A stretch of 64,000 bases of DNA from an uncultured Bacteroidaceae bacterium (GTDB taxonomy: Bacteria; Bacteroidota; Bacteroidia; Bacteroidales; Bacteroidaceae). Numbering within the stretch: the first letter of the stretch is position 1; every line of letters begins with the position of its first letter. The notes beneath the pieces were generated by a model. It had not been told where the DNA came from. It saw only the letters and a program-made list of their open reading frames with translations, and made no database searches. The stretch is taken from contig CAJOGQ010000026.1 of assembly GCA_905234125.1 (NCBI GenBank), positions 1 through 64,000 on the forward strand. Direction: 5' to 3'. Made by a program: the position numbers and the translations under genes. Positions 1-64,000 of this stretch are shown in pieces.

Positions 1-37
1 GCAATTCATTATTAACTAATTTCAAAATTAAAGCATT

Positions 38-406
38 ATGAAAAAGTTTTTATTAGCTATCATGTTGCTTTTTGCAACCAACGTCACAACTATGATGGCT
101 GATGATGTTAATACAGTATGGACTACCAGAAAGTACGTATACCATGATGTGTATGTGAATAGTGGTAAAACTTTACGGATAACCAACGACATTAACTTTT
201 ATAGAGGAGTTACTCTTAATCTCTCATCAGGAAGTAAACTGATTGTTGATGGCGCCACATTGACAGATGTGGATATCAATTTCATTGGAACTACAGGCAC
301 TTCCATACAAATTCTTCATAATGGTGCAATAAACTATGTGGACAATCAAGATTTTGTTGTACCTTTGGGCGTAACATTAGATATCGATTATGGAAAAATC
401 AATTAG
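38..406 (+). CDS. small secreted protein, function unknown
   Basis: The 122-residue product begins MKKFLLAIMLLFATNVTTMMA, a Sec signal peptide (short basic start, hydrophobic core, small residues before the cleavage site). The mature part is rich in V, I, T, N and D, with strand-like runs such as VTLNLSSGSKLIVDGATL that resemble turns of a right-handed beta-helix or adhesin stalk. No catalytic motif is visible and I do not recognise the family. Its last bases overlap the longest reading of the next gene, so the two are probably co-transcribed. It could also be a truncated N-terminal piece of a longer surface protein, because beta-solenoid proteins are usually much longer. Confidence 0.6.
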   Translation: MKKFLLAIMLLFATNVTTMMADDVNTVWTTRKYVYHDVYVNSGKTLRITNDINFYRGVTLNLSSGSKLIVDGATLTDVDINFIGTTGTSIQILHNGAINYVDNQDFVVPLGVTLDIDYGKIN

Positions 407-410
407 GCGT

Positions 411-2375
411 ATGAGAAGTTTATTGTTTTTTATCTTGTTCTGCTGTGGCATCAGCATGAAGGCTACGGAAATTGATGGGTTAAAGTATGTCCTCTATTCA
501 GACCATACGGCCATGATAACTAACGACAACCAATGGGAAGGAGAATTGGACATTCCCGAGCAAGTGACCTACAAAGGCGAGGTCTATACCGTAAACAGCT
601 TAGAGTGGCTGGCATTCATGTCATGCAAAACACTGACAAAGGTGAGACTTCCCAAGACCATCAGCAGCATTAAGCATTACGCAGGATGGGATGCTTGCAA
701 GAACCCTTTTGTGCAATGCACAGCTTTGGAATCCATTGAGGTGGACGAGGAGAATCCTTGGATGTGTTCTGTTGATGGTGTGCTTTTCAACAAAGAAAAG
801 ACTTGGCTGTATAGCTATCCTGCAGGTGCGAAGAGGGAAGCCTACGACATTCCAGAGGGTGTGGAACGGATTGGGATGGATGCGTTTGCCTACAATCCTT
901 ATCTCACATCCGTATATATGCCTAATAGTGTTACATCCACGGATGGCGGCACGTTTGCTAATTGCAAGAATATCAGTTCCATCAGGCTCTCCGAAAATCT
1001 CAAATATTTCACAGCTTATACGTTTGATCATTGCGAGAGCCTTCATTTTCTCGACATCCCTGCAAGCGTAGGTAGATTTTGCGAGAGCGAATTCCGTCGG
1101 AGTCCCATTAAGACGCTTGTCATCAGAGGTTCTTTCAATGAACTGCGCACAGATACTTTCTATTCCATGGACGATGAGGTCGTCATCTATGTGCAGAAGT
1201 CTGAGATTGAGAAATTCAAGAAAGTGTTCTCTGGAACAATACGGCCATTGGAGGAATATCAGGAAATTCAAGAACCAGAGTATCGCCCCTTCATCGAGGA
1301 AGGAAAGGTGTGGAAGGTGGGACATTTTAATGAAGAGACAGATATATGTAATGCTTTCTATTATTATTACTTTGATGGCGACACAATTGTGGGAGGGAAA
1401 CCCTGCAAGCGGATGATGTGCAGAAAAGTAATCATTGAAAACTTGATAGACGATTATCCTTTCACTCCCGAATCCACTAATTATGCGGGAGCCTTCTATG
1501 AGGAAAATAGACAGGTCTATATCGCCCTGCCAAACGATGAGGAGTTCTTATTGTTGTATGATTTCAAAAGCGAGGTGGGTGACACCATCGATGTCCATTC
1601 TGCTCATCTTTTTAATGGGAAGAAGACTATTTCTGGCGTTATTGTCGATAAAGGGGAGTTGGTGATTCCAGTCTATAAAGGGAACTATGTGAAGGTGAAG
1701 GTGAAAAACCCTTATGGAGACCCCGCTGAGGATATAGAGAACCGATGGTTGGAAGGTGTTGGTACGGATGAAGAACCCACACTCGGTCTCTTTTTGCCCA
1801 TAGAAGGCTATTCCGCTGATCTATTTTCCTGCACCGTCGGCGATGAAGTCCTCTATAAGAACCCATACTTTGAAGACCTCTATCCTGATATTGAAAGCGG
1901 TGAAACCACTCACACACCCACTGCCAAGAGGCGTGTGGACTTCACCCACGTGGTGAAGAAAAAGCCAAAGGCTCCTCAGAGAAGGGTTCAGGAGAGTGAA
2001 GATGTGGCCGTATCAGGCGAATACACTCAGACGGCACTGACGATTGACCTCGGCACCCTGCAAGACACTTATGTTGTCACCATTACCGACCCATCGGGGC
2101 AGTCCGTCTATGCCAAGGATGTGAAGACCAACCGCGTGCTGGCGCTCGACATCGACATCTCAGCTTACAACACGGAAGATGCCTACACCATAACCCTGGA
2201 GAATGAGGACGAAATCTTCGAAGGCAATTTCCGCCTGTCCGACCTGACGAGCATCCACGAAGTGACCACACCTCGCACTCCATCCGATGTCTATCATGAC
2301 CTCATGGGCCGTCGTGTCACCACTCCAACCAAGGGCATCTATATCCATAATGGGAAGAAGGTGTTGGTGAAATAA
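411..2375 (+). CDS. BspA-like leucine-rich-repeat surface protein
   Basis: The start at 411 is preferred over 390 because it places MRSLLFFILFCCGISMKA at the N-terminus as a signal peptide and avoids overlap with the upstream gene; the product is then 654 residues. Residues about 50-260 hold LRR_5/BspA-type repeats (for example FANCKNISSIRLSENLKYF and FDHCESLHFLDIPASV). A long middle region of unknown fold follows. The C-terminus has a beta-sandwich-like stretch and ends DLMGRRVTTPTKGIYIHNGK, the tail typical of Prevotella surface and secreted proteins, probably a sorting signal for type IX-like export. BspA-family proteins are linked to adhesion; a role here is inferred from the family only. 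Confidence 0.8.
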   Translation: MRSLLFFILFCCGISMKATEIDGLKYVLYSDHTAMITNDNQWEGELDIPEQVTYKGEVYTVNSLEWLAFMSCKTLTKVRLPKTISSIKHYAGWDACKNPFVQCTALESIEVDEENPWMCSVDGVLFNKEKTWLYSYPAGAKREAYDIPEGVERIGMDAFAYNPYLTSVYMPNSVTSTDGGTFANCKNISSIRLSENLKYFTAYTFDHCESLHFLDIPASVGRFCESEFRRSPIKTLVIRGSFNELRTDTFYSMDDEVVIYVQKSEIEKFKKVFSGTIRPLEEYQEIQEPEYRPFIEEGKVWKVGHFNEETDICNAFYYYYFDGDTIVGGKPCKRMMCRKVIIENLIDDYPFTPESTNYAGAFYEENRQVYIALPNDEEFLLLYDFKSEVGDTIDVHSAHLFNGKKTISGVIVDKGELVIPVYKGNYVKVKVKNPYGDPAEDIENRWLEGVGTDEEPTLGLFLPIEGYSADLFSCTVGDEVLYKNPYFEDLYPDIESGETTHTPTAKRRVDFTHVVKKKPKAPQRRVQESEDVAVSGEYTQTALTIDLGTLQDTYVVTITDPSGQSVYAKDVKTNRVLALDIDISAYNTEDAYTITLENEDEIFEGNFRLSDLTSIHEVTTPRTPSDVYHDLMGRRVTTPTKGIYIHNGKKVLVK

Positions 2376-2425
2376 TTTTCAAAAAGACATACAACCCCAA
2401 ATGATAAATGAGGAAATCCTCAAAT
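2376..2425. other. short gap between convergent genes
   Basis: The plus-strand BspA-like gene and the minus-strand pectinase converge here. The gap holds a small AT-rich stem (GAGGAAATCCTC) but no convincing U-tract terminator. Confidence 0.3.
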
Positions 2426-5400
2426 TCACTGCATTCTATTCAGATTTTCCCACCTCACATCCCAGGTGCCATCTTGTGGAAAGCCAGGGTTGTGGGGTGT
2501 GGTGCATCCGTCCCATCCGGCACACATCATGGCAATGGCGGTGAGGAGGGCTCCGTTGCCGGGCAGGTAGAGGCGCAGGCGGTTGGAGGTCTGGAAATTG
2601 TGGCCGGAAACAAGGTAGGTGTTTTTGGTTTGGGGAGTGAGAAGGAGGTCGATGGCGGTTTGTGGGGCGCCTAAGCGAGCGGCGGCCATCGCCATCATGC
2701 CGTAGTCCCATCCCCAAGTGGTTGGCCAGTTCCAATGTTGGGTCACCCAGCGGAGGGTGCTGAGCATGGTGGATGGGTCGTAGGAGGCGCTGTTTGTGGG
2801 GATGAGGGCGCAGGCACCTAAGACAGCGGGATGGTCGGAGTATGCTTCCTGTGGGAGAAGGGCATGAGACTGATTCGAGTCAGGGAGCAGGGAGTGAGAG
2901 GCTGTGGACAGGAGGAGGCCGGCGGTGTAGATGCTGTCGGCTTGGGGGAGAGGGGCAAGGTGATGGATGATGTCGTCCCATTCTGGATGGCGAGGCAGAC
3001 CACGACGGGTGCGCCATTGCTGAGCCATCTGGAGTCCGTAACGCCAATAGGAAAGTTCGAAGGGATGGTCGTAGGAGAAATCTTTGGACATGGATTCCTG
3101 CATGGCGGTGACTCCCTTGAGGTGGTAGAGATGGGTCTTGGGGTCGAGCACAGCATAGTCGGCCATGAAGGCAGCTGTCTCTTCGACCTGCTGGGCATAG
3201 CGGTTGAGGACATCGGCTGTGGGTTGGTGACGATAGATTTCCTCGGCCATATAGATATAATGTGGCTGTTGCCAAATGAGGAAGGAGCCGACATTGGAAG
3301 GTGCTTCACCAGCCCAGGGGTCGGTCATCTTCATCCATCGGACGCCTTTGAATCCTTGACGTTCGGCTATCTTGCGAGCTTCGGGATAGGCGGTCTGATT
3401 GTACCATTCAAGGATGTGGGCAAGATACTGCTGGCGGTTCCACAGGGAGAAATGGACGGCATGCCACCAGGTCATCTCTAAATGGGGACGTCCGAACCAG
3501 GAGTTGTAGGTGAGGCCTGTCTCCTGGGGAGGGGTGTCGCCCGTGCAATTGATGCGCGTGAGGTAGAGGGACTGGATGACGCGTCGTTCGAGTTCAGGAG
3601 CACGGGGATCGGTGCAACGAGAGAAATCGACGATGCCACCTGATAGCCAAAAGGATAAGGGTTTCTGCGTGAAAACTGCAGGAAACGGAGTGTTGGGAGA
3701 GGAGGAAGGGAGAGAGGAGAGGGGTGACAGGTAATGGGCTTCGAGGAGGAGGGTGGAGTCTTTGGGAGTGAGCAAGAAGATGTGGGAGGACTGCTGGTTG
3801 AGGGTGGCCTGGCCTTCCCATTGGAGGAGAAGATGGTAGCGGGTGCTGTCGAGCGTGCGCTCGATGAGGGCTGAGTTGGAGGAAAGGCTGACAATGCGGG
3901 AATGGTGTCGATCGGGCTGTGTCCAGTCGTTGGCATCGTCGGAATGTTTGCCTGTGGGGTAGGAGAAACGGAGGATGACCTGAGCACGTTGGTCGGTCAG
4001 CAGGGGGGAGGTGATGCGATAGAGGATGGCATCGCTGTCTTGGCTACAGGCGGTGGTGACGTGGACGGGTTGGCCATCGGCGGAGAAGGAGGATTCGATG
4101 GTGCCCGTGTAGAGGTGGAGCTCTTGATGGATGTCGGTCAGCGCAGAGAGGGGGATGGGTTGATTATCGGCTGTGTGGAGCTGAAGCCCGATGGTGCCGA
4201 GGTTCAGGCGATGGGGATTGATGCGAAAGTATTGGGTAGCAGATTGTTGACGGCCTCCCAGCTTATACTCCACGGCATAAACCTCAGGGTGGTCGCGATG
4301 AGGGAATTGGAGGGTGCGTTGGGAATCGGAGGGACGAAGCCCGAGCGTGTCAGGAAAGCTGTGCCATCCCCAATCGGACATGGTGGTGAGGGGCACGCCT
4401 TGGGCATAGTCCTCTGGATAGGACTGCATGCCCGTCACATCGACAGTGGTGGCGATGTGGCCATTCCCCACGGACAGCGAAGCCAAAGAATCGGCAGCGG
4501 TGACAATGGGGTTGTTGCGTTGCACCACAGCTTTGCGGTCGATGGGATGGAGGACGGTCTCGATGTCGTAGCCCAACTGCTCCATCTCCAAAGAAGCCCA
4601 AATGAAGGGGCCAATGCCTTTGGCGTCGTTGTCGCGGATGGGCTCGGAGAGGTAATAGGCGAAGGAGCCGTCTCGACGTTTGTTCTCCTTCACATTGGGA
4701 GCCGCTTTCAACACACGAGGACTGACTCCAGGACCGAGGCCTGCCACTGAACAACATTGAGTGAGGGAGAGAGTCTGGTCTTCGTTGATGCGGATGAACT
4801 GACGGATGATGCCCCGATAGGCTTTGATGCCTGCTTCGCGATAGGTCTCGTTCACATAGCCTTTGCGATAGGCTTTCAGGAGGGCATAGGTGAACATGGA
4901 GGAGCAGGTGGACTCGAGGTAATTTTGGGGAGAGGGGCGAGAGGAGAGGGGCGAGGAAGAGGAGGAAGGGGGCGAGTCCATCACTTGGTACCAGAGGCCA
5001 GTGATGGAGTCTTGCCAACGAATGATGGCATCGAGGTCTTTGCGAAGCAGGTCGATGACTTCGCTACGGCGAGGATGGTCGGAAGGAAGCACGTCGAGGA
5101 GTTCGATAAGAGCCATTGTGAACCATCCTTGGGCACGTCCCCAACAATGCTGGCTGAGTCCTGTCTGTGGGTCAGCCCAAAACATCTCGCGAGTCTCGTC
5201 CCATGCGTGGCGATTCAAGCCCGTGGCGGGGTCGAGGGTGCGCTGATAGGTGGTGAGAATCTGATGGATGGCATCGTCATACACCTTCTGAGCCTCTTTC
5301 TTGGGTAGGAACATGGAGGCCGTGAGTACATGGTAAGGAAGCCCCATGAAGATGCCGTCGAGCCACACCTGATAGCTGTAGATGGCCTTGTGCCAGAACA

Positions 5401-7204
5401 CCCCATCCTGCTCTGTGCGAGGCTGGTGTTGCAACTGACGCATCAGCTGTTTCATGGCGAGGAGGTTCTTGGGTTCAGGGTGGTGCTGATACATCCTCGC
5501 CACGAAATGGCCTGTGCGGATGTTGTCGAGGTTGTAATCTTCTAACTGATAGCCACGGATATCACCTTGCACATTGATCATTGTGTCGGTGTAGGTCTGG
5601 CAATAGTCCAATAGACGTTGGTCGCCATAGCGCAGATAGGTGTCGAGGATGCTCTCCAACTCGATGCCCATCACATAACTCCATTTGGGACGTGAGGAGA
5701 AGTCGAGCAAGTAGCTTTGGGGAGTACGCTTCATCTCAGAGTAGGCCATCCATTCGCTGTAGTGCTTGTAGGGAAACTGCTGAAGGACAAGCGACCCATT
5801 GAGGAAGAGGCGGTCGAAGGTGATGTTGCGTGTCTTGCCCGTGATGGTATTGCCCTGTTGCACGCCGTCGAAGCGGCAATTGCAAACGGTGATGTCATGC
5901 ACGTATGTATCTTCGTCAAGACCGATAATCTGAACGCCATACTTGGACTTCTGGCAGGTCACGTTCTCCATCAGCACATTACGAACAGTGGGATAGTTGC
6001 CTCGACAGCAGATTTCATTGTGCTCGTAGTCAAGGTTGATCTTCAGCACCGACTCGCCACATTGTCCCACCTCGATGTCTTTCACGTAGATGTTTTCGAT
6101 GATGCCTCCACGACAGGAGTTCGTCTTGATGCGTAAGACACGGTCGAGATGAGGGGAGTCCATCACACAGTCGTGGGCAATCACATTGCGACATCCACCG
6201 CTGATTTCAGAGCCGATCACCACCCCACCATGTCCATTCTTCATCTCGCAATGACGGATGATGATGTTCTGTGAGGGCATGGCACGTTCACGTCCGTCGC
6301 GATTGCGTCCGCTCTTGATGGCAATGCAGTCGTCGCCTGTATTGAAGAAACAATGTTCGATGAGCACACGGTCGCAAGATTCAGGGTCGCATCCATCACC
6401 ATTGGGACCATCGTTGTTGATGTGTACGCCTCTGACTGTCACATCAGTCGATTTCAGAGGATGAATGACCCAGAAGGGAGAACGCAACAGGGTGACATCC
6501 TCAATCAGAATGCGCTGGCACTGGTTAAAGCCGATGAGCTGGGGACGCATGCCATCCTTGGCCGTGAAGGTACGGGCGGCTGTGGGGCGTCCCTTGCTGT
6601 CCGTCATGGGCTCGCCATCCTCTCCATTCTGGAGCAGACGTGCACGACCTCCCAATTTTTGACTGACAATGCCCTCCTTCCATCCATATTTGGTGGCACC
6701 ACACCAAGGCCACCAGGTTTCGCGAGTGCCTCCACCATCAATGGTGCCCTTGCCAGACAGGGCGATGTCGTGTGCCTTGAAAGCATAAATGCAGGGTGAG
6801 AGATTGTAGCAATCCAAACCTTCCCAAGAGGTTTCCACGATGGGATAGAGTTCGGGCTGGAACACGAACTCCAGCACGGCACCCTTTTCCACCATCAGTC
6901 GGACACCACTTTTCATCTCGATGGCACCCGTCTTGAAGGTCTGACCAGCCGGCACTATCACCCTACCCCCTCCTCGCTTCGAACACTTGTCGATGGCGCG
7001 TTGGATGGCCTTCTGGTTCTGAACAGCCGTAGCGGATGGCTTGGCACCATAGTTGAGGATGTTGTATGGCGTCTCTTGGATGCGGGGTTGCTGGATGCTC
7101 TGTTCTATCTGCCGTTCAAGCGCATCATCCCAGCCATCGGCCAATGCGACAGCTGGGATGAAGAGTGTGGCGATGAGAACGAGCCTATGCAATAAACTTC
7201 TCAT
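2426..7204 (-). CDS. GH28-GH105-six-hairpin fused pectin-degrading enzyme
   Basis: This 1592-residue protein has a signal peptide (MRSLLHRLVLIATLFIPAVALA). Residues about 45-460 are a GH28 polygalacturonase-type beta-helix: NTGDDCIAIKSG near 288-299 carries the catalytic aspartates and GHGGVVIGSE near 324-333 the conserved histidine. Residues about 480-880 are a GH105 unsaturated uronyl hydrolase-type (alpha/alpha)6 barrel with QVWLDGIFMGLPY and CWGRAQGWFTMALIE. From about 890 a third module starts with SLSVGNGHIATTVDVTG and contains a long Trp-rich helical region (YNSWFGRPHLEMTWWHAVHF) resembling GH65/GH95-like six-hairpin glycosidases; its family is not certain. GH28 and GH105 are normally separate enzymes acting in sequence on pectin, so the fusion would cut the chain and trim the products. 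Low-complexity Ser/Pro runs encoded by 7-bp-period tracts interrupt it, one within the GH105 module. It begins 22 bp after the upstream oxidoreductase operon on the same strand; I saw no separate promoter. Confidence 0.8.
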   Translation of the reverse strand: MRSLLHRLVLIATLFIPAVALADGWDDALERQIEQSIQQPRIQETPYNILNYGAKPSATAVQNQKAIQRAIDKCSKRGGGRVIVPAGQTFKTGAIEMKSGVRLMVEKGAVLEFVFQPELYPIVETSWEGLDCYNLSPCIYAFKAHDIALSGKGTIDGGGTRETWWPWCGATKYGWKEGIVSQKLGGRARLLQNGEDGEPMTDSKGRPTAARTFTAKDGMRPQLIGFNQCQRILIEDVTLLRSPFWVIHPLKSTDVTVRGVHINNDGPNGDGCDPESCDRVLIEHCFFNTGDDCIAIKSGRNRDGRERAMPSQNIIIRHCEMKNGHGGVVIGSEISGGCRNVIAHDCVMDSPHLDRVLRIKTNSCRGGIIENIYVKDIEVGQCGESVLKINLDYEHNEICCRGNYPTVRNVLMENVTCQKSKYGVQIIGLDEDTYVHDITVCNCRFDGVQQGNTITGKTRNITFDRLFLNGSLVLQQFPYKHYSEWMAYSEMKRTPQSYLLDFSSRPKWSYVMGIELESILDTYLRYGDQRLLDYCQTYTDTMINVQGDIRGYQLEDYNLDNIRTGHFVARMYQHHPEPKNLLAMKQLMRQLQHQPRTEQDGVFWHKAIYSYQVWLDGIFMGLPYHVLTASMFLPKKEAQKVYDDAIHQILTTYQRTLDPATGLNRHAWDETREMFWADPQTGLSQHCWGRAQGWFTMALIELLDVLPSDHPRRSEVIDLLRKDLDAIIRWQDSITGLWYQVMDSPPSSSSSPLSSRPSPQNYLESTCSSMFTYALLKAYRKGYVNETYREAGIKAYRGIIRQFIRINEDQTLSLTQCCSVAGLGPGVSPRVLKAAPNVKENKRRDGSFAYYLSEPIRDNDAKGIGPFIWASLEMEQLGYDIETVLHPIDRKAVVQRNNPIVTAADSLASLSVGNGHIATTVDVTGMQSYPEDYAQGVPLTTMSDWGWHSFPDTLGLRPSDSQRTLQFPHRDHPEVYAVEYKLGGRQQSATQYFRINPHRLNLGTIGLQLHTADNQPIPLSALTDIHQELHLYTGTIESSFSADGQPVHVTTACSQDSDAILYRITSPLLTDQRAQVILRFSYPTGKHSDDANDWTQPDRHHSRIVSLSSNSALIERTLDSTRYHLLLQWEGQATLNQQSSHIFLLTPKDSTLLLEAHYLSPLSSLPSSSPNTPFPAVFTQKPLSFWLSGGIVDFSRCTDPRAPELERRVIQSLYLTRINCTGDTPPQETGLTYNSWFGRPHLEMTWWHAVHFSLWNRQQYLAHILEWYNQTAYPEARKIAERQGFKGVRWMKMTDPWAGEAPSNVGSFLIWQQPHYIYMAEEIYRHQPTADVLNRYAQQVEETAAFMADYAVLDPKTHLYHLKGVTAMQESMSKDFSYDHPFELSYWRYGLQMAQQWRTRRGLPRHPEWDDIIHHLAPLPQADSIYTAGLLLSTASHSLLPDSNQSHALLPQEAYSDHPAVLGACALIPTNSASYDPSTMLSTLRWVTQHWNWPTTWGWDYGMMAMAAARLGAPQTAIDLLLTPQTKNTYLVSGHNFQTSNRLRLYLPGNGALLTAIAMMCAGWDGCTTPHNPGFPQDGTWDVRWENLNRMQ
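2874..2901. repeat. 7-bp-period tract inside the pectinase
   Basis: Four 7-bp units (ttcgagt, cagggag, cagggag, tgagagg) lie within the third module of the fused pectinase and encode part of a Ser/Leu/Pro-rich loop. Confidence 0.55.
3695..3729. repeat. purine-rich 7-bp-period tract inside the pectinase
   Basis: Five degenerate 7-bp units (gggagag, gaggaag, ggagaga, ggagagg, ggtgaca) encode a Ser/Pro/Leu-rich stretch in the third module on the minus strand. Confidence 0.55.
4927..4975. repeat. seven-unit 7-bp repeat inside the GH105 module
   Basis: Seven consecutive 7-bp units (ggggaga, ggggcga, gaggaga, ggggcga, ggaagag, gaggaag, ggggcga) encode the SPPSSSSSPLSSRPSP linker between QVMD and YLESTCSSMF. 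Ordinary GH105 proteins have only a short turn at this point, so this looks like an in-frame insertion. Confidence 0.75.
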
Positions 7205-7226
7205 GTCAACCTTATAAAAGATGTGA

Positions 7227-7772
7227 TCAATTCATTTTCTTGATGAGCTCCATTCCTCTTCGGATGGCTTCCTCATTCATGGGAATGAGCTTGTGGTGGC
7301 GTTCTGGAAGTGCCTTATGAAGTCCCTTCACCACGTCTTCCACCGTTGCGATGGGACGCACTTTGAGAAATCCGCCCAAGACGAGCATATTGAACACTTT
7401 CGAGTTGCCAGTGCGGGCAGCCTCTTCCATCGCGTCGATACGATAGACGTTGATGTCGTCACGCTTAGGTGGCTGGATGATGGAGTGTCCGTCGTAGATG
7501 ATGGTGCCACCAGGCTTGATCTGTGGCTCGAACTTCTCCAAGGAAGGCTGGTTGAGCACAATGGCCGTGTCGTAAGCACTTACGATGGGCGAACTGACCA
7601 TCTCGTCGCTGACGATGACCGTCACGTTGGCTGTACCGCCACGCTGTTCTGGACCATAAGCGGGCATCCAACTCACCTGCTTGTCTTCCATAATGCCGGC
7701 ATAGGCAAGAATCTTGCCCATAGAGAGGACACCTTGTCCTCCAAAGCCTGATATGATGATTTCTTCAGTCAT
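7227..7772 (-). CDS. 2-oxoacid:ferredoxin oxidoreductase, gamma subunit
   Basis: The 181 residues match the gamma subunit of the 2-oxoacid:acceptor oxidoreductase family: EIIISGFGGQGVLSMGKILA at the N-terminus is its glycine-rich signature, and PEQRGGTANVTVIVSD follows. The subunit helps form the CoA-handling part of the complex that decarboxylates 2-oxoacids to acyl-CoA and reduces ferredoxin in the cytoplasm. It is last in a compact minus-strand operon (synthetase, TPR protein, ferredoxin subunit, alpha, beta, gamma) and starts 4 bp after the beta gene. The substrate cannot be read from this subunit; 2-oxoisovalerate or 2-oxoglutarate are the family alternatives. Confidence 0.9.
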   Translation of the reverse strand: MTEEIIISGFGGQGVLSMGKILAYAGIMEDKQVSWMPAYGPEQRGGTANVTVIVSDEMVSSPIVSAYDTAIVLNQPSLEKFEPQIKPGGTIIYDGHSIIQPPKRDDINVYRIDAMEEAARTGNSKVFNMLVLGGFLKVRPIATVEDVVKGLHKALPERHHKLIPMNEEAIRRGMELIKKMN

Positions 7773-7776
7773 AGTT

Positions 7777-8547
7777 TTATTCCTTTACCGTATTTTTGAG
7801 GTCTCCCAGAGGATAATAGGGGAACATGTTGTCCACCATCCACTGATTGGCTTGTTCTGGCGTCATCTTCCAACCTGAAGCACAGGTGGAGACAATCTCA
7901 ACCAGAGACGCACCCTTCTTGTTCATCGAGTTCTCGAATGCCTGACGGATGGCCTTCTTCGCCTTACGAATGTTTGCCACTGTGTTGACAGCCTGACGGG
8001 TTACATAACAAGTGCCTTCGAGGTTGACAGCCAAATCGGTGATGTGGAGAGGATATCCGTGCAAGTCTGCCTGACGACCGTAAGGACAGGTGGCAGTCTT
8101 CATGCCCATGAGGGTGGTAGGAGCCATTTGTCCACCAGTCATGCCATAGATGGCATTGTTAATGAAAATCATGGCTATGTTCTCACCACGATTGAGGGCG
8201 TGAATGGTCTCGCCTGTACCGATACAAGCCATATCGCCATCACCCTGATAGGTGAAGACAAGTTTGTTGGGCCACAGACGCTTGATGGCAGAAGCACAGG
8301 CAGGAGCACGTCCGTGACTGGCTTCAATCCAATCGACATCCACATAACGATAGGCAAACACGGCACAACCCACAGGGCAGATGGCGATGGTGTCTTCTTC
8401 CATGCCCATCTCCTCAATGATTTCAGCCACCAACTTATGCACCACACCATGACTACAGCCTGGGCAGTAGTGCATCGGCGTTTCGTTCATCAGCGTTGGC
8501 TTGCCATAAATCCTGTTCTCAGGTACTATTAATTGTTCTTTTGTCAT
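7777..8547 (-). CDS. 2-oxoacid:ferredoxin oxidoreductase, beta subunit (TPP-binding)
   Basis: The 256-residue product carries the thiamine-pyrophosphate motif GDGDMACIGTGETIHALNRG followed by NNAIYGMTGGQMAPTT, and the N-terminal YCPGCSHGVVHKL typical of beta subunits. It binds TPP and a [4Fe-4S] cluster and performs the decarboxylation step. It lies 3 bp downstream of the alpha gene and 4 bp upstream of the gamma gene, consistent with translational coupling and fixed stoichiometry. Length is usual for VOR/KOR beta subunits. Confidence 0.92.
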   Translation of the reverse strand: MTKEQLIVPENRIYGKPTLMNETPMHYCPGCSHGVVHKLVAEIIEEMGMEEDTIAICPVGCAVFAYRYVDVDWIEASHGRAPACASAIKRLWPNKLVFTYQGDGDMACIGTGETIHALNRGENIAMIFINNAIYGMTGGQMAPTTLMGMKTATCPYGRQADLHGYPLHITDLAVNLEGTCYVTRQAVNTVANIRKAKKAIRQAFENSMNKKGASLVEIVSTCASGWKMTPEQANQWMVDNMFPYYPLGDLKNTVKE

Positions 8548-8550
8548 AAT

Positions 8551-9687
8551 CTACTTCATCCAATAGCCTTTCGGCCAGTTGTTACTCATTCTTTCGCGTG
8601 CCATGCTCTTGAAATCCTCAGCAATTTCCATAGGTGAGGAAACCATACCACCTGAACGTCCAGAGTGGAAGACGGTTGCCTGACCTTCAGTGGCGAGGCG
8701 TACATCGTGAATCAGCTGACCCTCGCTTTGCTCTACACAAAGGATGCTCTTGATGCGTTCGGAGAGTTGGCTGATGATCTTGTTGGGGAAAGGCCACAAG
8801 GTCTTGGGGCGCAACATGCCAATCTTCACACCAGCCTCCTGAAGCATGTCGATGGCTTTCATGCTGATGCGAGAGGAGATGCCGTAGGCGACAATCAGAT
8901 ACTCTGTGTCGTCATCTACCCGATACAGTTCATAATCCACTTCTTCTGCCTCCACCTGACGATACTTGGCAGCCATCTTCTGGTTGCGCTCTTCCATCAC
9001 AGAGGGATCGAATTCCAAAGTGGACATGAAGTTGTATTTTCTGTTCTTCAAGCCGATTCCATTCGTGGCCCAAGGACATTGCTTGGCAATCTCCTCATCC
9101 GTTCGACGAGGACGATAAGGAGGCAGTTGCACCTTCTCCATCATTTGGCCGAGCACACCGTCAGACAGCACGATGACAGGCATACGCCACTTGAACGTCA
9201 GTTCTGCAGCCTTGCCCATGCAGTCACTCATCTCCTGCACGCTGTTTGGAGCGAGCACGATGGTGTGGTAGTCACCGTTTCCACCACCATATACTGCCTG
9301 ATAGTAGTCTGCCTGACCTGGCTGGATGGTGCCCAAACCTGGACCGCCACGACCCACGCTGACAATCACGCCAGGCAGTTCGTTACCAGCCATGTAGCTG
9401 AGTCCTTCCTGCATCAGTGCGATGCCAGGAGACGAACTGGAAGTGAACACCAGTTTTCCTGTACAACCAGCACCATACAACATATTGATGGAAGCCAACT
9501 CGCTTTCTGCCTGAAGCACAACCATGCCTGTAGTTTCCCAAGGCTTGTCGGCGGCGAGTGTCTCCAGCACTTCACTCTGTGGGGTGATAGGATAGCCGAA
9601 GAAACCGTCGTATCCATAGCGGATGGCGGCCTTGGCAATCACCTCGTTGCCTTTCAGCAACACAATATCATTTTTTTTGTTGTCCAT
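8551..9687 (-). CDS. vorB: 2-oxoacid:ferredoxin oxidoreductase, alpha subunit (VorB type)
   Basis: The 378 residues match VorB-type alpha subunits: LKGNEVIAKAAIRYGYDGFF at the start, then YPITPQSEVLETLA, then TSSSSPGIALMQEGLSYMAG, and a C-terminal domain with MLRPKTLWPFPNK. VorB oxidises or, in reverse, carboxylates branched-chain 2-oxoacids with ferredoxin as electron partner. The gene is 5 bp after the ferredoxin subunit. The linked acyl-CoA synthetase supports a branched-chain or aryl acid substrate, but a 2-oxoglutarate enzyme cannot be excluded from sequence alone. Confidence 0.88.
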   Translation of the reverse strand: MDNKKNDIVLLKGNEVIAKAAIRYGYDGFFGYPITPQSEVLETLAADKPWETTGMVVLQAESELASINMLYGAGCTGKLVFTSSSSPGIALMQEGLSYMAGNELPGVIVSVGRGGPGLGTIQPGQADYYQAVYGGGNGDYHTIVLAPNSVQEMSDCMGKAAELTFKWRMPVIVLSDGVLGQMMEKVQLPPYRPRRTDEEIAKQCPWATNGIGLKNRKYNFMSTLEFDPSVMEERNQKMAAKYRQVEAEEVDYELYRVDDDTEYLIVAYGISSRISMKAIDMLQEAGVKIGMLRPKTLWPFPNKIISQLSERIKSILCVEQSEGQLIHDVRLATEGQATVFHSGRSGGMVSSPMEIAEDFKSMARERMSNNWPKGYWMK

Positions 9688-9692
9688 CTCTC

Positions 9693-9920
9693 TTATTCCT
9701 CCTTTTTACGATAAACCGTGATACATCCGTCAGGGCAGACAATAGCGCAACTGGTACAGCCATTGCAGGCCTCCCAATTCGTCTGTTCCGCATAGTTATA
9801 GCCCTTGTGATTGACGGTGCTACTCAGCGTGACAAGATGTAACGGACATGCTATCGTGCAGAGGTTGCATCCCTTGCAACGCTCGATGTCCACAACGATA
9901 GCGCCTCTCATTTTTGCCAT
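9693..9920 (-). CDS. 2x[4Fe-4S] ferredoxin-type delta subunit
   Basis: This 75-residue protein has two cluster-binding motifs, CKGCNLCTIACP and CNGCTSCAIVCPDGC, so it can carry two [4Fe-4S] clusters. It passes electrons from the TPP/cluster core of the 2-oxoacid oxidoreductase to free ferredoxin. It precedes vorB directly, and its length is normal for a delta subunit. Confidence 0.92.
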   Translation of the reverse strand: MAKMRGAIVVDIERCKGCNLCTIACPLHLVTLSSTVNHKGYNYAEQTNWEACNGCTSCAIVCPDGCITVYRKKEE

Positions 9921-9943
9921 AATTATATTACTTTTGCTTTTAA

Positions 9944-9985
9944 TTTTAACTCTTAGCTCTCAACCCTAAACTCGAAACTCTACAC
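9944..9985. repeat. six-unit 7-bp-period tract between the TPR-like gene and the ferredoxin subunit
   Basis: Six units on the plus strand (ttttaac, tcttagc, tctcaac, cctaaac, tcgaaac, tctacac; consensus TCTNAAC) fill most of the gap after the small TPR-like gene. Each unit differs, but the 7-bp phase is kept exactly. Confidence 0.65.
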
Positions 9986-10164
9986 TATGGATTGAACCTG
10001 TCCTTGCAATAGAATTCGATGATGTTCATCGCCATTTTCCTCAGTTCCACCGCTTCAGATGCAGGATTCAGTTGGATGGCTTCAGCATAGGAATCCAGAC
10101 ATTCCTTCCAGTCCTGCCTTGCATACGCCTCCTTGCCCTTGATGATCCACTCTGCTTCAGTCAT
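9985..10164 (-). CDS. 59-residue TPR-like protein of the oxidoreductase operon (not in ORF track)
   Basis: Reading the complement from 10164 gives a 59-residue ORF beginning MTEAEWIIKGKEAYARQDWK and ending with TAG at 9985-9987. The pattern KGKEAYARQDWKECLDSYAEAIQLNP fits a TPR repeat (conserved G/A/Y/A/P positions), so it is probably a small helical adaptor. It sits between the acyl-CoA synthetase (23 bp upstream) and the ferredoxin subunit, in the same direction, and is below the length cutoff of the ORF track. A similar small TPR protein accompanies this operon in other Bacteroidales as I recall it; its role, perhaps assembly or bridging of the synthetase and oxidoreductase, is inferred. 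Confidence 0.8.
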   Translation of the reverse strand: MTEAEWIIKGKEAYARQDWKECLDSYAEAIQLNPASEAVELRKMAMNIIEFYCKDRFNP

Positions 10165-10165
10165 T

Positions 10166-10193
10166 TCTAACCGTCACCCTATACTCTTAATTC
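10166..10193. repeat. four-unit 7-bp-period tract between synthetase and TPR-like gene
   Basis: Units tctaacc, gtcaccc, tatactc, ttaattc (plus strand) cover the synthetase stop codon and the gap to the TPR-like gene. Confidence 0.45.
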
Positions 10194-11866
10194 TTTTTCA
10201 CCTTCTCCGCATCGTTCTGACGAATCTCCACCCTTCTAATCTTGCCGGAGTGTGTCTTTGGCAACTCGTCTACAAACTCAATGATGCGTGGATACTTGTA
10301 AGGGGCGGTTGTCTTCTTCACATGGTCTTGCAACTCCTTCACCAAATCCTCGTTTGCCTTCTCTTTCCATTCCTTGCCCAACACAATTGTCGCCTTCACC
10401 ACCATACCTCTGATGTCGTCAGGCACACCTGTGATGGCACATTCCACTACAGCAGGGTGGGTCATCAATGCGCTTTCCACCTCGAAGGGACCAATGCGAT
10501 AGCCCGATGACTTGATGACATCGTCAGCACGTCCAACAAACCAGAAGTAACCGTCTTCGTCCTTGTAAGCCAAGTCTCCTGTGAAATAGAAGCCATCGTG
10601 CCAACCCTTCTTGGTCTCCCCATCATTATGATAATACTCACAGCACAGACCGATAGGCTTTTTCCTGTCTGTACGGATAGCAATCTGTCCTTCTTCGCCC
10701 ACCTTGGCTTCCTTGCCTTCATGGGTCAGTAGATGGATGTCGTATTGAGGCATAGGCTTGCCCATCGAACCAGGCTTGGTCTTCATCCAAGGTGTGGTGC
10801 CAATCAGACAGGTTGTTTCGCTTTGTCCGAAACCCTCCTTAATTTCCAGTCCCGTAATCTCCAAGAACTTGTCATACACAGCAGAGTTCAGGGCTTCACC
10901 AGCCGTCGTCACATGCTCCAACGAACTGAGGTCGAATCGGCTCAGGTCTTCACGAATCATGAAACGATAGATGGTTGGAGGAGCACAGAAACTGGTGATG
11001 CGATACTGCCCCACCTTCTCCAGAATGTCGGCAGCATGGAACTTCTCATGATCATAGACAAACAGCGTCGCTCCTGCAATCCATTGTCCATACATCTTGC
11101 CCCACGTAGCCTTGGCCCAACCAGTGTCTGCAACAGTCAGGTGCAGGCTTCCCATGTGCAGGTTGTGCCAGAAGGCTCCTGTGCCGATATGTCCCAATGG
11201 ATAGGTGTGGTCGTGAATGGCCATCTTGGGCTGTCCGTTTGTGCCAGAGGTGAAGTACATTAGCAGGAAGTCTGATGATTTCGTCACACGTTCACCCTTA
11301 TATTCCTGGCACACCTTCACGCCTGCCTTGAAATCATCCCATCCCTCGGGCACCACAGGGCCGATGCTGATGCGATGCTTCAGGGCTGGCCATTCAGCAT
11401 GCGCTTCGTTGATATGACGCAAAATCTCAGGGTCGCCCGTGGCCACAATCGCCTTCACATCCGCACACTTGATACGATAAACGATGTCCTTCTTGGTCAG
11501 CAGAAACGAAGCAGGAATGGCTACAGCGCCAATCTTGTGCAGAGCCAGCATAGTGAGCCAGAACTGGTAGCGACGTTTCATGATGAGCATCACAAAGTCT
11601 CCCTTTCCGATACCCAACGAGAGCAGGTAACTTGCTACCTTGTTCGATTCACGACGGATATCAGCAAACGTGAATCGACGTTCAATCCCCTTATCATTGC
11701 ACCACAGCAAAGCAAGGCGATCGGGCGTCTCGTCAGCCCACACGTCCATCACGTCGTAGGCAAAGTTGAAGTTTTCGGGAATCACAAACTCAAAGTTCTT
11801 CTCGAAATCTTCTTGAGAGGTGAAGGTTGACTTCTTCAGGAACCTATCTAACATTGTATTGGTCAT
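10187..11866 (-). CDS. acyl-CoA synthetase (AMP-forming), acetate/medium-chain type
   Basis: The 559 residues form an ANL-family adenylating enzyme. YFTSGTNGQPKMAIHDH is the phosphate-binding loop (usual TSGTTGxPK, here TNG), GFGQSETTCLIG the adenine-contact motif, YFTGDLAYKDEDGYFWFVGR the hinge region, and SGKIRR near the C-terminus holds the catalytic lysine. It activates a carboxylic acid with ATP and CoA. As first gene of the operon with the 2-oxoacid:ferredoxin oxidoreductase, it could supply acyl-CoA for reductive carboxylation to 2-oxoacids, or recover free acids. Branched-chain or aryl acids are the inferred substrates. Confidence 0.88.
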   Translation of the reverse strand: MTNTMLDRFLKKSTFTSQEDFEKNFEFVIPENFNFAYDVMDVWADETPDRLALLWCNDKGIERRFTFADIRRESNKVASYLLSLGIGKGDFVMLIMKRRYQFWLTMLALHKIGAVAIPASFLLTKKDIVYRIKCADVKAIVATGDPEILRHINEAHAEWPALKHRISIGPVVPEGWDDFKAGVKVCQEYKGERVTKSSDFLLMYFTSGTNGQPKMAIHDHTYPLGHIGTGAFWHNLHMGSLHLTVADTGWAKATWGKMYGQWIAGATLFVYDHEKFHAADILEKVGQYRITSFCAPPTIYRFMIREDLSRFDLSSLEHVTTAGEALNSAVYDKFLEITGLEIKEGFGQSETTCLIGTTPWMKTKPGSMGKPMPQYDIHLLTHEGKEAKVGEEGQIAIRTDRKKPIGLCCEYYHNDGETKKGWHDGFYFTGDLAYKDEDGYFWFVGRADDVIKSSGYRIGPFEVESALMTHPAVVECAITGVPDDIRGMVVKATIVLGKEWKEKANEDLVKELQDHVKKTTAPYKYPRIIEFVDELPKTHSGKIRRVEIRQNDAEKVKKN

Positions 11867-11922
11867 AGTTTATCGCACAAAAAAAATGCACACTAATGTG
11901 TGTTGTGTTGCCTTTTGGGGTA

Positions 11923-11954
11923 CAAAATTACGAACAATCTACGTTTTGAACAAA
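11923..11954 (-). promoter_or_regulatory. Bacteroidetes-type promoter of the synthetase/oxidoreductase operon
   Basis: On the minus strand, TTTG (11951-11954) lies 20 bp before TAATTTTG (11923-11930), matching the -33 TTTG / -7 TAnnTTTG pattern. The leader to the start codon is about 50 nt. Confidence 0.7.
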
Positions 11955-11979
11955 TAAAAAGTGCGTTAAAATGAGCATT

Positions 11980-12006
11980 TTACACATACTTCGGCTTTGT
12001 GTGTAA
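11980..12006. promoter_or_regulatory. inverted repeat upstream of the operon promoter, candidate operator
   Basis: TTACACA and TGTGTGTAA are opposed around a short TTCGG-containing centre, and the pair is flanked by two copies of AAAATGAGC. It lies about 25 bp upstream of the -33 box, a place where an activator could bind. The regulator is unknown. Confidence 0.4.
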
Positions 12007-12200
12007 AAATGAGCAAAAAAAATTGCACACCTCAAAAAACGATGTGCAAAAGTATTGGAAATATCGTTCCATGAAATTAGCGAGCCGTGTCGAATCGAAA
12101 AGTGGGGCGAAAGGAGGTGAAAAAAGATTGAAGAATGGGAAAATTGAGGAATGGAAGTGACCAAAAAAGTGAAAAAGAAAGGGGATATGCCTCTAAACTT

Positions 12201-12232
12201 CAATTTTTCAATCTTTCAATTTTTCAATTCTA
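12201..12232. repeat. four-unit 8-bp-period tract upstream of the K+ channel gene
   Basis: Units caattttt, caatcttt, caattttt, caattcta end 11 bp before the -7 box of the channel gene. A related looser G/A-rich stretch lies at about 12125-12165. The rest of the 11867-12255 gap is AT-rich and holds only the two promoters and the inverted repeat listed separately. Confidence 0.6.
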
Positions 12233-12242
12233 AAAAAAGTGT

Positions 12243-12250
12243 TACCTTTG
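12243..12250 (+). promoter_or_regulatory. -7 promoter box directly before the K+ channel start codon
   Basis: TACCTTTG ends 5 bp before the ATG at 12256. A transcript starting at the usual distance would have almost no 5' leader. No clear TTTG lies 19 bp upstream (TTTT is there instead). Confidence 0.55.
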
Positions 12251-12255
12251 CACTC

Positions 12256-13083
12256 ATGAAGAAACTCATAGCCCTTCTCAAAGATAAGCCACGTCTCTAC
12301 AACATGGTGTCCAATTCAGACACGCCTGCGGGCAAGGCGTTCGACATCACGGTCATGGTGGCCATCGTACTTAGCCTCATCGTTGCGTTCGTCGAGACTA
12401 AGCCAGCAGTGGTGGGACGCTTCAAGGACGTGCTCACGATCCTCGAATATGTGCTCACTGGCTTTTTCACCCTCGAGTACATCTTGCGTCTCTACTGCTC
12501 ACCTTCTCGTAAGGAGTATGCTCTCAGTTTCTTTGGCATCATCGACCTCTTGGCCACCTTGCCCCTCTACCTCTCCTTCATTCCTGCGCTGTCCAGCACG
12601 CGTTACTTCTTCATTCTGCGTGTGTTCCGTCTTCTACGTATCTTCCGAGTGCTTAAGCTCTTCACCTTCATCAACGAAGGCTATCTCCTCCTGCAGAGCA
12701 TCAAACTCAGCCTCCACAAGATACTCGTCTATTTCCTCTTCGTCCTCATCCTCGTCACCATTTTGGGCACACTCATGTTCATGGTTGAGGGAGGTCAGCC
12801 TGGCACACAATTCACGGATCTGGGCACCAGCATCTATTGGGCTATCGTCACGATGACCACCGTTGGATATGGCGACATCACCCCTGTCACTCTTGGGGGA
12901 CGTCTCCTTTCAGGTCTCATCATGATACTTGGTTATACCATCATCGCTGTGCCCACAGGTATCGTGTCTGCCACCATGATAGATACTACCCAGCGCAAGG
13001 GAAAGAATGGACGCTGTCCACGTTGCAACGAAAAGACCGACCTCAAAGCCAACTATTGCAAGCATTGCGGGGAAAAGCTTTGA
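12256..13083 (+). CDS. voltage-gated-type potassium channel with C-terminal zinc ribbon
   Basis: The ATG at 12256 is chosen because the track's upstream extension runs through the 8-bp repeat and the promoter box. The 275-residue product has six membrane segments: an S4-like helix with spaced arginines (RVFRLLRIFRVLKLF, residues 122-136), a pore helix and the K+ selectivity filter TVGYGD (202-207). The C-terminus carries two CxxC pairs (CPRCNEKTDL, then YCKHCG), a zinc-ribbon in the cytoplasm, which may serve gating or assembly. The phosphopantetheinyl transferase follows after 15 bp. Confidence 0.9.
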   Translation: MKKLIALLKDKPRLYNMVSNSDTPAGKAFDITVMVAIVLSLIVAFVETKPAVVGRFKDVLTILEYVLTGFFTLEYILRLYCSPSRKEYALSFFGIIDLLATLPLYLSFIPALSSTRYFFILRVFRLLRIFRVLKLFTFINEGYLLLQSIKLSLHKILVYFLFVLILVTILGTLMFMVEGGQPGTQFTDLGTSIYWAIVTMTTVGYGDITPVTLGGRLLSGLIMILGYTIIAVPTGIVSATMIDTTQRKGKNGRCPRCNEKTDLKANYCKHCGEKL

Positions 13084-13098
13084 TGGTTTAGAGTTTAA

Positions 13099-13728
13099 AT
13101 GAACTACCATTTATTCATAAAAGACAACCTCGCCTCCATCACTCCACAAGAGTTGGAACGTGCCATCGCATCCCTTCCTGCATGGCGACGAGAGAAAGCC
13201 CTGAGTTTCAAGTTTGAGCAGGGACGCAAGGAATGTACCTACGCCTATCTTCTCCTCTGCCAAGCCCTTCAAGAAGTATATGGCATTACCCAACAGCCCT
13301 CTTTCACTCTTGGCGAACACGGCAAACCATCCTTCCTTCTGGGGGAGGTGACGCAGAGCAATACTCCCACTTTGCCGATTCCCGCCGCCCTTCATTTTAA
13401 CCTATCCCATTGCAAGCCAGCCATTGCCTGTGTCCTCGCCGACCATCCCGTTGGGGTTGACATCGAACGCATTGGTCGTTATGAAGAATCTCTTGCTCGC
13501 TATGTACTTAACGACCAAGAGTTCGCCATCGTCCAGCAATCCCCCGACCCTCACGTTGCATTCATTCGCTACTGGACCCAAAAAGAAGCCATCGTCAAGC
13601 TCACTGGACGTGGCATTGACGATGACCTCAAAAATCTCCTTTTAAATTATAATAATGTGTTACTCCACACAGAAGAACATCTCACCAAGGGGTATGTGGT
13701 GACAGTGGCGGAGTATAAACAAGCATAA
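13099..13728 (+). CDS. 4'-phosphopantetheinyl transferase (Sfp type)
   Basis: The 209 residues contain both signature motifs of Sfp-type enzymes: VGVDIERIGR, with the Mg2+-binding Asp and Glu, and YWTQKEAIVKLTGRG, with the Trp and Lys of the second motif; NLSHCKPAIACVLA matches the preceding conserved block. It transfers the phosphopantetheine arm of CoA to carrier proteins in the cytoplasm. Length fits this class. It follows the K+ channel after 15 bp and converges with efp. The carrier substrate cannot be read from the window. Confidence 0.85.
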   Translation: MNYHLFIKDNLASITPQELERAIASLPAWRREKALSFKFEQGRKECTYAYLLLCQALQEVYGITQQPSFTLGEHGKPSFLLGEVTQSNTPTLPIPAALHFNLSHCKPAIACVLADHPVGVDIERIGRYEESLARYVLNDQEFAIVQQSPDPHVAFIRYWTQKEAIVKLTGRGIDDDLKNLLLNYNNVLLHTEEHLTKGYVVTVAEYKQA

Positions 13729-13743
13729 CTTTTGATTGTGTTC

Positions 13744-14313
13744 TTACTTACGAGTCACGTAAGAACCGTCGCGAGTGTCCACCTCGATAAGGTCACCTTC
13801 GTTGATGAAGAGGGGCACACGGATTTCCACACCAGTCTCGAGTGTGGCAGGCTTAGTGGCGTTGGTGGCTGTGTTACCAGCGAAACCGGGCTCTGTGTAA
13901 GCTACTGAGAGAACCACCTTAACGGGAGCCTCTGCTGTGAGGATGGTGCCTGTGGATTCGTCGATGGATGCCATCACCATTGTCTCGCCTTCCTTCAGGA
14001 AGTCACCGCCAGTGATGAGGTCTTTGGAGATGTTCACCTGCTCGTAGGTGTCTGTGTTCATGAATACGAGTTCCTCACCTTCTTTGTAGAGATACTGGAA
14101 CTGCTGGTGTGATACTTGTACGTCGTCGAGTTTGGCTGAAACGATCCATGTACGCTCCAGCACGCGTCCGTCTTCCACATTGCGGAGTTTCGTGCGCATC
14201 ACCGTGTTGCCCTTGCCGGGCTTCACATGCAAGAAATCAATTACTACATAAATCTTTCCGTCGTCGAGTCGGAGGCAAATGCCTTTCTTGATGTCACCTG
14301 CTAAAATAGCCAT
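13744..14313 (-). CDS. efp: elongation factor P
   Basis: The 189-residue protein starts MAILAGDIKKGICLRLDDGK and has the EF-P loop VKPGKGNT with Lys34 at the tip, the residue that is modified in many bacteria. The N-terminal KOW-like and two OB domains have normal length. EF-P binds ribosomes stalled on proline-rich stretches and restores peptide bond formation. The gene has its own promoter with exact 19-bp spacing, divergent from that of rpmH. Confidence 0.95.
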   Translation of the reverse strand: MAILAGDIKKGICLRLDDGKIYVVIDFLHVKPGKGNTVMRTKLRNVEDGRVLERTWIVSAKLDDVQVSHQQFQYLYKEGEELVFMNTDTYEQVNISKDLITGGDFLKEGETMVMASIDESTGTILTAEAPVKVVLSVAYTEPGFAGNTATNATKPATLETGVEIRVPLFINEGDLIEVDTRDGSYVTRK

Positions 14314-14368
14314 AGTTTAATTTACAATTTTAGTATTTACAATTTACAAATCGCGTCAAAATCGAGTG

Positions 14369-14399
14369 CAAAGGTACGGTTTTTCATCAAAATGACAAA
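14369..14399 (-). promoter_or_regulatory. efp promoter
   Basis: On the minus strand, TTTG (14396-14399) precedes TACCTTTG (14369-14376) by exactly 19 bp, the Bacteroidetes sigma-ABfr-type pattern. Confidence 0.75.
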
Positions 14400-14426
14400 A
14401 AAAGTGCGTGTTTTTTGGCTTTTTCT

Positions 14427-14457
14427 TTTGTCAGTTGGTTGAAAATCACTAATTTTG
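14427..14457 (+). promoter_or_regulatory. rpmH promoter
   Basis: TTTG (14427-14430) and TAATTTTG (14450-14457) are 19 bp apart. The promoter is back to back with that of efp and gives rpmH a leader of about 80 nt. Confidence 0.75.
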
Positions 14458-14547
14458 CACTCGCTTTTTGCGGATGTTGCGGCATCAGCATGGTAAGAAT
14501 GAGTGAAATTTAACGTTCAGAACAACATCAAAAAATAGGATAAGACA

Positions 14548-14703
14548 ATGAAAAGAACATTCCAACCCCACAACAGAAAGCGGATTAACAAGCATGGTTT
14601 CCGCCTTCGCATGCAGACCGCTAATGGTCGTCGCGTTCTTTCTGCTCGTCGCAAGAAGGGTCGCAAGTCTCTCACTGTGTCAAGCGAGCATCACGGCAAA
14701 TAA
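14548..14703 (+). CDS. rpmH: 50S ribosomal protein L34 (not in ORF track)
   Basis: The ATG at 14548 opens a 51-residue [23 protein letters not shown] at the start, then [20 protein letters not shown], the highly conserved basic core of L34. It is a component of the large ribosomal subunit. It is missed by the ORF track because of its length. It has its own promoter and a strong terminator directly downstream, so it appears to be monocistronic here, without rnpA beside it. Confidence 0.97.
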
Positions 14704-14728
14704 GCGCGATGCTAAATGATAAATGAGA

Positions 14729-14760
14729 AAAAAGCAGGAGGAAACTTCTGCTTTTTTTGT
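14729..14760 (+). terminator. rho-independent terminator after rpmH
   Basis: AAAAGCAG and CTGCTTTT form a stem closed by a short loop and followed by a run of seven T. Confidence 0.85.
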
Positions 14761-14780
14761 TTTTGGAATCAAAAAAGACT

Positions 14781-14808
14781 GAAAAGTGAAGAGTGAAAGG
14801 TGAAAAAT
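14781..14808. repeat. four-unit 7-bp-period tract upstream of the PASTA gene
   Basis: Units gaaaagt, gaagagt, gaaaggt, gaaaaat end immediately before the promoter box at 14812. A near-identical tract lies beside the dxs promoter. Confidence 0.65.
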
Positions 14809-14811
14809 GCG

Positions 14812-14819
14812 TATCTTTG
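14812..14819 (+). promoter_or_regulatory. -7 promoter box of the PASTA-rluD-ddl operon
   Basis: TATCTTTG lies 29 bp before the chosen ATG. No TTTG box is seen upstream; that position is occupied by the 7-bp tract. Confidence 0.5.
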
Positions 14820-14848
14820 CACCCAAATTAAATAATGTACGCGCGAAA

Positions 14849-15505
14849 ATGGCATTGAAGAATTTTTTTACAGGGAAATCGGGAGCCAAGTTTTGGGTGA
14901 GTATCATCCTGATGGTGGTGATTGTGGTGGCTGTGCCTGTAACCACCTTACATATGTTGGATTCGTTCACGCATCACGGCGAGAAGATTGAGGTGCCGAG
15001 TGTGGTGGGCAAGTCGCTGTTTGATGCTGAGAGCATGTTGCACGACCGTGGGCTGGTGGCTCTGGTGGTAGACTCTGTGTATGACAAGCATGCGACTCGT
15101 GGTTCTGTGCTCGAACAGTCGCCCAAGCCTGGTTATGAGGTGAAGGGTGGTCGGATGGTCTATCTGACCGTGAACCTGCAAGGGCCTCCGATGGCTCAAT
15201 TACCCGATGTGGTGAGCCACGGCTCTCTGCGTGAGGCTGTGGCGCTGTTGCAGTCGTTGGGTTTCAAACTGACGGAGCACAAGCTGGTGATGGGGCAGGC
15301 AAAGGACTTGGTGCTGGGTGTTCAGCAGGGCATCCGTGAGGTGCATGCTGGCGATATGCTCCAGCGTGACCGTGCTTTGACCCTCGTGATTGGTGGTGGT
15401 GAAGTGATTGACTCGCTGTTGTTGGAGGATGAGTTTGATGAAGAGGGTAATCTGATAGAGAAGGGAGATGAGCATGGAGGAGAAGACTTTGACATTGAAC
15501 TCTGA
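14849..15505 (+). CDS. membrane-anchored PASTA-domain protein
   Basis: The ATG at 14849 is preferred because the track start at 14807 lies upstream of the promoter box. The 218-residue product has one N-terminal membrane segment (FWVSIILMVVIVVAVPVTTL) and then two to three PASTA repeats (VPSVVGKSLFDAESMLHDRG, LPDVVSHGSLREAVALLQSL). PASTA domains bind peptidoglycan fragments or muropeptides; here they stand alone, without a kinase domain, facing the periplasm. The neighbours rluD and ddl fit the common Bacteroidales gene order. The acidic C-terminus overlaps the start of rluD. Confidence 0.85.
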   Translation: MALKNFFTGKSGAKFWVSIILMVVIVVAVPVTTLHMLDSFTHHGEKIEVPSVVGKSLFDAESMLHDRGLVALVVDSVYDKHATRGSVLEQSPKPGYEVKGGRMVYLTVNLQGPPMAQLPDVVSHGSLREAVALLQSLGFKLTEHKLVMGQAKDLVLGVQQGIREVHAGDMLQRDRALTLVIGGGEVIDSLLLEDEFDEEGNLIEKGDEHGGEDFDIEL

Positions 15506-16532
15506 ACTGAACGCTGAATACGATGAGATAGAGGACGATGAGACCTCGCAACTCTATGAGCATCATCGCATCGTGGCCGACAAGGGGCAGAAGTTGCTCC
15601 GTGTGGACAAATTTCTGCTGACGCAGTTGTCAGGAACCTCCCGCAACCGTGTGCAGAAAGCGGCGGATGCGGGTTTCATCATGGTGAACGGACGTCCTGT
15701 GAAACGTTCGTACAAAGTGAAGCCTGAGGATGTGATTCAGGTGATGCTCGACCGTCCCCACTACGAGAACAAAATCACGCCCGAGGATATACCCCTGAAC
15801 ATCGTGTATGAGGATGCTGATCTGATGGTCATCAACAAGCCCGCCGGCATGGTGGTGCATCCAGGATTTGGCAACTGGAACGGCACGATGCTGAATGCCA
15901 TAGCTTGGCATCTGAAGGATATGCCACAGTATGACATTAACGACCCAGAAATTGGATTGGTGCATCGCATTGACAAGGACACAAGTGGCCTCTTGGTGGT
16001 GGCAAAGACGGCTTCGGCCAAGACGAGTTTGGGTTTGCAGTTCTTCAATAAAACCACGAAGCGTGAGTATAATGCGTTGGTGTGGGGAAACTTTACGGAG
16101 GACAAGGGTCGGATAGAGGGCAACATAGGCCGTGACCCCAAGGACAGGATGCGGATGGCAGTGTTTCCACCCGATTCGGAGATAGGCAAGCCTGCTGTGA
16201 CGCATTATGAAGTGTTGGAGAGGTTTGGCTATACGACCTTGGTGAAGTGTGTGTTGGAGACAGGCAGAACGCATCAGATTCGTGCCCACATGAAGCACAT
16301 TGGCCATCCGTTGTTCTGCGACGAGCGATATGGTGGCGACCAAGTGCTGAAGGGGGCGAACACGACGAAGTACAGGCAGTTCATCGACAACTGCTTCAAG
16401 ATTTGTCCTCGTCAGGTGTTGCATGCAAAGACATTGGGCTTTGTGCATCCGAAGACGGGCAAGGAGATGATGTTTGATTCGGAGTGGCCGGAGGATATGA
16501 AGGGGCTGATGGAGAAATGGAGAAAGTTATAA
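15468..16532 (+). CDS. rluD: large-subunit rRNA pseudouridine synthase, RluD type
   Basis: The 354 residues contain an S4 RNA-binding domain (LRVDKFLLTQLSGTSRNRVQ, about 45-105) and the catalytic block HRIDKDTSGLLVVAKT near residue 166, whose aspartate is the nucleophile of this family. RGRTHQIR-type (ETGRTHQIRAHMKHIGHPL) completes the signature. RluD makes pseudouridines in helix 69 of 23S rRNA. The start overlaps the PASTA gene by 38 bp; a start at 15474 is equally possible. The 5' end (tgaactc, tgaactg) carries a weak 7-bp period. Confidence 0.92.
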   Translation: MSMEEKTLTLNSELNAEYDEIEDDETSQLYEHHRIVADKGQKLLRVDKFLLTQLSGTSRNRVQKAADAGFIMVNGRPVKRSYKVKPEDVIQVMLDRPHYENKITPEDIPLNIVYEDADLMVINKPAGMVVHPGFGNWNGTMLNAIAWHLKDMPQYDINDPEIGLVHRIDKDTSGLLVVAKTASAKTSLGLQFFNKTTKREYNALVWGNFTEDKGRIEGNIGRDPKDRMRMAVFPPDSEIGKPAVTHYEVLERFGYTTLVKCVLETGRTHQIRAHMKHIGHPLFCDERYGGDQVLKGANTTKYRQFIDNCFKICPRQVLHAKTLGFVHPKTGKEMMFDSEWPEDMKGLMEKWRKL

Positions 16533-16554
16533 TTATCAAAAAAGATAAAGAAAG

Positions 16555-17559
16555 ATGAAAAAAGTAATTGCAATTGTGGCTGGGGGCGATAGTTCTGAGC
16601 ACGATGTGTCGCTGAGAAGTGCGGCAGGCATTGATTCGTGGATGGACAAGGAAAAGTATGACGTCTATATCGTGGAAGTGAGCCGTCAAGGTTGGCTGGC
16701 ACACTTGCCAAGTGGCAAGACGTCGGCTGTGTATCGCCACAACTTTTCGTTTAAGGACGAATGGGGTAAGGACATCCGTCCTGACTATGCTTACATCACT
16801 ATTCATGGCACCCCAGGTGAGGATGGTGTCTTGCAGGGCTATTTCGACTTGTTGGGCATTCCGTACTCGACGTGTAGCGTGTTGGTGGAGGCGATGACCT
16901 ACAACAAGTTTTCCCTGAACCAGTTCTTGAAGAGTTTTGGTGTGAAGGTGCCTGAAGATGTACTGGTGCGTCAGGGTCAGCAAGTGGATGCTCAGCAGAT
17001 TGTGGACAAGATAGGATTGCCTTGCTTCATTAAGCCCAACGGTGGTGGTTCAAGCTTTGGCGTGACCCATTGCAAGACGCTGGAGGATGTTCTTCCGGCC
17101 ATTGAGAAGGCGATGGAGGAATGTCCAGAGGTGCTGATTGAGGGCGAGTTGAAGGGTGTGGAGATCAGCAATGGCGTGTATAAGACGAAAGCAACGGGCA
17201 TGCATGTGTTGCCTATCACAGAGGTGGTGCCCAAGACGGACTTCTTCGATTATAATGCCAAGTACAACGGCATGGTGGAGGAAATCACTCCAGCCCGTCT
17301 GTCAGAGAGCACGACGAAGCGTGTGCAGGCACTCACGTCAGCCATCTACGACATCTTGGGTGCATCAGGTCTTATCCGCATCGACTATATCATCTCAAAG
17401 AACGAGGCTGGTGACGATGTTATCAACTTACTGGAAATCAATACGACACCAGGCATGACCCCCACCAGTTTCATTCCTCAGCAGGTGCGTGCTGAAGGGG
17501 GAGACATGACGGAAATGCTGAACGCAATCATTGCGGACAAGTTGCCTCTTGACATTTAA
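16555..17559 (+). CDS. ddl: D-alanine--D-alanine ligase
   Basis: The 334-residue product starts MKKVIAIVAGGDSSEHDVSL, the typical Ddl N-terminus, and has the ATP-grasp elements PCFIKPNGGGSSFGVTHC and VINLLEINTTPGMTPTSF with metal-binding Glu and Asn. It joins two D-alanines for the peptidoglycan stem peptide in the cytoplasm. It follows rluD by 22 bp in the same operon. Length and motifs are complete. Confidence 0.96.
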   Translation: MKKVIAIVAGGDSSEHDVSLRSAAGIDSWMDKEKYDVYIVEVSRQGWLAHLPSGKTSAVYRHNFSFKDEWGKDIRPDYAYITIHGTPGEDGVLQGYFDLLGIPYSTCSVLVEAMTYNKFSLNQFLKSFGVKVPEDVLVRQGQQVDAQQIVDKIGLPCFIKPNGGGSSFGVTHCKTLEDVLPAIEKAMEECPEVLIEGELKGVEISNGVYKTKATGMHVLPITEVVPKTDFFDYNAKYNGMVEEITPARLSESTTKRVQALTSAIYDILGASGLIRIDYIISKNEAGDDVINLLEINTTPGMTPTSFIPQQVRAEGGDMTEMLNAIIADKLPLDI

Positions 17560-17572
17560 CATTTTACATTCA
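17552..17572. repeat. three-unit 7-bp-period tract over the ddl stop codon
   Basis: Units acattta, acatttt, acattca overlap the ddl stop and end right at the ATG of the acyltransferase. Confidence 0.45.
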
Positions 17573-18703
17573 ATGACACTTTCTGATTTTGATGATATTC
17601 GCCCGTTTTCAGAGGGTGAGATGAAGCCAGCTTTCGAGAGCATGTTGGCTGACCGTCAGTTTGACAAGATTCTGCGAGGGCTGATTCCACTGCCCAAGGG
17701 TTTGCGGAACGGGTTGCTGAAGATGCTGTTTGTGGGCATCAAGACCCCACTCGACTTCCAGAAGCGATTCATGAAGCCGCTGGTGTATTATGTCTTCCAC
17801 AAGGCGACTACAGGACATAGTTACGTCTTCCCTAAGTCATTGAACAGACAAGGGAGTTACACTTTCATGTCGAACCATCGCGACATTGTGCTTGATTCGG
17901 CTTTCCTCGATACCTTGTTGCTGAAGGACGGATTCAGTACGACGGTGGAGATTGCCATTGGCGACAACCTGCTCATTTACCCCTGGATCAAGACCCTTGT
18001 GAAGATGAATAAGTCGTTTGTGGTGAATCGTGGCCTGACGCCTAAGGAGATGCTCAAGTCGTCCATCCACATGAGTCAGTACATGCACTTCGCCATCAAC
18101 GAGAAGCATGAGCACATTTGGATTGCCCAGCGTGAAGGACGTGCGAAGGATTCTGACGACCGCACACAGGAGTCGGTGCTGAAAATGCTGAACATGGGTG
18201 GTCCAACGACTGGCAAGACGACTGCCGACATCATTGAGAACCTGCGCCACATGAACATCGTGCCTTTGGCCATCTCGTATGAGTACGACCCTTGCGACTA
18301 CCTGAAAGCAAAGGAGTTTCAGTGCAAGCGTGACATCCCTGGATGGAAGAAAGCCAAGCAAGACGACCTCGACAACATGAAGACGGGCATCTGGGGCAAG
18401 AAAGGCCATGTGCATTATCAGGCATCAGAATGCATCAACGACTGGCTCGACACGCTCGACCCCACAACCATCGAGAAGGTCGACATCTTCCGCATAGTGG
18501 CTGAGCATATCGACCATGAGATACATAAGAATTACCGCATCTACGACATCAATCGCGATGCCTTGGCTGGCAAGACGAACGCCTACATCGAGGAGCGCAT
18601 CAAGATGGTGGACGTGGAGAATCCTGATGTGCCGTTCTTGAGAGAGAAGATTACGGCCATGTATGCTAATCCGCTTCGCAATTATGAGACAGCAACTCAA
18701 TAG
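17573..18703 (+). CDS. PlsC-like glycerolipid acyltransferase family protein
   Basis: The start at 17573 (MTLSDFDDIRPFSEGEM) is preferred over the track start inside ddl; the product is 376 residues. YTFMSNHRDIVLDSAFLDTL resembles the acyltransferase NHx4D box but with one extra residue between His and the second Asp, and HIWIAQREGRAKDSDDRTQE resembles the EGTRS glycerol-phosphate-binding box. The family is related to 1-acylglycerol-3-phosphate acyltransferases and probably acts at the inner face of the membrane on a lipid or lipid A-like acceptor. Gap to ddl is 13 bp, so it shares the operon. Confidence 0.75.
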   Translation: MTLSDFDDIRPFSEGEMKPAFESMLADRQFDKILRGLIPLPKGLRNGLLKMLFVGIKTPLDFQKRFMKPLVYYVFHKATTGHSYVFPKSLNRQGSYTFMSNHRDIVLDSAFLDTLLLKDGFSTTVEIAIGDNLLIYPWIKTLVKMNKSFVVNRGLTPKEMLKSSIHMSQYMHFAINEKHEHIWIAQREGRAKDSDDRTQESVLKMLNMGGPTTGKTTADIIENLRHMNIVPLAISYEYDPCDYLKAKEFQCKRDIPGWKKAKQDDLDNMKTGIWGKKGHVHYQASECINDWLDTLDPTTIEKVDIFRIVAEHIDHEIHKNYRIYDINRDALAGKTNAYIEERIKMVDVENPDVPFLREKITAMYANPLRNYETATQ

Positions 18704-19328
18704 ATATATCTTTGGACTGCTGTGCGCCTTCTGCCTGATGGCCTGCTCGGATGGGTCGGAAGATGATAACGGGGAAGACCTTCCCCCTTACATCAGCGAT
18801 CTCGTGGTGTTGAGTTTGGATGCCGACGGACGTTTTGCAACGGTGAAGTTGGATGATGGCTCGACGTATGATATTCGTTCCCAACAGTTGATGTCGGAGG
18901 TGAAAGACACGTTGTTGCGCTGTCTGGCCACCTACACGTTGGTGCAAGGAAAGATGCAGGTTTATGTCATGCAACGGGTGTTTTGTAGTCGTCCTATGTG
19001 GGCTGATTCCATCCGCGTGTCTGTGAATGGTGAGGTGCATATCGGTTATCAATATCTGCCTCGCGACCCCATGAACGTGGTGAGTCTATGGAAGAGTGGA
19101 GGCTATGTGAACATGCACTTAACGTTGATGACAACAGGCAAGGGCATTCACCAGTATGCCTTCTGTGAAGACAGCGTCGGGCATTATTCATTGTTACATT
19201 CCAGACCGAAAGACGATGCAGAGTCTTACAAGGAACATATCTATCTGTCGATGCCAATTCCCAATGGCGTGGAGCATCTGACATTCTCAGTTCACACCTA
19301 CGACAGCATCTACACAAGGGATTTCTAA
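18684..19328 (+). CDS. NigD-like lipoprotein
   Basis: Starting at 18684 gives MRQQLNRYIFGLLCAFCLMACSDGSEDD: a signal peptide with lipobox LMAC, so a lipoprotein of 214 residues with an acidic stretch directly after the cysteine. ISDLVVLSLDADGRFATVKL and the later beta-rich part match NigD-like proteins of Bacteroidales as I know them. It overlaps the acyltransferase stop by 20 bp. The function is unknown; NigD was named from a bacteriocin-linked operon, but no bacteriocin gene is visible here. Confidence 0.7.
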   Translation: MRQQLNRYIFGLLCAFCLMACSDGSEDDNGEDLPPYISDLVVLSLDADGRFATVKLDDGSTYDIRSQQLMSEVKDTLLRCLATYTLVQGKMQVYVMQRVFCSRPMWADSIRVSVNGEVHIGYQYLPRDPMNVVSLWKSGGYVNMHLTLMTTGKGIHQYAFCEDSVGHYSLLHSRPKDDAESYKEHIYLSMPIPNGVEHLTFSVHTYDSIYTRDF

Positions 19329-19372
19329 GGTAAGAAATCAAGGTTTAAGTTAGCATTAAAAATAAAAGAAAT

Positions 19373-19641
19373 ATGACAAGAGCAATTATAACTGTAGTGG
19401 GCAAAGATACGGTAGGTATCATTGCTAAAGTCTGCACTTACTTGGCAGACAACCAAATCAATATCCTCGACATCTCACAAACCATCGTGCAGGAGTTCTT
19501 CAACATGATGATGATTGTCGATTTGACCAAATCGGTGAAGGCATTTGACGTGCTGAGTGACGAACTCACCAAGATTGGTGTGGACACAGGTGTGCAGGTG
19601 AAGTGCCAGTTGGAGGATATTTTTGACAAAATGCACAGAAT

Positions 19642-19645
<4 letters not shown>
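19373..19645 (+). CDS. ACT-domain protein (UPF0237 type)
   Basis: The 90 residues form a single ACT domain: [20 protein letters not shown], then a beta-alpha-beta pattern with [23 protein letters not shown] domains bind small ligands, often amino acids. It overlaps the next gene by 4 bp (ATGA) and such a pair with a UPF0210 protein is conserved in many bacteria, so the two probably act together as sensor and effector. Confidence 0.9.
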
Positions 19646-21051
<1,406 letters not shown>

Positions 21052-21075
21052 AGCACTAAAACAACAATTATACCA

Positions 21076-23724
21076 ATGAAACGAATCGCATTGCTTTCTC
21101 TGATATGCCTTGTAGCCCTTGGCGGTTGGGCACAACGTAAAACCAGTCTCGATGCTGGATGGAAATTCCATCGTGGAGATGTGATAGACGCTGAGTCGCC
21201 TGAGTTTGACGACTCCAAATGGCGCACCCTCATCGTGCCTCACGATTTCAGTATGGAGCCAGCGTTCGATCCCTCCGATGAGCGTCAGCGCTTCGCCAAC
21301 TGGTCTGACATGCAGGTGGGGCCATTCTCTCGACTGAGTGTCGGCAACTGGGACAACGCTCAGACCGTTGGAGGTACGGGCTGGTATCGCAAGACCTTCC
21401 GACTGCCCATCCAGGGCAATGCCTCTTTGGAGACCTTCCTGTCGCAGACGAACGTGAACATCCGCTTCGATGGCGTTTACAATCAGGCAGAAGTATGGGT
21501 GAACGGCGTGAAGACCGCTACGAACGTATATGGCTACATGCCTTTCGTGGTGAACCTCAACAAGGTGCTGATGGACAAGACACATCGCCACGACGACAAC
21601 GAGCGGATGGTCACCGTGGTGGTGAAGGCAATTAACGAAGGGCTGAACTCCCGTTGGTATGCAGGCAGTGGCATCTTCCGTCATGTGTGGATGGAGACGA
21701 CCGATAAACTGCACCTCGACGAGTGGGACACCTTTGTGGATGGCTCCGAGCTCATCAACAAAGGCAAGGATGCCAATGTGAAAGTGTTTGCGAAGGTGTT
21801 CAACGAAGATGCTCATGGTGCTTTCGGACAGCTTTGTGTCGATATTCTCGATGCCGAAGGAAATGTGGTGGCGCAGGGGGAGCAGGAGTTTGAAGTGGGC
21901 GGTTCTCTGGCCAAGGGCATGGATGTGGCGACGGAGCTGACGGTAAAAGCGCCCAAGCTTTGGTCGGTCGAGACACCTTATCTCTACACAGCCAAGGTCT
22001 ATCTCCTCAAGTCGGGCGAAGAGAAGGATGCGCTTCACATCCCCTTCGGCATTCGCACCATCCAGTTCTCGGCCGAGACGGGCTTCCTGCTGAACGGCAA
22101 GCCCACCAAACTCTATGGTGGTTGTGTGCATCACGACAACGGCCTCTTGGGAGCGGCAGGCATCGACCGTGCTGAGGTGCGCAAGGCCGAATTGCTGAAG
22201 GCGCAGGGCTATAATGCTGTCAGATGCAGTCACAACCTGCCGACGGAGGCCTTCCTGAATGCTTGCGACAGTCTGGGTCTGTTGGTCATCGACGAGGTGT
22301 TTGACCAGTGGGAGGAGTCCAAGCGTGCCAACGACTACAGCCAGTACTTCACTCGCGACCACAACAAAGACATGGCGCTGATGGTGCGTCGCGACCGCAA
22401 TCACCCGTCCATCATCATGTGGAGCATCGGCAATGAGATTGCCCAGCGTTCCGACCTCCCTCGGGGTAAGGAGATTGCCCTCGAACTCAATCTGATGGCC
22501 AACCAGAACGATGGCACGCGTCCCACGACGATGGCAGTCAATTCTTTCTGGGATCGCCAGGCTCAGCACTTCACATGGGAGAAGAACTCCCCCGATGCCT
22601 TTGCCAACATCGAGATTGGTGGCTACAACTATGAGTGGAAGCATTATGAGGCCGACCACGATTCCTTCCCTGACCGCATCATGTACGGCTCCGAGTCCGT
22701 TCCCAAGGAGATGGCGCAGAATTGGAACTTGGTGGACAAGCACCCCTACATCATTGGCGATTTCGTCTGGACTGCCGTCGATTATCTGGGTGAAGCAGGT
22801 TTGGGACATGTGTATGAGCGTTCCGACGACCGTTGGATTCAACTCCTTTCCTGGCCTTGGTTCAATGCCTGGTGTGGCGACCTCGACATCATTGGTGACA
22901 AGAAACCTCAGAGTTACTATCGCGATGTGCTTTGGCGTCGCAGCAAACTCGCCATGGCCGTGCGTCCTGCCGTGCCCGAAGGAGAGCACGAAGACGTGAG
23001 CTTCTGGGGATGGACAGCCGAAGAGAACCACTGGAACTGGGCACCCTCCACTCCCAACTCTCAACTCTCAACTGTCAACTCTCAACTGTCAACTCCCCAC
23101 TACCTTCCCTTCGAGCTTCGTCCCGAAAACTACCAGACGGCGAATGTGGTAGGCAATCTCCAGCACAATCCCAATGCCCATCGTCAGGACTCACTCCGAG
23201 TGAATGTATATAGCCGTGAGCCCCGTGTGCAGCTGCTCATCAACGATTCCATCATGGGCGAGAAGGAGACTGACCCAGAGACCTACACGGCCACCTTCAC
23301 CGTGGCCTACGAGCCCGGTTCGCTCAAGGCCGTCACCGTTCCGCAGGCGAAGAAGGCCAAGCCCGACTCTCTGGAGTTCGTCACCGCCTTGGCTCCTGCC
23401 CGCATCGTCCTCAAGGCCGACCGCGACACCATCTCCTCGTCCCACAACGACCTCTCCTATATATATATATGTATAGAAGATGAAGAGGGGCACCTCTGTC
23501 CCACGGCTGAGATTCCTGTCGAAATCTCCTTCACAGGCCAGGCGACCGTCGTGGCAGGCACAGGCCATCCCTACGACATGCACTCCTTCCGTTCCCTCCG
23601 TCCCACCACCTTCCGTGGCAAGGCGCTCGCCATCGTCCAACCGCAGGACGCCAAGGGTCAAGTCACCCTCACCGTGAAAGCCAAGGGGTTAGACACCGGA
23701 CAAGTGACGATAGAAATGAGGTGA
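21076..23724 (+). CDS. GH2 glycoside hydrolase (beta-galactosidase-like)
   Basis: This 882-residue protein has a signal peptide (MKRIALLSLICLVALGGWAQ) and GH2 architecture: sugar-binding jelly roll (KTSLDAGWKFHRGDV, about 20-220), an immunoglobulin-like domain, and a TIM barrel with GYNAVRCSHNLPTEAFLNAC and MWSIGNEIAQRS, whose Glu is the acid/base. The likely nucleophile is the Glu in MYGSESVPKEMA. C-terminal beta domains follow. It probably removes beta-linked galactose or a related sugar in the periplasm or at the surface. Around residues 660-674 a NSQLSTVNSQLSTP linker, encoded by a 7-bp tract, separates the barrel from the C-terminal domains. Confidence 0.85.
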   Translation: MKRIALLSLICLVALGGWAQRKTSLDAGWKFHRGDVIDAESPEFDDSKWRTLIVPHDFSMEPAFDPSDERQRFANWSDMQVGPFSRLSVGNWDNAQTVGGTGWYRKTFRLPIQGNASLETFLSQTNVNIRFDGVYNQAEVWVNGVKTATNVYGYMPFVVNLNKVLMDKTHRHDDNERMVTVVVKAINEGLNSRWYAGSGIFRHVWMETTDKLHLDEWDTFVDGSELINKGKDANVKVFAKVFNEDAHGAFGQLCVDILDAEGNVVAQGEQEFEVGGSLAKGMDVATELTVKAPKLWSVETPYLYTAKVYLLKSGEEKDALHIPFGIRTIQFSAETGFLLNGKPTKLYGGCVHHDNGLLGAAGIDRAEVRKAELLKAQGYNAVRCSHNLPTEAFLNACDSLGLLVIDEVFDQWEESKRANDYSQYFTRDHNKDMALMVRRDRNHPSIIMWSIGNEIAQRSDLPRGKEIALELNLMANQNDGTRPTTMAVNSFWDRQAQHFTWEKNSPDAFANIEIGGYNYEWKHYEADHDSFPDRIMYGSESVPKEMAQNWNLVDKHPYIIGDFVWTAVDYLGEAGLGHVYERSDDRWIQLLSWPWFNAWCGDLDIIGDKKPQSYYRDVLWRRSKLAMAVRPAVPEGEHEDVSFWGWTAEENHWNWAPSTPNSQLSTVNSQLSTPHYLPFELRPENYQTANVVGNLQHNPNAHRQDSLRVNVYSREPRVQLLINDSIMGEKETDPETYTATFTVAYEPGSLKAVTVPQAKKAKPDSLEFVTALAPARIVLKADRDTISSSHNDLSYIYICIEDEEGHLCPTAEIPVEISFTGQATVVAGTGHPYDMHSFRSLRPTTFRGKALAIVQPQDAKGQVTLTVKAKGLDTGQVTIEMR
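23053..23094. repeat. six-unit 7-bp repeat inside the GH2 gene
   Basis: Units cccaact, ctcaact, ctcaact, gtcaact, ctcaact, gtcaact. Same unit as in the UPF0210 gene, in frame, at a domain boundary. Confidence 0.85.
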
Positions 23725-23739
23725 GGAGAGTAAAATAGA

Positions 23740-23840
23740 AACGGAAGACGTGGGTTTGTGTGTTTAGATATCGCATCAATGTTCTCAGGCCGGCACAGCT
23801 TTGACAGGATACTGATACTACTAAAGCCCACGTCTCCGTT
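23740..23840. ncRNA. candidate structured RNA hairpin downstream of the GH2 gene
   Basis: AACGGAAGACGTGGGTTT (23740-23757) pairs with AAAGCCCACGTCTCCGTT (23823-23840) except for one bulge on each side, closing a region with further short pairings (TATC/GATA). This is a long irregular hairpin of about 100 nt. On the minus strand the distal arm is followed by a T-rich stretch (TTTCTATTTT), which would suit a transcript ending there; on the plus strand it starts 15 bp after the GH2 stop codon. A 6S-like RNA is one possibility, but I cannot confirm a family or a strand. Confidence 0.4.
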
Positions 23841-24019
23841 ATATAGGAATCGCGAGCAGGTAGCCAAGGTTCCCTGATTCTGTGGCCGACTATCTGATTT
23901 TGCTTTTATATGGTAACTTCTTGTAAAGCGTATAAGTCTCGCCATTCAAGTACTTGTGGGTTATTTGGTGATAAAAGCACATTATTGGAGAAGCAAAAAC
24001 AAGCAGGCCAGAAAACCCT
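23841..24019. other. non-coding, nothing clear
   Basis: The stretch between the hairpin and the 22-bp repeats holds no plausible gene. A weak pairing (CAGG/CCTG with GAATC/GATTC) near 23850-23880 could belong to the candidate RNA. Confidence 0.3.
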
Positions 24020-24073
24020 GAATTAATTCAAATCATCAATCGAATTAATTCATTTGATGAATCGAATTAATTC
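24020..24073. repeat. three 10-bp palindromes GAATTAATTC with exact 22-bp spacing
   Basis: GAATTAATTC begins at 24020, 24042 and 24064. The 12 bases between them are similar (AAATCATCAATC, ATTTGATGAATC). About two helical turns apart, the sites would face the same side of the DNA, as expected for an array of binding sites for a dimeric protein. Confidence 0.75.
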
Positions 24074-24186
24074 ACATGATTTTTAGTCTTAATTGAGCCA
24101 AAGCAACAAACGGATGGAAACATTACGAGAAGCGTATGGTTTCCTACCGAGAAACTGGTAGTTTGTTTACTACCGTCAAGAAGAGG

Positions 24187-24259
24187 TGACTTATACTGAT
24201 ATAGGTAGACACATTTTATAATTGTTACTAAATGTGTCTACCTATATCAGTATAAGTCA
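24187..24259. repeat. perfect 30-bp inverted repeat with 13-nt loop
   Basis: The arms 24187-24216 and 24230-24259 are exact reverse complements (TGACTTATACTGATATAGGT at the outer end). No T run follows on either side. A smaller stem (GGTAGT/ACTACC) lies just upstream at about 24152-24171. No transposase or flanking ORF is present. Confidence 0.85.
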
Positions 24260-24334
24260 TTTGTCCATAATAGAGGGTTATTGGGGAATAAGGCATGGTT
24301 ATTGGGAACAATCTCAAGGTTGATGAGGCGGAGA

Positions 24335-24360
24335 CTCAAGGGCATTGAGCCGGTAGCTCA
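24335..24360. repeat. dispersed repeat, single copy (family with 46421-46469)
   Basis: CTCAAGGGCATTGAGCCGGT and the following AGCTCA match, with few changes, the double copy at 46.4 kb. Confidence 0.6.
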
Positions 24361-24431
24361 TCCATGAAGCCCTTATGGTTTTTCCTACATAGTCATCCAA
24401 CACATTTTACATAGTTATATTGAAAAAATGG

Positions 24432-24493
24432 TCAACACCTCTCATTTTTGCCGCAAGTGTTTGTCCTTCAACGTGTTGTCGATGTGAGGTGTT
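24432..24493. repeat. inverted repeat CAACACCTC...GAGGTGTTG
   Basis: Arms of 13 bp with one mismatch (24432-24444 and 24481-24493) enclose 36 bases. It lies about 180 bp upstream of the promoter of the lipoprotein pair, and could be an RNA hairpin or operator. The bases from 24494 to the promoter hold nothing else recognisable. Confidence 0.4.
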
Positions 24494-24670
24494 GGAGTAT
24501 TTCACTCTCCTCTTCGCAACACACATGGATAAGGTTAATTTTTTAATTTTTTGTTTTTGAGATTGCAAAATAAGCGTTCCGTATGGAGCAAAATGTAAAC
24601 TATGACTTTACAATTCGTGCATTTTTTCAAAAAACTGCCCGATTTCTTTTTTTCATTGAAAAGAAATGTC

Positions 24671-24678
24671 TAACTTTG
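24671..24678 (+). promoter_or_regulatory. -7 promoter box of the lipoprotein pair
   Basis: TAACTTTG lies 107 bp before the first lipoprotein start. The track ORF 24583-24765 spans it and is regarded as spurious. Confidence 0.55.
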
Positions 24679-24784
24679 CACCCGAAACAGAATGCCAAGG
24701 GCAAAACAATCTTTATCAGACATAAGAGAGAGCCGAAACGCTTGAAAGGGAGTAGGCAAAACTAATTTATTATAGTTAAGCATT

Positions 24785-25156
24785 ATGAAAAAGTTTATTT
24801 ATGCAATCGCAGCCGGTGCTTTGATGGCATCCTGCATCCAGCAGGGTCTGGACGCTGAAGGCCAGAAGGCTTGGGACAACTTCAAGGAGATCTCAGCTAC
24901 CTTCGAGACCACGGAGATTGCCTACGACACTTACGAGACTGCTGAGGACTTCAACGCAGCTTGCAAGGCATGGAGCGAGGCCACTCAGGCCATGGCGCCT
25001 TACATGCTCTCCATGACGTCTGAGCAGTTAGACAGCCTCAACCAGATGACCGAGCAGGTCGGTGCCGTTGTTAAACAGGTTCAGGAAGAGGTCAATGCTC
25101 AAGCACAGCCTTCCGACGACACTGAGGAGGCCTCTGAAGAGGAAGAAGAAGAGTAA
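24785..25156 (+). CDS. small acidic lipoprotein, paralog 1
   Basis: The 123 residues begin MKKFIYAIAAGALMASCIQQ, a signal peptide ending in lipobox MASC. The mature part shares EGQKAWDNFK and ATFE with the next gene and is mostly helical; it ends in a run of glutamates (SEEEEEE). No enzyme motif is visible. It is a likely periplasmic or surface-exposed lipoprotein, and the acidic tail could bind metal ions or act as a disordered tether. The two genes are 45 bp apart and clearly arose by tandem duplication. Confidence 0.75.
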   Translation: MKKFIYAIAAGALMASCIQQGLDAEGQKAWDNFKEISATFETTEIAYDTYETAEDFNAACKAWSEATQAMAPYMLSMTSEQLDSLNQMTEQVGAVVKQVQEEVNAQAQPSDDTEEASEEEEEE

Positions 25157-25201
25157 TCACTCATTATAATTATTTATTAACTCATTAAAAACATTAGCAT
25201 T

Positions 25202-25579
25202 ATGAAGAAGATTATTTTTGCAATCGCAGCTGGTGCCATGATGTTGGTATCTTGCAACAACGAAGGTTTGAGCCCAGAGGGCCAGAAGGCTTGGGACAAT
25301 TTCAAGGATTTGGCCGCAACATTTGAAAGCGTAGAGGCAGCTGATGCCAACTATGACTCTGCCGAAGACCTTGACGCAGGTTATGCAGAATTCAAGGCTG
25401 CTGTTGATAACATACAGAACTATGCGACTGAAATCTCTGAGGCTCAGGCAGATAGCTTCCAGACTATGTGCGAGACTTGCGCAGCAACTTATGCTCAGAG
25501 CAAGGAGATGATCCAGGCAGCTGACGAGATTGAGGAAGCAGCTGACGAGCTGGATGAGATGGAAGAGGAAGAAGAATAA
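25202..25579 (+). CDS. small acidic lipoprotein, paralog 2
   Basis: The 125 residues begin MKKIIFAIAAGAMMLVSCNN (lipobox LVSC). PEGQKAWDNFKDLAATFE matches paralog 1 and the C-terminus again ends in DEMEEEEE. The middle sections differ much more than the N-terminal block, so the pair is old or fast evolving. It is followed by a partial GC-rich element and a strong terminator. Confidence 0.75.
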   Translation: MKKIIFAIAAGAMMLVSCNNEGLSPEGQKAWDNFKDLAATFESVEAADANYDSAEDLDAGYAEFKAAVDNIQNYATEISEAQADSFQTMCETCAATYAQSKEMIQAADEIEEAADELDEMEEEEE

Positions 25580-25586
25580 TAAACAC

Positions 25587-25619
25587 CCTCTCCAATTCCC
25601 CCTATGAGGGGGAGGACTA
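25587..25619. repeat. partial GC-rich palindromic element
   Basis: ACCCTCTCC is followed by CCCCCTATGAGGGGGAGG, resembling the 113-bp element at 35.6 kb. Confidence 0.55.
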
Positions 25620-25648
25620 ACGCACAGACGTTTTTAAGTCATACAAAA

Positions 25649-25721
25649 AGAAATCACAGAAAGCTGACGCGATGTTTCAAACTCGCCGAATGGCTTTCTG
25701 TGATTTCTGTATTTTTTTTTA
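25649..25721. terminator. bidirectional terminator between lipoprotein 2 and TonB receptor
   Basis: AGAAATCACAGAAAGC (25649-25664) and its exact complement (25693-25708) form a 16-bp stem with a 28-nt loop. T runs follow on both strands, so it can end both converging transcripts. Confidence 0.85.
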
Positions 25722-25737
25722 TGACAAATCCGTGTGC

Positions 25738-27612
25738 CTACAGCGAGACTTTCACGCCTCCCATGAATGTAGCCTTGGGCATGGGGAAGCCTGCGTAGGT
25801 TTCGTAGCGCTCGGCCAGGATGTTGTCGCCCCTAACGAAGAGGGTGGCGAAGGGAAGGACGCGATAGCTGACGGCAGCGTTGAGCAGGGTGAAGTTCTCC
25901 TTCCTGGCGTTTTCGCCCGTGGCGATATAGAGCCCGCTGACGTTCTGCAGGCCAGCGCTGACAGTCCAGAGGCCACGGTGATAGTTGGCGCCGACATAGA
26001 GCTTGCCCTCGGGTGCTCCGTCGATGGGGGTGTCCATGCGGAGGTAGGAGTAGTTGGCGTTGAGACTCCAATGGGGCGTAAACCGGTAGTCGCCAGAGAG
26101 TTCCAGACCCCAGTTCTCGAAGTCGCCGGTGTTCACGTTGCGGGGCTTGCCGTCGATGCGGACGGTGTTGATGAGGTTGTCGCCTTTGATGTAGAAGACG
26201 TTGGCGCCGAAGTGTCCACGGCCATTGAACCGCTGGGTGAAGGCGAGCTCGTAGTTCATCATGCGCTCAGGCTCCAGATTGGTGGTGGCTGGGGGGAACA
26301 TGTACATCTCGCGGATAATGGGATTGCGGAAGCCTTTGCTGACGAGGGCTTTGAGGTCAGTCCGCGGAGCGAGATGGAAGGAGAGACCGCCTTGGGGCAC
26401 AAGTTCTGTGCCGATGACGCTGTGGTGGTCGAGGCGGAGTCCGGCATCCAAAGTGAGCCAGGGGGCGATGAGCTGGCGGAAGTCGATGTAGCCCGCCACC
26501 TCGTCGGCGTGTTGCTTCTCCACGATGTTGCCGTCCTTGTCCTTGGTCAGATAGGTCTTCTCGCCCGTGGCCTTGTCGGCATTCCATGCGGAACCGCCGA
26601 AGTGCTGCCAATCAACGCCGAACGTGGTGGTGTTGCCCTGGAAGAAAGCAAAGATCTGGTGCCAGGTCAGTCCGCCGATGTAGTCGTTGTGCTTGTAGAG
26701 CGCCGTCTTGGGCGTGCCACCCTCGTTGTAGCCGTCGTCGATGTTGTGATGTCCCCAGTCGAGATAGGCTCGCAGGGCACCGCTGGTCCATCCGTATTGG
26801 TTGACCAGATTGACGCTGGCCAGTCCGCGGGTGATCTTGGCGTCATTGTCGATGAGGGGAGCATCGACGGTGCCGGGATTGCTGCTGTTGAAGTGGGTGA
26901 CGTTGATGTCGCCGTAGGCCTGCCAGTTGGGCGTGAAGTCATAGACGAGCTTGGCGAACCCACCGAACTGCTCGAACTCGGAGTTCCTGCGATGTCCGTC
27001 TGTGCGCTGATACTGCGCCCCGACGATGCTGCTGAACTTGCCCATCTTCAGACGGTTGGTGGCATCGGCCTGGAAGGTGCCATAGCTGCCTCCCTGCACC
27101 TGCACATCGGTCTTTACACCGTCCTGGTGCATCTGGCGGGTCACGATGTTTACCACACCTGCCATCGCATTACTGCCATAGAGCAACGAAGCAGGGCCTC
27201 TCACCACCTCCACCTTCTCGGCCATCATGGTCTGGTAGGCATCGGGGATGGGGTGACCCATCAGTCCAGCATACTGAGGCTGTCCGTCGATGAGCACCAA
27301 CATCTCTGCCCCACTGCCCACGCCACGAATCTTCATGGAGCCGGCCGAGCCTGTGCTCACGCCGTAGCCCAGCACGCCTCGGCTCGTCATGAACAAGCCT
27401 GGCGTCTGTTCCATCACGGTGGGCAGCACGGAGGTGCGATACTGCTCGTTCAGTTGTTCATTGCTAATCGTGGTCACGGTCAGGGGCAGCTGGCGCACAT
27501 CCGTCGCATTCCTCGTGCCCGTCACCACCACGTCCTGCAATTGTGTTTGTGCGAAGCCCCCCAACCCGCAAAGGGGGAGGAATAACGCGATGATGCTTAA
27601 AAGTCTTTTCAT
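25738..27612 (-). CDS. TonB-dependent outer-membrane receptor
   Basis: The 624 residues have a signal peptide, a plug domain (about 25-140: VVVTGTRNATDVRQLPLTVT, MKIRGVGSGAEMLVLIDGQP, EVVRGPASLLYGSNAMAGVV) and a 22-strand barrel-type remainder ending in MGGVKVSL. It has no N-terminal carboxypeptidase-like domain and no SusD partner, so it resembles BtuB/siderophore or cobalamin receptors rather than SusC. The ligand is unknown. The signal peptide (ALFLPLCGLGGFAQ) is partly encoded by a GC-rich palindromic element. The next gene upstream is a DUF362 protein 17 bp away. Confidence 0.88.
   Translation of the reverse strand: MKRLLSIIALFLPLCGLGGFAQTQLQDVVVTGTRNATDVRQLPLTVTTISNEQLNEQYRTSVLPTVMEQTPGLFMTSRGVLGYGVSTGSAGSMKIRGVGSGAEMLVLIDGQPQYAGLMGHPIPDAYQTMMAEKVEVVRGPASLLYGSNAMAGVVNIVTRQMHQDGVKTDVQVQGGSYGTFQADATNRLKMGKFSSIVGAQYQRTDGHRRNSEFEQFGGFAKLVYDFTPNWQAYGDINVTHFNSSNPGTVDAPLIDNDAKITRGLASVNLVNQYGWTSGALRAYLDWGHHNIDDGYNEGGTPKTALYKHNDYIGGLTWHQIFAFFQGNTTTFGVDWQHFGGSAWNADKATGEKTYLTKDKDGNIVEKQHADEVAGYIDFRQLIAPWLTLDAGLRLDHHSVIGTELVPQGGLSFHLAPRTDLKALVSKGFRNPIIREMYMFPPATTNLEPERMMNYELAFTQRFNGRGHFGANVFYIKGDNLINTVRIDGKPRNVNTGDFENWGLELSGDYRFTPHWSLNANYSYLRMDTPIDGAPEGKLYVGANYHRGLWTVSAGLQNVSGLYIATGENARKENFTLLNAAVSYRVLPFATLFVRGDNILAERYETYAGFPMPKATFMGGVKVSL
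27556..27580. repeat. GC-rich palindromic element inside the TonB-receptor signal sequence
   Basis: CCCCCCAACCC and GGGGGAG are opposed here, within codons for the hydrophobic core of the signal peptide. Confidence 0.5.
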
Positions 27613-27629
27613 CGTTAATGATACTTTTC

Positions 27630-28583
27630 TTATTTGTCGAGTGAAATCATCTTGTAGTTCGTGGTGCCCATGCCAATCTTCTCACCCCATTCCACGATGT
27701 GAATGCCGTGTTGCCGTTCGATGCGTTGCTTCAGGGGATCGGGATTGTTATTTCCATCTTTCTTCACCTGATAGATGAGGTCGTAGGCGGCACGGTCACA
27801 GGCAATGGGGTCGATGGAAGCCACGATGCCAATGTCCTGAATCTCAGGAGCACGTGGGTGGGCATCGCAGTCACAGTCGATGGAGATGTTGTTGAGTACG
27901 TTGATATAGACAATGTTGTCTTTGCCGAACCAGTTGGCAACGGCCTGTGCGGCGGCTGCCATGCTCTCAAGGAATGCATCCTGTGGCTGGGTGTGTTGCC
28001 AAGCATCAGGCAGTTTGCTGGTCACACCGTGGGAATGAATGTAACCCTTGCCTGCCGAAGAGGCAAAACCAATGCTCTGGTTCTTCAGCACACCTCCGAA
28101 ACCTCCCATCACGTGTCCCTTGAAGTGGGCGAGGTTGATACAGAAGTCGTAGTTGGCGAGGTGCTCACCCACGATGTCATACTTGAGCCAGGTCTTGTCC
28201 TGTACGGGGATGCGCAACTCGCCATACTCATCCATGATATCAACGGCAAAGAGGCTGTCGAACCCATGTTCGTGGATGGTCTCCCAATGCTTCGTCACGT
28301 CCTGTCGGCTTCCTCCGTAGGCAGTACAGCACTCAATGATGGTGCCGTTCACCTTGTCGACGAGGTTACGGATGAGTGTGGGTTTCAGGTAGTTGTTGCC
28401 ACCGCTCTCGCCCGTGCTGATTTTCACGCCCACACGTCCGTGTTCCTTCACACCGAGTGCGTCATAGATTTTCACTAACGATTCAGGCGTGATTTCCTTC
28501 GTGAAATACACCTTGGCCTGCTGGGCGAAGCTCCCTATTCCGCAAAGGAATAGTGCTAACGTAACAAGTGTCTTTGTCATCAT
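27630..28583 (-). CDS. exported DUF362-domain protein
   Basis: The 317 residues start with a signal peptide (MMTKTLVTLALFLCGIGSFAQ); a start at the second Met is equally possible. The rest matches DUF362: GVKISTGESGGNNYLKPTLI, NLAHFKGHVMGGFGGVLKNQ and DPIACDRAAYDLIY. Many DUF362 proteins carry ferredoxin clusters; this one has no CxxCxxC motif. The biochemical activity is unknown. It sits between the TonB receptor and the GH51 gene on the same strand. Confidence 0.8.
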   Translation of the reverse strand: MMTKTLVTLALFLCGIGSFAQQAKVYFTKEITPESLVKIYDALGVKEHGRVGVKISTGESGGNNYLKPTLIRNLVDKVNGTIIECCTAYGGSRQDVTKHWETIHEHGFDSLFAVDIMDEYGELRIPVQDKTWLKYDIVGEHLANYDFCINLAHFKGHVMGGFGGVLKNQSIGFASSAGKGYIHSHGVTSKLPDAWQHTQPQDAFLESMAAAAQAVANWFGKDNIVYINVLNNISIDCDCDAHPRAPEIQDIGIVASIDPIACDRAAYDLIYQVKKDGNNNPDPLKQRIERQHGIHIVEWGEKIGMGTTNYKMISLDK

Positions 28584-28599
28584 GTCGAATATTGAAAAG

Positions 28600-28660
28600 C
28601 GAACACGAATCTCTCGAATTTACACGCATGATTCGTGTAGATTTGTGAGGTTCGTGTTCG
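28600..28660. repeat. intercistronic hairpin, imperfect 27-bp inverted repeat
   Basis: CGAACACGAA...TACACG (28600-28626) pairs with CGTGTA...TTCGTGTTCG (28634-28660) with four mismatches. It fills the gap between GH51 and DUF362 genes. Similar CGAACACGAA hairpins are, as I recall, dispersed in Bacteroidales genomes; it may protect mRNA ends. Confidence 0.65.
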
Positions 28661-28670
28661 TTTAGGCTGG

Positions 28671-30674
28671 TTACTTCTTTATCTTATATATATAGAATGT
28701 ACGTGCGGGAACGGTGATGCTCTGCTGGGGAGCCGTCACGGTGAGCGATGAGGTCTGAGGAATGATCTTCGTGGGTTCCTCAATGGTGTTCTCAGCCGTC
28801 AGGTTGTCGCTGTGGAACGTGATGAGCTGAGCCGTGTGGTCGCCCTTCATGCCCTTGAGGTTGAGGGTCACAGGCTGAGGCGTATCGCCCGTGTTCACCA
28901 CCTTCACGATGACCTCGTTTGTGTTCTTGTCGAACACAGCCGATGCGAAGAGGTTGTCCTGGTCAGGATTGCCAGCCACAGCCTTGCCGTTCATGGTGAG
29001 GGTGAGCTGGTTGGTGCCCTTGTTCAGCGAGTAGAGCTGTTGCACATAGTAGGCGCAGGAGTTGAACTTGTTCAGGTTGTCGTACCAGATGGCATCAGGA
29101 CGCCATTGCCAGCCTTCCACATGAGCGAAGAGGGGTGCGTATGTCGCCATCTCCACCACGTCGGCATTGCGCTCCAGACCCGTCATGAAAGCGGCCTCCA
29201 TCAACGCAGCGTTGAAATGGTTCCACTTCTTGCCTGCTCCGTGACAAGCATATTCGCCGGCAAACACTTTCGGTCCCTTGCGAGGATAGCTGTCGTAGCG
29301 GTTGGCGCCACAGTTGCCCCAGCGCTGCTTGGCTGCGGGTGTGCCCAGGAACCACTCCTCATTGCGATAGTAGTGCTCATCCACGAGGTCAGCACCAATC
29401 TTGCGCATCTCAGGCCACAGATACTCGAACTCCTTGCCCTCAGAGTCAGGACCGCTGGTGCCCACAATCTTGATGTTTGGATATTGCTTGCGCACCTGCT
29501 CCACGAATGGCTTCAGGTTCTCAGGGTAGATGGAACCCCACTGCTCGTTGCCGATGCCCACATACTTGAGGTTGAAGGGGGCTGGGTGACCCATGTCGGC
29601 ACGAAGCTTTGCCCATACGTTCTTGGCTGGGTCGCCGTTGGCAAACTCGATGAGGTCGAGCACGTCGTCGATGTAAGGTTGCAACTGATCCACAGGCACG
29701 TGAGCATCACTGCGGTTCGAACCATTCTGGAACTCACACGAAAGACCCACACTCACCACAGGCAGTGGCTCAGCGCCAATCTCCTCCGACAGCAGGAAAT
29801 ACTCGTAGAAGCCGAGTCCGTAGCTCTGGAAGTAGTCAGGGAAGTAACGATGCGTGAAGGTGTAGTGCCAGCGGTTCTCGTTCAACGGACGGTTCTCGAC
29901 AGGCCCTACCGAGTTCTTCCATTGGTAGCGGGTTGCCAAATCTGTGCCCTCCACGATGCAACCACCAGGGAAGCGGAACACACCTGGGTGCAACTGCTCC
30001 AAGCTCTCAGCCAAGTCCTTGCGCATACCGTTCTCATGTCCCTTGTAGGTGTCGACAGGGAAGAGGCTCACGTGCTCCACATCAGTGGTCACCTTCGAGT
30101 CGCCCCACACCCTCAGATGCGCTTTCGCAAACGTCCGGCTGGGTTTGAGGATGGCTGTGTACTTCTTCCATTCTTTTCCACTTACTTCCACACTGCCGTT
30201 GCCCAACTTTTGGTCGTCGCCCATCGTGGCATTGTCCACGATGTCAATCCACAGTTTGGCTGTTCCACCATCGGGCACACGAGCCCAAACAGAGAAGCGA
30301 TACTCCTCACCGCCCTTCACGCCCATGCCGAAGAAGCCGTGATTCTCAATCATCGTGTGCTTGTCACGATGTCCTGACGGAGCCAGTCTCACGTAGTGTG
30401 GGTTCTTGTTGAAAGGGCCATCGTCCTTCAGCGTCACCTTGCCAGAGATGTCCCATCCTGCAAAGTGGTTAGGAAACTCAAACGAGCGGTTCTTCACCAA
30501 TTCGCCATACAAACCGCCATCAGCGGCGTAGTTGATGTCTTCGAAGAAGATACCATACATGGTTGAAGGAATCGCGCCACCCACCTTTGCCGTGTTCACG
30601 TCAAACGTGTGTGTTTGTGCCATCATGCTGCCGGCCATTGCCAGTGTGGCACACAATGAAATCATTTTCTTCAT
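28671..30674 (-). CDS. exported alpha-L-arabinofuranosidase (GH51)
   Basis: The 667 residues have a signal peptide (MKKMISLCATLAMAGSMMAQ), an N-terminal carbohydrate-binding-like beta domain, then the GH51 barrel: FRFPGGCIVEGTDLATRYQW, YVGIGNEQWG with the acid/base Glu, and LVDEHYYRNEEWFL with the nucleophile Glu. A C-terminal beta domain follows. It should release terminal arabinofuranose from arabinan or arabinoxylan side chains. Export suggests action in the periplasm or outside. It has its own promoter. Confidence 0.92.
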   Translation of the reverse strand: MKKMISLCATLAMAGSMMAQTHTFDVNTAKVGGAIPSTMYGIFFEDINYAADGGLYGELVKNRSFEFPNHFAGWDISGKVTLKDDGPFNKNPHYVRLAPSGHRDKHTMIENHGFFGMGVKGGEEYRFSVWARVPDGGTAKLWIDIVDNATMGDDQKLGNGSVEVSGKEWKKYTAILKPSRTFAKAHLRVWGDSKVTTDVEHVSLFPVDTYKGHENGMRKDLAESLEQLHPGVFRFPGGCIVEGTDLATRYQWKNSVGPVENRPLNENRWHYTFTHRYFPDYFQSYGLGFYEYFLLSEEIGAEPLPVVSVGLSCEFQNGSNRSDAHVPVDQLQPYIDDVLDLIEFANGDPAKNVWAKLRADMGHPAPFNLKYVGIGNEQWGSIYPENLKPFVEQVRKQYPNIKIVGTSGPDSEGKEFEYLWPEMRKIGADLVDEHYYRNEEWFLGTPAAKQRWGNCGANRYDSYPRKGPKVFAGEYACHGAGKKWNHFNAALMEAAFMTGLERNADVVEMATYAPLFAHVEGWQWRPDAIWYDNLNKFNSCAYYVQQLYSLNKGTNQLTLTMNGKAVAGNPDQDNLFASAVFDKNTNEVIVKVVNTGDTPQPVTLNLKGMKGDHTAQLITFHSDNLTAENTIEEPTKIIPQTSSLTVTAPQQSITVPARTFYIYKIKK

Positions 30675-30716
30675 AAAGTTAGTCTTTATTCAGGTTAATA
30701 CTTTTACAAATCTCGG

Positions 30717-30747
30717 CAAAGGTAACACTTTTTTTCTTGTCTGCAAA
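30717..30747 (-). promoter_or_regulatory. promoter of the GH51 gene
   Basis: On the minus strand TTTG (30744-30747) precedes TACCTTTG (30717-30724) by 19 bp; the leader is about 36 nt. Confidence 0.75.
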
Positions 30748-30850
30748 AGGATTGCGATAAAAAGGACAAAATGTAGGGTCGATAAACAAAAAAATGCGCT
30801 GCAAAAAGGTTAAAAAAGCAATGACTCAATGACTATTTCTTGGAAAACTG

Positions 30851-30881
30851 TTGGTGTGTTCAATAATTTTTTGTACTTTTG
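30851..30881 (+). promoter_or_regulatory. promoter of the frameshifted outer-membrane protein gene
   Basis: TTG (30851-30853) and TACTTTTG (30874-30881) are 20 bp apart, 57 bp before the start codon. Confidence 0.65.
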
Positions 30882-30937
30882 TGCCCGAAAAAGAAACCGA
30901 AATCATATTATCAACCACTAAAAACTAAATTCAACGT

Positions 30938-31553
30938 ATGAAAAAGAACTTTTTGAGCCTTGCTGTCATGGTTGCAGCACTCACATTCGCATTGCCATCA
31001 CAGGCACAAGTTAAATTCGGTATCAAGGAATGTTGACAACATCAGTCTGAAGGATATGAAGGCCAACGTCAGCGCCAAGAACCAGACTGGTTTCTTTGCT
31101 GGTGTCACTGCAGATGTGACCATTCCACTCGCCGGCCTTGGGGCTGATGTTGCCCTCCTTTATGACAACAAGGTCATTGGTGTGAAGGAAAACGGCGAAG
31201 AAGCCAACAAGACACTCCACTACATTGATTTGCCCATCAATGCAAAATACACCATCGGGTTCAGCACCTTGGTCAGCGCATATATTGCTACAGGTCCTCA
31301 ATTCTCTTGGAACATTGGTGACAGAAATTGGCGTCCTGCCAACATCGATCAGGATTGGGAGCTGAAGAAGTCTGAGTTCTCTTGGAATGTAGGATGCGGT
31401 GTGACTGCCCTCAAGCATGTTCGCGTAGGTTACAACTTCAACATCGCCTTTGGCAAGACGGCAGAAATGACCTACACTGACGCGGCAGGCAAGATTGTGA
31501 AGGGTAAGCTCAGAAACAACACCCATCAGATTTCTCTCACTTATCTGTTCTGA
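30938..31553 (+). pseudogene. outer-membrane beta-barrel protein (PorT-like), frameshifted
   Basis: The ATG at 30938 encodes MKKNFLSLAVMVAALTFALP, a normal signal peptide, then VKFGIKEC and a stop at 31034-31036. The family sequence continues in another frame as NVDNISLKDMKANVSAKNQT to the end at 31553 (LRNNTHQISLTYLF). Homologues read FGIKxGLNVDNIS, so about eight bases appear to be missing near 31028. The track ORF at 30960 uses a nonsense N-terminus and would lack a signal peptide. The promoter and the rest of the barrel are intact, so either the mutation is recent or it is a sequence error. priA starts at the last base of its stop codon. Confidence 0.75.
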
Positions 31554-33607
31554 TGTTTGCTGACATCACACTCCCCATACCATTCGACAGCTTCACATAC
31601 CTCGTTCCCTCCGACATGGAGTCTCGAGTGATGCGAGGCTGTCGAGTTGTTGTGTCCCTTGGCAAGAACAAGATCTATACGGGTGTGGTGTTACGTACTC
31701 ACGACAAAGCCCCAGAAGGGGTGGAGATCAAGCCTATCTTAGAGGTGCTGGATGAACACCCTGTGGTGAACGAGCAGCAGTTCGCTTTCTGGCAATGGAT
31801 TGCCAACTATTATCTTTGTCCCTTGGGCGACGTGATGAAGGCTGGATTGCCTGGAGCCATGAAACCCAAGGATGAGAAGGCGCTGAAGGAGTCCAGTCGC
31901 AAAAGAAAGGGGAAAGGAGCAGGGGACATGGAGCAAGAGGACACCCCAAGTTCCAACATTTCTCTTGCCTCCAGCTCCTTGCCCCTTGCCCCATTCTCTC
32001 CCGCTCAACAAACAGCCATGAACAGCATTGAAGAGGCGTTCCTCACCAAGAACGTCACCCTCCTTCATGGTGTCACCTCTTCGGGCAAGACCGAAATTTA
32101 TATCCATCTTATTGATAAGTACTTGCGTCAAGGCAAGCAGGTGCTTTATCTTCTCCCCGAAATTGCTCTGACCACCCAAATCACAGAACGTCTCCGACGG
32201 GTGTTTGGCGACAGCATGGGGGTCTATCATTCCAAATTCACCGATGCCCAACGCCTCGATGTTTACAAACGTCAAGCCTCTTCCTTGCCTTACCAACTGA
32301 TTCTGGGCGTTCGTTCCAGCATCTTCCTGCCCTTCCAAAACCTCGGACTCGTCATTGTCGATGAGGAGCATGAGCAGAGTTACAAGCAACAGGAACCAGC
32401 TCCACGTTACCATGCCCGCAATGCTGGCATTATGTTGGCGCACATGTTCAAGGCCAAAACCTTGTTGGGCACAGCAACACCTTCTTTTGAGGTCTATCAT
32501 CTGGCACACAAGAATCGTTATGGTTACGTGCGACTCACCCAACGTTTCCGTGATATGCAACTGCCTACGATTGAGGTGGTGGACACCAAAGAAGCCAAAC
32601 GCAAGAAGCAGATGAAAGGAGCCTTCTCACCCCGTCTCATCGAAGCGATGAAGGAAGCCCTCGAACGGAAAGAGCAAATCATCCTCTTCCAGAATCGTCG
32701 TGGCTTCTCCTCGTTCATCGAGTGCAAGACCTGCGGATGGGTGCCCCGTTGTCCGCATTGCGATGTCACCTTAACCCTCCACAAGAAGACCTCCACGCTC
32801 ACTTGCCATTATTGTGGTTACACGGCTCATATCCCTGAACGCTGTCCCGCCTGCGAGGAGAACAAATTCATGGACATCGGCACGGGCACAGAGAAGATTG
32901 AGGAGCAAATCGCCCAAATCTTCCCAGAGGCGACCACCCTGCGCATGGATCTCGACACAACCAAGACGCGTGGTCAGTACGAGCGCATCATCAACGACTT
33001 CTCCACCCATCAAGCCGACATCCTCATTGGCACGCAGATGGTCACCAAAGGGTTGGACTTCGACCATGTGTCAGTCGTGGGCATTCTTGATGCCGACACC
33101 ATGCTCAACCTGCCAGACTTCCGTAGTTATGAGCGCACCTTCCAAACGCTGAGTCAGGTGGCAGGTCGTGCTGGTCGCAACAACACGGCCGGACTGGTCA
33201 TCCTCCAGACTCGTTCAGCCGACAGCGACATCATCCGCCAAATCACCCAAAATGACTACTGGCAGATGTTCTATGCCCAGATGACGGAGCGCCAACTCTT
33301 CCACTATCCCCCCTTCCGCCGACTCATCTATGTCTATCTGCGCCACAAGGACGACCATCTGTTGGAACACTTGGCCGATGAGATGGCACAACGTCTGCGT
33401 GCAGTCTTTGGCGACCGTGTGCTGGGTCCCGACCGACCTCCCATTGCACGAATCCAATCCCTTTACATTCGCAAAATCATGCTCAAGATGGAGTTGCAGG
33501 CCTCTGCGGACAAGGTGCGTCAAACCCTGATTGCTATCCAGCAGCAGATGCTCTCCTTGCCCATCGCCAAAAACCTCAATATCTATTACGACGTTGACCC
33601 GCTATAG
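31553..33607 (+). CDS. priA: primosomal protein N' (replication restart helicase), shortened
   Basis: The 684 residues have the PriA 3'-DNA-binding domain (1-105), Walker A GVTSSGKT (173-180), DEEHEQSYKQ, the zinc-binding cysteine cluster (CKTCGWVPRCPHCDVT, CHYCGYTAHIPERCPACE) and the late helicase motifs (GTQMVTKGLDF, QVAGRAGR). It restarts stalled forks and loads the replicative helicase. Between residues 105 and 150, where Bacteroidales homologues have a winged-helix and linker region of well over 100 residues, there is only a low-complexity stretch (SRKRKGKGAGDMEQED and SLASSSLPLAP) encoded by two 7-bp tracts. This may be a deletion sealed by repeat sequence. Confidence 0.93.
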   Translation: MFADITLPIPFDSFTYLVPSDMESRVMRGCRVVVSLGKNKIYTGVVLRTHDKAPEGVEIKPILEVLDEHPVVNEQQFAFWQWIANYYLCPLGDVMKAGLPGAMKPKDEKALKESSRKRKGKGAGDMEQEDTPSSNISLASSSLPLAPFSPAQQTAMNSIEEAFLTKNVTLLHGVTSSGKTEIYIHLIDKYLRQGKQVLYLLPEIALTTQITERLRRVFGDSMGVYHSKFTDAQRLDVYKRQASSLPYQLILGVRSSIFLPFQNLGLVIVDEEHEQSYKQQEPAPRYHARNAGIMLAHMFKAKTLLGTATPSFEVYHLAHKNRYGYVRLTQRFRDMQLPTIEVVDTKEAKRKKQMKGAFSPRLIEAMKEALERKEQIILFQNRRGFSSFIECKTCGWVPRCPHCDVTLTLHKKTSTLTCHYCGYTAHIPERCPACEENKFMDIGTGTEKIEEQIAQIFPEATTLRMDLDTTKTRGQYERIINDFSTHQADILIGTQMVTKGLDFDHVSVVGILDADTMLNLPDFRSYERTFQTLSQVAGRAGRNNTAGLVILQTRSADSDIIRQITQNDYWQMFYAQMTERQLFHYPPFRRLIYVYLRHKDDHLLEHLADEMAQRLRAVFGDRVLGPDRPPIARIQSLYIRKIMLKMELQASADKVRQTLIAIQQQMLSLPIAKNLNIYYDVDPL
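31906..31940. repeat. five-unit 7-bp-period tract inside priA (purine-rich)
   Basis: Units aaagggg, aaaggag, cagggga, catggag, caagagg encode the basic-to-acidic linker. Confidence 0.7.
31965..31992. repeat. four-unit 7-bp-period tract inside priA (pyrimidine-rich)
   Basis: Units ttgcctc, cagctcc, ttgcccc, ttgcccc encode LASSSLPLAP. The complement of the upstream tract resembles this one, so the two form a loose inverted pair. Confidence 0.75.
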
Positions 33608-33669
33608 ACAAACGCACCCCTTTTTAGCACTCTTTTCATGTTTTTGTGCATTAAAAAGTCTTTATTTTA

Positions 33670-33699
33670 TTGCCGATAGGAAAAAATGTCGTACCTTTG
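33670..33699 (+). promoter_or_regulatory. promoter of etfBA
   Basis: TTG (33670-33672) and TACCTTTG (33692-33699) are 19 bp apart; leader about 35 nt. Confidence 0.7.
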
Positions 33700-33741
33700 C
33701 AAACCAATTCGCAAACTAAAAACAATCAATACATTAACTTT

Positions 33742-34551
33742 ATGAGTTTGAAAATCATTGTGCTCGCAAAGCAGGTGCCCGACACACGCAATGTCGGACC
33801 TGATGCGATGACTCCAGAGGGTACAGTGAACCGTGCAGCGCTGCCTGCTGTGTTCAACCCTGAAGATTTGAACGCCCTTGAACAGGCTTTGCGCCTAAAG
33901 GACGCTAACCCTGGTTCCACCATCACCATGCTCACCATGGGTCTGCCCAAGGCTGCCGAGGTGCTGAAGGAAGGTATCTATCGTGGTGCCGATGAAGGCA
34001 TCCTGATTTCTGACCGTCCTCTTGGCGGTGCCGACACCCTTGCCACTTCCTACACGCTGGCTCAGGCCATCAAGAAGGTGGGCGACTACGACATCATCCT
34101 CTGCGGACGTCAGGCCATCGATGGTGACACCGCCCAGGTAGGTCCACAGGTGGCTGAGAAGTTGGGGCTCACCCAGATCACTTACACGGAGGAAATCCTC
34201 TCCCTCGACAAGGAAGCCAAGAAGATTGTGGCCAAGCGTCACATCGATGGTGGTGTCGAGACAGTTGAAGGTCCTCTCCCCATCGTGGTGACGGTAAACG
34301 GCTCTGCCGCTCCTTGCCGTGTGCGCAACGTGAAGCGTGTGTGGGCTAACAAGAACCGCGAGTTCACCACTTGGGGTGCTGCCGACATCGATGCCGATCC
34401 AGCACAGATTGGTAAGGCTGGTTCTCCCACCAACGTGAAGGCCGTGAAGAGCATTGTCTTCAAAGCGAAAGAAAACAAGACCCTCACTTCCTCTGATGCA
34501 GACGTCGAGAGTCTTATTGTTGAACTTATGGAAAGCAACACCATCGGATAA
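33742..34551 (+). CDS. etfB: electron transfer flavoprotein, beta subunit
   Basis: The start at 33742 (MSLKIIVLAKQVPDTRNVGP) is chosen because the track's longer reading begins upstream of the promoter box; 269 residues result. IVLAKQVPDT, LCGRQAIDGDTAQVGPQVAE and the RYCNxPNVK-like late region identify EtfB. Together with EtfA it binds FAD and AMP and carries electrons from acyl-CoA dehydrogenase. It is 2 bp upstream of etfA. Confidence 0.93.
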   Translation: MSLKIIVLAKQVPDTRNVGPDAMTPEGTVNRAALPAVFNPEDLNALEQALRLKDANPGSTITMLTMGLPKAAEVLKEGIYRGADEGILISDRPLGGADTLATSYTLAQAIKKVGDYDIILCGRQAIDGDTAQVGPQVAEKLGLTQITYTEEILSLDKEAKKIVAKRHIDGGVETVEGPLPIVVTVNGSAAPCRVRNVKRVWANKNREFTTWGAADIDADPAQIGKAGSPTNVKAVKSIVFKAKENKTLTSSDADVESLIVELMESNTIG

Positions 34552-34553
34552 TC

Positions 34554-35594
34554 ATGAACAACGTATTTGTATATTGTGAACTTGAAGGCAACAAGGTTGC
34601 TGACGTAAGTTTGGAGCTTTGCACCAAGGGTCGCAAGCTCGCCAACCAACTCGGCGTTCAGTTGGAGGCTGTGCTCGTCGGAACAGGTCTCGATGGTGTT
34701 GAGAAGCAGGTCATTCCTTACGGTGTTGACCGCGTACACATCTTCGACGCTGAAGGTCTTTTCCCATACACTTCACTACCCCACACTTCTGCTGTGGTGA
34801 ACCTCTTCAAGGAGGAAAAGCCTCAGATTTGCCTCTTGGGTGCTACCGTGATTGGCCGTGACCTCGGTCCTCGCGTGTCTTCCGCACTCCACTCAGGTCT
34901 GACAGCCGACTGCACCCAGTTGGAAATTGGTTCGTTCGACATGAAAGTGAAGGATGCTGAGGGCAACATGGTCGATAAGCACTACGAAGACCAGCTCTAT
35001 CAAATTCGTCCGGCCTTTGGTGGTTCTATCATCGCCACCATCGTCAACCCAGAACATCGCCCACAGATGGCAACCGTTCGTGACGGTGTGATGAAGAAGG
35101 AAATCCTCGACGAGAACTACAAGGGCGAAGTCATCAAGCACGACGTGGCCAAGTACGTGCCCACTACTGACTATGTGGTGAAGGTGCTCGACCGTCACGT
35201 GGAGAAGGCTAAGCACAACCTCAAGGGCGCTCCCATCATCGTGGCAGGTGGTTACGGTGTAGGTGGTCCCGAAGGATTCAACCTCCTTTTCGAACTCGCC
35301 AAGGAGCTTCACGCAGAGGTGGGTGCCAGCCGTGCAGCTGTCGATGCAGGTTGGATTGACCACGACCGTCAGATTGGTCAGACTGGTACGACTGTCCGTC
35401 CAAAGGTGTACATCGCCTGCGGCATCTCTGGTGCCATCCAGCATGTGGCAGGTATGAAGGAGTCTGGTATCATCATCTCCATCAACAACGACCCCAACGC
35501 TCCTATCAACCAGATTGCCGACTACATCATCAACGGCACCATCGAAGAGGTTGTTCCCAAGCTGATCAAGTATTATAAGAAGAATTCGAAGTAA
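34554..35594 (+). CDS. etfA: electron transfer flavoprotein, alpha subunit
   Basis: The 346 residues contain the EtfA FAD-binding C-terminal half: GGYGVGGPEGFNLLFELAKE, VGASRAAVDAGWIDHDRQIG, GQTGTTVRPKVYIACGISGA and IISINNDPNAPINQIADYII. FAD bound here receives electrons from the acyl-CoA dehydrogenase, whose (broken) gene follows. Clustered etfB-etfA-acd in Bacteroidales suggests an electron-bifurcating or acyl-CoA-reducing module, but that is an inference. Confidence 0.94.
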   Translation: MNNVFVYCELEGNKVADVSLELCTKGRKLANQLGVQLEAVLVGTGLDGVEKQVIPYGVDRVHIFDAEGLFPYTSLPHTSAVVNLFKEEKPQICLLGATVIGRDLGPRVSSALHSGLTADCTQLEIGSFDMKVKDAEGNMVDKHYEDQLYQIRPAFGGSIIATIVNPEHRPQMATVRDGVMKKEILDENYKGEVIKHDVAKYVPTTDYVVKVLDRHVEKAKHNLKGAPIIVAGGYGVGGPEGFNLLFELAKELHAEVGASRAAVDAGWIDHDRQIGQTGTTVRPKVYIACGISGAIQHVAGMKESGIIISINNDPNAPINQIADYIINGTIEEVVPKLIKYYKKNSK

Positions 35595-35600
35595 ATAGCA

Positions 35601-35713
35601 GACCCTCTCCCCAGCCCTCCCCCATAATGGGGAGGGAGCCCATGCGGGGTGTTGGGGAACAAGCCGGATGGTCTCCCTATTACGGGGGAGATGTCCGAAG
35701 GACAGAGAGGGTC
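35601..35713. repeat. 113-bp GC-rich palindromic element between etfA and the dehydrogenase gene
   Basis: Terminal inverted repeats GACCCTCTC / GAGAGGGTC enclose two nested hairpins (CCCTCCCCcataatGGGGAGGG and CTCCCtattacGGGGGAG). It looks like a small non-autonomous mobile or palindromic repeat, inserted inside an operon. Partial relatives are at 25.6, 27.6, 46.0, 60.4 and 61.9 kb. Confidence 0.75.
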
Positions 35714-35730
35714 TTAAATAATAAACAAAT

Positions 35731-37426
35731 ATGGCTAATTCCTATACAGACGTTCCTGAGATTAAATTTCACATGGAACACCCTTTGATGAAACGCATCG
35801 TTGAGTTGAAGGAGAGAAATTACGCTGACTACGGTCAGTATGACTATGCACCCAAGGACTACGAGGATTGACAGCCTGCTCGAAATCACAGGCGACATCA
35901 ATGCCAACATCATCAGTCCCAACTCCGAGGATGTGGATGCTGAAGGTCCTCACTGCGAGAACGGTCGTGTGCGCTATGCCAGCAAGACCTACGAGAACCT
36001 CGACGCCACCATCAAGGCTGGTCTCTGCGGCATGACGATGCCACGTCGTTACGGCGGCCTCAACCTCCCCAACGTGGTTTACACCGCTGCCAACGAAATC
36101 ATCGCTGAAGGTGATGCAGGCTTCGAAAACATCTGGTCACTTCAGGATTGTATTGAGACCCTCTATGAGTTTGGCGACGAAGACCAGCGCAAGCGTTACA
36201 TCCCACGTGTTTGTGCTGGCGAGACCATGTCGATGGACTTGACCGAGCCCGATGCAGGTTCTGACCTTCAGTCCGTGATGCTCAAGGCCACCTTCGACGA
36301 GAAGGAGAACTGCTGGCGCCTGAACGGTGTGAAGCGCTTCATCACCAACGGTGACGCCGACATCCACCTCGTGCTGGCTCGTTCAGTAGAAGGCACTCGC
36401 GATGGTCGTGGTCTTTCCATGTTCATCTACGACAAGCGCAACGGTGGTGTGAACGTGCGTCGCATCGAGAACAAGCTCGGTATCCACGGCAGCCCCACTT
36501 GCGAACTCGTTTATAAGAACGCCAAGGCTGAGCTTTGTGGCTCTGAGAAACTCGGTCTCATCAAGTATGTGATGGGTCTGATGAACGGTGCCCGCCTGGG
36601 TATCGCTTCTCAGTCAGTAGGTGCCGAACAGGCTGCCTACGAAGAGGCTATCAACTATGCCCGCGACCGTAAGCAGTTCGGCAAGGAGATCATCCACTTC
36701 CCAGCCGTTTACGATATGATTGCCCGCATCAAGGCCAAACTCGATGCAGGTCGTTCACTCCTTTACATGACTGCCCGCTATGTGGACATCTACAAGTGCC
36801 TCGACGACATCTCCAAGGAGCGCAAACTCACTCCAGAAGAGCGTGACGAGTTCAAGAAGTACAGCAAGCTTGCCGATGCCTTCACGCCACTCGCCAAAGG
36901 TATGAACTCAGAGTTTGCCAACGAGTCTGCATACGACTCCATCCAGGTGCACGGCGGTTCAGGCTTCATGCTCGAGTACAAGTGCCAGCGTGTCTATCGC
37001 GACGCCCGCATCATGTCCATCTACGAAGGCACCACTCAGCTCCAGACCGTTGCAGCCATCCGCTACATCACCTCTGGCTTCTATGCCAACGTCATCAAGG
37101 ACTTCGAGGCAGAACCCGTCGCACCTGAGTATGCTGCCTACGCTGAGCGCATCAAGGCAATGGCAGAGAAACTCGCCCAGAGCATCGAAAAGGCCAAGGA
37201 GCCAGGCAATCAGGACTTCCTCGACCTCTGCGCCCGCAAGCTCTACGAGATGACCGCCTACGTCATCATGTGCCATCTCCTCTTGCAGGACACCCAGCGT
37301 GCTCCAGAACTCTTCGGCAAGTCCCTCGTGGTCTTCATGAACTATGCCGAGAGCGAAGTCTCCAAGCACTTCAACTACATCAGCCGTCTCGACGTTGAGC
37401 AGTTGAACAGCTATGTGCAGGAGTAA
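35731..37426 (+). pseudogene. acyl-CoA dehydrogenase, frameshifted near the 5' end
   Basis: The ATG at 35731 encodes MANSYTDVPEIKFHMEHPLM and continues to YDYAPKDYED, then a TGA at 35869-35871. The family sequence resumes at once in a different frame as DSLLEITGDINANIISPNSE and runs intact to 37426. Homologues read EDAMDSYxxxLEITGDI, so a small frame-breaking deletion lies at about 35868. The remaining 520 residues contain the conserved acyl-CoA dehydrogenase blocks (MSMDLTEPDAGSDLQSVMLK, RDRKQFGKEIIHFPAVYDM, IQVHGGSGFMLEYKCQRVYR). The track start at 35840 has no matching N-terminus. With EtfAB it would oxidise or reduce acyl-CoA. It may be inactive, rescued by internal start, or a sequencing error. 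Confidence 0.8.
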
Positions 37427-37446
37427 TACACATCAATATACATGAC

Positions 37447-37483
37447 AAAGGTTGCCTACGATCATTCGCAGGCAACCTTTTTT
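37447..37483 (+). terminator. terminator after the etf-dehydrogenase operon
   Basis: AAAGGTTGCCT and AGGCAACCTTTTTT form an 11-bp stem followed by T. Confidence 0.9.
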
Positions 37484-37485
37484 GT

Positions 37486-37513
37486 GTTTAGAGTATATAG
37501 TTTAGGGTAACTC
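37486..37513. repeat. four-unit 7-bp-period tract
   Basis: Units gtttaga, gtatata, gtttagg, gtaactc. It follows the terminator; the 12-mer GCTGACGCGATG shared with other loci lies shortly after (37528-37539), and a GGTTGCAC/GTGCAGCC hairpin at about 37573-37594. Confidence 0.5.
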
Positions 37514-37635
37514 TTGCTGAGGACGGAAAGCTGACGCGATGCACGCTGGTAGGGCATCAAATGGAAAGGGAAGGTTGCACGGAATGTGCAGCCTCCCCCT
37601 TGTATTCTCTCCACGAGCGTTTTAGTCGCTTTGCT

Positions 37636-37803
37636 TCATAGTTCCATGTTAGGCCTCATCACATCATGACATTGGGTGGTGTGCATCTTCGAGAGGGTGT
37701 AGATGGCCGTTCTGTGTCGGAAAGGGTGAAGTCTCACTTGTGCTGTCATTGTATTGGCACTCAGTACCAGAATGGACAGCGCTGATAAGATAGTTTTCTT
37801 CAT
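37636..37803 (-). CDS. 55-residue putative secreted peptide or gene remnant (not in ORF track)
   Basis: Reading the complement from 37803 gives MKKTILSALSILVLSANTMT followed by AQ and a 33-residue basic, His-rich mature part, ending at TGA 37636-37638. The N-terminus is a well-formed signal peptide with an A-rich upstream region typical of Bacteroidetes starts. The mature part has no recognisable motif. It lies about 40 bp downstream of trkH on the same strand. It is either a small secreted peptide or the 5' remnant of a lost secreted protein. Confidence 0.4.
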   Translation of the reverse strand: MKKTILSALSILVLSANTMTAQVRLHPFRHRTAIYTLSKMHTTQCHDVMRPNMEL

Positions 37804-37842
37804 TGGTTTTTATGTTTATGTTGTTAGGTAAAAGTTCAGCGT

Positions 37843-39327
37843 TCAGCTTTTCCTCCAGAAGCTTCGGGTGAAAAGAATCATGATGGGGAAGATCTCGAGA
37901 CGGCCGATGAGCATGAGGAAGGAGCAGACGACTTTGGCAAAGGGCGTCAGGATGGCCCATGAGTGGACAGGACCATAATAGCCCATGCCTGGCCCTACGT
38001 TGCTGAGGCTCGACATCGCTATGCCAAAGGCTTCGTAGTAGTCGAACTCAGGGTGAATCTCGTTGGGGCTCACTCCGCCTAAGGCCAAGACGAAGGCACC
38101 CAAGAAAAGGGAGCAGACGAAGAGGGTGACGAAGCCCATGAGGGTCTGCACCACTTTTGTGGGCACGATGTTGCCATTCATGCGCACAGGGGTGAGGGCT
38201 CGTGGATGGAGGATGTGGGTGAACTCGTTCTTCAGCACCCGATAGATGATGCTGAGTCGCACGCACTTGAAACCACCGCTGGTACTGCCTGAACTGGCTC
38301 CTGCAAACATGACGAAGAGTAAGACGGGCATCAGCTGCACAGGCCAGAGGGTGTAGTCGTAGGTGGCTAAACCTGTGGTGGTCTGCAGGGAGATGACGGT
38401 GAAGAATGACTGCCGAAGAGCCAATTCCACATCATGAAGAGGGTCTTCGAACATCAGGAAGAAGGCACAAATCAGCGAAGCGCCCACCACGATGATGAGA
38501 TAAGCCTTCAGTTCGGCATCGCCAAAGAACTTCTTGACCTTCCCTTTCAGGATGGTATAATATATTAATGTATAGTTGATGCCAGAGACGAACATGAAGA
38601 AGATGAGCACATACTCGATGGCTGGCGATCGGTAGAAGTCGTGCAGAAGGTCGGAATGGGTGCCATAACCGCCTGTGGCTGTGGTGCACATAGCGTAGTT
38701 GACGGCATCGAAGGCATCCATCCCGCAAATCATGAGGGAGACGATGCAGAGGAGGGTCAGAGCCACATAGATACCACCAATCCAGCGTGCTGTCACAGAG
38801 ATGCGAGGGTGCACCTTGTCGTGAAGTGGCCCTGTGGCTTCGGCAGCAAAGAGTTTCACTTCGCCCACACCAAAAGCTGGCAGGATGGCGATGGTGAAGA
38901 AGACGATGCCGATACCGCCTATCCATTGGGTGAGACTGCGCCAGAAGAGGATGCCACGAGGCATCTTGTCGAGGTTGTCGATGATGGTGGCTCCTGTGCT
39001 GGTGAAGCCCGACATCGTCTCGAAGAAGGCGCTGGCCATATCAGGCACATGGTTGCCCAGCATGAAAGGCATCATGCCGATCAGCGTAAAGATAATCCAT
39101 ACGAGGGACACCACGATGTAGCCGTCCTTTCTGCCCATCTTCTTGCCGGCATTCATGCCCAAGAGCACGCCTGCGATGCCTAACACCAAAGCGATGAGGA
39201 TGGGGGGGATGAACTCCTTGATGCCCTCGTCGTAAAGCCAACTGACCACCTGGCACAGCATCATGAGTCCTACCTCGATGAAGAGGAGAAATCCCATGAT
39301 TTTTGCTATGAGTTTCCAGTTGACCAC
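37843..39327 (-). CDS. trkH: Trk potassium uptake membrane subunit
   Basis: A GTG start at 39327 gives MVNWKLIAKIMGFLLFIEVG and begins 1 bp after the trkA stop; the track start lies far inside trkA. The 494 residues form the typical TrkH/KtrB fold with four M1-P-M2 repeats: SGFTSTGATI, TATGGYGTHS, LQTTTGLATYD and LSNVGPGMGYY are the selectivity-filter-like loops. It is the K+-translocating subunit, gated by TrkA. The 3' end carries a GTTCAGC duplication. Confidence 0.92.
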   Translation of the reverse strand: MVNWKLIAKIMGFLLFIEVGLMMLCQVVSWLYDEGIKEFIPPILIALVLGIAGVLLGMNAGKKMGRKDGYIVVSLVWIIFTLIGMMPFMLGNHVPDMASAFFETMSGFTSTGATIIDNLDKMPRGILFWRSLTQWIGGIGIVFFTIAILPAFGVGEVKLFAAEATGPLHDKVHPRISVTARWIGGIYVALTLLCIVSLMICGMDAFDAVNYAMCTTATGGYGTHSDLLHDFYRSPAIEYVLIFFMFVSGINYTLIYYTILKGKVKKFFGDAELKAYLIIVVGASLICAFFLMFEDPLHDVELALRQSFFTVISLQTTTGLATYDYTLWPVQLMPVLLFVMFAGASSGSTSGGFKCVRLSIIYRVLKNEFTHILHPRALTPVRMNGNIVPTKVVQTLMGFVTLFVCSLFLGAFVLALGGVSPNEIHPEFDYYEAFGIAMSSLSNVGPGMGYYGPVHSWAILTPFAKVVCSFLMLIGRLEIFPIMILFTRSFWRKS

Positions 39328-39328
39328 C

Positions 39329-40711
39329 TTATTTGAAGTATTTATCCAGTTTTCTGAGCGTGTTGCCTGTGCAGAAGACCACAACCTTGTCGCCTTCCTG
39401 CAATTGGGTGGCACCGTTCACCAGCATGGAGATGCCGTCGCGCGACATGCCTCCGATGTTGACGCCGTAGGGGAAAGAGAGTTCCATCACCTTCTTCTTG
39501 GTCACTTTCGAACCAGGCTTGACCACAAACTCAGCCACATCGGCATTGCCAATGGTCAGCATCTTCACGTTGTCCACATCGCCCTTCAGCAACATCCGGT
39601 AGATGTGGCTGGCGGCAATCATCTTCTTGTTGATGATGGTGCCGATGTCCAGCTCGTCGGCCATATCGAAGTAGTCAAGATTCTCCACTTGGGCGATGGT
39701 CTTTCGGATGCCCCTGCGTCTGGCAGCCACACAGGCCAGAATGTTCTGCTGGTCGTTGTCGGTCAGCGCAATCAGGGCTTCCATGCTTCCGTAGCCTTCG
39801 TCGTTCAGCAAGTCCACATCATAGCCCTCGCCTTCCAGAATCATCGTCTTGGGCGCTACAATCGATTGCAGTTCCTCCGTTCGCTTGGAGTCCGGCTCGA
39901 TGATTTTCACGCTGTCGTGGATGTCGGCCAATTCCCAACTGGCTCGCACGGAGAGTTTGCCTCCTCCGATGATGACACTGTTGTCCACAGAAGGATAGTC
40001 GTCCTTGCCTGTCAGATGGCGCAATTCAAGCAGGTTGTCCTTGGTGGTCATGAAGAACACGAGATCGCGCGGCAGAATCTTCTCGTCACCATTCGGGCTG
40101 ATGGTCTCGCCGTCACGCTTGATGGCCACCACGTGGAAGTTGTGTCCGTAAGACACACCAATCTCCTTCAGCGTGTGTCCCACCAAACGGTTGTCGTAGT
40201 TGATGATTTCTTTCTCGAGGAGCGGGTGTGCATCGTGCATCTTCACGCTCAGCAGGAGCAGTTCGCCGTTGTTGAACTCCCACATCTGCCTCACCCAGCT
40301 GTATCGCGAACTCGCCTTGATGTCCTCAGCGGCCAGCAGTTCAGGATAGATAAGCGACTCGATGCCCATGTTCTTGAACAGCGTCAGGTTTTCAGGCTTC
40401 ATGTATTCGTAGTTGTCCACACGAGCCACCGTCTGCTTGGCGCCCATCTGCTTGGCCAACATGGCACACGTGAGGTTCTCGCTCTCGTTGGGAGTGACAG
40501 CGATGAAGAGGTCGGCCTTGTTCACCTCGGCATCCTTCAATCCCTCGATGGACGTGGGTTGTCTCAGCAACGTCATGATGTCCAACTCGCTGGTCAGGCG
40601 AATGAGATTCTTCTCCTTCGCGTCAATCAGCACCACATCCTGATTGTCGTTTGACAACATTCGTGCCAAATAAGTGCCTACAGCACCTGCACCTGCAATG
40701 ACTATCTTCAT
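39329..40711 (-). CDS. trkA: Trk potassium uptake regulatory subunit
   Basis: The start at 40711 ([20 protein letters not shown]) overlaps the dxs stop by 4 bp (ATGA). The 460 residues contain two RCK_N/RCK_C units: GAGAVG near the N-terminus and [20 protein letters not shown] around 230 are the nucleotide-binding turns, each followed by a TrkA_C domain. It binds NAD(H) or ATP/ADP in the cytoplasm and gates TrkH. Confidence 0.94.
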
Positions 40712-42630
40712 GATAATTTGACTAATACATTTGCAATCCCCTCGGCATCCATTCCACATTGTTTGCGCAGTTCGGCCACCGTTCCGTGCATCACAAATCG
40801 GTTGGGGATGCCGATACGTGTCACCTCCATCTCATAGTGGTGGTCGGCAAAGAACTCCAGCACAGCACTACCCAATCCGCCTGAGATGACACCATCCTCG
40901 ACGGTCACCACCTTCTTGAACTTCTTGCCCACTTCGTGCAGGATGTCCTCATCGATGGGCTTCAGGAAGCGCATATCGTAGTGGGCATAGTACATCGCCC
41001 CTGATGCATTCTCGTTCAGCGCCTTCAGTTCAGCGATGGAGATGGCCTTCTCAGCCTCCACACCTATCGGACCAATGCTCAGCACGGCGACATTCTCACC
41101 GTCCTTCAGCTTTCTGCCCTTGCCCACAGGAATCTCTTCCAGCTCACATTGCCAATCGATCGTGTTGCCCCTGCCTCGTGGGTAGCGGATGACGAACACA
41201 CCCTTGTCGGGCAGTTGAGCCGTGTACATCAGTCGCCTCAGTTCTGGTTCGTCGTATGGCGAAGCGATGGTCAGGTTGGGGATGGGACGCAGGAACGCCA
41301 TATCGAAGGCGCCATGATGGGTCGAGCCATCCTCGCCCACCAGTCCTGCACGGTCGAGACAAAGCACCATGTTGAGGCGCATCGTGGCCGCATCGTGGAT
41401 GATGTTGTCGTAGGCACGTTGCATGAACGACGAGTAGATGTTGCAGAACGGCATCATCCCGTCCTTGGCCAGTCCGCCAGAGAACGTCACCGCATGCCCC
41501 TCAGCAATGCCCACATCAAATACCCTCTTGGGCATCGCGTTCATCATGATGTTCATAGAGCAGCCTGTCGGCATCGCAGGTGTCACACCCACAATCTTCT
41601 CATTCTTCTGAGCCAGTTCGAGGAGCGTCTTTCCAAACACATCCTGGAACTTGGGTGGATGAGGCTTGTCGTCTTGGGTGGTGATGCGTTCGCCTGTGTC
41701 GGGGTCGAACTTGCCTGGTGCATGCCAGATGGTCGCATCCTCCTCGGCAGGCGCATAGCCATAACCCTTCGTCGTGTGGATGTAGAGCAGCTTGGGACCC
41801 TTCATCTCCTTGATCACTTGCAGAACCCTCACCAGCTCCAGCACATCGTTTCCCTCAGCGGGGCCGAAGTAGCGGATGTCCATACCCTCAAAGATGTTCT
41901 TCTGCCGAGCCAGCACCGACTTCACGCTGTTGTTGAAGCGGATGAGCCCCCTGCGACGCTTCTCGTTCAGGATACCCCACCCAAACAGCTTCTGCGAAAC
42001 CTTATACCTTATATTATTATAAGTAGTGTTCGTGGTGAGTTGCAAAAGATACTTTCGCATGCCACCCACACTACGGTCGATGCTCATGTTGTTATCGTTC
42101 AACACAATCAGCATGTCATTGGGCGTGCTGGCCGCGTTGTTGATGCCCTCGAAAGCCAATCCGCCACTCATCGCACCGTCGCCAATCACAGCCACCACCT
42201 TCCTGTTCTCGCCCTTCAGCTTAGCCGCCACAGCCATACCCAATCCAGCCGAAATCGAATTGCTGGCATGTCCACAGCAGAACGTGTCGTACTCACTCTC
42301 GTCGGGGTGAGGGAAAGGCTTCAGCCCGTTCAGCCTGCGGTTGGTGCAGAACAGGTCGCGCCGACCCGTCAGAATCTTGTGTCCGTAGGCCTGATGCCCC
42401 ACATCCCACACAATACGGTCGTAAGGCGTGTTGAACACATAATGCAACGCCACCGTCAGTTCCACCACACCCAGGCTCGAAGCCAGATGGCCAGGGTTCA
42501 TCGCCAGCTCCTCAATGATGTCACGCCTTAGTTCGTCACACACAGCAGGCAATTCCTCTACCTTCAGCTTGCGCAGATCAGCGGGGAAATCTATCTCCGG
42601 CAGGTACCTATATTCGTTATTCTCTCCCAT
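40708..42630 (-). CDS. dxs: 1-deoxy-D-xylulose-5-phosphate synthase
   Basis: The start at 42630 ([20 protein letters not shown]) is chosen because the track start lies at the expected transcription start; 640 residues follow. [20 protein letters not shown], the TPP-binding [19 protein letters not shown], and [20 protein letters not shown] mark a complete Dxs. It condenses pyruvate and glyceraldehyde 3-phosphate with TPP in the first step of the MEP isoprenoid pathway. It leads a dxs-trkA-trkH operon. Confidence 0.96.
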
Positions 42631-42649
42631 AAAAGATGTAAAAAGCATG

Positions 42650-42657
42650 CAAAGGTA
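42650..42657 (-). promoter_or_regulatory. -7 promoter box of dxs-trkA-trkH
   Basis: TACCTTTG on the minus strand, 20 bp before the chosen ATG. No TTTG at 19-20 bp; that position is filled by a 7-bp tract. Confidence 0.55.
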
Positions 42658-42662
42658 CGGAA

Positions 42663-42683
42663 AAAAGTGAAAAGTGAAGAGTG
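42663..42683. repeat. 7-bp-period tract at the dxs promoter
   Basis: Units aaaagtg, aaaagtg, aagagtg, then a degenerate fourth. A pyrimidine-rich counterpart with similar spacing (tttttca, ctttcat, tttccat) follows at about 42702-42760. The rest of the gap to 42880 is T-rich without a gene. Confidence 0.6.
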
Positions 42684-42883
42684 AAACGTAAAAAATTTCT
42701 GTTTTTCACTTTCATTTTCCATTTTTCACTTTCTCTTTCTCAATTTCCCTCTTTCTTTCGCATTTTTTATACTTTTAACCATTTTTGTTGTTTTTTAAGC
42801 CCCATTTTGTCCTATTTGTATCTATCATTACCCCATTTGTCATTTTTCATGCTTGAAAACATACAACATATTGAAAAAGGTCG

Positions 42884-42891
42884 TACCTTTG
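42884..42891 (+). promoter_or_regulatory. -7 promoter box of the outer-membrane protein gene
   Basis: TACCTTTG lies 95 bp before the ATG, giving a leader of about 90 nt. Confidence 0.6.
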
Positions 42892-42986
42892 CAGCGGTTT
42901 TCATAAGAGGGGAATCCGAAAACCTCTTCAACCATAACAAATCAAAAGAGTAGGACACAACTAATTTAACTTTAATTAGAAAGATT

Positions 42987-43580
42987 ATGAAAAAGATTTT
43001 ACTTACAGCTCTCGTAGCAGTTGCTTCTCTCGCAGCTAACGCACAGGTTTGGATTGGTGGCGAAGTTGGTTTCAGCGCAACTAAGACTTCTATCGACGGT
43101 GAAAAGTTCGGCGCAGCCGCTAACTTCAACCTTCTTCCTGAGATTGGTTACACTATCAACGACAAGTTCGACATCGCAATGACTATCGGTCTTGCTCACA
43201 GAAATGGCAATGGTGACTACTATGCAGGAAGCAACAATTTCGAAAACTTCGATGGCATGCTCGATGACGTGAACCGCAACGCTTTCACTATCAACCCATA
43301 CGTTCGTTACAAGTTCGCTAAGACTGGTGACTTCACTTTCTTCGTTGACGGTGGTTTCTCTTACACTATGATTCACTACAGCCACGTGGATGACAACGGC
43401 AACCAGTGGGCTCTCGGCTTCAAGCCAGGTATCGCTTACAACCTCACTGAGAAGGTTAGCCTCGTTGCACACATCGGTGACCTCGGTTACGCTTTCTACA
43501 AGAGAGGCGACGTGAAGAGCAACACCTTCGACATGGGCATCAGCAACAACATCTCTTTCGGTGCTTACGTAAGCTTCTAA
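42987..43580 (+). CDS. outer-membrane beta-barrel protein
   Basis: The 197 residues start with signal peptide MKKILLTALVAVASLAANAQ and continue as alternating strands with aromatic residues (INPYVRYKFA, FTFFVDGGFSYTMIHY), ending in FGAYVSF, with a terminal Phe as usual for barrels recognised by BamA. Codons are strikingly uniform (TTC, AAC, GGT), as in highly expressed genes, and the gene has a strong -7 box, a long leader and its own terminator. It is probably an abundant OmpW/PorT-like barrel of eight strands; the function is unknown. Confidence 0.8.
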   Translation: MKKILLTALVAVASLAANAQVWIGGEVGFSATKTSIDGEKFGAAANFNLLPEIGYTINDKFDIAMTIGLAHRNGNGDYYAGSNNFENFDGMLDDVNRNAFTINPYVRYKFAKTGDFTFFVDGGFSYTMIHYSHVDDNGNQWALGFKPGIAYNLTEKVSLVAHIGDLGYAFYKRGDVKSNTFDMGISNNISFGAYVSF

Positions 43581-43607
43581 TCTTTAGATATATACATTCA
43601 ACTAAGG

Positions 43608-43637
43608 GAAGGTCAGCAATTTGCTGGCCTTCTTTCG
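43608..43637 (+). terminator. terminator after the outer-membrane protein gene
   Basis: GAAGGTCAGCAA and TTGCTGGCCTTC pair (one G-T) and are followed by TTTCGTATTTT. Confidence 0.8.
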
Positions 43638-43717
43638 TATTTTGCCCCAATATCCATAAAAAACTAGGCTCTTATGGGAAATTCGGAAGGAATCCAAGCA
43701 AAACAGGGCACACAATC

Positions 43718-43748
43718 TTGTGGGAATGGAAAATAGTCCGTACCTTTG
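43718..43748 (+). promoter_or_regulatory. recO promoter
   Basis: TTG (43718-43720) and TACCTTTG (43741-43748) are 20 bp apart; the leader to 43769 is short, about 15 nt. Confidence 0.7.
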
Positions 43749-43768
43749 TGGGGAATAGAGAAGAAACC

Positions 43769-44521
43769 ATGCAGGAGACGCTTCGAGGCATTGTTTTGCG
43801 GACGGTGAAGTATGGCGACAATTCACTGATTGTTGATCTCTTCACGGAGAATCATGGACGCCAGTCGTTCATGACCTCCATAACGCGTGCCAAGCGTTCC
43901 GTCAGGAGCGTGTCGTTCTGGCAACCCCTGTCGATGGTGGAGTTCAGCACGGAATTGAAACCCAATGCAGGGAAACTCCCTCGTCCCAACGATGTGCGCA
44001 CCTATTATAATTATACCGACCTGCCCTTCTCGCCCATCAAGTCCACTTTGGCACTCTTCCTCTCCGAGTTTCTCTGTGCCAGCCTGCGCGAGGAGAAGGA
44101 GAACCAACTCCTCTACCACTATATCGAGTCCTCCCTCCAGTGGCTCGATTTGGCCAGCGAACCAACCTCCATCGCCAACTTCCATCTCGCCTTCCTCATG
44201 CACCTCAGCCGTTTTATCGGCATCTATCCCAACTTAGACTTGAACTCTCAACTGTCAACTGTCAACTGTCAACTCTATTTCGACCTTCTCGCTGGCACTT
44301 ATTGTGACCATCGCCCCTCCCATCCCCATTTTCTCCAAGGACAAGAAGCACAAAACCTTCCCACCCTTTTCCGCATGAACTATCCCACCATGCACCTCTT
44401 CCGACTCTCCCGTCGCGAACGCCAACGCATCCTCCAAGTCCTCAACACCTACTACCGTCTCCACGTCCCCCAATTCCCAGAACTCAAATCCTTGGAGGTC
44501 TTACAGGAGTTCTATTCATGA
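43769..44521 (+). CDS. recO: DNA repair protein RecO with heptad insert
   Basis: The start at 43769 (MQETLRGIVLRTVKYGDNSL) follows the promoter; the track start lies at the -33 box. The 250 residues have the N-terminal OB fold (VLRTVKYGDNSLIVDLFTEN) and the helical C-terminal domain, and assist RecA loading in the RecFOR pathway. Around residue 158-168 the sequence LNSQLSTVNCQL is encoded by five 7-bp units and interrupts the helical domain in frame. The zinc-finger cysteines seen in some RecO proteins are absent. Confidence 0.88.
   Translation: MQETLRGIVLRTVKYGDNSLIVDLFTENHGRQSFMTSITRAKRSVRSVSFWQPLSMVEFSTELKPNAGKLPRPNDVRTYYNYTDLPFSPIKSTLALFLSEFLCASLREEKENQLLYHYIESSLQWLDLASEPTSIANFHLAFLMHLSRFIGIYPNLDLNSQLSTVNCQLYFDLLAGTYCDHRPSHPHFLQGQEAQNLPTLFRMNYPTMHLFRLSRRERQRILQVLNTYYRLHVPQFPELKSLEVLQEFYS
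44240..44274. repeat. five-unit 7-bp repeat inside recO
   Basis: Units ttgaact, ctcaact, gtcaact, gtcaact, gtcaact; same unit family as in the UPF0210 and GH2 genes. Confidence 0.85.
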
Positions 44522-44577
44522 AGGCCATTAAAAGACCTTAAAAGTGTGGGGGCTTCTGTGAAAGAAAAATAAAATAG

Positions 44578-44608
44578 TTGCGAGGACGGAAGAGAAGCCC
44601 TAACTTTG
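44578..44608 (+). promoter_or_regulatory. promoter of the secreted unknown protein
   Basis: TTG (44578-44580) and TAACTTTG (44601-44608) are 20 bp apart and end 11 bp before the ATG at 44620. Confidence 0.65.
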
Positions 44609-44619
44609 TGGCGGTTTTC

Positions 44620-45891
44620 ATGAAAAGAGAGATGAAATCGCTATATACATATCTATTATGTGTGGTATCCTGCTGGATGTGGGGAACGGAGATGAATGCC
44701 GTTCCGTTGCCACAGTCGAAGCCCGTACACATCGAAGTGAGGCACCATTGGGACATGAGCCGAATGATGTACTTCTGGCTGACTGACCTCTACACGAAGG
44801 AGGAGAAGAAAATCCGTTCAGCACCTTGGGGGCAAGGAGTTTCTGTGCTCGATTTCGACCTCTACCACCCCTTGTATGGCGAAATCATCCCTGCCAGCAA
44901 CCAGCGCATTCCTTTTTATGTGGAGCCAGGCGACACGCTCATCATCCGTCTGGAGAAGAACGGCAGAGTGGAGGCGTATGAGCGGAAGGATGGCCGTCAG
45001 GTGAAGTACAAGAACCTCCTGTTGCACGACATCAGCAATCGGCAGTTCTACACAAAGGAGGACTTTGCGGAGGACAAGGAGCACCATCTTTTCCCTGAGT
45101 TTGTGGTGCAGGTGAAGGAGAAGATGCAGGTGGCGTTGGACAGCGTGAACCATGTGGCCGACCGCTACGATTTCTCTGCCGAGGAACGGAACCTGGCGCG
45201 ATGCAACGTGCAGATGCAGTTTGCGCTGTGGATATTCGAGTATGCGCCGATGAAGACCTCCGAACTCCTTGCCTACGCCAGCCATCATGAGGGCGGTTGG
45301 CAGAGTCTGCCTGAGCAGGACAGGGAAATCTCAGCCATTCAGGACGTGGCCAACTATGGGTTTGTGGGCGAGATGAATCCAGACGACAGCACTTATCTGG
45401 CCTCAAAATACTTTCCTGCGTTCATTCAGAGTTATGAGCATACGCAGGTGCTCAACTACGACCAGTATCTCTATGCCGGCACGTCTGCTGACGATGTGGC
45501 ACGCATGGACTCAGCTTTTGTGGCGAAGGACTTGGCCATCACCCATCACGACCGCCCCTCGCTCTTCATGGACATGGCGATGACGCGTCGTCATGTGGAG
45601 ATTCCAGCTCCCGTTGACGATGGGAGCATCCATTTGCAGGAGGTTCAGGTGATGGGCACAAACCTCGAGCAGTTCTACCGTGTGTTCGGCAAGGGCGAGT
45701 ACAATCCCCAAGAGGTGGTGGAGAAAGCCTGGGCGCACGACGTGAACCTGAAAGGTCCCATCTCCTCGCTCATCAACTGGAAGAAAATCCACAACTACAA
45801 GCGTGCCAAGAAGCTCATCAAGCAGTACGGCGCCGACGATGCCGAACGCGAGGCGCTGATGAAGGCTTGGGAGCAGACGCAAAAGAAATGA
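44620..45891 (+). CDS. exported protein of unknown function
   Basis: The start at 44620 (MKREMKSLYTYLLCVVSCWM) follows the promoter box; the internal Met at 44632 is an alternative. The 423-residue product has a signal peptide, then a beta-rich part with IPFYVEPGDTLIIRLEKNGR, which resembles the GD-type loop of DUF4369-like domains found before thioredoxin modules, but no CxxC motif follows. The rest is helical. It ends with a basic, Lys-rich tail. I do not recognise the family; many Prevotella genomes carry such surface proteins near MG2-type genes. Confidence 0.6.
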   Translation: MKREMKSLYTYLLCVVSCWMWGTEMNAVPLPQSKPVHIEVRHHWDMSRMMYFWLTDLYTKEEKKIRSAPWGQGVSVLDFDLYHPLYGEIIPASNQRIPFYVEPGDTLIIRLEKNGRVEAYERKDGRQVKYKNLLLHDISNRQFYTKEDFAEDKEHHLFPEFVVQVKEKMQVALDSVNHVADRYDFSAEERNLARCNVQMQFALWIFEYAPMKTSELLAYASHHEGGWQSLPEQDREISAIQDVANYGFVGEMNPDDSTYLASKYFPAFIQSYEHTQVLNYDQYLYAGTSADDVARMDSAFVAKDLAITHHDRPSLFMDMAMTRRHVEIPAPVDDGSIHLQEVQVMGTNLEQFYRVFGKGEYNPQEVVEKAWAHDVNLKGPISSLINWKKIHNYKRAKKLIKQYGADDAEREALMKAWEQTQKK

Positions 45892-45914
45892 AAAAAACAA
45901 TCAGCCCAATCACC

Positions 45915-45951
45915 CCGAAGGGGCTTGTTTTATAAGAACAAGTTCCTTCGG
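45915..45951. terminator. compound hairpin after the unknown exported protein
   Basis: CCGAAGG...CCTTCGG with inner CTTGTT...AACAAG form a long stem. There is no T run, so it may be an mRNA-end hairpin rather than a true terminator. Confidence 0.5.
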
Positions 45952-45982
45952 AACGATTGAACTGATTCTTATTTATTGCTTG

Positions 45983-46019
45983 CATCGCGTCAGCCCTCCC
46001 CCTTCGGGGGTCGGGGGGC
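45983..46019. repeat. GC-rich palindromic element with GCTGACGCGATG flank
   Basis: CATCGCGTCAGC is followed by CCTCCCCCTTCGGGGGTCGG. The complement of the first part matches the 12-mer at 25.66 and 37.53 kb. Confidence 0.6.
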
Positions 46020-46352
46020 TCCAAACGCCAGATACATTCCTTCCTCCACTTCGCTGCGGTTGATGTCCTTCAGCTTGCAGCCGTTCTCCACACAGGCCAT
46101 TGCCATGACGAAGTCTATGGCTTCTTCCTGCTGGTCGTGGTAGGGTGCGTTGGCCACGATGGTGTGGGTCTCTGGGAGATTGCCCATCAGTTCGCAGACC
46201 CTGCGCGTGTAGGCTTGTGGGTCGTTCTTGCCGTCGCCCTTGGGTGCCCAGCGGTTGATGATCTGACGGATGCTCCAGACGTTGTGCTTGCGGTTGTAGG
46301 TGTTGAGTGTGATGAAGACAGAACGGTAGCCGTGAAAATTAAATAGAGGCAA
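45990..46352 (-). pseudogene. truncated P5-like (phage structural/lysozyme-type) protein fragment
   Basis: The 120-residue ORF contains FHGYRSVFITLNTYNRKHNV, SIRQIINRWAPKGDGKNDPQAY and MAMACVENG, the core of P5-type proteins often annotated in Bacteroidales phage-like loci. The usual N-terminal RGLRNNNPGNIR block is absent and the 3' end runs into a GC-rich palindromic element (ending GAPRPPKGEG). It is therefore a fragment truncated at both ends, probably of prophage origin, not a working gene. Confidence 0.65.
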
Positions 46353-46420
46353 AAATTAAAAGATAAAGGTTATTGGTTAATGGTTATTGAAGCCGGTACC
46401 CCCGAGCTGACGAGCCGGTG

Positions 46421-46469
46421 GCTCAAAGGCGTTGAGGCCGAACCTCAAAGGCGTTGAGGCGGTAGCTCA
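46421..46469. repeat. dispersed repeat, two tandem copies (22-bp offset)
   Basis: CTCAAAGGCGTTGAGG occurs twice, 21-22 bp apart, each followed by CCGAACCTCA or CGGTAGCTCA. It is related to the single copy at 24335. The rest of 46353-46555 contains short GGTTATTGG repeats and no gene. Confidence 0.6.
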
Positions 46470-46555
46470 AAAAAAAGAAAAAATTCGCGCGAAAATAGGC
46501 GGGACGCGGGCACCCGATGTAGCTGTCCGCACAAGTCAAATTTATACACTTCATC

Positions 46556-49120
46556 TCATTCATTTACCAATATCTTCCCGTCCTCTGTTATTCCTTCTGC
46601 GCTGATGTACATTTCCTGACAGGTTGAGTTGTTGAAGAACTCCACCTTGGCCTTGCCATTCGCATCCGTCTTGATGTCGGGGTTCCAATAGAGGGTGCGA
46701 CGGAAATCCTGTTGTGGGGGGAGTCCGCCAGAATAGTGGGGGACATAAAAGGTGGCAGGTTTGTTGCATCCCATCAGATTGATGTAGCGTCCCTCGACAA
46801 AGCGTTCCCCATTTTGAGGGTATTTCTTCAGGTTGATGTAGCCAACCGTGACCATCGGAGAAGGTGTGCCGTTGAGATAAACCAAGTTTTCCGGGTAGAC
46901 ATAGTCGTAACAGGTGGGACGGCGGGGCAGGTCGGTGTAGATTTCCACGCTGTCTATGCGGTGCATGAAGGAGTATTTCTTCCAATAGTCAGAGTACCTT
47001 TGGGCATCCGGAGGAAATGGAGAGACATAGTGCCCGTCGAACATGGTGCCGACGTGAGCAATTTTGCCTGCGAATGTCCGTTGCACGATTTGGCCTTCCA
47101 AATAACCGAGGATGCTCCCCATGCTGTAGTTCTGGTTGGTGAAGAGGTATTCGTCGTCGTAATGGGCGTTGTCCCAATAGCTGTTCAGGAAATCATTGAA
47201 ATCGTAGGAGAGAGTGGGACGGAGAAGACTCATCCTTTTCTTCCTTTTCTTCGATTTGACGACAACTTCTTCCAGACGGATGGAACTCTCGTCTTTGGGG
47301 TCGATGCCCTCTGTCAGAGCAGGTGAGTTCATCTCATACCAACTGTACTGCCGAGCGGTCTTGGGGAAGAAATCATCCAGTTTGATCATGATGTGTGGGT
47401 CGTGCAGTTGTTTGTCATAGCGGTAACGTCCCAATTTCTTCGCATAAAACCCTGACAGTTGCAGAATCCCCTCCCCACGGAACGGTTCATAGACGATGCG
47501 GAACCTGCCCAGAGAATCTGCATACATGGAGCCTCGGAACTGGTAGGTTCGTTCTTTCAGCACAGCATCATACACGCTATCATCCTTCAGATAGAGGTAA
47601 GCGAACAGGGCTTTCTTTTCCCCTGCTTTCCGCCAAATTCGGGACTGGAGGTCATACATCCTGCCTGAGATGGAAGGTTGCTTCTCTATCTCATAAGTGA
47701 ACACTCGTTGGGATGGTTGGTAGTCCCATGCGTATCGGCTCCACCCCTGCACCATCATGAGCAAATCGAGCGCCTTCCGTTTCTCGGCGTCTGTCTGTTG
47801 GAGATACCACGCAGGATGTTCCACAAACCCTGTGATGTCCGACTGGAGCAGCAACTCCGTCATGATGTCCCCATCCTGATAACTATCCATCCGCCGCTTC
47901 TTGTCTGTCACGGCCAAGGAGAAGGACTGGTTGGGAAACGCTGCGCCCCAATCGATTTCCAAAGTGACCTTTCCACAGGGCTTCAGCCGAGAAGGTTCGC
48001 AGGAGATGTGGCAACGCGACACATACGCTTCCGTCTTGTCGATAAAGACTTTCCTCGACAGCAGGATGCCCCCTTTGCTGTCCATGAGCACGACCTCATT
48101 CACGCCTCCTCTCAGGCTGTCGATGGAAACGCTGCATCGAGTCTCTTGCGTGTTGGCAGGAACAGGAAAAGCCTGTTCTTCCACGCCTCTGCAGAAGACA
48201 CGGAGCGTCTTTTCGTCCATTTCCCCAAACAGCGTATTCCTGACCACGATGTCAAGCTGGTTCTCACGGATGTCGGCTCTCAGCGTGTAGCCCTTCTCGT
48301 CGATGTGCTTGACTTCCTCCGTAAAAACAGAACCCTCCCATTCGAAGCGGACTTGATACTGATGCCCTTGGTGTGGCGTGAACTCAAACAGTCCACGTCC
48401 TGCATGTTCGCTTCTGATTCTCTGCACAGGCGTTTCATCCTCTAATAAGACACCACTGAGCTGGAGCGGAGCCGTCTCTTCGTTGAATAGTTCGAAAGCC
48501 ACTCTGGCAGGCAGCCCATACACCATGTGTCCTCCCTCTGGATAGAATCGGATGTTGCATCTCGGCAAAAGGTATTCAATGGAGTAATCCCCCGCAGTCA
48601 TTTTGAGCGGAATCTCTGTGGAAGGAAGTCCGCTCCTGTCGTCCAGACGCTCATAGAGAGGAAGAACTTTCGAGAACAGGGTCTGCTCGCCCCAGTTCAG
48701 CATCCATTTCGTATAGGCTCTGATTTCATGGAACCCCGGAAACAGACGGTCGGAGGTTGCCACTTGTCCCGAAGCCTGTCCCAAAGAGTCCAGCAGCAGC
48801 TGCTGACGTTCCACAAGATAGCCTTGCTCATTCAGAAACTCCACATAGAGCAGACGGCTCATATCCGTGGGGCGATGGTCATCAGCCCTCACGACATAAG
48901 CCTTATACCAGATGGTGTCGCCCGGATAATACCAATTCCCATCCGTATGCAGATACACCTTCTCCTGTGGCACCACCCTGCTGAAGTCCTTTGCCTGCAG
49001 GAAGTCAGACGGCACGTTCTTTACCTCCCCACTCTGCTGAGCATGGAGAAGAGAGGCCAAAGCCATCAAAAGCAGTACGTATCGGAGCCTACGCGTTGCG
49101 CAAAAATGATAAGCCACCAT
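46556..49120 (-). CDS. large exported MG2-type surface protein
   Basis: The start at 49120 (MVAYHFCATRRLRYVLLLMA) avoids overlap with uxuB and gives an 854-residue protein with a signal peptide. QEKVYLHTDGNWYYPGDTIW followed by YKAYVVRADDHRPT is the MG2-type domain found in alpha2-macroglobulin-like proteins. The remainder is beta-rich, with KVEFFNNSTCQEMYISAEGI near the C-terminus, which is repeated nearly unchanged in the gene at the end of the window. It has no thioester or anchor motif. It may act as a surface-exposed binding or protective protein. It starts 4 bp after the uxuB stop, so it may be co-transcribed with uxuAB. Confidence 0.75.
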   Translation of the reverse strand: MVAYHFCATRRLRYVLLLMALASLLHAQQSGEVKNVPSDFLQAKDFSRVVPQEKVYLHTDGNWYYPGDTIWYKAYVVRADDHRPTDMSRLLYVEFLNEQGYLVERQQLLLDSLGQASGQVATSDRLFPGFHEIRAYTKWMLNWGEQTLFSKVLPLYERLDDRSGLPSTEIPLKMTAGDYSIEYLLPRCNIRFYPEGGHMVYGLPARVAFELFNEETAPLQLSGVLLEDETPVQRIRSEHAGRGLFEFTPHQGHQYQVRFEWEGSVFTEEVKHIDEKGYTLRADIRENQLDIVVRNTLFGEMDEKTLRVFCRGVEEQAFPVPANTQETRCSVSIDSLRGGVNEVVLMDSKGGILLSRKVFIDKTEAYVSRCHISCEPSRLKPCGKVTLEIDWGAAFPNQSFSLAVTDKKRRMDSYQDGDIMTELLLQSDITGFVEHPAWYLQQTDAEKRKALDLLMMVQGWSRYAWDYQPSQRVFTYEIEKQPSISGRMYDLQSRIWRKAGEKKALFAYLYLKDDSVYDAVLKERTYQFRGSMYADSLGRFRIVYEPFRGEGILQLSGFYAKKLGRYRYDKQLHDPHIMIKLDDFFPKTARQYSWYEMNSPALTEGIDPKDESSIRLEEVVVKSKKRKKRMSLLRPTLSYDFNDFLNSYWDNAHYDDEYLFTNQNYSMGSILGYLEGQIVQRTFAGKIAHVGTMFDGHYVSPFPPDAQRYSDYWKKYSFMHRIDSVEIYTDLPRRPTCYDYVYPENLVYLNGTPSPMVTVGYINLKKYPQNGERFVEGRYINLMGCNKPATFYVPHYSGGLPPQQDFRRTLYWNPDIKTDANGKAKVEFFNNSTCQEMYISAEGITEDGKILVNE

Positions 49121-49124
49121 CGGC

Positions 49125-50711
49125 TTATCTTGCCGCAACGTACTTGTGGAGCGTTTCACGCACGGCTCCCTGACCGGCATAGAGCTCCTTGACCATACCC
49201 TCAATCTGTTCGCCGAGACCTGCGTCGTAGAGGTTGACGCCAAAGACATCGGCACGGGAATAGAGATCCTTCAGGCAGGAGTAGTCCTGATCGGGCTTGC
49301 CCACTTCGAGCGGCGCCACGATGGCCTGCAGTTCGGCAAGCATGGGGTCGGGCGATGGCGTGAAGGGACGGCAATTGTCGTCGAGACCCTTCAGATAGCG
49401 GGCATATCCAGCGAGGGTGAGTGGGATGAGGACAAGGTTGGACTTGTCGAGTCCACGTGCCAGATACTTCTTAATGGTCTCGCCGAAGCGGATGGGGAGC
49501 TTCTGGCTGGTGTCCATGGCGATGCGCTGTGGAGCGTCGGGCATGAAGGGGTTGGGCAAACGGCGGTTGATGACTGCTCCGATGAACTCATAGGGGTTCA
49601 GCACGCCCGGGTCGGTGACCACTGGCATGGCCTCCATGTAGCCTATCTTCTGGATGAAGGCGCGCAGGTCGGCGTCGGCCATCTCGGCAGAAATCAGCGT
49701 GTAGCCGAGCATGCAGCCGTAGATGGACATGGCGGTGTGGAGCGGATTGAGACAGGTGGTCACCTTCATGGTCTCCACCTTATCAACCGTCTCGCGAGTG
49801 GTGTAGAGGGCTCCGCCAAGGTCGAGCGGCGGACGGCCATTGGTGTAGTTGTCTTCGATGACGAGGTACTGCACTTCTTCGGCATTGACGAAGGGCGCTG
49901 TGAAGGTGTGACGCTCCGTCTCGATGTAGTCGTTGTCGTCGAAGCCGTCCTGAGCAAGCATCTCCTTCACCTTCTCGTGGGGACGAGGGGTTATCTTGTC
50001 AATCATCGACCAGGGGAAAGTGATCTTGGTCTCGTCTTTCAGGTAGTCGAGGAAAGCGGATGGCACGAGTCCATCGGCCACCCAGCGCTCTGCGTAGGCG
50101 AAGACACCGGCCTTCACCTTGTCGCCGTTGTGGGAGCAGTTGTCCATCGACTGGACGGTGAGAGGCAATTTCCCTGCCTGCCAACGCTCAAGGAGGAGGG
50201 CGCAGACCTTACCCATAGCGAAGACGGGTGAGAGGCCACGTGCGAGGTCGGCCTCGTTGTAGGTGTAGCCCTTCTCGGTGATGGTGAAGGATATCATCTG
50301 GAGGGATGGGTTCTTGAATATCTCGACGAGGCGAGCCCAGTCGGGGAACTGCGGGTCGGCCTTGAGGGCTTCGGTGACAGAGGCGATGACCTTCTTCTCG
50401 ATGGTGCCCGTAGATTGGAGCGAAACAAGGAGCGAAAGGTTGTTGTAGGGAGTATATGCCTTGTCGATGACCTCGAAGTCGAAGGTCTCAGCCACGATGA
50501 CGCCACGGTCGTACTTGCCAGTGTTGAGCGCGTCGTTGAGGATGGCAGCTGGGAAAGCGCGGAAGATGTTGCCTCCGCCAAAATGTACCCATGTGGGGTG
50601 GTCGTGTGTCTTCTGACGCACGGCCTGGATGTCAAACTTGGGAAGCTGGTAGCCTTTGGTCTCCCACTCTGCGGCATTGTAATTGCCTGAGAAAATATCG
50701 TTGAGTTTCAT
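49125..50711 (-). CDS. uxuB: fructuronate reductase / D-mannonate oxidoreductase
   Basis: The 528 residues match the mannitol dehydrogenase family, UxuB branch: THDHPTWVHFGGGNIFRAFP is the Rossmann start, SFTITEKGYTYNE and SMDNCSHNGDKVKAGVFAY are family blocks, and AMSIYGCMLGYTLISAEMAD lies in the C-terminal domain. It interconverts D-fructuronate and D-mannonate with NAD(H) in uronate degradation. It follows uxuA by 70 bp, a gap filled by an 8-bp tandem repeat. A tagaturonate reductase is a less likely alternative given uxuA. Confidence 0.9.
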   Translation of the reverse strand: MKLNDIFSGNYNAAEWETKGYQLPKFDIQAVRQKTHDHPTWVHFGGGNIFRAFPAAILNDALNTGKYDRGVIVAETFDFEVIDKAYTPYNNLSLLVSLQSTGTIEKKVIASVTEALKADPQFPDWARLVEIFKNPSLQMISFTITEKGYTYNEADLARGLSPVFAMGKVCALLLERWQAGKLPLTVQSMDNCSHNGDKVKAGVFAYAERWVADGLVPSAFLDYLKDETKITFPWSMIDKITPRPHEKVKEMLAQDGFDDNDYIETERHTFTAPFVNAEEVQYLVIEDNYTNGRPPLDLGGALYTTRETVDKVETMKVTTCLNPLHTAMSIYGCMLGYTLISAEMADADLRAFIQKIGYMEAMPVVTDPGVLNPYEFIGAVINRRLPNPFMPDAPQRIAMDTSQKLPIRFGETIKKYLARGLDKSNLVLIPLTLAGYARYLKGLDDNCRPFTPSPDPMLAELQAIVAPLEVGKPDQDYSCLKDLYSRADVFGVNLYDAGLGEQIEGMVKELYAGQGAVRETLHKYVAAR

Positions 50712-50720
50712 TGCTTTTTT

Positions 50721-50768
50721 CGTTATATCGTTATGACGTTATTTCGTTATCACGTTATATCGTTATTA
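50721..50768. repeat. six-copy 8-bp tandem repeat CGTTATNN between uxuA and uxuB
   Basis: Units cgttatat, cgttatga, cgttattt, cgttatca, cgttatat, cgttatta are exactly 8 bp apart. They fill the gap and might set the ratio of UxuA to UxuB. Confidence 0.85.
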
Positions 50769-50781
50769 CGACCTGTATCCC

Positions 50782-52035
50782 TTAATCAAAGAAACCTGGT
50801 TGCTTGTATTTGATGCCTAATTCTCTGTCGACGGTGGCGAGGATGCCCTGCACCTGTCCAAGGGCGAACATACGTCCGAGGAGGGTGTAGCCGGCATTGT
50901 GGCCGTGGCTCGACTCGTCCATGAAGCCACCGGGCTCGTCCGTAAAGGTCATGCCATGATCGACACGCATGGGGAGGTTGGGGTTTTCCTGCTCGAAGAT
51001 GCGGCAAAGCTCGATGATGTCGGCACGTCCGCCCAGGTGAGAAGCCTCCGTGAAGTCGCCGTTGGGGAAGATGTGGCAGGAACGCAGATGGATGAAGTGG
51101 GTGCGTGAAGCGAACTTCTTGGCCATCTCAACGACGTTGTTGTAGGCTCCGGCAGAGAGGGAACCGGCACAGAACGTGAGACCGTTATGCTTGTTGGGCA
51201 CGGCGTTGAGGAACCACTCGATGTCCTCTTCTGTGCGGACGATGCGTGGCAGGCCGAGCACCTCAATTGGTGGATCGTCAGGATGCACACACATGTTCAT
51301 CCCATACTCCTCGCAGGTCGGCATGATGGCCTCCAAGAAGTACTTCATGTTGGCACGGAGCTGAGACTTGTCGATGCCCTTGTAGAGGTCGAGGAAATCG
51401 CGGAACTTCTGGATAGGTGCTTCATCGTTCTCACTGAAGTTGCCAGACACGAAACCTTGCGTCTTGATAATGATGTTCTCCACGAGCTTGTGGTCTTTCT
51501 CAGGAGTCATCGTCTTGGCCAGTTCGTCGCACTCAGTAATCACGCTACGGCCTTCGCCCCAACCCTCTGGGAACTGGAACTTCTCCCACTCCTCACGGGC
51601 ACCTTCACGCTTCAGGATGTAGATGTCGAAGTAGGCAAACTCTGCATAGTTGAAATAGAGGTTCGTCGAACCGTTGGGGTTCTCGTGGAAGAGGTCGGTA
51701 CGAGCCCAATCGAGCACGGGCATGAAGTTATAACAGATGCAATGGATGCCCTCGGCAGAGAGGTTGCGCAGGCTCTCCTTATAGACCTCAATCTGGTGGT
51801 CGCGGTCAGGTCCTCCATACTTGATGGTCTCCACCACTGGCAGGCTCTCCACCACGCTCCAGCGCATTCCATAACTTTCGATGTATGCCTTCAGGTCGTG
51901 AATCTTCTCACGAGTCCACACTTCGCCCAGAGGCACGTCGTGCAGGGCAGTCACGATGCCCTCCACACCAATCTGTTTCAGCATGGCAAGCGTAATCTTG
52001 TCCTTCTTGCCAAACCAACGCCATGTTCTTTCCAT
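50782..52035 (-). CDS. uxuA: mannonate dehydratase
   Basis: The 417 residues begin MERTWRWFGKKDKITLAMLK and contain CVHPDDPPIEVLGLPRIVRT and HFIHLRSCHIFPNGDFTEAS, conserved UxuA metal-site segments, with RVDHGMTFTDE near the C-terminus. It dehydrates D-mannonate to 2-keto-3-deoxygluconate using Mn2+ or Fe2+. With uxuB it completes the glucuronate branch and so fits with the pectin-degrading enzymes in the window. Confidence 0.94.
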   Translation of the reverse strand: MERTWRWFGKKDKITLAMLKQIGVEGIVTALHDVPLGEVWTREKIHDLKAYIESYGMRWSVVESLPVVETIKYGGPDRDHQIEVYKESLRNLSAEGIHCICYNFMPVLDWARTDLFHENPNGSTNLYFNYAEFAYFDIYILKREGAREEWEKFQFPEGWGEGRSVITECDELAKTMTPEKDHKLVENIIIKTQGFVSGNFSENDEAPIQKFRDFLDLYKGIDKSQLRANMKYFLEAIMPTCEEYGMNMCVHPDDPPIEVLGLPRIVRTEEDIEWFLNAVPNKHNGLTFCAGSLSAGAYNNVVEMAKKFASRTHFIHLRSCHIFPNGDFTEASHLGGRADIIELCRIFEQENPNLPMRVDHGMTFTDEPGGFMDESSHGHNAGYTLLGRMFALGQVQGILATVDRELGIKYKQPGFFD

Positions 52036-52045
52036 ATTATTTTAG

Positions 52046-52073
52046 TTTAGAGATTAGAGTTTAGTGTTTAGAG
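52046..52073. repeat. four-unit 7-bp-period tract upstream of uxuA
   Basis: Units tttagag, attagag, tttagtg, tttagag in the uxuA leader region. Confidence 0.7.
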
Positions 52074-52097
52074 TTTTGCCCTATGTGTGGGCAGGTG

Positions 52098-52105
52098 CAA
52101 AGTTA
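52098..52105 (-). promoter_or_regulatory. -7 promoter box of uxuA
   Basis: TAACTTTG on the minus strand, about 60 bp upstream of the uxuA start. No clear -33 box. Confidence 0.5.
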
Positions 52106-52204
52106 GGGAAAAATATTCAGATAGACTTCCTTTCCTGTATCATTTTTGTTTAAAGTAGTTCCAAAAGTCCCCATTGGAAGCACAGAGTGCACAAAGATGG
52201 ACGC

Positions 52205-53788
52205 TTAGAATTGGAAATAGATGAAGGGCTGGACATCGGAGGACTTGATTTGGATGACCACCCAAACGAGGAGAACGATGAGGAGTGCCTTGACAACCAA
52301 AGGACTGCGAGTGACGAGTGTCTTGGCCTTGTCGGAGAGGAACTCAGGCGTGAAATGGAGCACATAGCCCAAGAGCATCAGGAAGGCAACAGCCTTGTAG
52401 GAGGTACACCACTGGAGGAAAATCTGGGGCTCAAACTTGAACCAAATCTGATGGAAGACCTGCTCAGCAATGCCGAAGGAAGGAGCACGGAAGAGTACCC
52501 ACAGGGCAGCGACAAGGTGGAAGGTCAGCAAACCACCGATAAGAGTTGAGAGTTGAGAGTTGAAAGTTGAGAGTTTCGGGTTGGGGTTATGCTTGCTCGG
52601 CAAATAGGTAAGCGGACTGATGGCGGGGAAGATGGTGTGCCATATCTTGTCGAGACAGAGGAGGAGTCCGTGGATGCCACCCCAAAGGATGAAATTGAGA
52701 GAGGCTCCATGCCAGAGTCCACCCAGGAGCATCGTCATGAGGAGATTGAAGTACTGACGGATTTTTCCGTGGCGATTGCCTCCAAGAGAGATGTAGAGGT
52801 AGTCCTTGAGCCAAGAGGAGAGGCTAATGTGCCAACGGCGCCAAAACTCAGTAATGGACTTGGACTTGTAGGGGCTGTCAAAGTTCTTGGGAAACTGGAA
52901 TCCGAGCAGGAGGGCAATACCGATGGCCATGTCAGAATAGCCTGAGAAGTCGCAATAGATCTGGAGGGTGTAGCCATAGACGGCGAGGAGGTTCTCAAGT
53001 CCGCTGTAGAGGTCAGGCTGGTCGAAGATGCGCTCGACAAAGTTGATGGAGATGTAATCAGAAATAACAGCCTTCTTGAAGAGTCCGGCGATAATGAGGA
53101 ATACGCCCGTACCAAACATCTGGTCGGAGACGAAGAGGGGACGACGTATCTGTGGAATGAAATCGCGAGCCCGGACGATAGGGCCTGCCACGAGCTGTGG
53201 GAAGAAACTGACATAGAAAGCGTAGTCGAGCAAACGGTTCAGGGGTTTGATATTGCCTCGATAGACATCAATGGTATAGCTGAGCGACTGAAAGGTGAAG
53301 AACGAAATGCCGACGGGTAGGAAGATGTCTCGCGGTTGCCATACAACGCTCTGAAGATAAGAGCCACTGATGGCAGATGGCACGTGAACGCCACAATTGG
53401 TGAGAAGCGTGCAGATGGTTTCTCCAAGGAAATTGGTGTATTTGAAGAAGACGAGCAAGCCGAGGTCGAGGACAAGGGACAGAACCACGAGCGTCTTTCC
53501 CAAAGTGCCCTTCCCTACTCCACCAATGGCTCGTGCGATGAAGTAGTCGGAGGTGGTGACAAGTGCCAAAAGCCAGAAGAAGAAACCGCTGGACTTGTAG
53601 TAGAAATAATAGGAGAAAAGGGTGACGAACAAGATTCGGAGCGTATCAGCCTTTCCCAAACAATTGTAGATGAGCGTGAATCCTAAGAATAAGAACAAGA
53701 AGATGCCCGACGAGAAAATCATCGGGGAATCTGGCTGATAGAGCAGTTGTTCAATGAGTCGCGAGAAATCTATGTCAAACATTTTCAA
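52205..53788 (-). CDS. MBOAT-family O-acyltransferase (AlgI-like)
   Basis: The 527-residue protein has 11-12 membrane segments and the MBOAT core: FSGYSDMAIGIALLLGFQFP, FWRRWHISLSSWLKDYLYIS and LLGGLWHGASLNFILWGGIH, whose His is the catalytic residue of the family. It moves acyl groups across the membrane for O-acetylation of an extracytoplasmic glycan. Two SGNH proteins lie directly upstream on the same strand, as in AlgI/AlgJ- and PatA/PatB-like systems. Around residues 405-418 a LSTFNSQLSTLIG loop is encoded by a 7-bp tract. Confidence 0.9.
   Translation of the reverse strand: MKMFDIDFSRLIEQLLYQPDSPMIFSSGIFLFLFLGFTLIYNCLGKADTLRILFVTLFSYYFYYKSSGFFFWLLALVTTSDYFIARAIGGVGKGTLGKTLVVLSLVLDLGLLVFFKYTNFLGETICTLLTNCGVHVPSAISGSYLQSVVWQPRDIFLPVGISFFTFQSLSYTIDVYRGNIKPLNRLLDYAFYVSFFPQLVAGPIVRARDFIPQIRRPLFVSDQMFGTGVFLIIAGLFKKAVISDYISINFVERIFDQPDLYSGLENLLAVYGYTLQIYCDFSGYSDMAIGIALLLGFQFPKNFDSPYKSKSITEFWRRWHISLSSWLKDYLYISLGGNRHGKIRQYFNLLMTMLLGGLWHGASLNFILWGGIHGLLLCLDKIWHTIFPAISPLTYLPSKHNPNPKLSTFNSQLSTLIGGLLTFHLVAALWVLFRAPSFGIAEQVFHQIWFKFEPQIFLQWCTSYKAVAFLMLLGYVLHFTPEFLSDKAKTLVTRSPLVVKALLIVLLVWVVIQIKSSDVQPFIYFQF
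52543..52577. repeat. five-unit 7-bp repeat inside the MBOAT gene
   Basis: Plus-strand units agagttg, agagttg, agagttg, aaagttg, agagttt, equal to the CTCAACT family on the coding strand; they lie in a loop between two membrane segments. Confidence 0.85.
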
Positions 53789-53808
53789 TCCTTCAATCTT
53801 TCAATTAA
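53785..53808. repeat. three-unit 8-bp-period tract at the MBOAT start
   Basis: Units tcaatcct, tcaatctt, tcaattaa lie just upstream of the MBOAT start codon and resemble the CAATCTTT tract at 12.2 kb. Confidence 0.55.
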
Positions 53809-53838
53809 CTTCGGTGAGCTACAGGTTCTTCCATCTTT

Positions 53839-54780
53839 CTAAAATCCTTGTACCGATGCGTAAGGTACCTGCTGGCGTGGGGTGGGAGCATGATTCATGC
53901 GGGTCTGAGAACCTGAAACAGCAGTGCCTGTGTAGGCTTTATAGATGGCCTCCCCCAGCAACTTGCCTTGCAGGATGTAGCCGTTGGCGAGATAGTGGAT
54001 GCAGTCGGAGTTCATCATGCCTGAGTTGTACCAGTTGGTGATGGCTGAGGAGCCTCCTGCTATGGTGTAGATGTCCCAAACCGCCATTCGGTTGGAACGG
54101 CAGAAGTTGACGATGCTACGTGCCACGTTGGCCGTGTTGGCATTGGGCACTCTGGTGATGTTGTAGTGGGTGCGACGGCGACGTCCCGTTCCCGTGGTGT
54201 AACTGCCTGTACGCTGGGCTATGTAACTGCCTGGAGGCGTGGTGAAAAGAAAGCAAATACCTGGACAACGTTCACTGATGCGTTGGGTCAGTGTACGCAT
54301 AGTTTCAGCGTGTGCCCGTTCATCGATGGTCGAACCATGAGCCTCATTGGTGCCAAAAGAGATGATGACGAGATCCGGACGTTCGAGAGCGACCTTGTTG
54401 ATCATGTCGTCCTCATAGAAACGACGTGCCCAAGCTCCATTGATGCCGTAGTAGGTGAATTCTACACGAGGGAAATAGTTCTGCAGGGTGGTGCCCAACG
54501 TGCGAGGCAGGATGTTGCCCTTCACATGGGAGTCGCCTATCTGCATCACCTTGACGGTCTTATTCTGCTTCAGTTTCCTGAAAACCGTGGCCAATGTAGA
54601 ACCATCCGTCAACTCGTTGTTGCGCGTATTGCGGAAGGTGGTCGGGAAGGGTGTTCCCAAAGTCTGGGCAGACGTTTGGATGTAAAATGCAAAATGTAAA
54701 ATGCAGAACAGAACCATCGCCTTGCAAGCAACACGGCGATTGGACATTCCACATTTTATATTTAACATGCAATTCATCAT
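53839..54780 (-). CDS. exported SGNH/GDSL-type hydrolase or acetyltransferase partner 2
   Basis: The 313 residues have MQIGDSHVKGNILPRTLGTT, the SGNH block I with catalytic Ser, then FGTNEAHGSTIDE (block III-like Gly/Asn) and a C-terminal NSDCIHYLANGYILQGK with the Asp-x-x-His pair. The signal peptide (AMVLFCILHFAFYIQTSAQ) is partly encoded by a 7-bp tract; any of several N-terminal Met could be the start. With the MBOAT protein it probably transfers or removes O-acetyl groups in the periplasm. Confidence 0.82.
   Translation of the reverse strand: MMNCMLNIKCGMSNRRVACKAMVLFCILHFAFYIQTSAQTLGTPFPTTFRNTRNNELTDGSTLATVFRKLKQNKTVKVMQIGDSHVKGNILPRTLGTTLQNYFPRVEFTYYGINGAWARRFYEDDMINKVALERPDLVIISFGTNEAHGSTIDERAHAETMRTLTQRISERCPGICFLFTTPPGSYIAQRTGSYTTGTGRRRRTHYNITRVPNANTANVARSIVNFCRSNRMAVWDIYTIAGGSSAITNWYNSGMMNSDCIHYLANGYILQGKLLGEAIYKAYTGTAVSGSQTRMNHAPTPRQQVPYASVQGF
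54680..54707. repeat. four-unit 7-bp-period tract inside an SGNH gene signal peptide
   Basis: Units atgtaaa, atgcaaa, atgtaaa, atgcaga encode the hydrophobic core ILHFAFYI on the minus strand. Confidence 0.75.
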
Positions 54781-54789
54781 TTTCGACTC

Positions 54790-56298
54790 CTATCGTACAC
54801 GATTATCGTAGTTTTCTTTCCCATTCATCAGCACATCAAAGAGCAGTCCTGCCAAGTAACGGCCTCCTGCAAAATTGATGTGTGTATAGTCGAGGTTCGC
54901 CTGCTTCTTCTCCGTCATCTTAGCCAAACTTCCGTCACCTCCCATAGCCTCGTAGAGGTTCCAGAACGCCACCCGATGATCGCTGGCCATCTTACGTTCG
55001 AAGGACACCATCTCCTTCACACCACCCATCGTATGGAGCTGTCCGTCGTTGCCCTTCTTGTCGCGGTCGCCCATGCTGACTACCAGAATGCTGGCATGAG
55101 GATAAGCTTCCTTCAGATGGTCAATCACTTTTCCCAACTGCCCCACGTAGGCGCTATAGTCCTTCTGTTTGGGATTGGCCACATTCAGTCCGTAGTGAAG
55201 AATGATGAGGTCGTAAGGACGCAAAGAGGCGAAACTGCGCAAGGTTTCCTGAGGGATTCCGCCCAGATGCTGACCACCACTACCTCGCATACTGAAATTA
55301 TCGACAGCAATGCCGGTAGGAGCATCGAGCGCCACGCCATAGAAACGAGAACCTTGACCACCCGACACACTCATGGAGAATCGGCCTATACGTCCATTGA
55401 TGGACTTGGCCATCACATTGCCAGCCCCTTGCTGGGCAGGGTCAACCGTTCGCTTGACGGTCTTGTACTGCACGACTGAATCGGAGTCGAGCGACTCCAC
55501 TACCTCATCGTAAGTCTCTGGAGCCTGTGCCGTTCCGTTCGAGAAGAGGGATTGACTGGTGCCCCCATTGAGGGTATAACTGATATTCAGTCCGTTGCCT
55601 GGCGTGAAGAAAACGGTGGCCATGTCAGCCGTGTCAAGCAAGTTGGCATAGACATTCTTCTGCCCCCGTATCTCGTAAGTGGCTGTGCCAGAAGGAATGA
55701 AGTAACTGCCTGCAGGTCCTTGCAAATTAGCCTTGAATCCACGTCCTTTCTCGTTGGCGTGATAGCGGTTCCATCCACTACGCTTCGTGGTGGCGGAACG
55801 ACGGAAATCTGAGGAAACGCAAGCAATCTCCACAAAGCCCACACCCTTACCTCCATATTTCTGTTGCAACAAACCCCGCAAATCCATCGTCAGAATGTCG
55901 CCCTCGATATAGGAATCACCAAAATAAGCCACACGAACAGGACGCTGACGTGCAGCGTTCAGGGCTGAATAGAAATGATCCATCTCACGATGCACACCCC
56001 GATCGTCAGCAAAGTCCTCAATGGCCACCATACCCTTAGGAACCGTATCGACATAAGACATCTGCCTCACCTCGATGGCAGCAGAATCCACGCCTTTCTC
56101 AACAAAGCCGTCAGCCTCGTCGGCCTTCACCTCTGCCACGATATTGCCTTCCTCGTCACGCTGTTGCACATCACTCAGGATGTTCACACGTCGCAAGTCA
56201 ACATCGGCTACACTGATGCGGGGCAGGTAAAAGAGACCTATAAGCACTGCCACGACAATCAGCACCAATAAAAAAGTCCACCAAATTCTATTCTTCAT
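54790..56298 (-). CDS. membrane-anchored SGNH/GDSL-type protein 1
   Basis: The 502 residues begin with an uncleaved-looking membrane anchor (WWTFLLVLIVVAVLIGLFYL). VRVAYFGDSYIEGDILTMDL is SGNH block I, LIILHYGLNVANPKQ is block III-like, and LDYTHINFAGGRYLAGLLFD carries the Asp-x-x-His pair. A beta-sandwich lies between blocks I and III. It starts 11 bp inside the pgpH gene end and is 9 bp upstream of the second SGNH gene, so the two and the MBOAT gene form one unit for glycan O-acetylation. Confidence 0.85.
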   Translation of the reverse strand: MKNRIWWTFLLVLIVVAVLIGLFYLPRISVADVDLRRVNILSDVQQRDEEGNIVAEVKADEADGFVEKGVDSAAIEVRQMSYVDTVPKGMVAIEDFADDRGVHREMDHFYSALNAARQRPVRVAYFGDSYIEGDILTMDLRGLLQQKYGGKGVGFVEIACVSSDFRRSATTKRSGWNRYHANEKGRGFKANLQGPAGSYFIPSGTATYEIRGQKNVYANLLDTADMATVFFTPGNGLNISYTLNGGTSQSLFSNGTAQAPETYDEVVESLDSDSVVQYKTVKRTVDPAQQGAGNVMAKSINGRIGRFSMSVSGGQGSRFYGVALDAPTGIAVDNFSMRGSGGQHLGGIPQETLRSFASLRPYDLIILHYGLNVANPKQKDYSAYVGQLGKVIDHLKEAYPHASILVVSMGDRDKKGNDGQLHTMGGVKEMVSFERKMASDHRVAFWNLYEAMGGDGSLAKMTEKKQANLDYTHINFAGGRYLAGLLFDVLMNGKENYDNRVR

Positions 56299-58348
56299 TA
56301 TTCAATTCAGGATATGAAATACGCGTATGATAAATGGTCTTCAGCTTGTCCTTCAGCACGGCCTTGGCCACACCAATCTCCTTGAAGGTGATGGAACAGT
56401 CGCTGAAGAACCCCTCTGTCACTTGTCCGTCGATGATCTTGTCCACCAACTGATTGATGCTGTCCTCTGTATATTCAGGCAAGGAACGGGAAGCTGCCTC
56501 CACGGAATCGCACATCATGAGGATAGCCTCCTCCTTGGTGCTCGGATTGGGTCCTGGGTAGGTGAAAGCCGTTTCATCCACGTCCTCGTCAGGATGTTCA
56601 TTCTTATAAGTAATGTAGAAATACTTCGCCTTACCACGTCCATGATGAGTGGTGATGAACCGTTTGATGGATTCTGGAATGTGGTTCTTCTCAGCCAACG
56701 AAACACCGTTCTTCACATGGGCGATGATGACCTCGGCACTCTTCAACGGTGTCAGATGCTTGTGGGGAGAGAGGCCATTCTGATTCTCTGTGAAGAAGAC
56801 AGGACGCTCAATCTTGCCAATATCGTGATAGAGGGCACCTGTACGCACCAATTGTGCCTTGGCACCAATTTTGTTGGCCACCTCTGCACTCAGGTTCGCC
56901 ACCTGCATAGAGTGCTGGAAAGTGCCTGGAGCCACCTCCGTCATCCGCTGCAAGAGAGGATTATGCACATTGCTCAACTCCACCAAGGTCACATCGCTGG
57001 TGAATCCGAACATCTTTTCCAACATCCACAGGAACGGATAGGTGAAGAGAAGCAGGACACAATTGACGGTGAAGCAGATGTACATCCAAGTGTCCATCTT
57101 GATGTCGTTCTCGTGATGAAGCGAATAGCCCGTATAGAAAATCACATAAACCAAGAAGATGATGAACGCCGTGCGGACAATCTGCGAACGCTGGGACAAC
57201 TCACGCAACGTTTGGATAGCCACCATGCCCGTCACCAACTGAAGGATGATGAACTCGTAGTTGTTGGCCAACATCATGGAGATGATCAGCACCATGCCAC
57301 AATGGAACATGAAAGCCGTACGGGAGTCCATGAAGACACGTATCACAATGGGCACCAGACAGACGGGCAACATGAAGACATTCAGAATCTTGTGCGACAC
57401 CATCAGCGAAGCAATGATGCAGAACAAAACGGGGAGCACAAAGATCAGGGTGACGTTGCGGGCGTTCTCGAAGTAGTCGGATCGGAAGAGCGTCAGATAG
57501 GTGATGAGCGAGATGAAGATGACCAAGATGAAGATGGTCTGCCCAATCGTCTTATAAGGAATCTTGGTGTCGCTGATGTTGCGACGCTCATAGTCCTTCT
57601 CGTAGGAATGCAGCACATCATACACCTCTTCGGTCACAGTCTCGCCACGATCCACAATCTTCTGTCCAGCCTGCACAAATCCGTTATAGCTCGAAATGCC
57701 CTGCAAGAGCTCGTCCAACTCCTCGTCCGACTTCATCTTGTCGTAGAAGAGATTCTGCTGAATGAGTTCGTTGATGTTATACTGCTGCAAGACCAACTGA
57801 GAATATCGGGCGGTGTCCTGCTTCATGATGTAGGCATAAGCGGAACGCAGGGAGAACACCTTACTCAGCGGCACAGAGACAGCCATATTATCATGAACCT
57901 TTCGGATGCTCTTGTGGTGCTCCGTCTCTGCCACTCGTGTATAGTCATCTGACAACAGCACACCATGCTTGTAGATGGTATCCAGCAGGTCGGCAATATG
58001 ATCCACATACATCGTCGCATTCTGTCCCTGCCACTCGTTGGCAGCATACTTGTACAGCCTGTTCACCATGCTGTCCCTCACCGACGGGTCATAGTTGTAG
58101 TAGGGTTGGAAATTCCGCATGGTCATCTCCCGTTCCTTTCGGATGGTCGAGTCATTCTTCAGGATGGGGAACTTCGTATTGGCAATCAAAAGGCCATAGT
58201 TCCAGGGCGTGTTCAGTTCATACTTATAGCCAAACTCATCCCCTCTTGGCATAAAGTACACAACAAGTGCTGTCGAAACAATCACCAATACGAACTTCAT
58301 CATCAGACGAGTCCAATAGGTACGCTTTTGCTGTTTAGTGGATTTCAT
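56288..58348 (-). CDS. pgpH: 7TM-HD domain phosphohydrolase (c-di-AMP phosphodiesterase type)
   Basis: The 686 residues have an N-terminal membrane segment, an extracytoplasmic 7TMR-HDED domain (about 60-270), seven membrane helices (about 275-450) and a cytoplasmic HD domain with STMQVANLSAE-like FQHSMQVANLSAEVANKIGA and GALYHDIGKIERP, the His-Asp metal site. Homologues such as Listeria PgpH degrade c-di-AMP, which controls K+ transport and wall stress; Trk genes are elsewhere in the window. It follows thrC after 50 bp. Confidence 0.9.
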   Translation of the reverse strand: MKSTKQQKRTYWTRLMMKFVLVIVSTALVVYFMPRGDEFGYKYELNTPWNYGLLIANTKFPILKNDSTIRKEREMTMRNFQPYYNYDPSVRDSMVNRLYKYAANEWQGQNATMYVDHIADLLDTIYKHGVLLSDDYTRVAETEHHKSIRKVHDNMAVSVPLSKVFSLRSAYAYIMKQDTARYSQLVLQQYNINELIQQNLFYDKMKSDEELDELLQGISSYNGFVQAGQKIVDRGETVTEEVYDVLHSYEKDYERRNISDTKIPYKTIGQTIFILVIFISLITYLTLFRSDYFENARNVTLIFVLPVLFCIIASLMVSHKILNVFMLPVCLVPIVIRVFMDSRTAFMFHCGMVLIISMMLANNYEFIILQLVTGMVAIQTLRELSQRSQIVRTAFIIFLVYVIFYTGYSLHHENDIKMDTWMYICFTVNCVLLLFTYPFLWMLEKMFGFTSDVTLVELSNVHNPLLQRMTEVAPGTFQHSMQVANLSAEVANKIGAKAQLVRTGALYHDIGKIERPVFFTENQNGLSPHKHLTPLKSAEVIIAHVKNGVSLAEKNHIPESIKRFITTHHGRGKAKYFYITYKNEHPDEDVDETAFTYPGPNPSTKEEAILMMCDSVEAASRSLPEYTEDSINQLVDKIIDGQVTEGFFSDCSITFKEIGVAKAVLKDKLKTIYHTRISYPELNNEE

Positions 58349-58398
58349 TTGGGTTGATTTTAATGTGAACTGATTGGATGGATTCTATATGACCGACC

Positions 58399-59700
58399 TT
58401 ATTGCTTCATCAGGAACTCCTTGAAGGTCGCGAAGTCCTTGCTCATGGGGACGCTCTGCTTGGTGCCTTTCATAAAGGCCTGCAACTTGGCTGGAATCTC
58501 GATATCTCCACCCAAGATGCCGTCCACCGTGTCCTTGAACTTGGCTGGATGAGCAGTCTCGAGGAACACACCCACCTCGCCGGCCTTCAGACCTTCTTTC
58601 AGAGCGCGATAACCACAAGCACCATGAGGGTCGCAGACATAACCTGTCTCAGCCTTCACCTCACGAATGGTCTCAGCGATCTGCTCATCCTTGTAGGTAG
58701 CACCACTGATGTCGGCACAGATGGCCTCGTGGCTCTTGCCGTAGAGTTCATAGACACGGGCAAAATTGCTGGGATCGCCCACGTCCATCGCATTGGCAAT
58801 GGTCTGCACGGAAGCTTTGGGCTCATACTTGCCTGTCTGCAAGTAGTTGAAGAAGATATCGTTGGCATTGTTGGCAGCGATGAAGCGCTTAATGGGCAGA
58901 CCCATCTTCTTGCCAAAGAGCGCTGAACAGATGTTGCCAAAGTTGCCCGAGGGCACACACACCACCAATTGGTCAGCCAAACCCAGTTTCTTCATCTGAG
59001 CGTAGGCATAGAAATAATAGAAAGCCTGGGGGAGGAAACGTGCCACATTGATAGAGTTGGCCGAAGTCAGTTTCATGTGGGCATTCAGGTCAGCATCCAT
59101 AAAGGCGTTCTTCACCAGCGCCTGGCAGTCGTCAAACACGCCATCCACTTCCACAGCCGTGATGTTCTTTCCCAACGTGGTGAACTGGCACTCCTGAATC
59201 GGGCTCACCTTGCCCTTCGGATAGAGCACATACACATGGATGCCGTCCACGCCGAGGAAGCCGTTAGCCACCGCACTTCCTGTATCTCCGGATGTTGCCA
59301 CCAAGACGTTCACTTGCCCTGCACCTTCCTTCTTCAAGAAGTACTGCAACAATCTTGCCATGAATCTTGCGCCCACATCCTTGAAGGCCAGCGTGGGGCC
59401 ATGGAAGAGTTCCAGCGAATAGATGCTGTCCGTCACCTTCACGCAGGGGCAATCAAAAGCAAGCGTGTCGTACACAATCTTCTTCAAGTCCTCGGCGGGC
59501 ACATCCTCGCCAAAGAAAGCGTCTGCCACCGTGTAGGCTATCTCTTGGAATGAGAGGTTCTCTATGTTGTCGAAAAATTCCTTGGGCAGGGGCTTGATGC
59601 GCTCTGGCATATACAAACCCTTGTCTTCTGCAAGTCCCTTCACCACAGCCTTTTCCAATGTGGCGACAGGTGCTTTTCCGTTCGTGCTGTAATACTTCAT
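58399..59700 (-). CDS. thrC: threonine synthase
   Basis: The start at 59700 (MKYYSTNGKAPVATLEKAVV) is chosen from homologues; the track start lies inside apgM. The 433 residues contain PTLAFKDVGARFMARLL with the PLP-binding Lys, VLVATSGDTGSAVANGFLG and VVCVPSGNFGNICSALFGKK. It makes threonine from phosphohomoserine. It ends the thrA-apgM-thrC cluster. Confidence 0.95.
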   Translation of the reverse strand: MKYYSTNGKAPVATLEKAVVKGLAEDKGLYMPERIKPLPKEFFDNIENLSFQEIAYTVADAFFGEDVPAEDLKKIVYDTLAFDCPCVKVTDSIYSLELFHGPTLAFKDVGARFMARLLQYFLKKEGAGQVNVLVATSGDTGSAVANGFLGVDGIHVYVLYPKGKVSPIQECQFTTLGKNITAVEVDGVFDDCQALVKNAFMDADLNAHMKLTSANSINVARFLPQAFYYFYAYAQMKKLGLADQLVVCVPSGNFGNICSALFGKKMGLPIKRFIAANNANDIFFNYLQTGKYEPKASVQTIANAMDVGDPSNFARVYELYGKSHEAICADISGATYKDEQIAETIREVKAETGYVCDPHGACGYRALKEGLKAGEVGVFLETAHPAKFKDTVDGILGGDIEIPAKLQAFMKGTKQSVPMSKDFATFKEFLMKQ

Positions 59701-59734
59701 ATCGATAAATTCAATGTATAACTCAATTTGACAA

Positions 59735-61003
59735 TCACACAATGCTTGGGCTGGACATCAGGGCACGGATAAATCCGTCCTTCTCCAACTGCCCATAATC
59801 ACCCTTTTTGCAGGCCTCCTCGTCGAAGGTTTCCACGCTGTCGGCTTTCATACCTGGGGCATAGATGAGGAAGGGAACAGGTTCATTGGTGTGGGTGCGA
59901 TGGGCAACGGGCGTCGGATGGTCGGGCAACACAGCGATAGCCACTGGCTGATCCTTCACGGCTTCATAGACTGGTCCAATGATACGACGATCCAAGTCTT
60001 CGATGGTCTGCAGTTTCAGTTCCAGATCTCCATCATGTCCAGCCTCATCCGAAGCCTCCACATGAACATAAACAAAGTCATCCGTCTCCAAAGCCTTGAT
60101 GGCCGCCTGTGCCTTGCCCTCGTAGTTGGTGTCCCACAAGCCCGTAGCTCCTGGCACATCAATCACTCGCAGTCCTGCCAGCGTACCGATTCCTCTGATG
60201 AGATCCACAGCCGTGATGACCGCTCCGCGTTTGATTTGCGGGAAGGTCTCCGTGAGGGGCTTCATGTGAGGTCTGTAGCCTCCTGCCCAAGGCCAGATGC
60301 TGTTGGCCTGACGTTCGCCACGCTTCGCCTTCTCCACGTTGTAAGGATGCTCAGCCAGCAACTCCTGCGAACGCAGGATGAGGTCGTTGAGCAAGTCTGC
60401 CGTTTCCTGAGGCGTCATCCGCTCCACTCCCCCCTGTTCCTCATCATCGCGTGAGCCCTCCCCCTTTGGGGGCTGGGGGGCTACCAATAATGGTCTCCAC
60501 GCTTCGCCAGGATGGTCATGTGGTGGTTGGCAGACGATATGTTTGTTTCCACCCTTGATGACGAGCAGATGGCGGTATTGCACGCCACAATAGAATCGCA
60601 CCTTATCGGTGGCCAGATGTTCGTTGAGGTAGTCAATCAGCACAGATGCATCGCTCGTCTGCAGGTTTCCACCATTGTGCGTGACGATCTTCCCGTCCTC
60701 CAGCGTGATGATGTTGCAACGGATGGCCATATCCTCCGGAGCCAAGTCCACGCCGATGCTGGCAGCCTCCAAAGGGCCACGGCCTTCGTACACCTCGTTC
60801 TGGTCATAGCCGAGAATGCTGGAGTTCGCCACTTCCGAACCAGGATGGAATCCGTCCTGCACCGTCTTCAGCATGCCACAACGCCCCATCCTTGCCAGCA
60901 TGTCCATGTAGGGTGTGTTGGCATACTGCAACAGGGTCTTGTTGCCGAGCTTCTCGACTGGCCAGTCAGCCATTCCGTCGCCTAATATGATGATATGTTT
61001 CAT
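59735..61003 (-). CDS. apgM: cofactor-independent phosphoglycerate mutase / phosphohomoserine-type kinase homologue
   Basis: The 422 residues start MKHIIILGDGMADWPVEKLG and show the alkaline-phosphatase-superfamily metal sites: GDGMAD, NSSILGYDQ with the catalytic Ser, and HVEASDEAGHDGDLELK plus LPDHPTPVAHRTHT. The family is named apgM, but its place between thrA and thrC in Bacteroidales supports a role as the missing homoserine kinase; this is known for ThrB-lacking bacteria. Around residues 175-198 a GEAWRPLLVAPQPPKGEG insertion is encoded by a GC-rich palindromic element. Confidence 0.9.
   Translation of the reverse strand: MKHIIILGDGMADWPVEKLGNKTLLQYANTPYMDMLARMGRCGMLKTVQDGFHPGSEVANSSILGYDQNEVYEGRGPLEAASIGVDLAPEDMAIRCNIITLEDGKIVTHNGGNLQTSDASVLIDYLNEHLATDKVRFYCGVQYRHLLVIKGGNKHIVCQPPHDHPGEAWRPLLVAPQPPKGEGSRDDEEQGGVERMTPQETADLLNDLILRSQELLAEHPYNVEKAKRGERQANSIWPWAGGYRPHMKPLTETFPQIKRGAVITAVDLIRGIGTLAGLRVIDVPGATGLWDTNYEGKAQAAIKALETDDFVYVHVEASDEAGHDGDLELKLQTIEDLDRRIIGPVYEAVKDQPVAIAVLPDHPTPVAHRTHTNEPVPFLIYAPGMKADSVETFDEEACKKGDYGQLEKDGFIRALMSSPSIV
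60449..60484. repeat. GC-rich palindromic element inside apgM
   Basis: CATCGCGTGAGC, CCTCCCCCTTTGGGGGCTGG and GGGGCT form the same arrangement as at 45983, here in frame inside a conserved gene. Confidence 0.8.
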
Positions 61004-61033
61004 TTCTTATTGATTTGCAATGCGAAAGTTGAG

Positions 61034-63541
61034 TTATATATTCGCAATGCTCATGATGTCGGCAAACACGCCAGCAGCGGTCACTTGGGCACCAGCGCCG
61101 TAGCCCTGGATGAGCATGGGATATTGGTTGTAGCGTTCAGTCGTGATGAGGATGATGTTGTTCGAACCTTCGAGGTCATAGAACGGATGGTGCTCACCCA
61201 CACGTTGCAGGGACACGCTTCCCTTTCCGTCCTCCAGTTTGGCCACAAACTTCCAATGTTCGTTGGCGGCCTCCACCTCCTGACGTTCCTTCTCAAACTG
61301 GGCGTCGAGCGTGGGCAGGTTCTTCCAGAAGTCATCGAGCGTGCCTTCGAAGAACGACTGGGGGATGAAGAGGGTCTTCTCCACGTCCTCCTGATTCATC
61401 TTATAGCCAGCCTCGCGAGAGAGGATGACGAGTTTCCTCACCACATCCTTGCCGCTGAGGTCGATGCGTGGGTCGGGTTCGCTGTAGCCCTCTTCCTTCG
61501 CACGGCGGACGGTCTCGCTGAAGGGCACATCAGCCGAGATGGTGTTGAAGATGAAGTTGAGCGTGCCACTCAGCACGGCCTCCAGCTTCAGAATCTTGTC
61601 GCCCGAATTGATGAGGTCGTTGATGGTGTTGATGATGGGCAGACCTGCGCCGACGTTCGTCTCGAAGAGATACTTCACGCCACGCTTTCGAGCCGTCGCC
61701 TTCAGTTTGGCGTAGTTGTCGTAGTCGCTCGATGCAGCCACCTTGTTCGCAGCCACCACCGATATGTTGTTGCTCAGCAGTTCCTCATACAGGCCTGCCA
61801 CTTCGGCGCTGGCCGTGCAATCCACAAACACGCTGTTGAAGATGTTCATGCCGATGACCTCATCCTTCAGACGCTTCGTGTTGCTGGATGGAGCTTCCTT
61901 CAGACGCTCACGCAGTCTCTTGATGGAGAACTCGCCGCATGGGGCTTCCCCCTCTCGGGGGGATAGGAGGGGGGCTTCCAGGTCGATGCCGTTCCTGTCG
62001 AACATCGCGTTGTGTCCGCTGGCGATGCCCACCACGTTGATTTGCAGGTTGCGCTCCTTCATCAGCTTCTGACGCTGACCGGCTATCTGCTCCAAGAGGC
62101 TTCCACCCACCGTTCCGACACCACACAGGAACACGTTCAGCACCTGATATTCCGACAGGAAGAACGAGTCGTGAATCACGTTCAGCGACTTCCGCAGACT
62201 CTTCCTCTCCACCACAAACGAGATGTTCGTCTCGCTCGCGCCCTGGGCACAGGCGATGACGCTGATACCGTTCCTTCCCAATGTGCCGAACAGCTTGCCC
62301 GCGATGCCCGGCGTATGCTTCATATTCTCACCCACGATGGCCACCGTCGCCAAGTCGCGTTCCAGTTTCATCTTATACATGGCGCCCATCTCGATTTCCT
62401 TGGCGAACTCCTGATTCAGCACCTCGCAAGCACGGTCAGCATCGTTGTCCGTCACGCCGATAGACGTGCTGTTCTCCGACGAAGCCTGGCTCACCATAAA
62501 CACGCTGATGCCGTTCTCAGCCAGCGTCGTGAAGATGCGCCGGTTCACACCAATCACACCCACCATCGACAGACCGCTCACCGTAATCAGGCTCGTGTTG
62601 TTGATGGACGAGATGCCCTTGATAGCCCTTCCATTATCGTCGGCTTCCTCCAGATTCGTGATGATCGTTCCCTTATCCTCCGGACGGAACGTGTTCTTGA
62701 TGAGGATGGGGATGTTCTTGATGCAGACAGGATAAATCGTAGGCGGATAAACCACCTTCGCACCGAAGTTGCACAGCTCCGTCGCCTCCACATACGAAAG
62801 TCTTTCGATGGGGTACGCCGTGTTGATCACCCTCGGGTCAGCTGTCATGAAGCCCGACACATCCGTCCAGATCTCCAGCACATCGGCATCCAGCGCAGCC
62901 GCCAGAATCGCCGCCGTGTAGTCCGAACCGCCACGACCCAAGTTCGTCACCTCGCCCGTCACACTATCCGTCGAGATGAATCCGCCACAAACGGCCACTG
63001 GCTCCTTGCCCCCTGCTCCTTGATCCTTAAATGCCTCCTTGATTAGCGGCAAGCTGATGGTGTTGCTGAACAGGTTCCGTCCTTGCTTATGCTTCGTCTT
63101 GATGAACTCCAACGAATTGTACCACTTGGCACCCTCGATGAGCGTTGCCACGATGTGGGAGCTGATGCGCTCGCCATACGACACAATCGCGTTGCTCGTC
63201 TTCTCGCTCAGGTCGCCAATCAGGAAGACGCCCTGATAGATACTCTTCAGCTGACCCAGCAGTTCATCCACCGTGGTCAGGAGCGCCTTCTTCTTCTCCG
63301 TGTCTGTGATGATTGCGTCAATCATCTGGTGGTGACGCTCCACCATCTCGTCATAAGCCGACACATACGCCGCATCGCCAGCCACCGCCAGTTTCGACGT
63401 GCCAATCAGCTTGTCCGTGATGCCGCCCAAAGCCGACACCACCACAATCACAGGTTCCTCCTGCGATTCCACAATTCTCTTCAAGTTCAGGATGCTCTCC
63501 ACAGAACCCACCGAGGTTCCGCCAAACTTCAATACCTTCAT
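61034..63541 (-). CDS. thrA: bifunctional aspartokinase / homoserine dehydrogenase
   Basis: The 835 residues comprise an aspartokinase (MKVLKFGGTSVGSVESILNL, LGRGGSDYTAAILAAALDAD), two ACT domains (about 310-450) and a homoserine dehydrogenase (VFLCGVGTVGGSLLEQIAGQ near 470, NVGAGLPIINTINDLINSGD). It catalyses steps 1 and 3 from aspartate to homoserine; the ACT domains give threonine feedback. It is about 20 residues longer than usual. Two in-frame stretches are unusual: AFKDQGAGGKEPVAV (7-bp tract) and APLLSPREGEAPCGEF (GC-rich element). Confidence 0.95.
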   Translation of the reverse strand: MKVLKFGGTSVGSVESILNLKRIVESQEEPVIVVVSALGGITDKLIGTSKLAVAGDAAYVSAYDEMVERHHQMIDAIITDTEKKKALLTTVDELLGQLKSIYQGVFLIGDLSEKTSNAIVSYGERISSHIVATLIEGAKWYNSLEFIKTKHKQGRNLFSNTISLPLIKEAFKDQGAGGKEPVAVCGGFISTDSVTGEVTNLGRGGSDYTAAILAAALDADVLEIWTDVSGFMTADPRVINTAYPIERLSYVEATELCNFGAKVVYPPTIYPVCIKNIPILIKNTFRPEDKGTIITNLEEADDNGRAIKGISSINNTSLITVSGLSMVGVIGVNRRIFTTLAENGISVFMVSQASSENSTSIGVTDNDADRACEVLNQEFAKEIEMGAMYKMKLERDLATVAIVGENMKHTPGIAGKLFGTLGRNGISVIACAQGASETNISFVVERKSLRKSLNVIHDSFFLSEYQVLNVFLCGVGTVGGSLLEQIAGQRQKLMKERNLQINVVGIASGHNAMFDRNGIDLEAPLLSPREGEAPCGEFSIKRLRERLKEAPSSNTKRLKDEVIGMNIFNSVFVDCTASAEVAGLYEELLSNNISVVAANKVAASSDYDNYAKLKATARKRGVKYLFETNVGAGLPIINTINDLINSGDKILKLEAVLSGTLNFIFNTISADVPFSETVRRAKEEGYSEPDPRIDLSGKDVVRKLVILSREAGYKMNQEDVEKTLFIPQSFFEGTLDDFWKNLPTLDAQFEKERQEVEAANEHWKFVAKLEDGKGSVSLQRVGEHHPFYDLEGSNNIILITTERYNQYPMLIQGYGAGAQVTAAGVFADIMSIANI
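61944..61982. repeat. GC-rich palindromic element inside thrA
   Basis: GCTTCCCCCTCTCGGGGGG is followed by ATAGGAGGGGGGC; it encodes the APLLSPREGEAP insertion between the Rossmann and the conserved DEVIGMNIFNS region. Confidence 0.75.
62999..63026. repeat. four-unit 7-bp-period tract inside thrA
   Basis: Units tggctcc, ttgcccc, ctgctcc, ttgatcc encode KDQGAGGKEP in the kinase domain. The unit resembles the pyrimidine-rich tract in priA. Confidence 0.7.
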
Positions 63542-63582
63542 CTAACTTATTTATTGAACGATGTATATACAAATTTCGGGTG

Positions 63583-63613
63583 CAAAGGTACGACTAATTA
63601 AGGAGAATACAAA
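63583..63613 (-). promoter_or_regulatory. promoter of the thrA operon
   Basis: On the minus strand, TTTG (63610-63613) precedes TACCTTTG (63583-63590) by exactly 19 bp; the leader is about 35 nt, too short for a classical attenuator. Confidence 0.8.
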
Positions 63614-63716
63614 ATAAACACAGAAAAATCTTCAAGTTTTAGGGGCAAACGCCCATAAAAAGAGAAAAGAGAAAAAAGAGATTTGTACACGGTTTTGTTC
63701 CTTCTTTTGTGGAACC

Positions 63717-64000
63717 TCACTCATTAATCAAGATTCTTCCATCCTCAGTCATCCCTTCCATACTGATATACATCTCCTGACAGGTTGAGTTGTTGAAGAA
63801 CTCCACCTTCGCCTTGCCATCCTTGTCTGTCCTGATATCTGGGTTCCAATAGATGGTTCGACGGAAGTCTGCCATGGGAGGAATTACATTATAGTCTTCC
63901 ATCTGGAAGGTGGAAGGTTTGTTGAAGCCTTGGAAATAACTCTTACGAAGACCCTTCTGGCTTTCGGACGAATAGATGAAGTGATGATAAACATATATAT
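63717..64000 (-). CDS. second MG2-type surface protein, C-terminal end (runs off the window)
   Basis: The frame is open from the window edge to the stop at 63717-63719. The visible 94 residues include DFRRTIYWNPDIRTDKDGKA and KVEFFNNSTCQEMYISMEGM, almost identical to the end of the 854-residue protein at 46556-49120. The track ORF starting at the internal Met (63902) is only part of this frame. It is a paralog whose N-terminal part lies outside the window. Confidence 0.85.
   Translation of the reverse strand, partial: IYVYHHFIYSSESQKGLRKSYFQGFNKPSTFQMEDYNVIPPMADFRRTIYWNPDIRTDKDGKAKVEFFNNSTCQEMYISMEGMTEDGRILINE

Follow-up and report, generated by a model that had tools for sequence, protein, structure and literature searches.

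The priA gene analysed here, from an uncultured rumen Bacteroidaceae genus, raises the question of how a PriA protein came to lack its winged-helix (WH) domain, and whether the seven-base repeats lying at the site of the missing domain are the trace of its loss. The WH of PriA is regarded as part of stalled-fork recognition, and its deletion reportedly impairs E. coli in vivo, in work attributed to Windgassen and dated 2018. In the initial annotation of the window (the whole stretch of DNA analysed, 64,000 nucleotides), the WH was proposed to have been replaced by a repeat-encoded linker, as if a deletion had been joined by repeat sequence. We favour instead, with a probability of about 0.8, two independent events at one site, namely an old loss of the WH and the later appearance of an in-frame, genome-specific heptad repeat.

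The protein carries, in the order known for PriA, the 3'-DNA-binding domain (3'BD), the SF2 helicase core, the cysteine-rich region and the C-terminal domain, as recognised by Pfam, by alignment with E. coli PriA and by fold (Table 1). What fails to appear is the WH domain between the 3'BD and the helicase: only ~45 low-complexity residues, against ~190 in long forms, join the 3'BD to the core, which starts at residue ~148, and no Pfam domain was recognised in residues 101-149. Thus, the absence of the WH region noticed initially, together with the short low-complexity stretch after the 3'BD, is real when judged against most of the order. As the WH has been lost repeatedly in the PriA family, we still class the protein as PriA minus one domain. 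Its overall identity to E. coli PriA is 35%, and the helicase motifs and zinc cysteines are intact in the alignment of the two proteins. A dN/dS of 0.04-0.06 indicates strong purifying selection on the helicase; this value and the intact motifs suggest that the WH-less PriA is functional, including in fork binding and unwinding. No second priA was found in this genome, in which the sole other match showed 34% identity over a helicase-motif stretch.

A 16-row structure model of the protein reached a mean pLDDT of 68.5 with the lowest confidence at residues 102-141, and the linker is predicted to be disordered. This model was used in place of a single-sequence AlphaFold model, which was discarded (mean pLDDT 35). 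The best fold matches were PriA structures, including 6dcr, which is described as an E. coli WH-deletion protein. The protein resembles E. coli PriA and its engineered WH deletion (PDB 6dcr) in the domain order around the gap, the shared zinc cysteines and the helicase motifs; unlike in the engineered protein, the absence of the WH is here natural and lineage-wide. Parental duplex DNA is the docking site of the WH in E. coli (PMC10175261).

Table 1. Features of priA and heptad arrays in other ORFs of the window (positions count from the first base of the window; residues are those of PriA).
Feature	Position	Strand	Basis
priA ORF, 684 aa, without WH	31553..33607	+	ORF call; domain and fold matches
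3'BD, residues 5-100	31565..31852	+	Pfam PF17764 (PriA_3primeBD)
Interdomain linker, residues 104-148, where long Bacteroidales PriA has the ~190-residue WH region	31862..31996	+	
Purine (GGRGCAA-type) heptad arm of inverted pair	31904..31939	+	
Pyrimidine arm, GGRGCAA-type heptad read on the opposite strand	31962..31997	-	
DEAD helicase domain, residues 150-312	32000..32488	+	Pfam PF00270
Cysteine-rich zinc region, residues 400-424	32750..32824	+	Pfam PF18319 (Zn_ribbon_PriA); cysteines common to E. coli PriA
Helicase C-terminal domain, residues 467-543	32951..33181	+	Pfam PF00271
PriA C-terminal domain (PriA_C), residues 587-683	33311..33601	+	Pfam PF18074
CTCAACT-type array, DUF711 ORF	20339-20395		
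CTCAACT-type array, glycoside hydrolase family 2 ORF	23036-23107		
CTCAACT-type array, RecO ORF	44233-44283		
CTCAACT-type array, MBOAT protein ORF	52529-52588		
GGRGCAA-type array, in frame, bifunctional aspartokinase/homoserine dehydrogenase ORF	62993-63028		

The loss of the WH extends far beyond this species. Long PriAs of Bacteroidales hold about 190 residues, in two parts, between the 3'BD and the helicase, in agreement with the initial expectation of well over 100. In members of four genera the second part alone is kept (114-130 residues between the 3'BD and the helicase in all), so that intermediates retaining only the second of the two domains do occur, and the remaining short PriAs have 34-60 residues at this place. 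The WH region is absent from ~35 of the ~35 PriAs recovered from the genus, with or without heptad tracts, and WH-less PriAs were also found in certain members of five further genera of the family and of four further families. The loss is therefore old, as it is common to the genus and to several other genera irrespective of the tracts. On a PriA tree built from the 3'BD and helicase with the linker excluded, the label 'none' required nine changes, at least seven of them forced by well-supported branches, and Bacteroidales lost the second part (WH2) on no fewer than nine occasions, provided that a lost domain was never regained. This number would be smaller if short priA genes had passed from one lineage to another. 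At the (K/R)(S/A)PKQ stretch the second part can be aligned with the WH of E. coli PriA; the profile support is modest (E 1.8e-4, probability 48%), and the second part may be the counterpart of the E. coli WH. For the first part no known counterpart was found, a profile of the long region giving no significant match among PDB sequences and Pfam. WH-bearing PriA was also sought in viral contigs to deepen the alignment, and none was found.

The two heptad tracts, purine then pyrimidine, are present in the linker as first described, and form an inverted pair with 36-nt arms that are 72% complementary and 22 nt apart. The linker DNA shows a lag-7 identity of 0.53, unmatched by any equal-length stretch elsewhere in the gene, and the whole window contains 10 period-7 tracts versus 0-2 at lags 5, 6 and 8-11. 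The folding energy of the hairpin is unremarkable (z = -1.8), and its stability is not significant as evidence. Directly ahead of the variable part of the linker, much of the genus retains a basic stretch (RKRKG or similar). In the nearest relatives (88-90% identical proteins) the linker is free of the tract, is likewise short and consists of different DNA; that of the present PriA is longer by 11 residues, a net gain of 33 bp. Because this gain is the sole visible change, replacement and insertion are indistinguishable in priA. The reading frame stays open across the tract and, given that separately assembled members of the genus are equally short, it is very unlikely that the WH was removed by a collapse in the assembly. 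A period of 7 built from other units is also seen in some short PriA linkers (L010, L011, L063), and others (L024, L051, L059) hold palindromic repeat sequence instead of heptads, e.g. CATCCCCGCGAAAGCGGGGA in L059; the palindromes in L024 and L059 were recognised by eye.

The unit in priA recurs throughout the genome. We obtained 39 matches to GGGGCAAGGRGCAA in this genome and none for the reversed control, and among 45 genus genomes the sequence was frequent in four (39, 31, 11 and 9 matches), rare in four and absent in 37. Tandem seven-base units exceed chance, as in heptameric simple repeats. The sites considered here are a sample from pattern matches rather than a full genome census. Some of them belong to a homogeneous inverted element of ~150 bp whose arms are heptad arrays. 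The core of this element has 11 matches here, three in a second species, close to contig ends, and none in the other 43 genomes. In this candidate MITE the inverted arms are clear, and direct repeats of ~7-13 bp, putative target-site duplications judged by eye, flank several copies (L095, L098, L103), not all. Intergenic copies of the element in this genome (L095, L098, L103, L109, L110, L111, L115, L116) have outer CTCAACTTTCGCAAG-type ends. The priA tract resembles this mobile-looking element: positions 31955-31992 (the right arm and its inner end) agree with the right arm of the element at 35 of 38 bases, a match reached by 0 of 20000 random heptad arrays, and the inner end common to both is not repeat sequence. 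The agreement of positions 31907-31945 with the left arm is weak (33/39, P 0.02). Since the outer ends of the element are missing in priA, the tract is not a simple transposition of it.

Besides the element copies, 13 of ~18 GGRGCAA arrays, counted by hand from the sampled sites, are in frame within ORFs. Comparison with orthologues showed in-frame inserts in other genes. In all, GGRGCAA lies in frame in about a dozen genes other than priA, including those for RNase HI, SufD, CvfB, an AmgK-like kinase, CbiD (two inserts), an outer-membrane efflux protein, an alpha-L-fucosidase, a DUF3316 protein and an EPSP synthase fragment. The SufD orthologues of five close relatives have no insert. Among the AmgK orthologues of five close relatives, two have none and others bear CTCAACT-type arrays, which are also present in the CvfB orthologues of some close relatives. 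Linkers bearing GGRGCAA here hold other heptads (CTCAACT, GGAATKA) in sister species, often ones abundant in the sisters' own genomes. Thus, the dozen or so additional genes with GGRGCAA and the other heptads at the same linkers in sisters indicate that permissive linkers have been overwritten repeatedly. The four CTCAACT-type arrays in the window (Table 1) are all in the stop-free orientation (LSTLNSQ). We do not claim an enrichment of CTCAACT, as the reversed control matches the identical arrays and is not independent.

These data bear on the possible origins of the tract. If a single recent deletion had removed the WH and its breakpoint had been joined by or filled with heptad sequence, the position of the tract exactly at the missing domain would be accounted for; however, tract-free relatives are equally short, and GGRGCAA was also inserted in genes that suffered no loss, such as those for SufD and CbiD. 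We find such a recent deletion scarcely credible, and the single deletion joined by repeat, as initially annotated, is refuted by the equally short, tract-free nearest relatives, the tract being a later and separate change. Alternatively, PriA might have recruited the tract for a function, e.g. as a charged linker taking over the DNA binding of the lost domain, an idea that draws on the basic stretch conserved ahead of the variable part. Nevertheless, the variable part changes freely (0.33-0.40 nonsynonymous differences per site versus 0.05-0.11 in the helicase) and the linker is predicted to be disordered, which leaves this role very improbable.

Local slippage deserves somewhat more weight, albeit it too is unlikely. 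The period of 7 would then have arisen in place from the linker's own sequence, with no copying between loci, and in many bacteria heptamers are indeed more common than any other of the longer simple repeats; slippage has been proposed for them (PMC4679880, PMC4692102). Slippage alone, however, is difficult to reconcile with (i) the recurrence of GGRGCAA at many loci of one genome and its lack in most sisters, (ii) the inner end that the right arm in priA has in common with the genomic element, and (iii) the inverted pairs, which simple slippage does not yield.

In the two-event reading that we favour, PriA lost the WH region in the ancestry of the genus, leaving a disordered linker between the 3'BD and the core, and later, in this species, most of the variable part of the linker became an in-frame (GGRGCAA)n inverted pair. 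Being free of stop codons in every frame of both strands, the unit is harmless wherever extra linker length is tolerated. It may have spread via copying between repeat tracts, or via relics of a MITE-like element whose arms consist of heptads. The intergenic element fits such a MITE-like source in being homogeneous, inverted and multicopy; the priA copy departs from it in lacking the outer ends.

In our best reading, genome-specific repeats have colonised the PriA linker, a tolerated site, again and again. A parallel is provided by Rickettsia palindromic elements (RPE), which are in-frame selfish palindromes within protein-coding genes (PMC10969869). As with RPE, short inverted elements occur here in many copies per genome and in frame in unrelated genes (PMC10969869), but the arms are heptad arrays and the unit differs between sister species at one site; the likeness that we propose is one in the way of working. 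Heptameric simple repeats known from Xanthomonas, Nostoc and Beggiatoaceae (GGGAATC, GGGGATT, TAACTGA; PMC4692102, PMC4679880) are similar in their seven-base units, genome-specific abundance and variation between close species. They are described as mostly intergenic, whereas the sampled non-element arrays here are mostly in frame within genes, and many arrays here, unlike those, form inverted pairs.

The repeated natural loss of the WH within one order provides ready comparisons for the role of the domain. The heptad inserts are repeats whose period is not a multiple of three and that spread inside conserved genes, which is explained by a unit stop-free in any frame, and they bear on how bacterial proteins acquire disordered linkers. 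They also call for caution, as a low-complexity linker in a genome of this kind may consist of repeat sequence rather than reflect conserved function. Neither the loss of the PriA WH in Bacteroidetes nor heptads in coding linkers of this group turned up in a literature search without most subscription journals.

It is attractive to speculate, and for the moment rather doubtful, that an active process in the genus writes heptad arrays particular to each species, in many cases paired in inverted orientation, into coding linkers that tolerate them. The sites would then stay in place as one unit gives way to another, and WH loss in PriA would repeatedly have made such a site. None of the arrays was observed moving. 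The RNase HI linkers of the genus are instructive in this respect: inverted pairs are made up of GGRGCAA in four of the parsed genomes and of GGAATKA in three, and of the 24 parsed linkers, a set including identical ones from G017, G025 and G156, 10 have period 7 (P <= 0.01) and 11 an inverted match (P <= 0.05). GGRGCAA in this linker tracks its genome-wide abundance (4/4 versus 1/20, P 5e-4), and GGAATKA does so weakly (3/8 versus 0/16, P 0.03), both without correction for relatedness and with abundance thresholds picked post hoc on data already seen. The identical RNase HI linkers of G017, G025 and G156 (L139, L164, L165) agree over 144 bases, despite the PriA of G156 not being especially close to those of G017 and G025; transfer, contamination or recent exchange are possible explanations.
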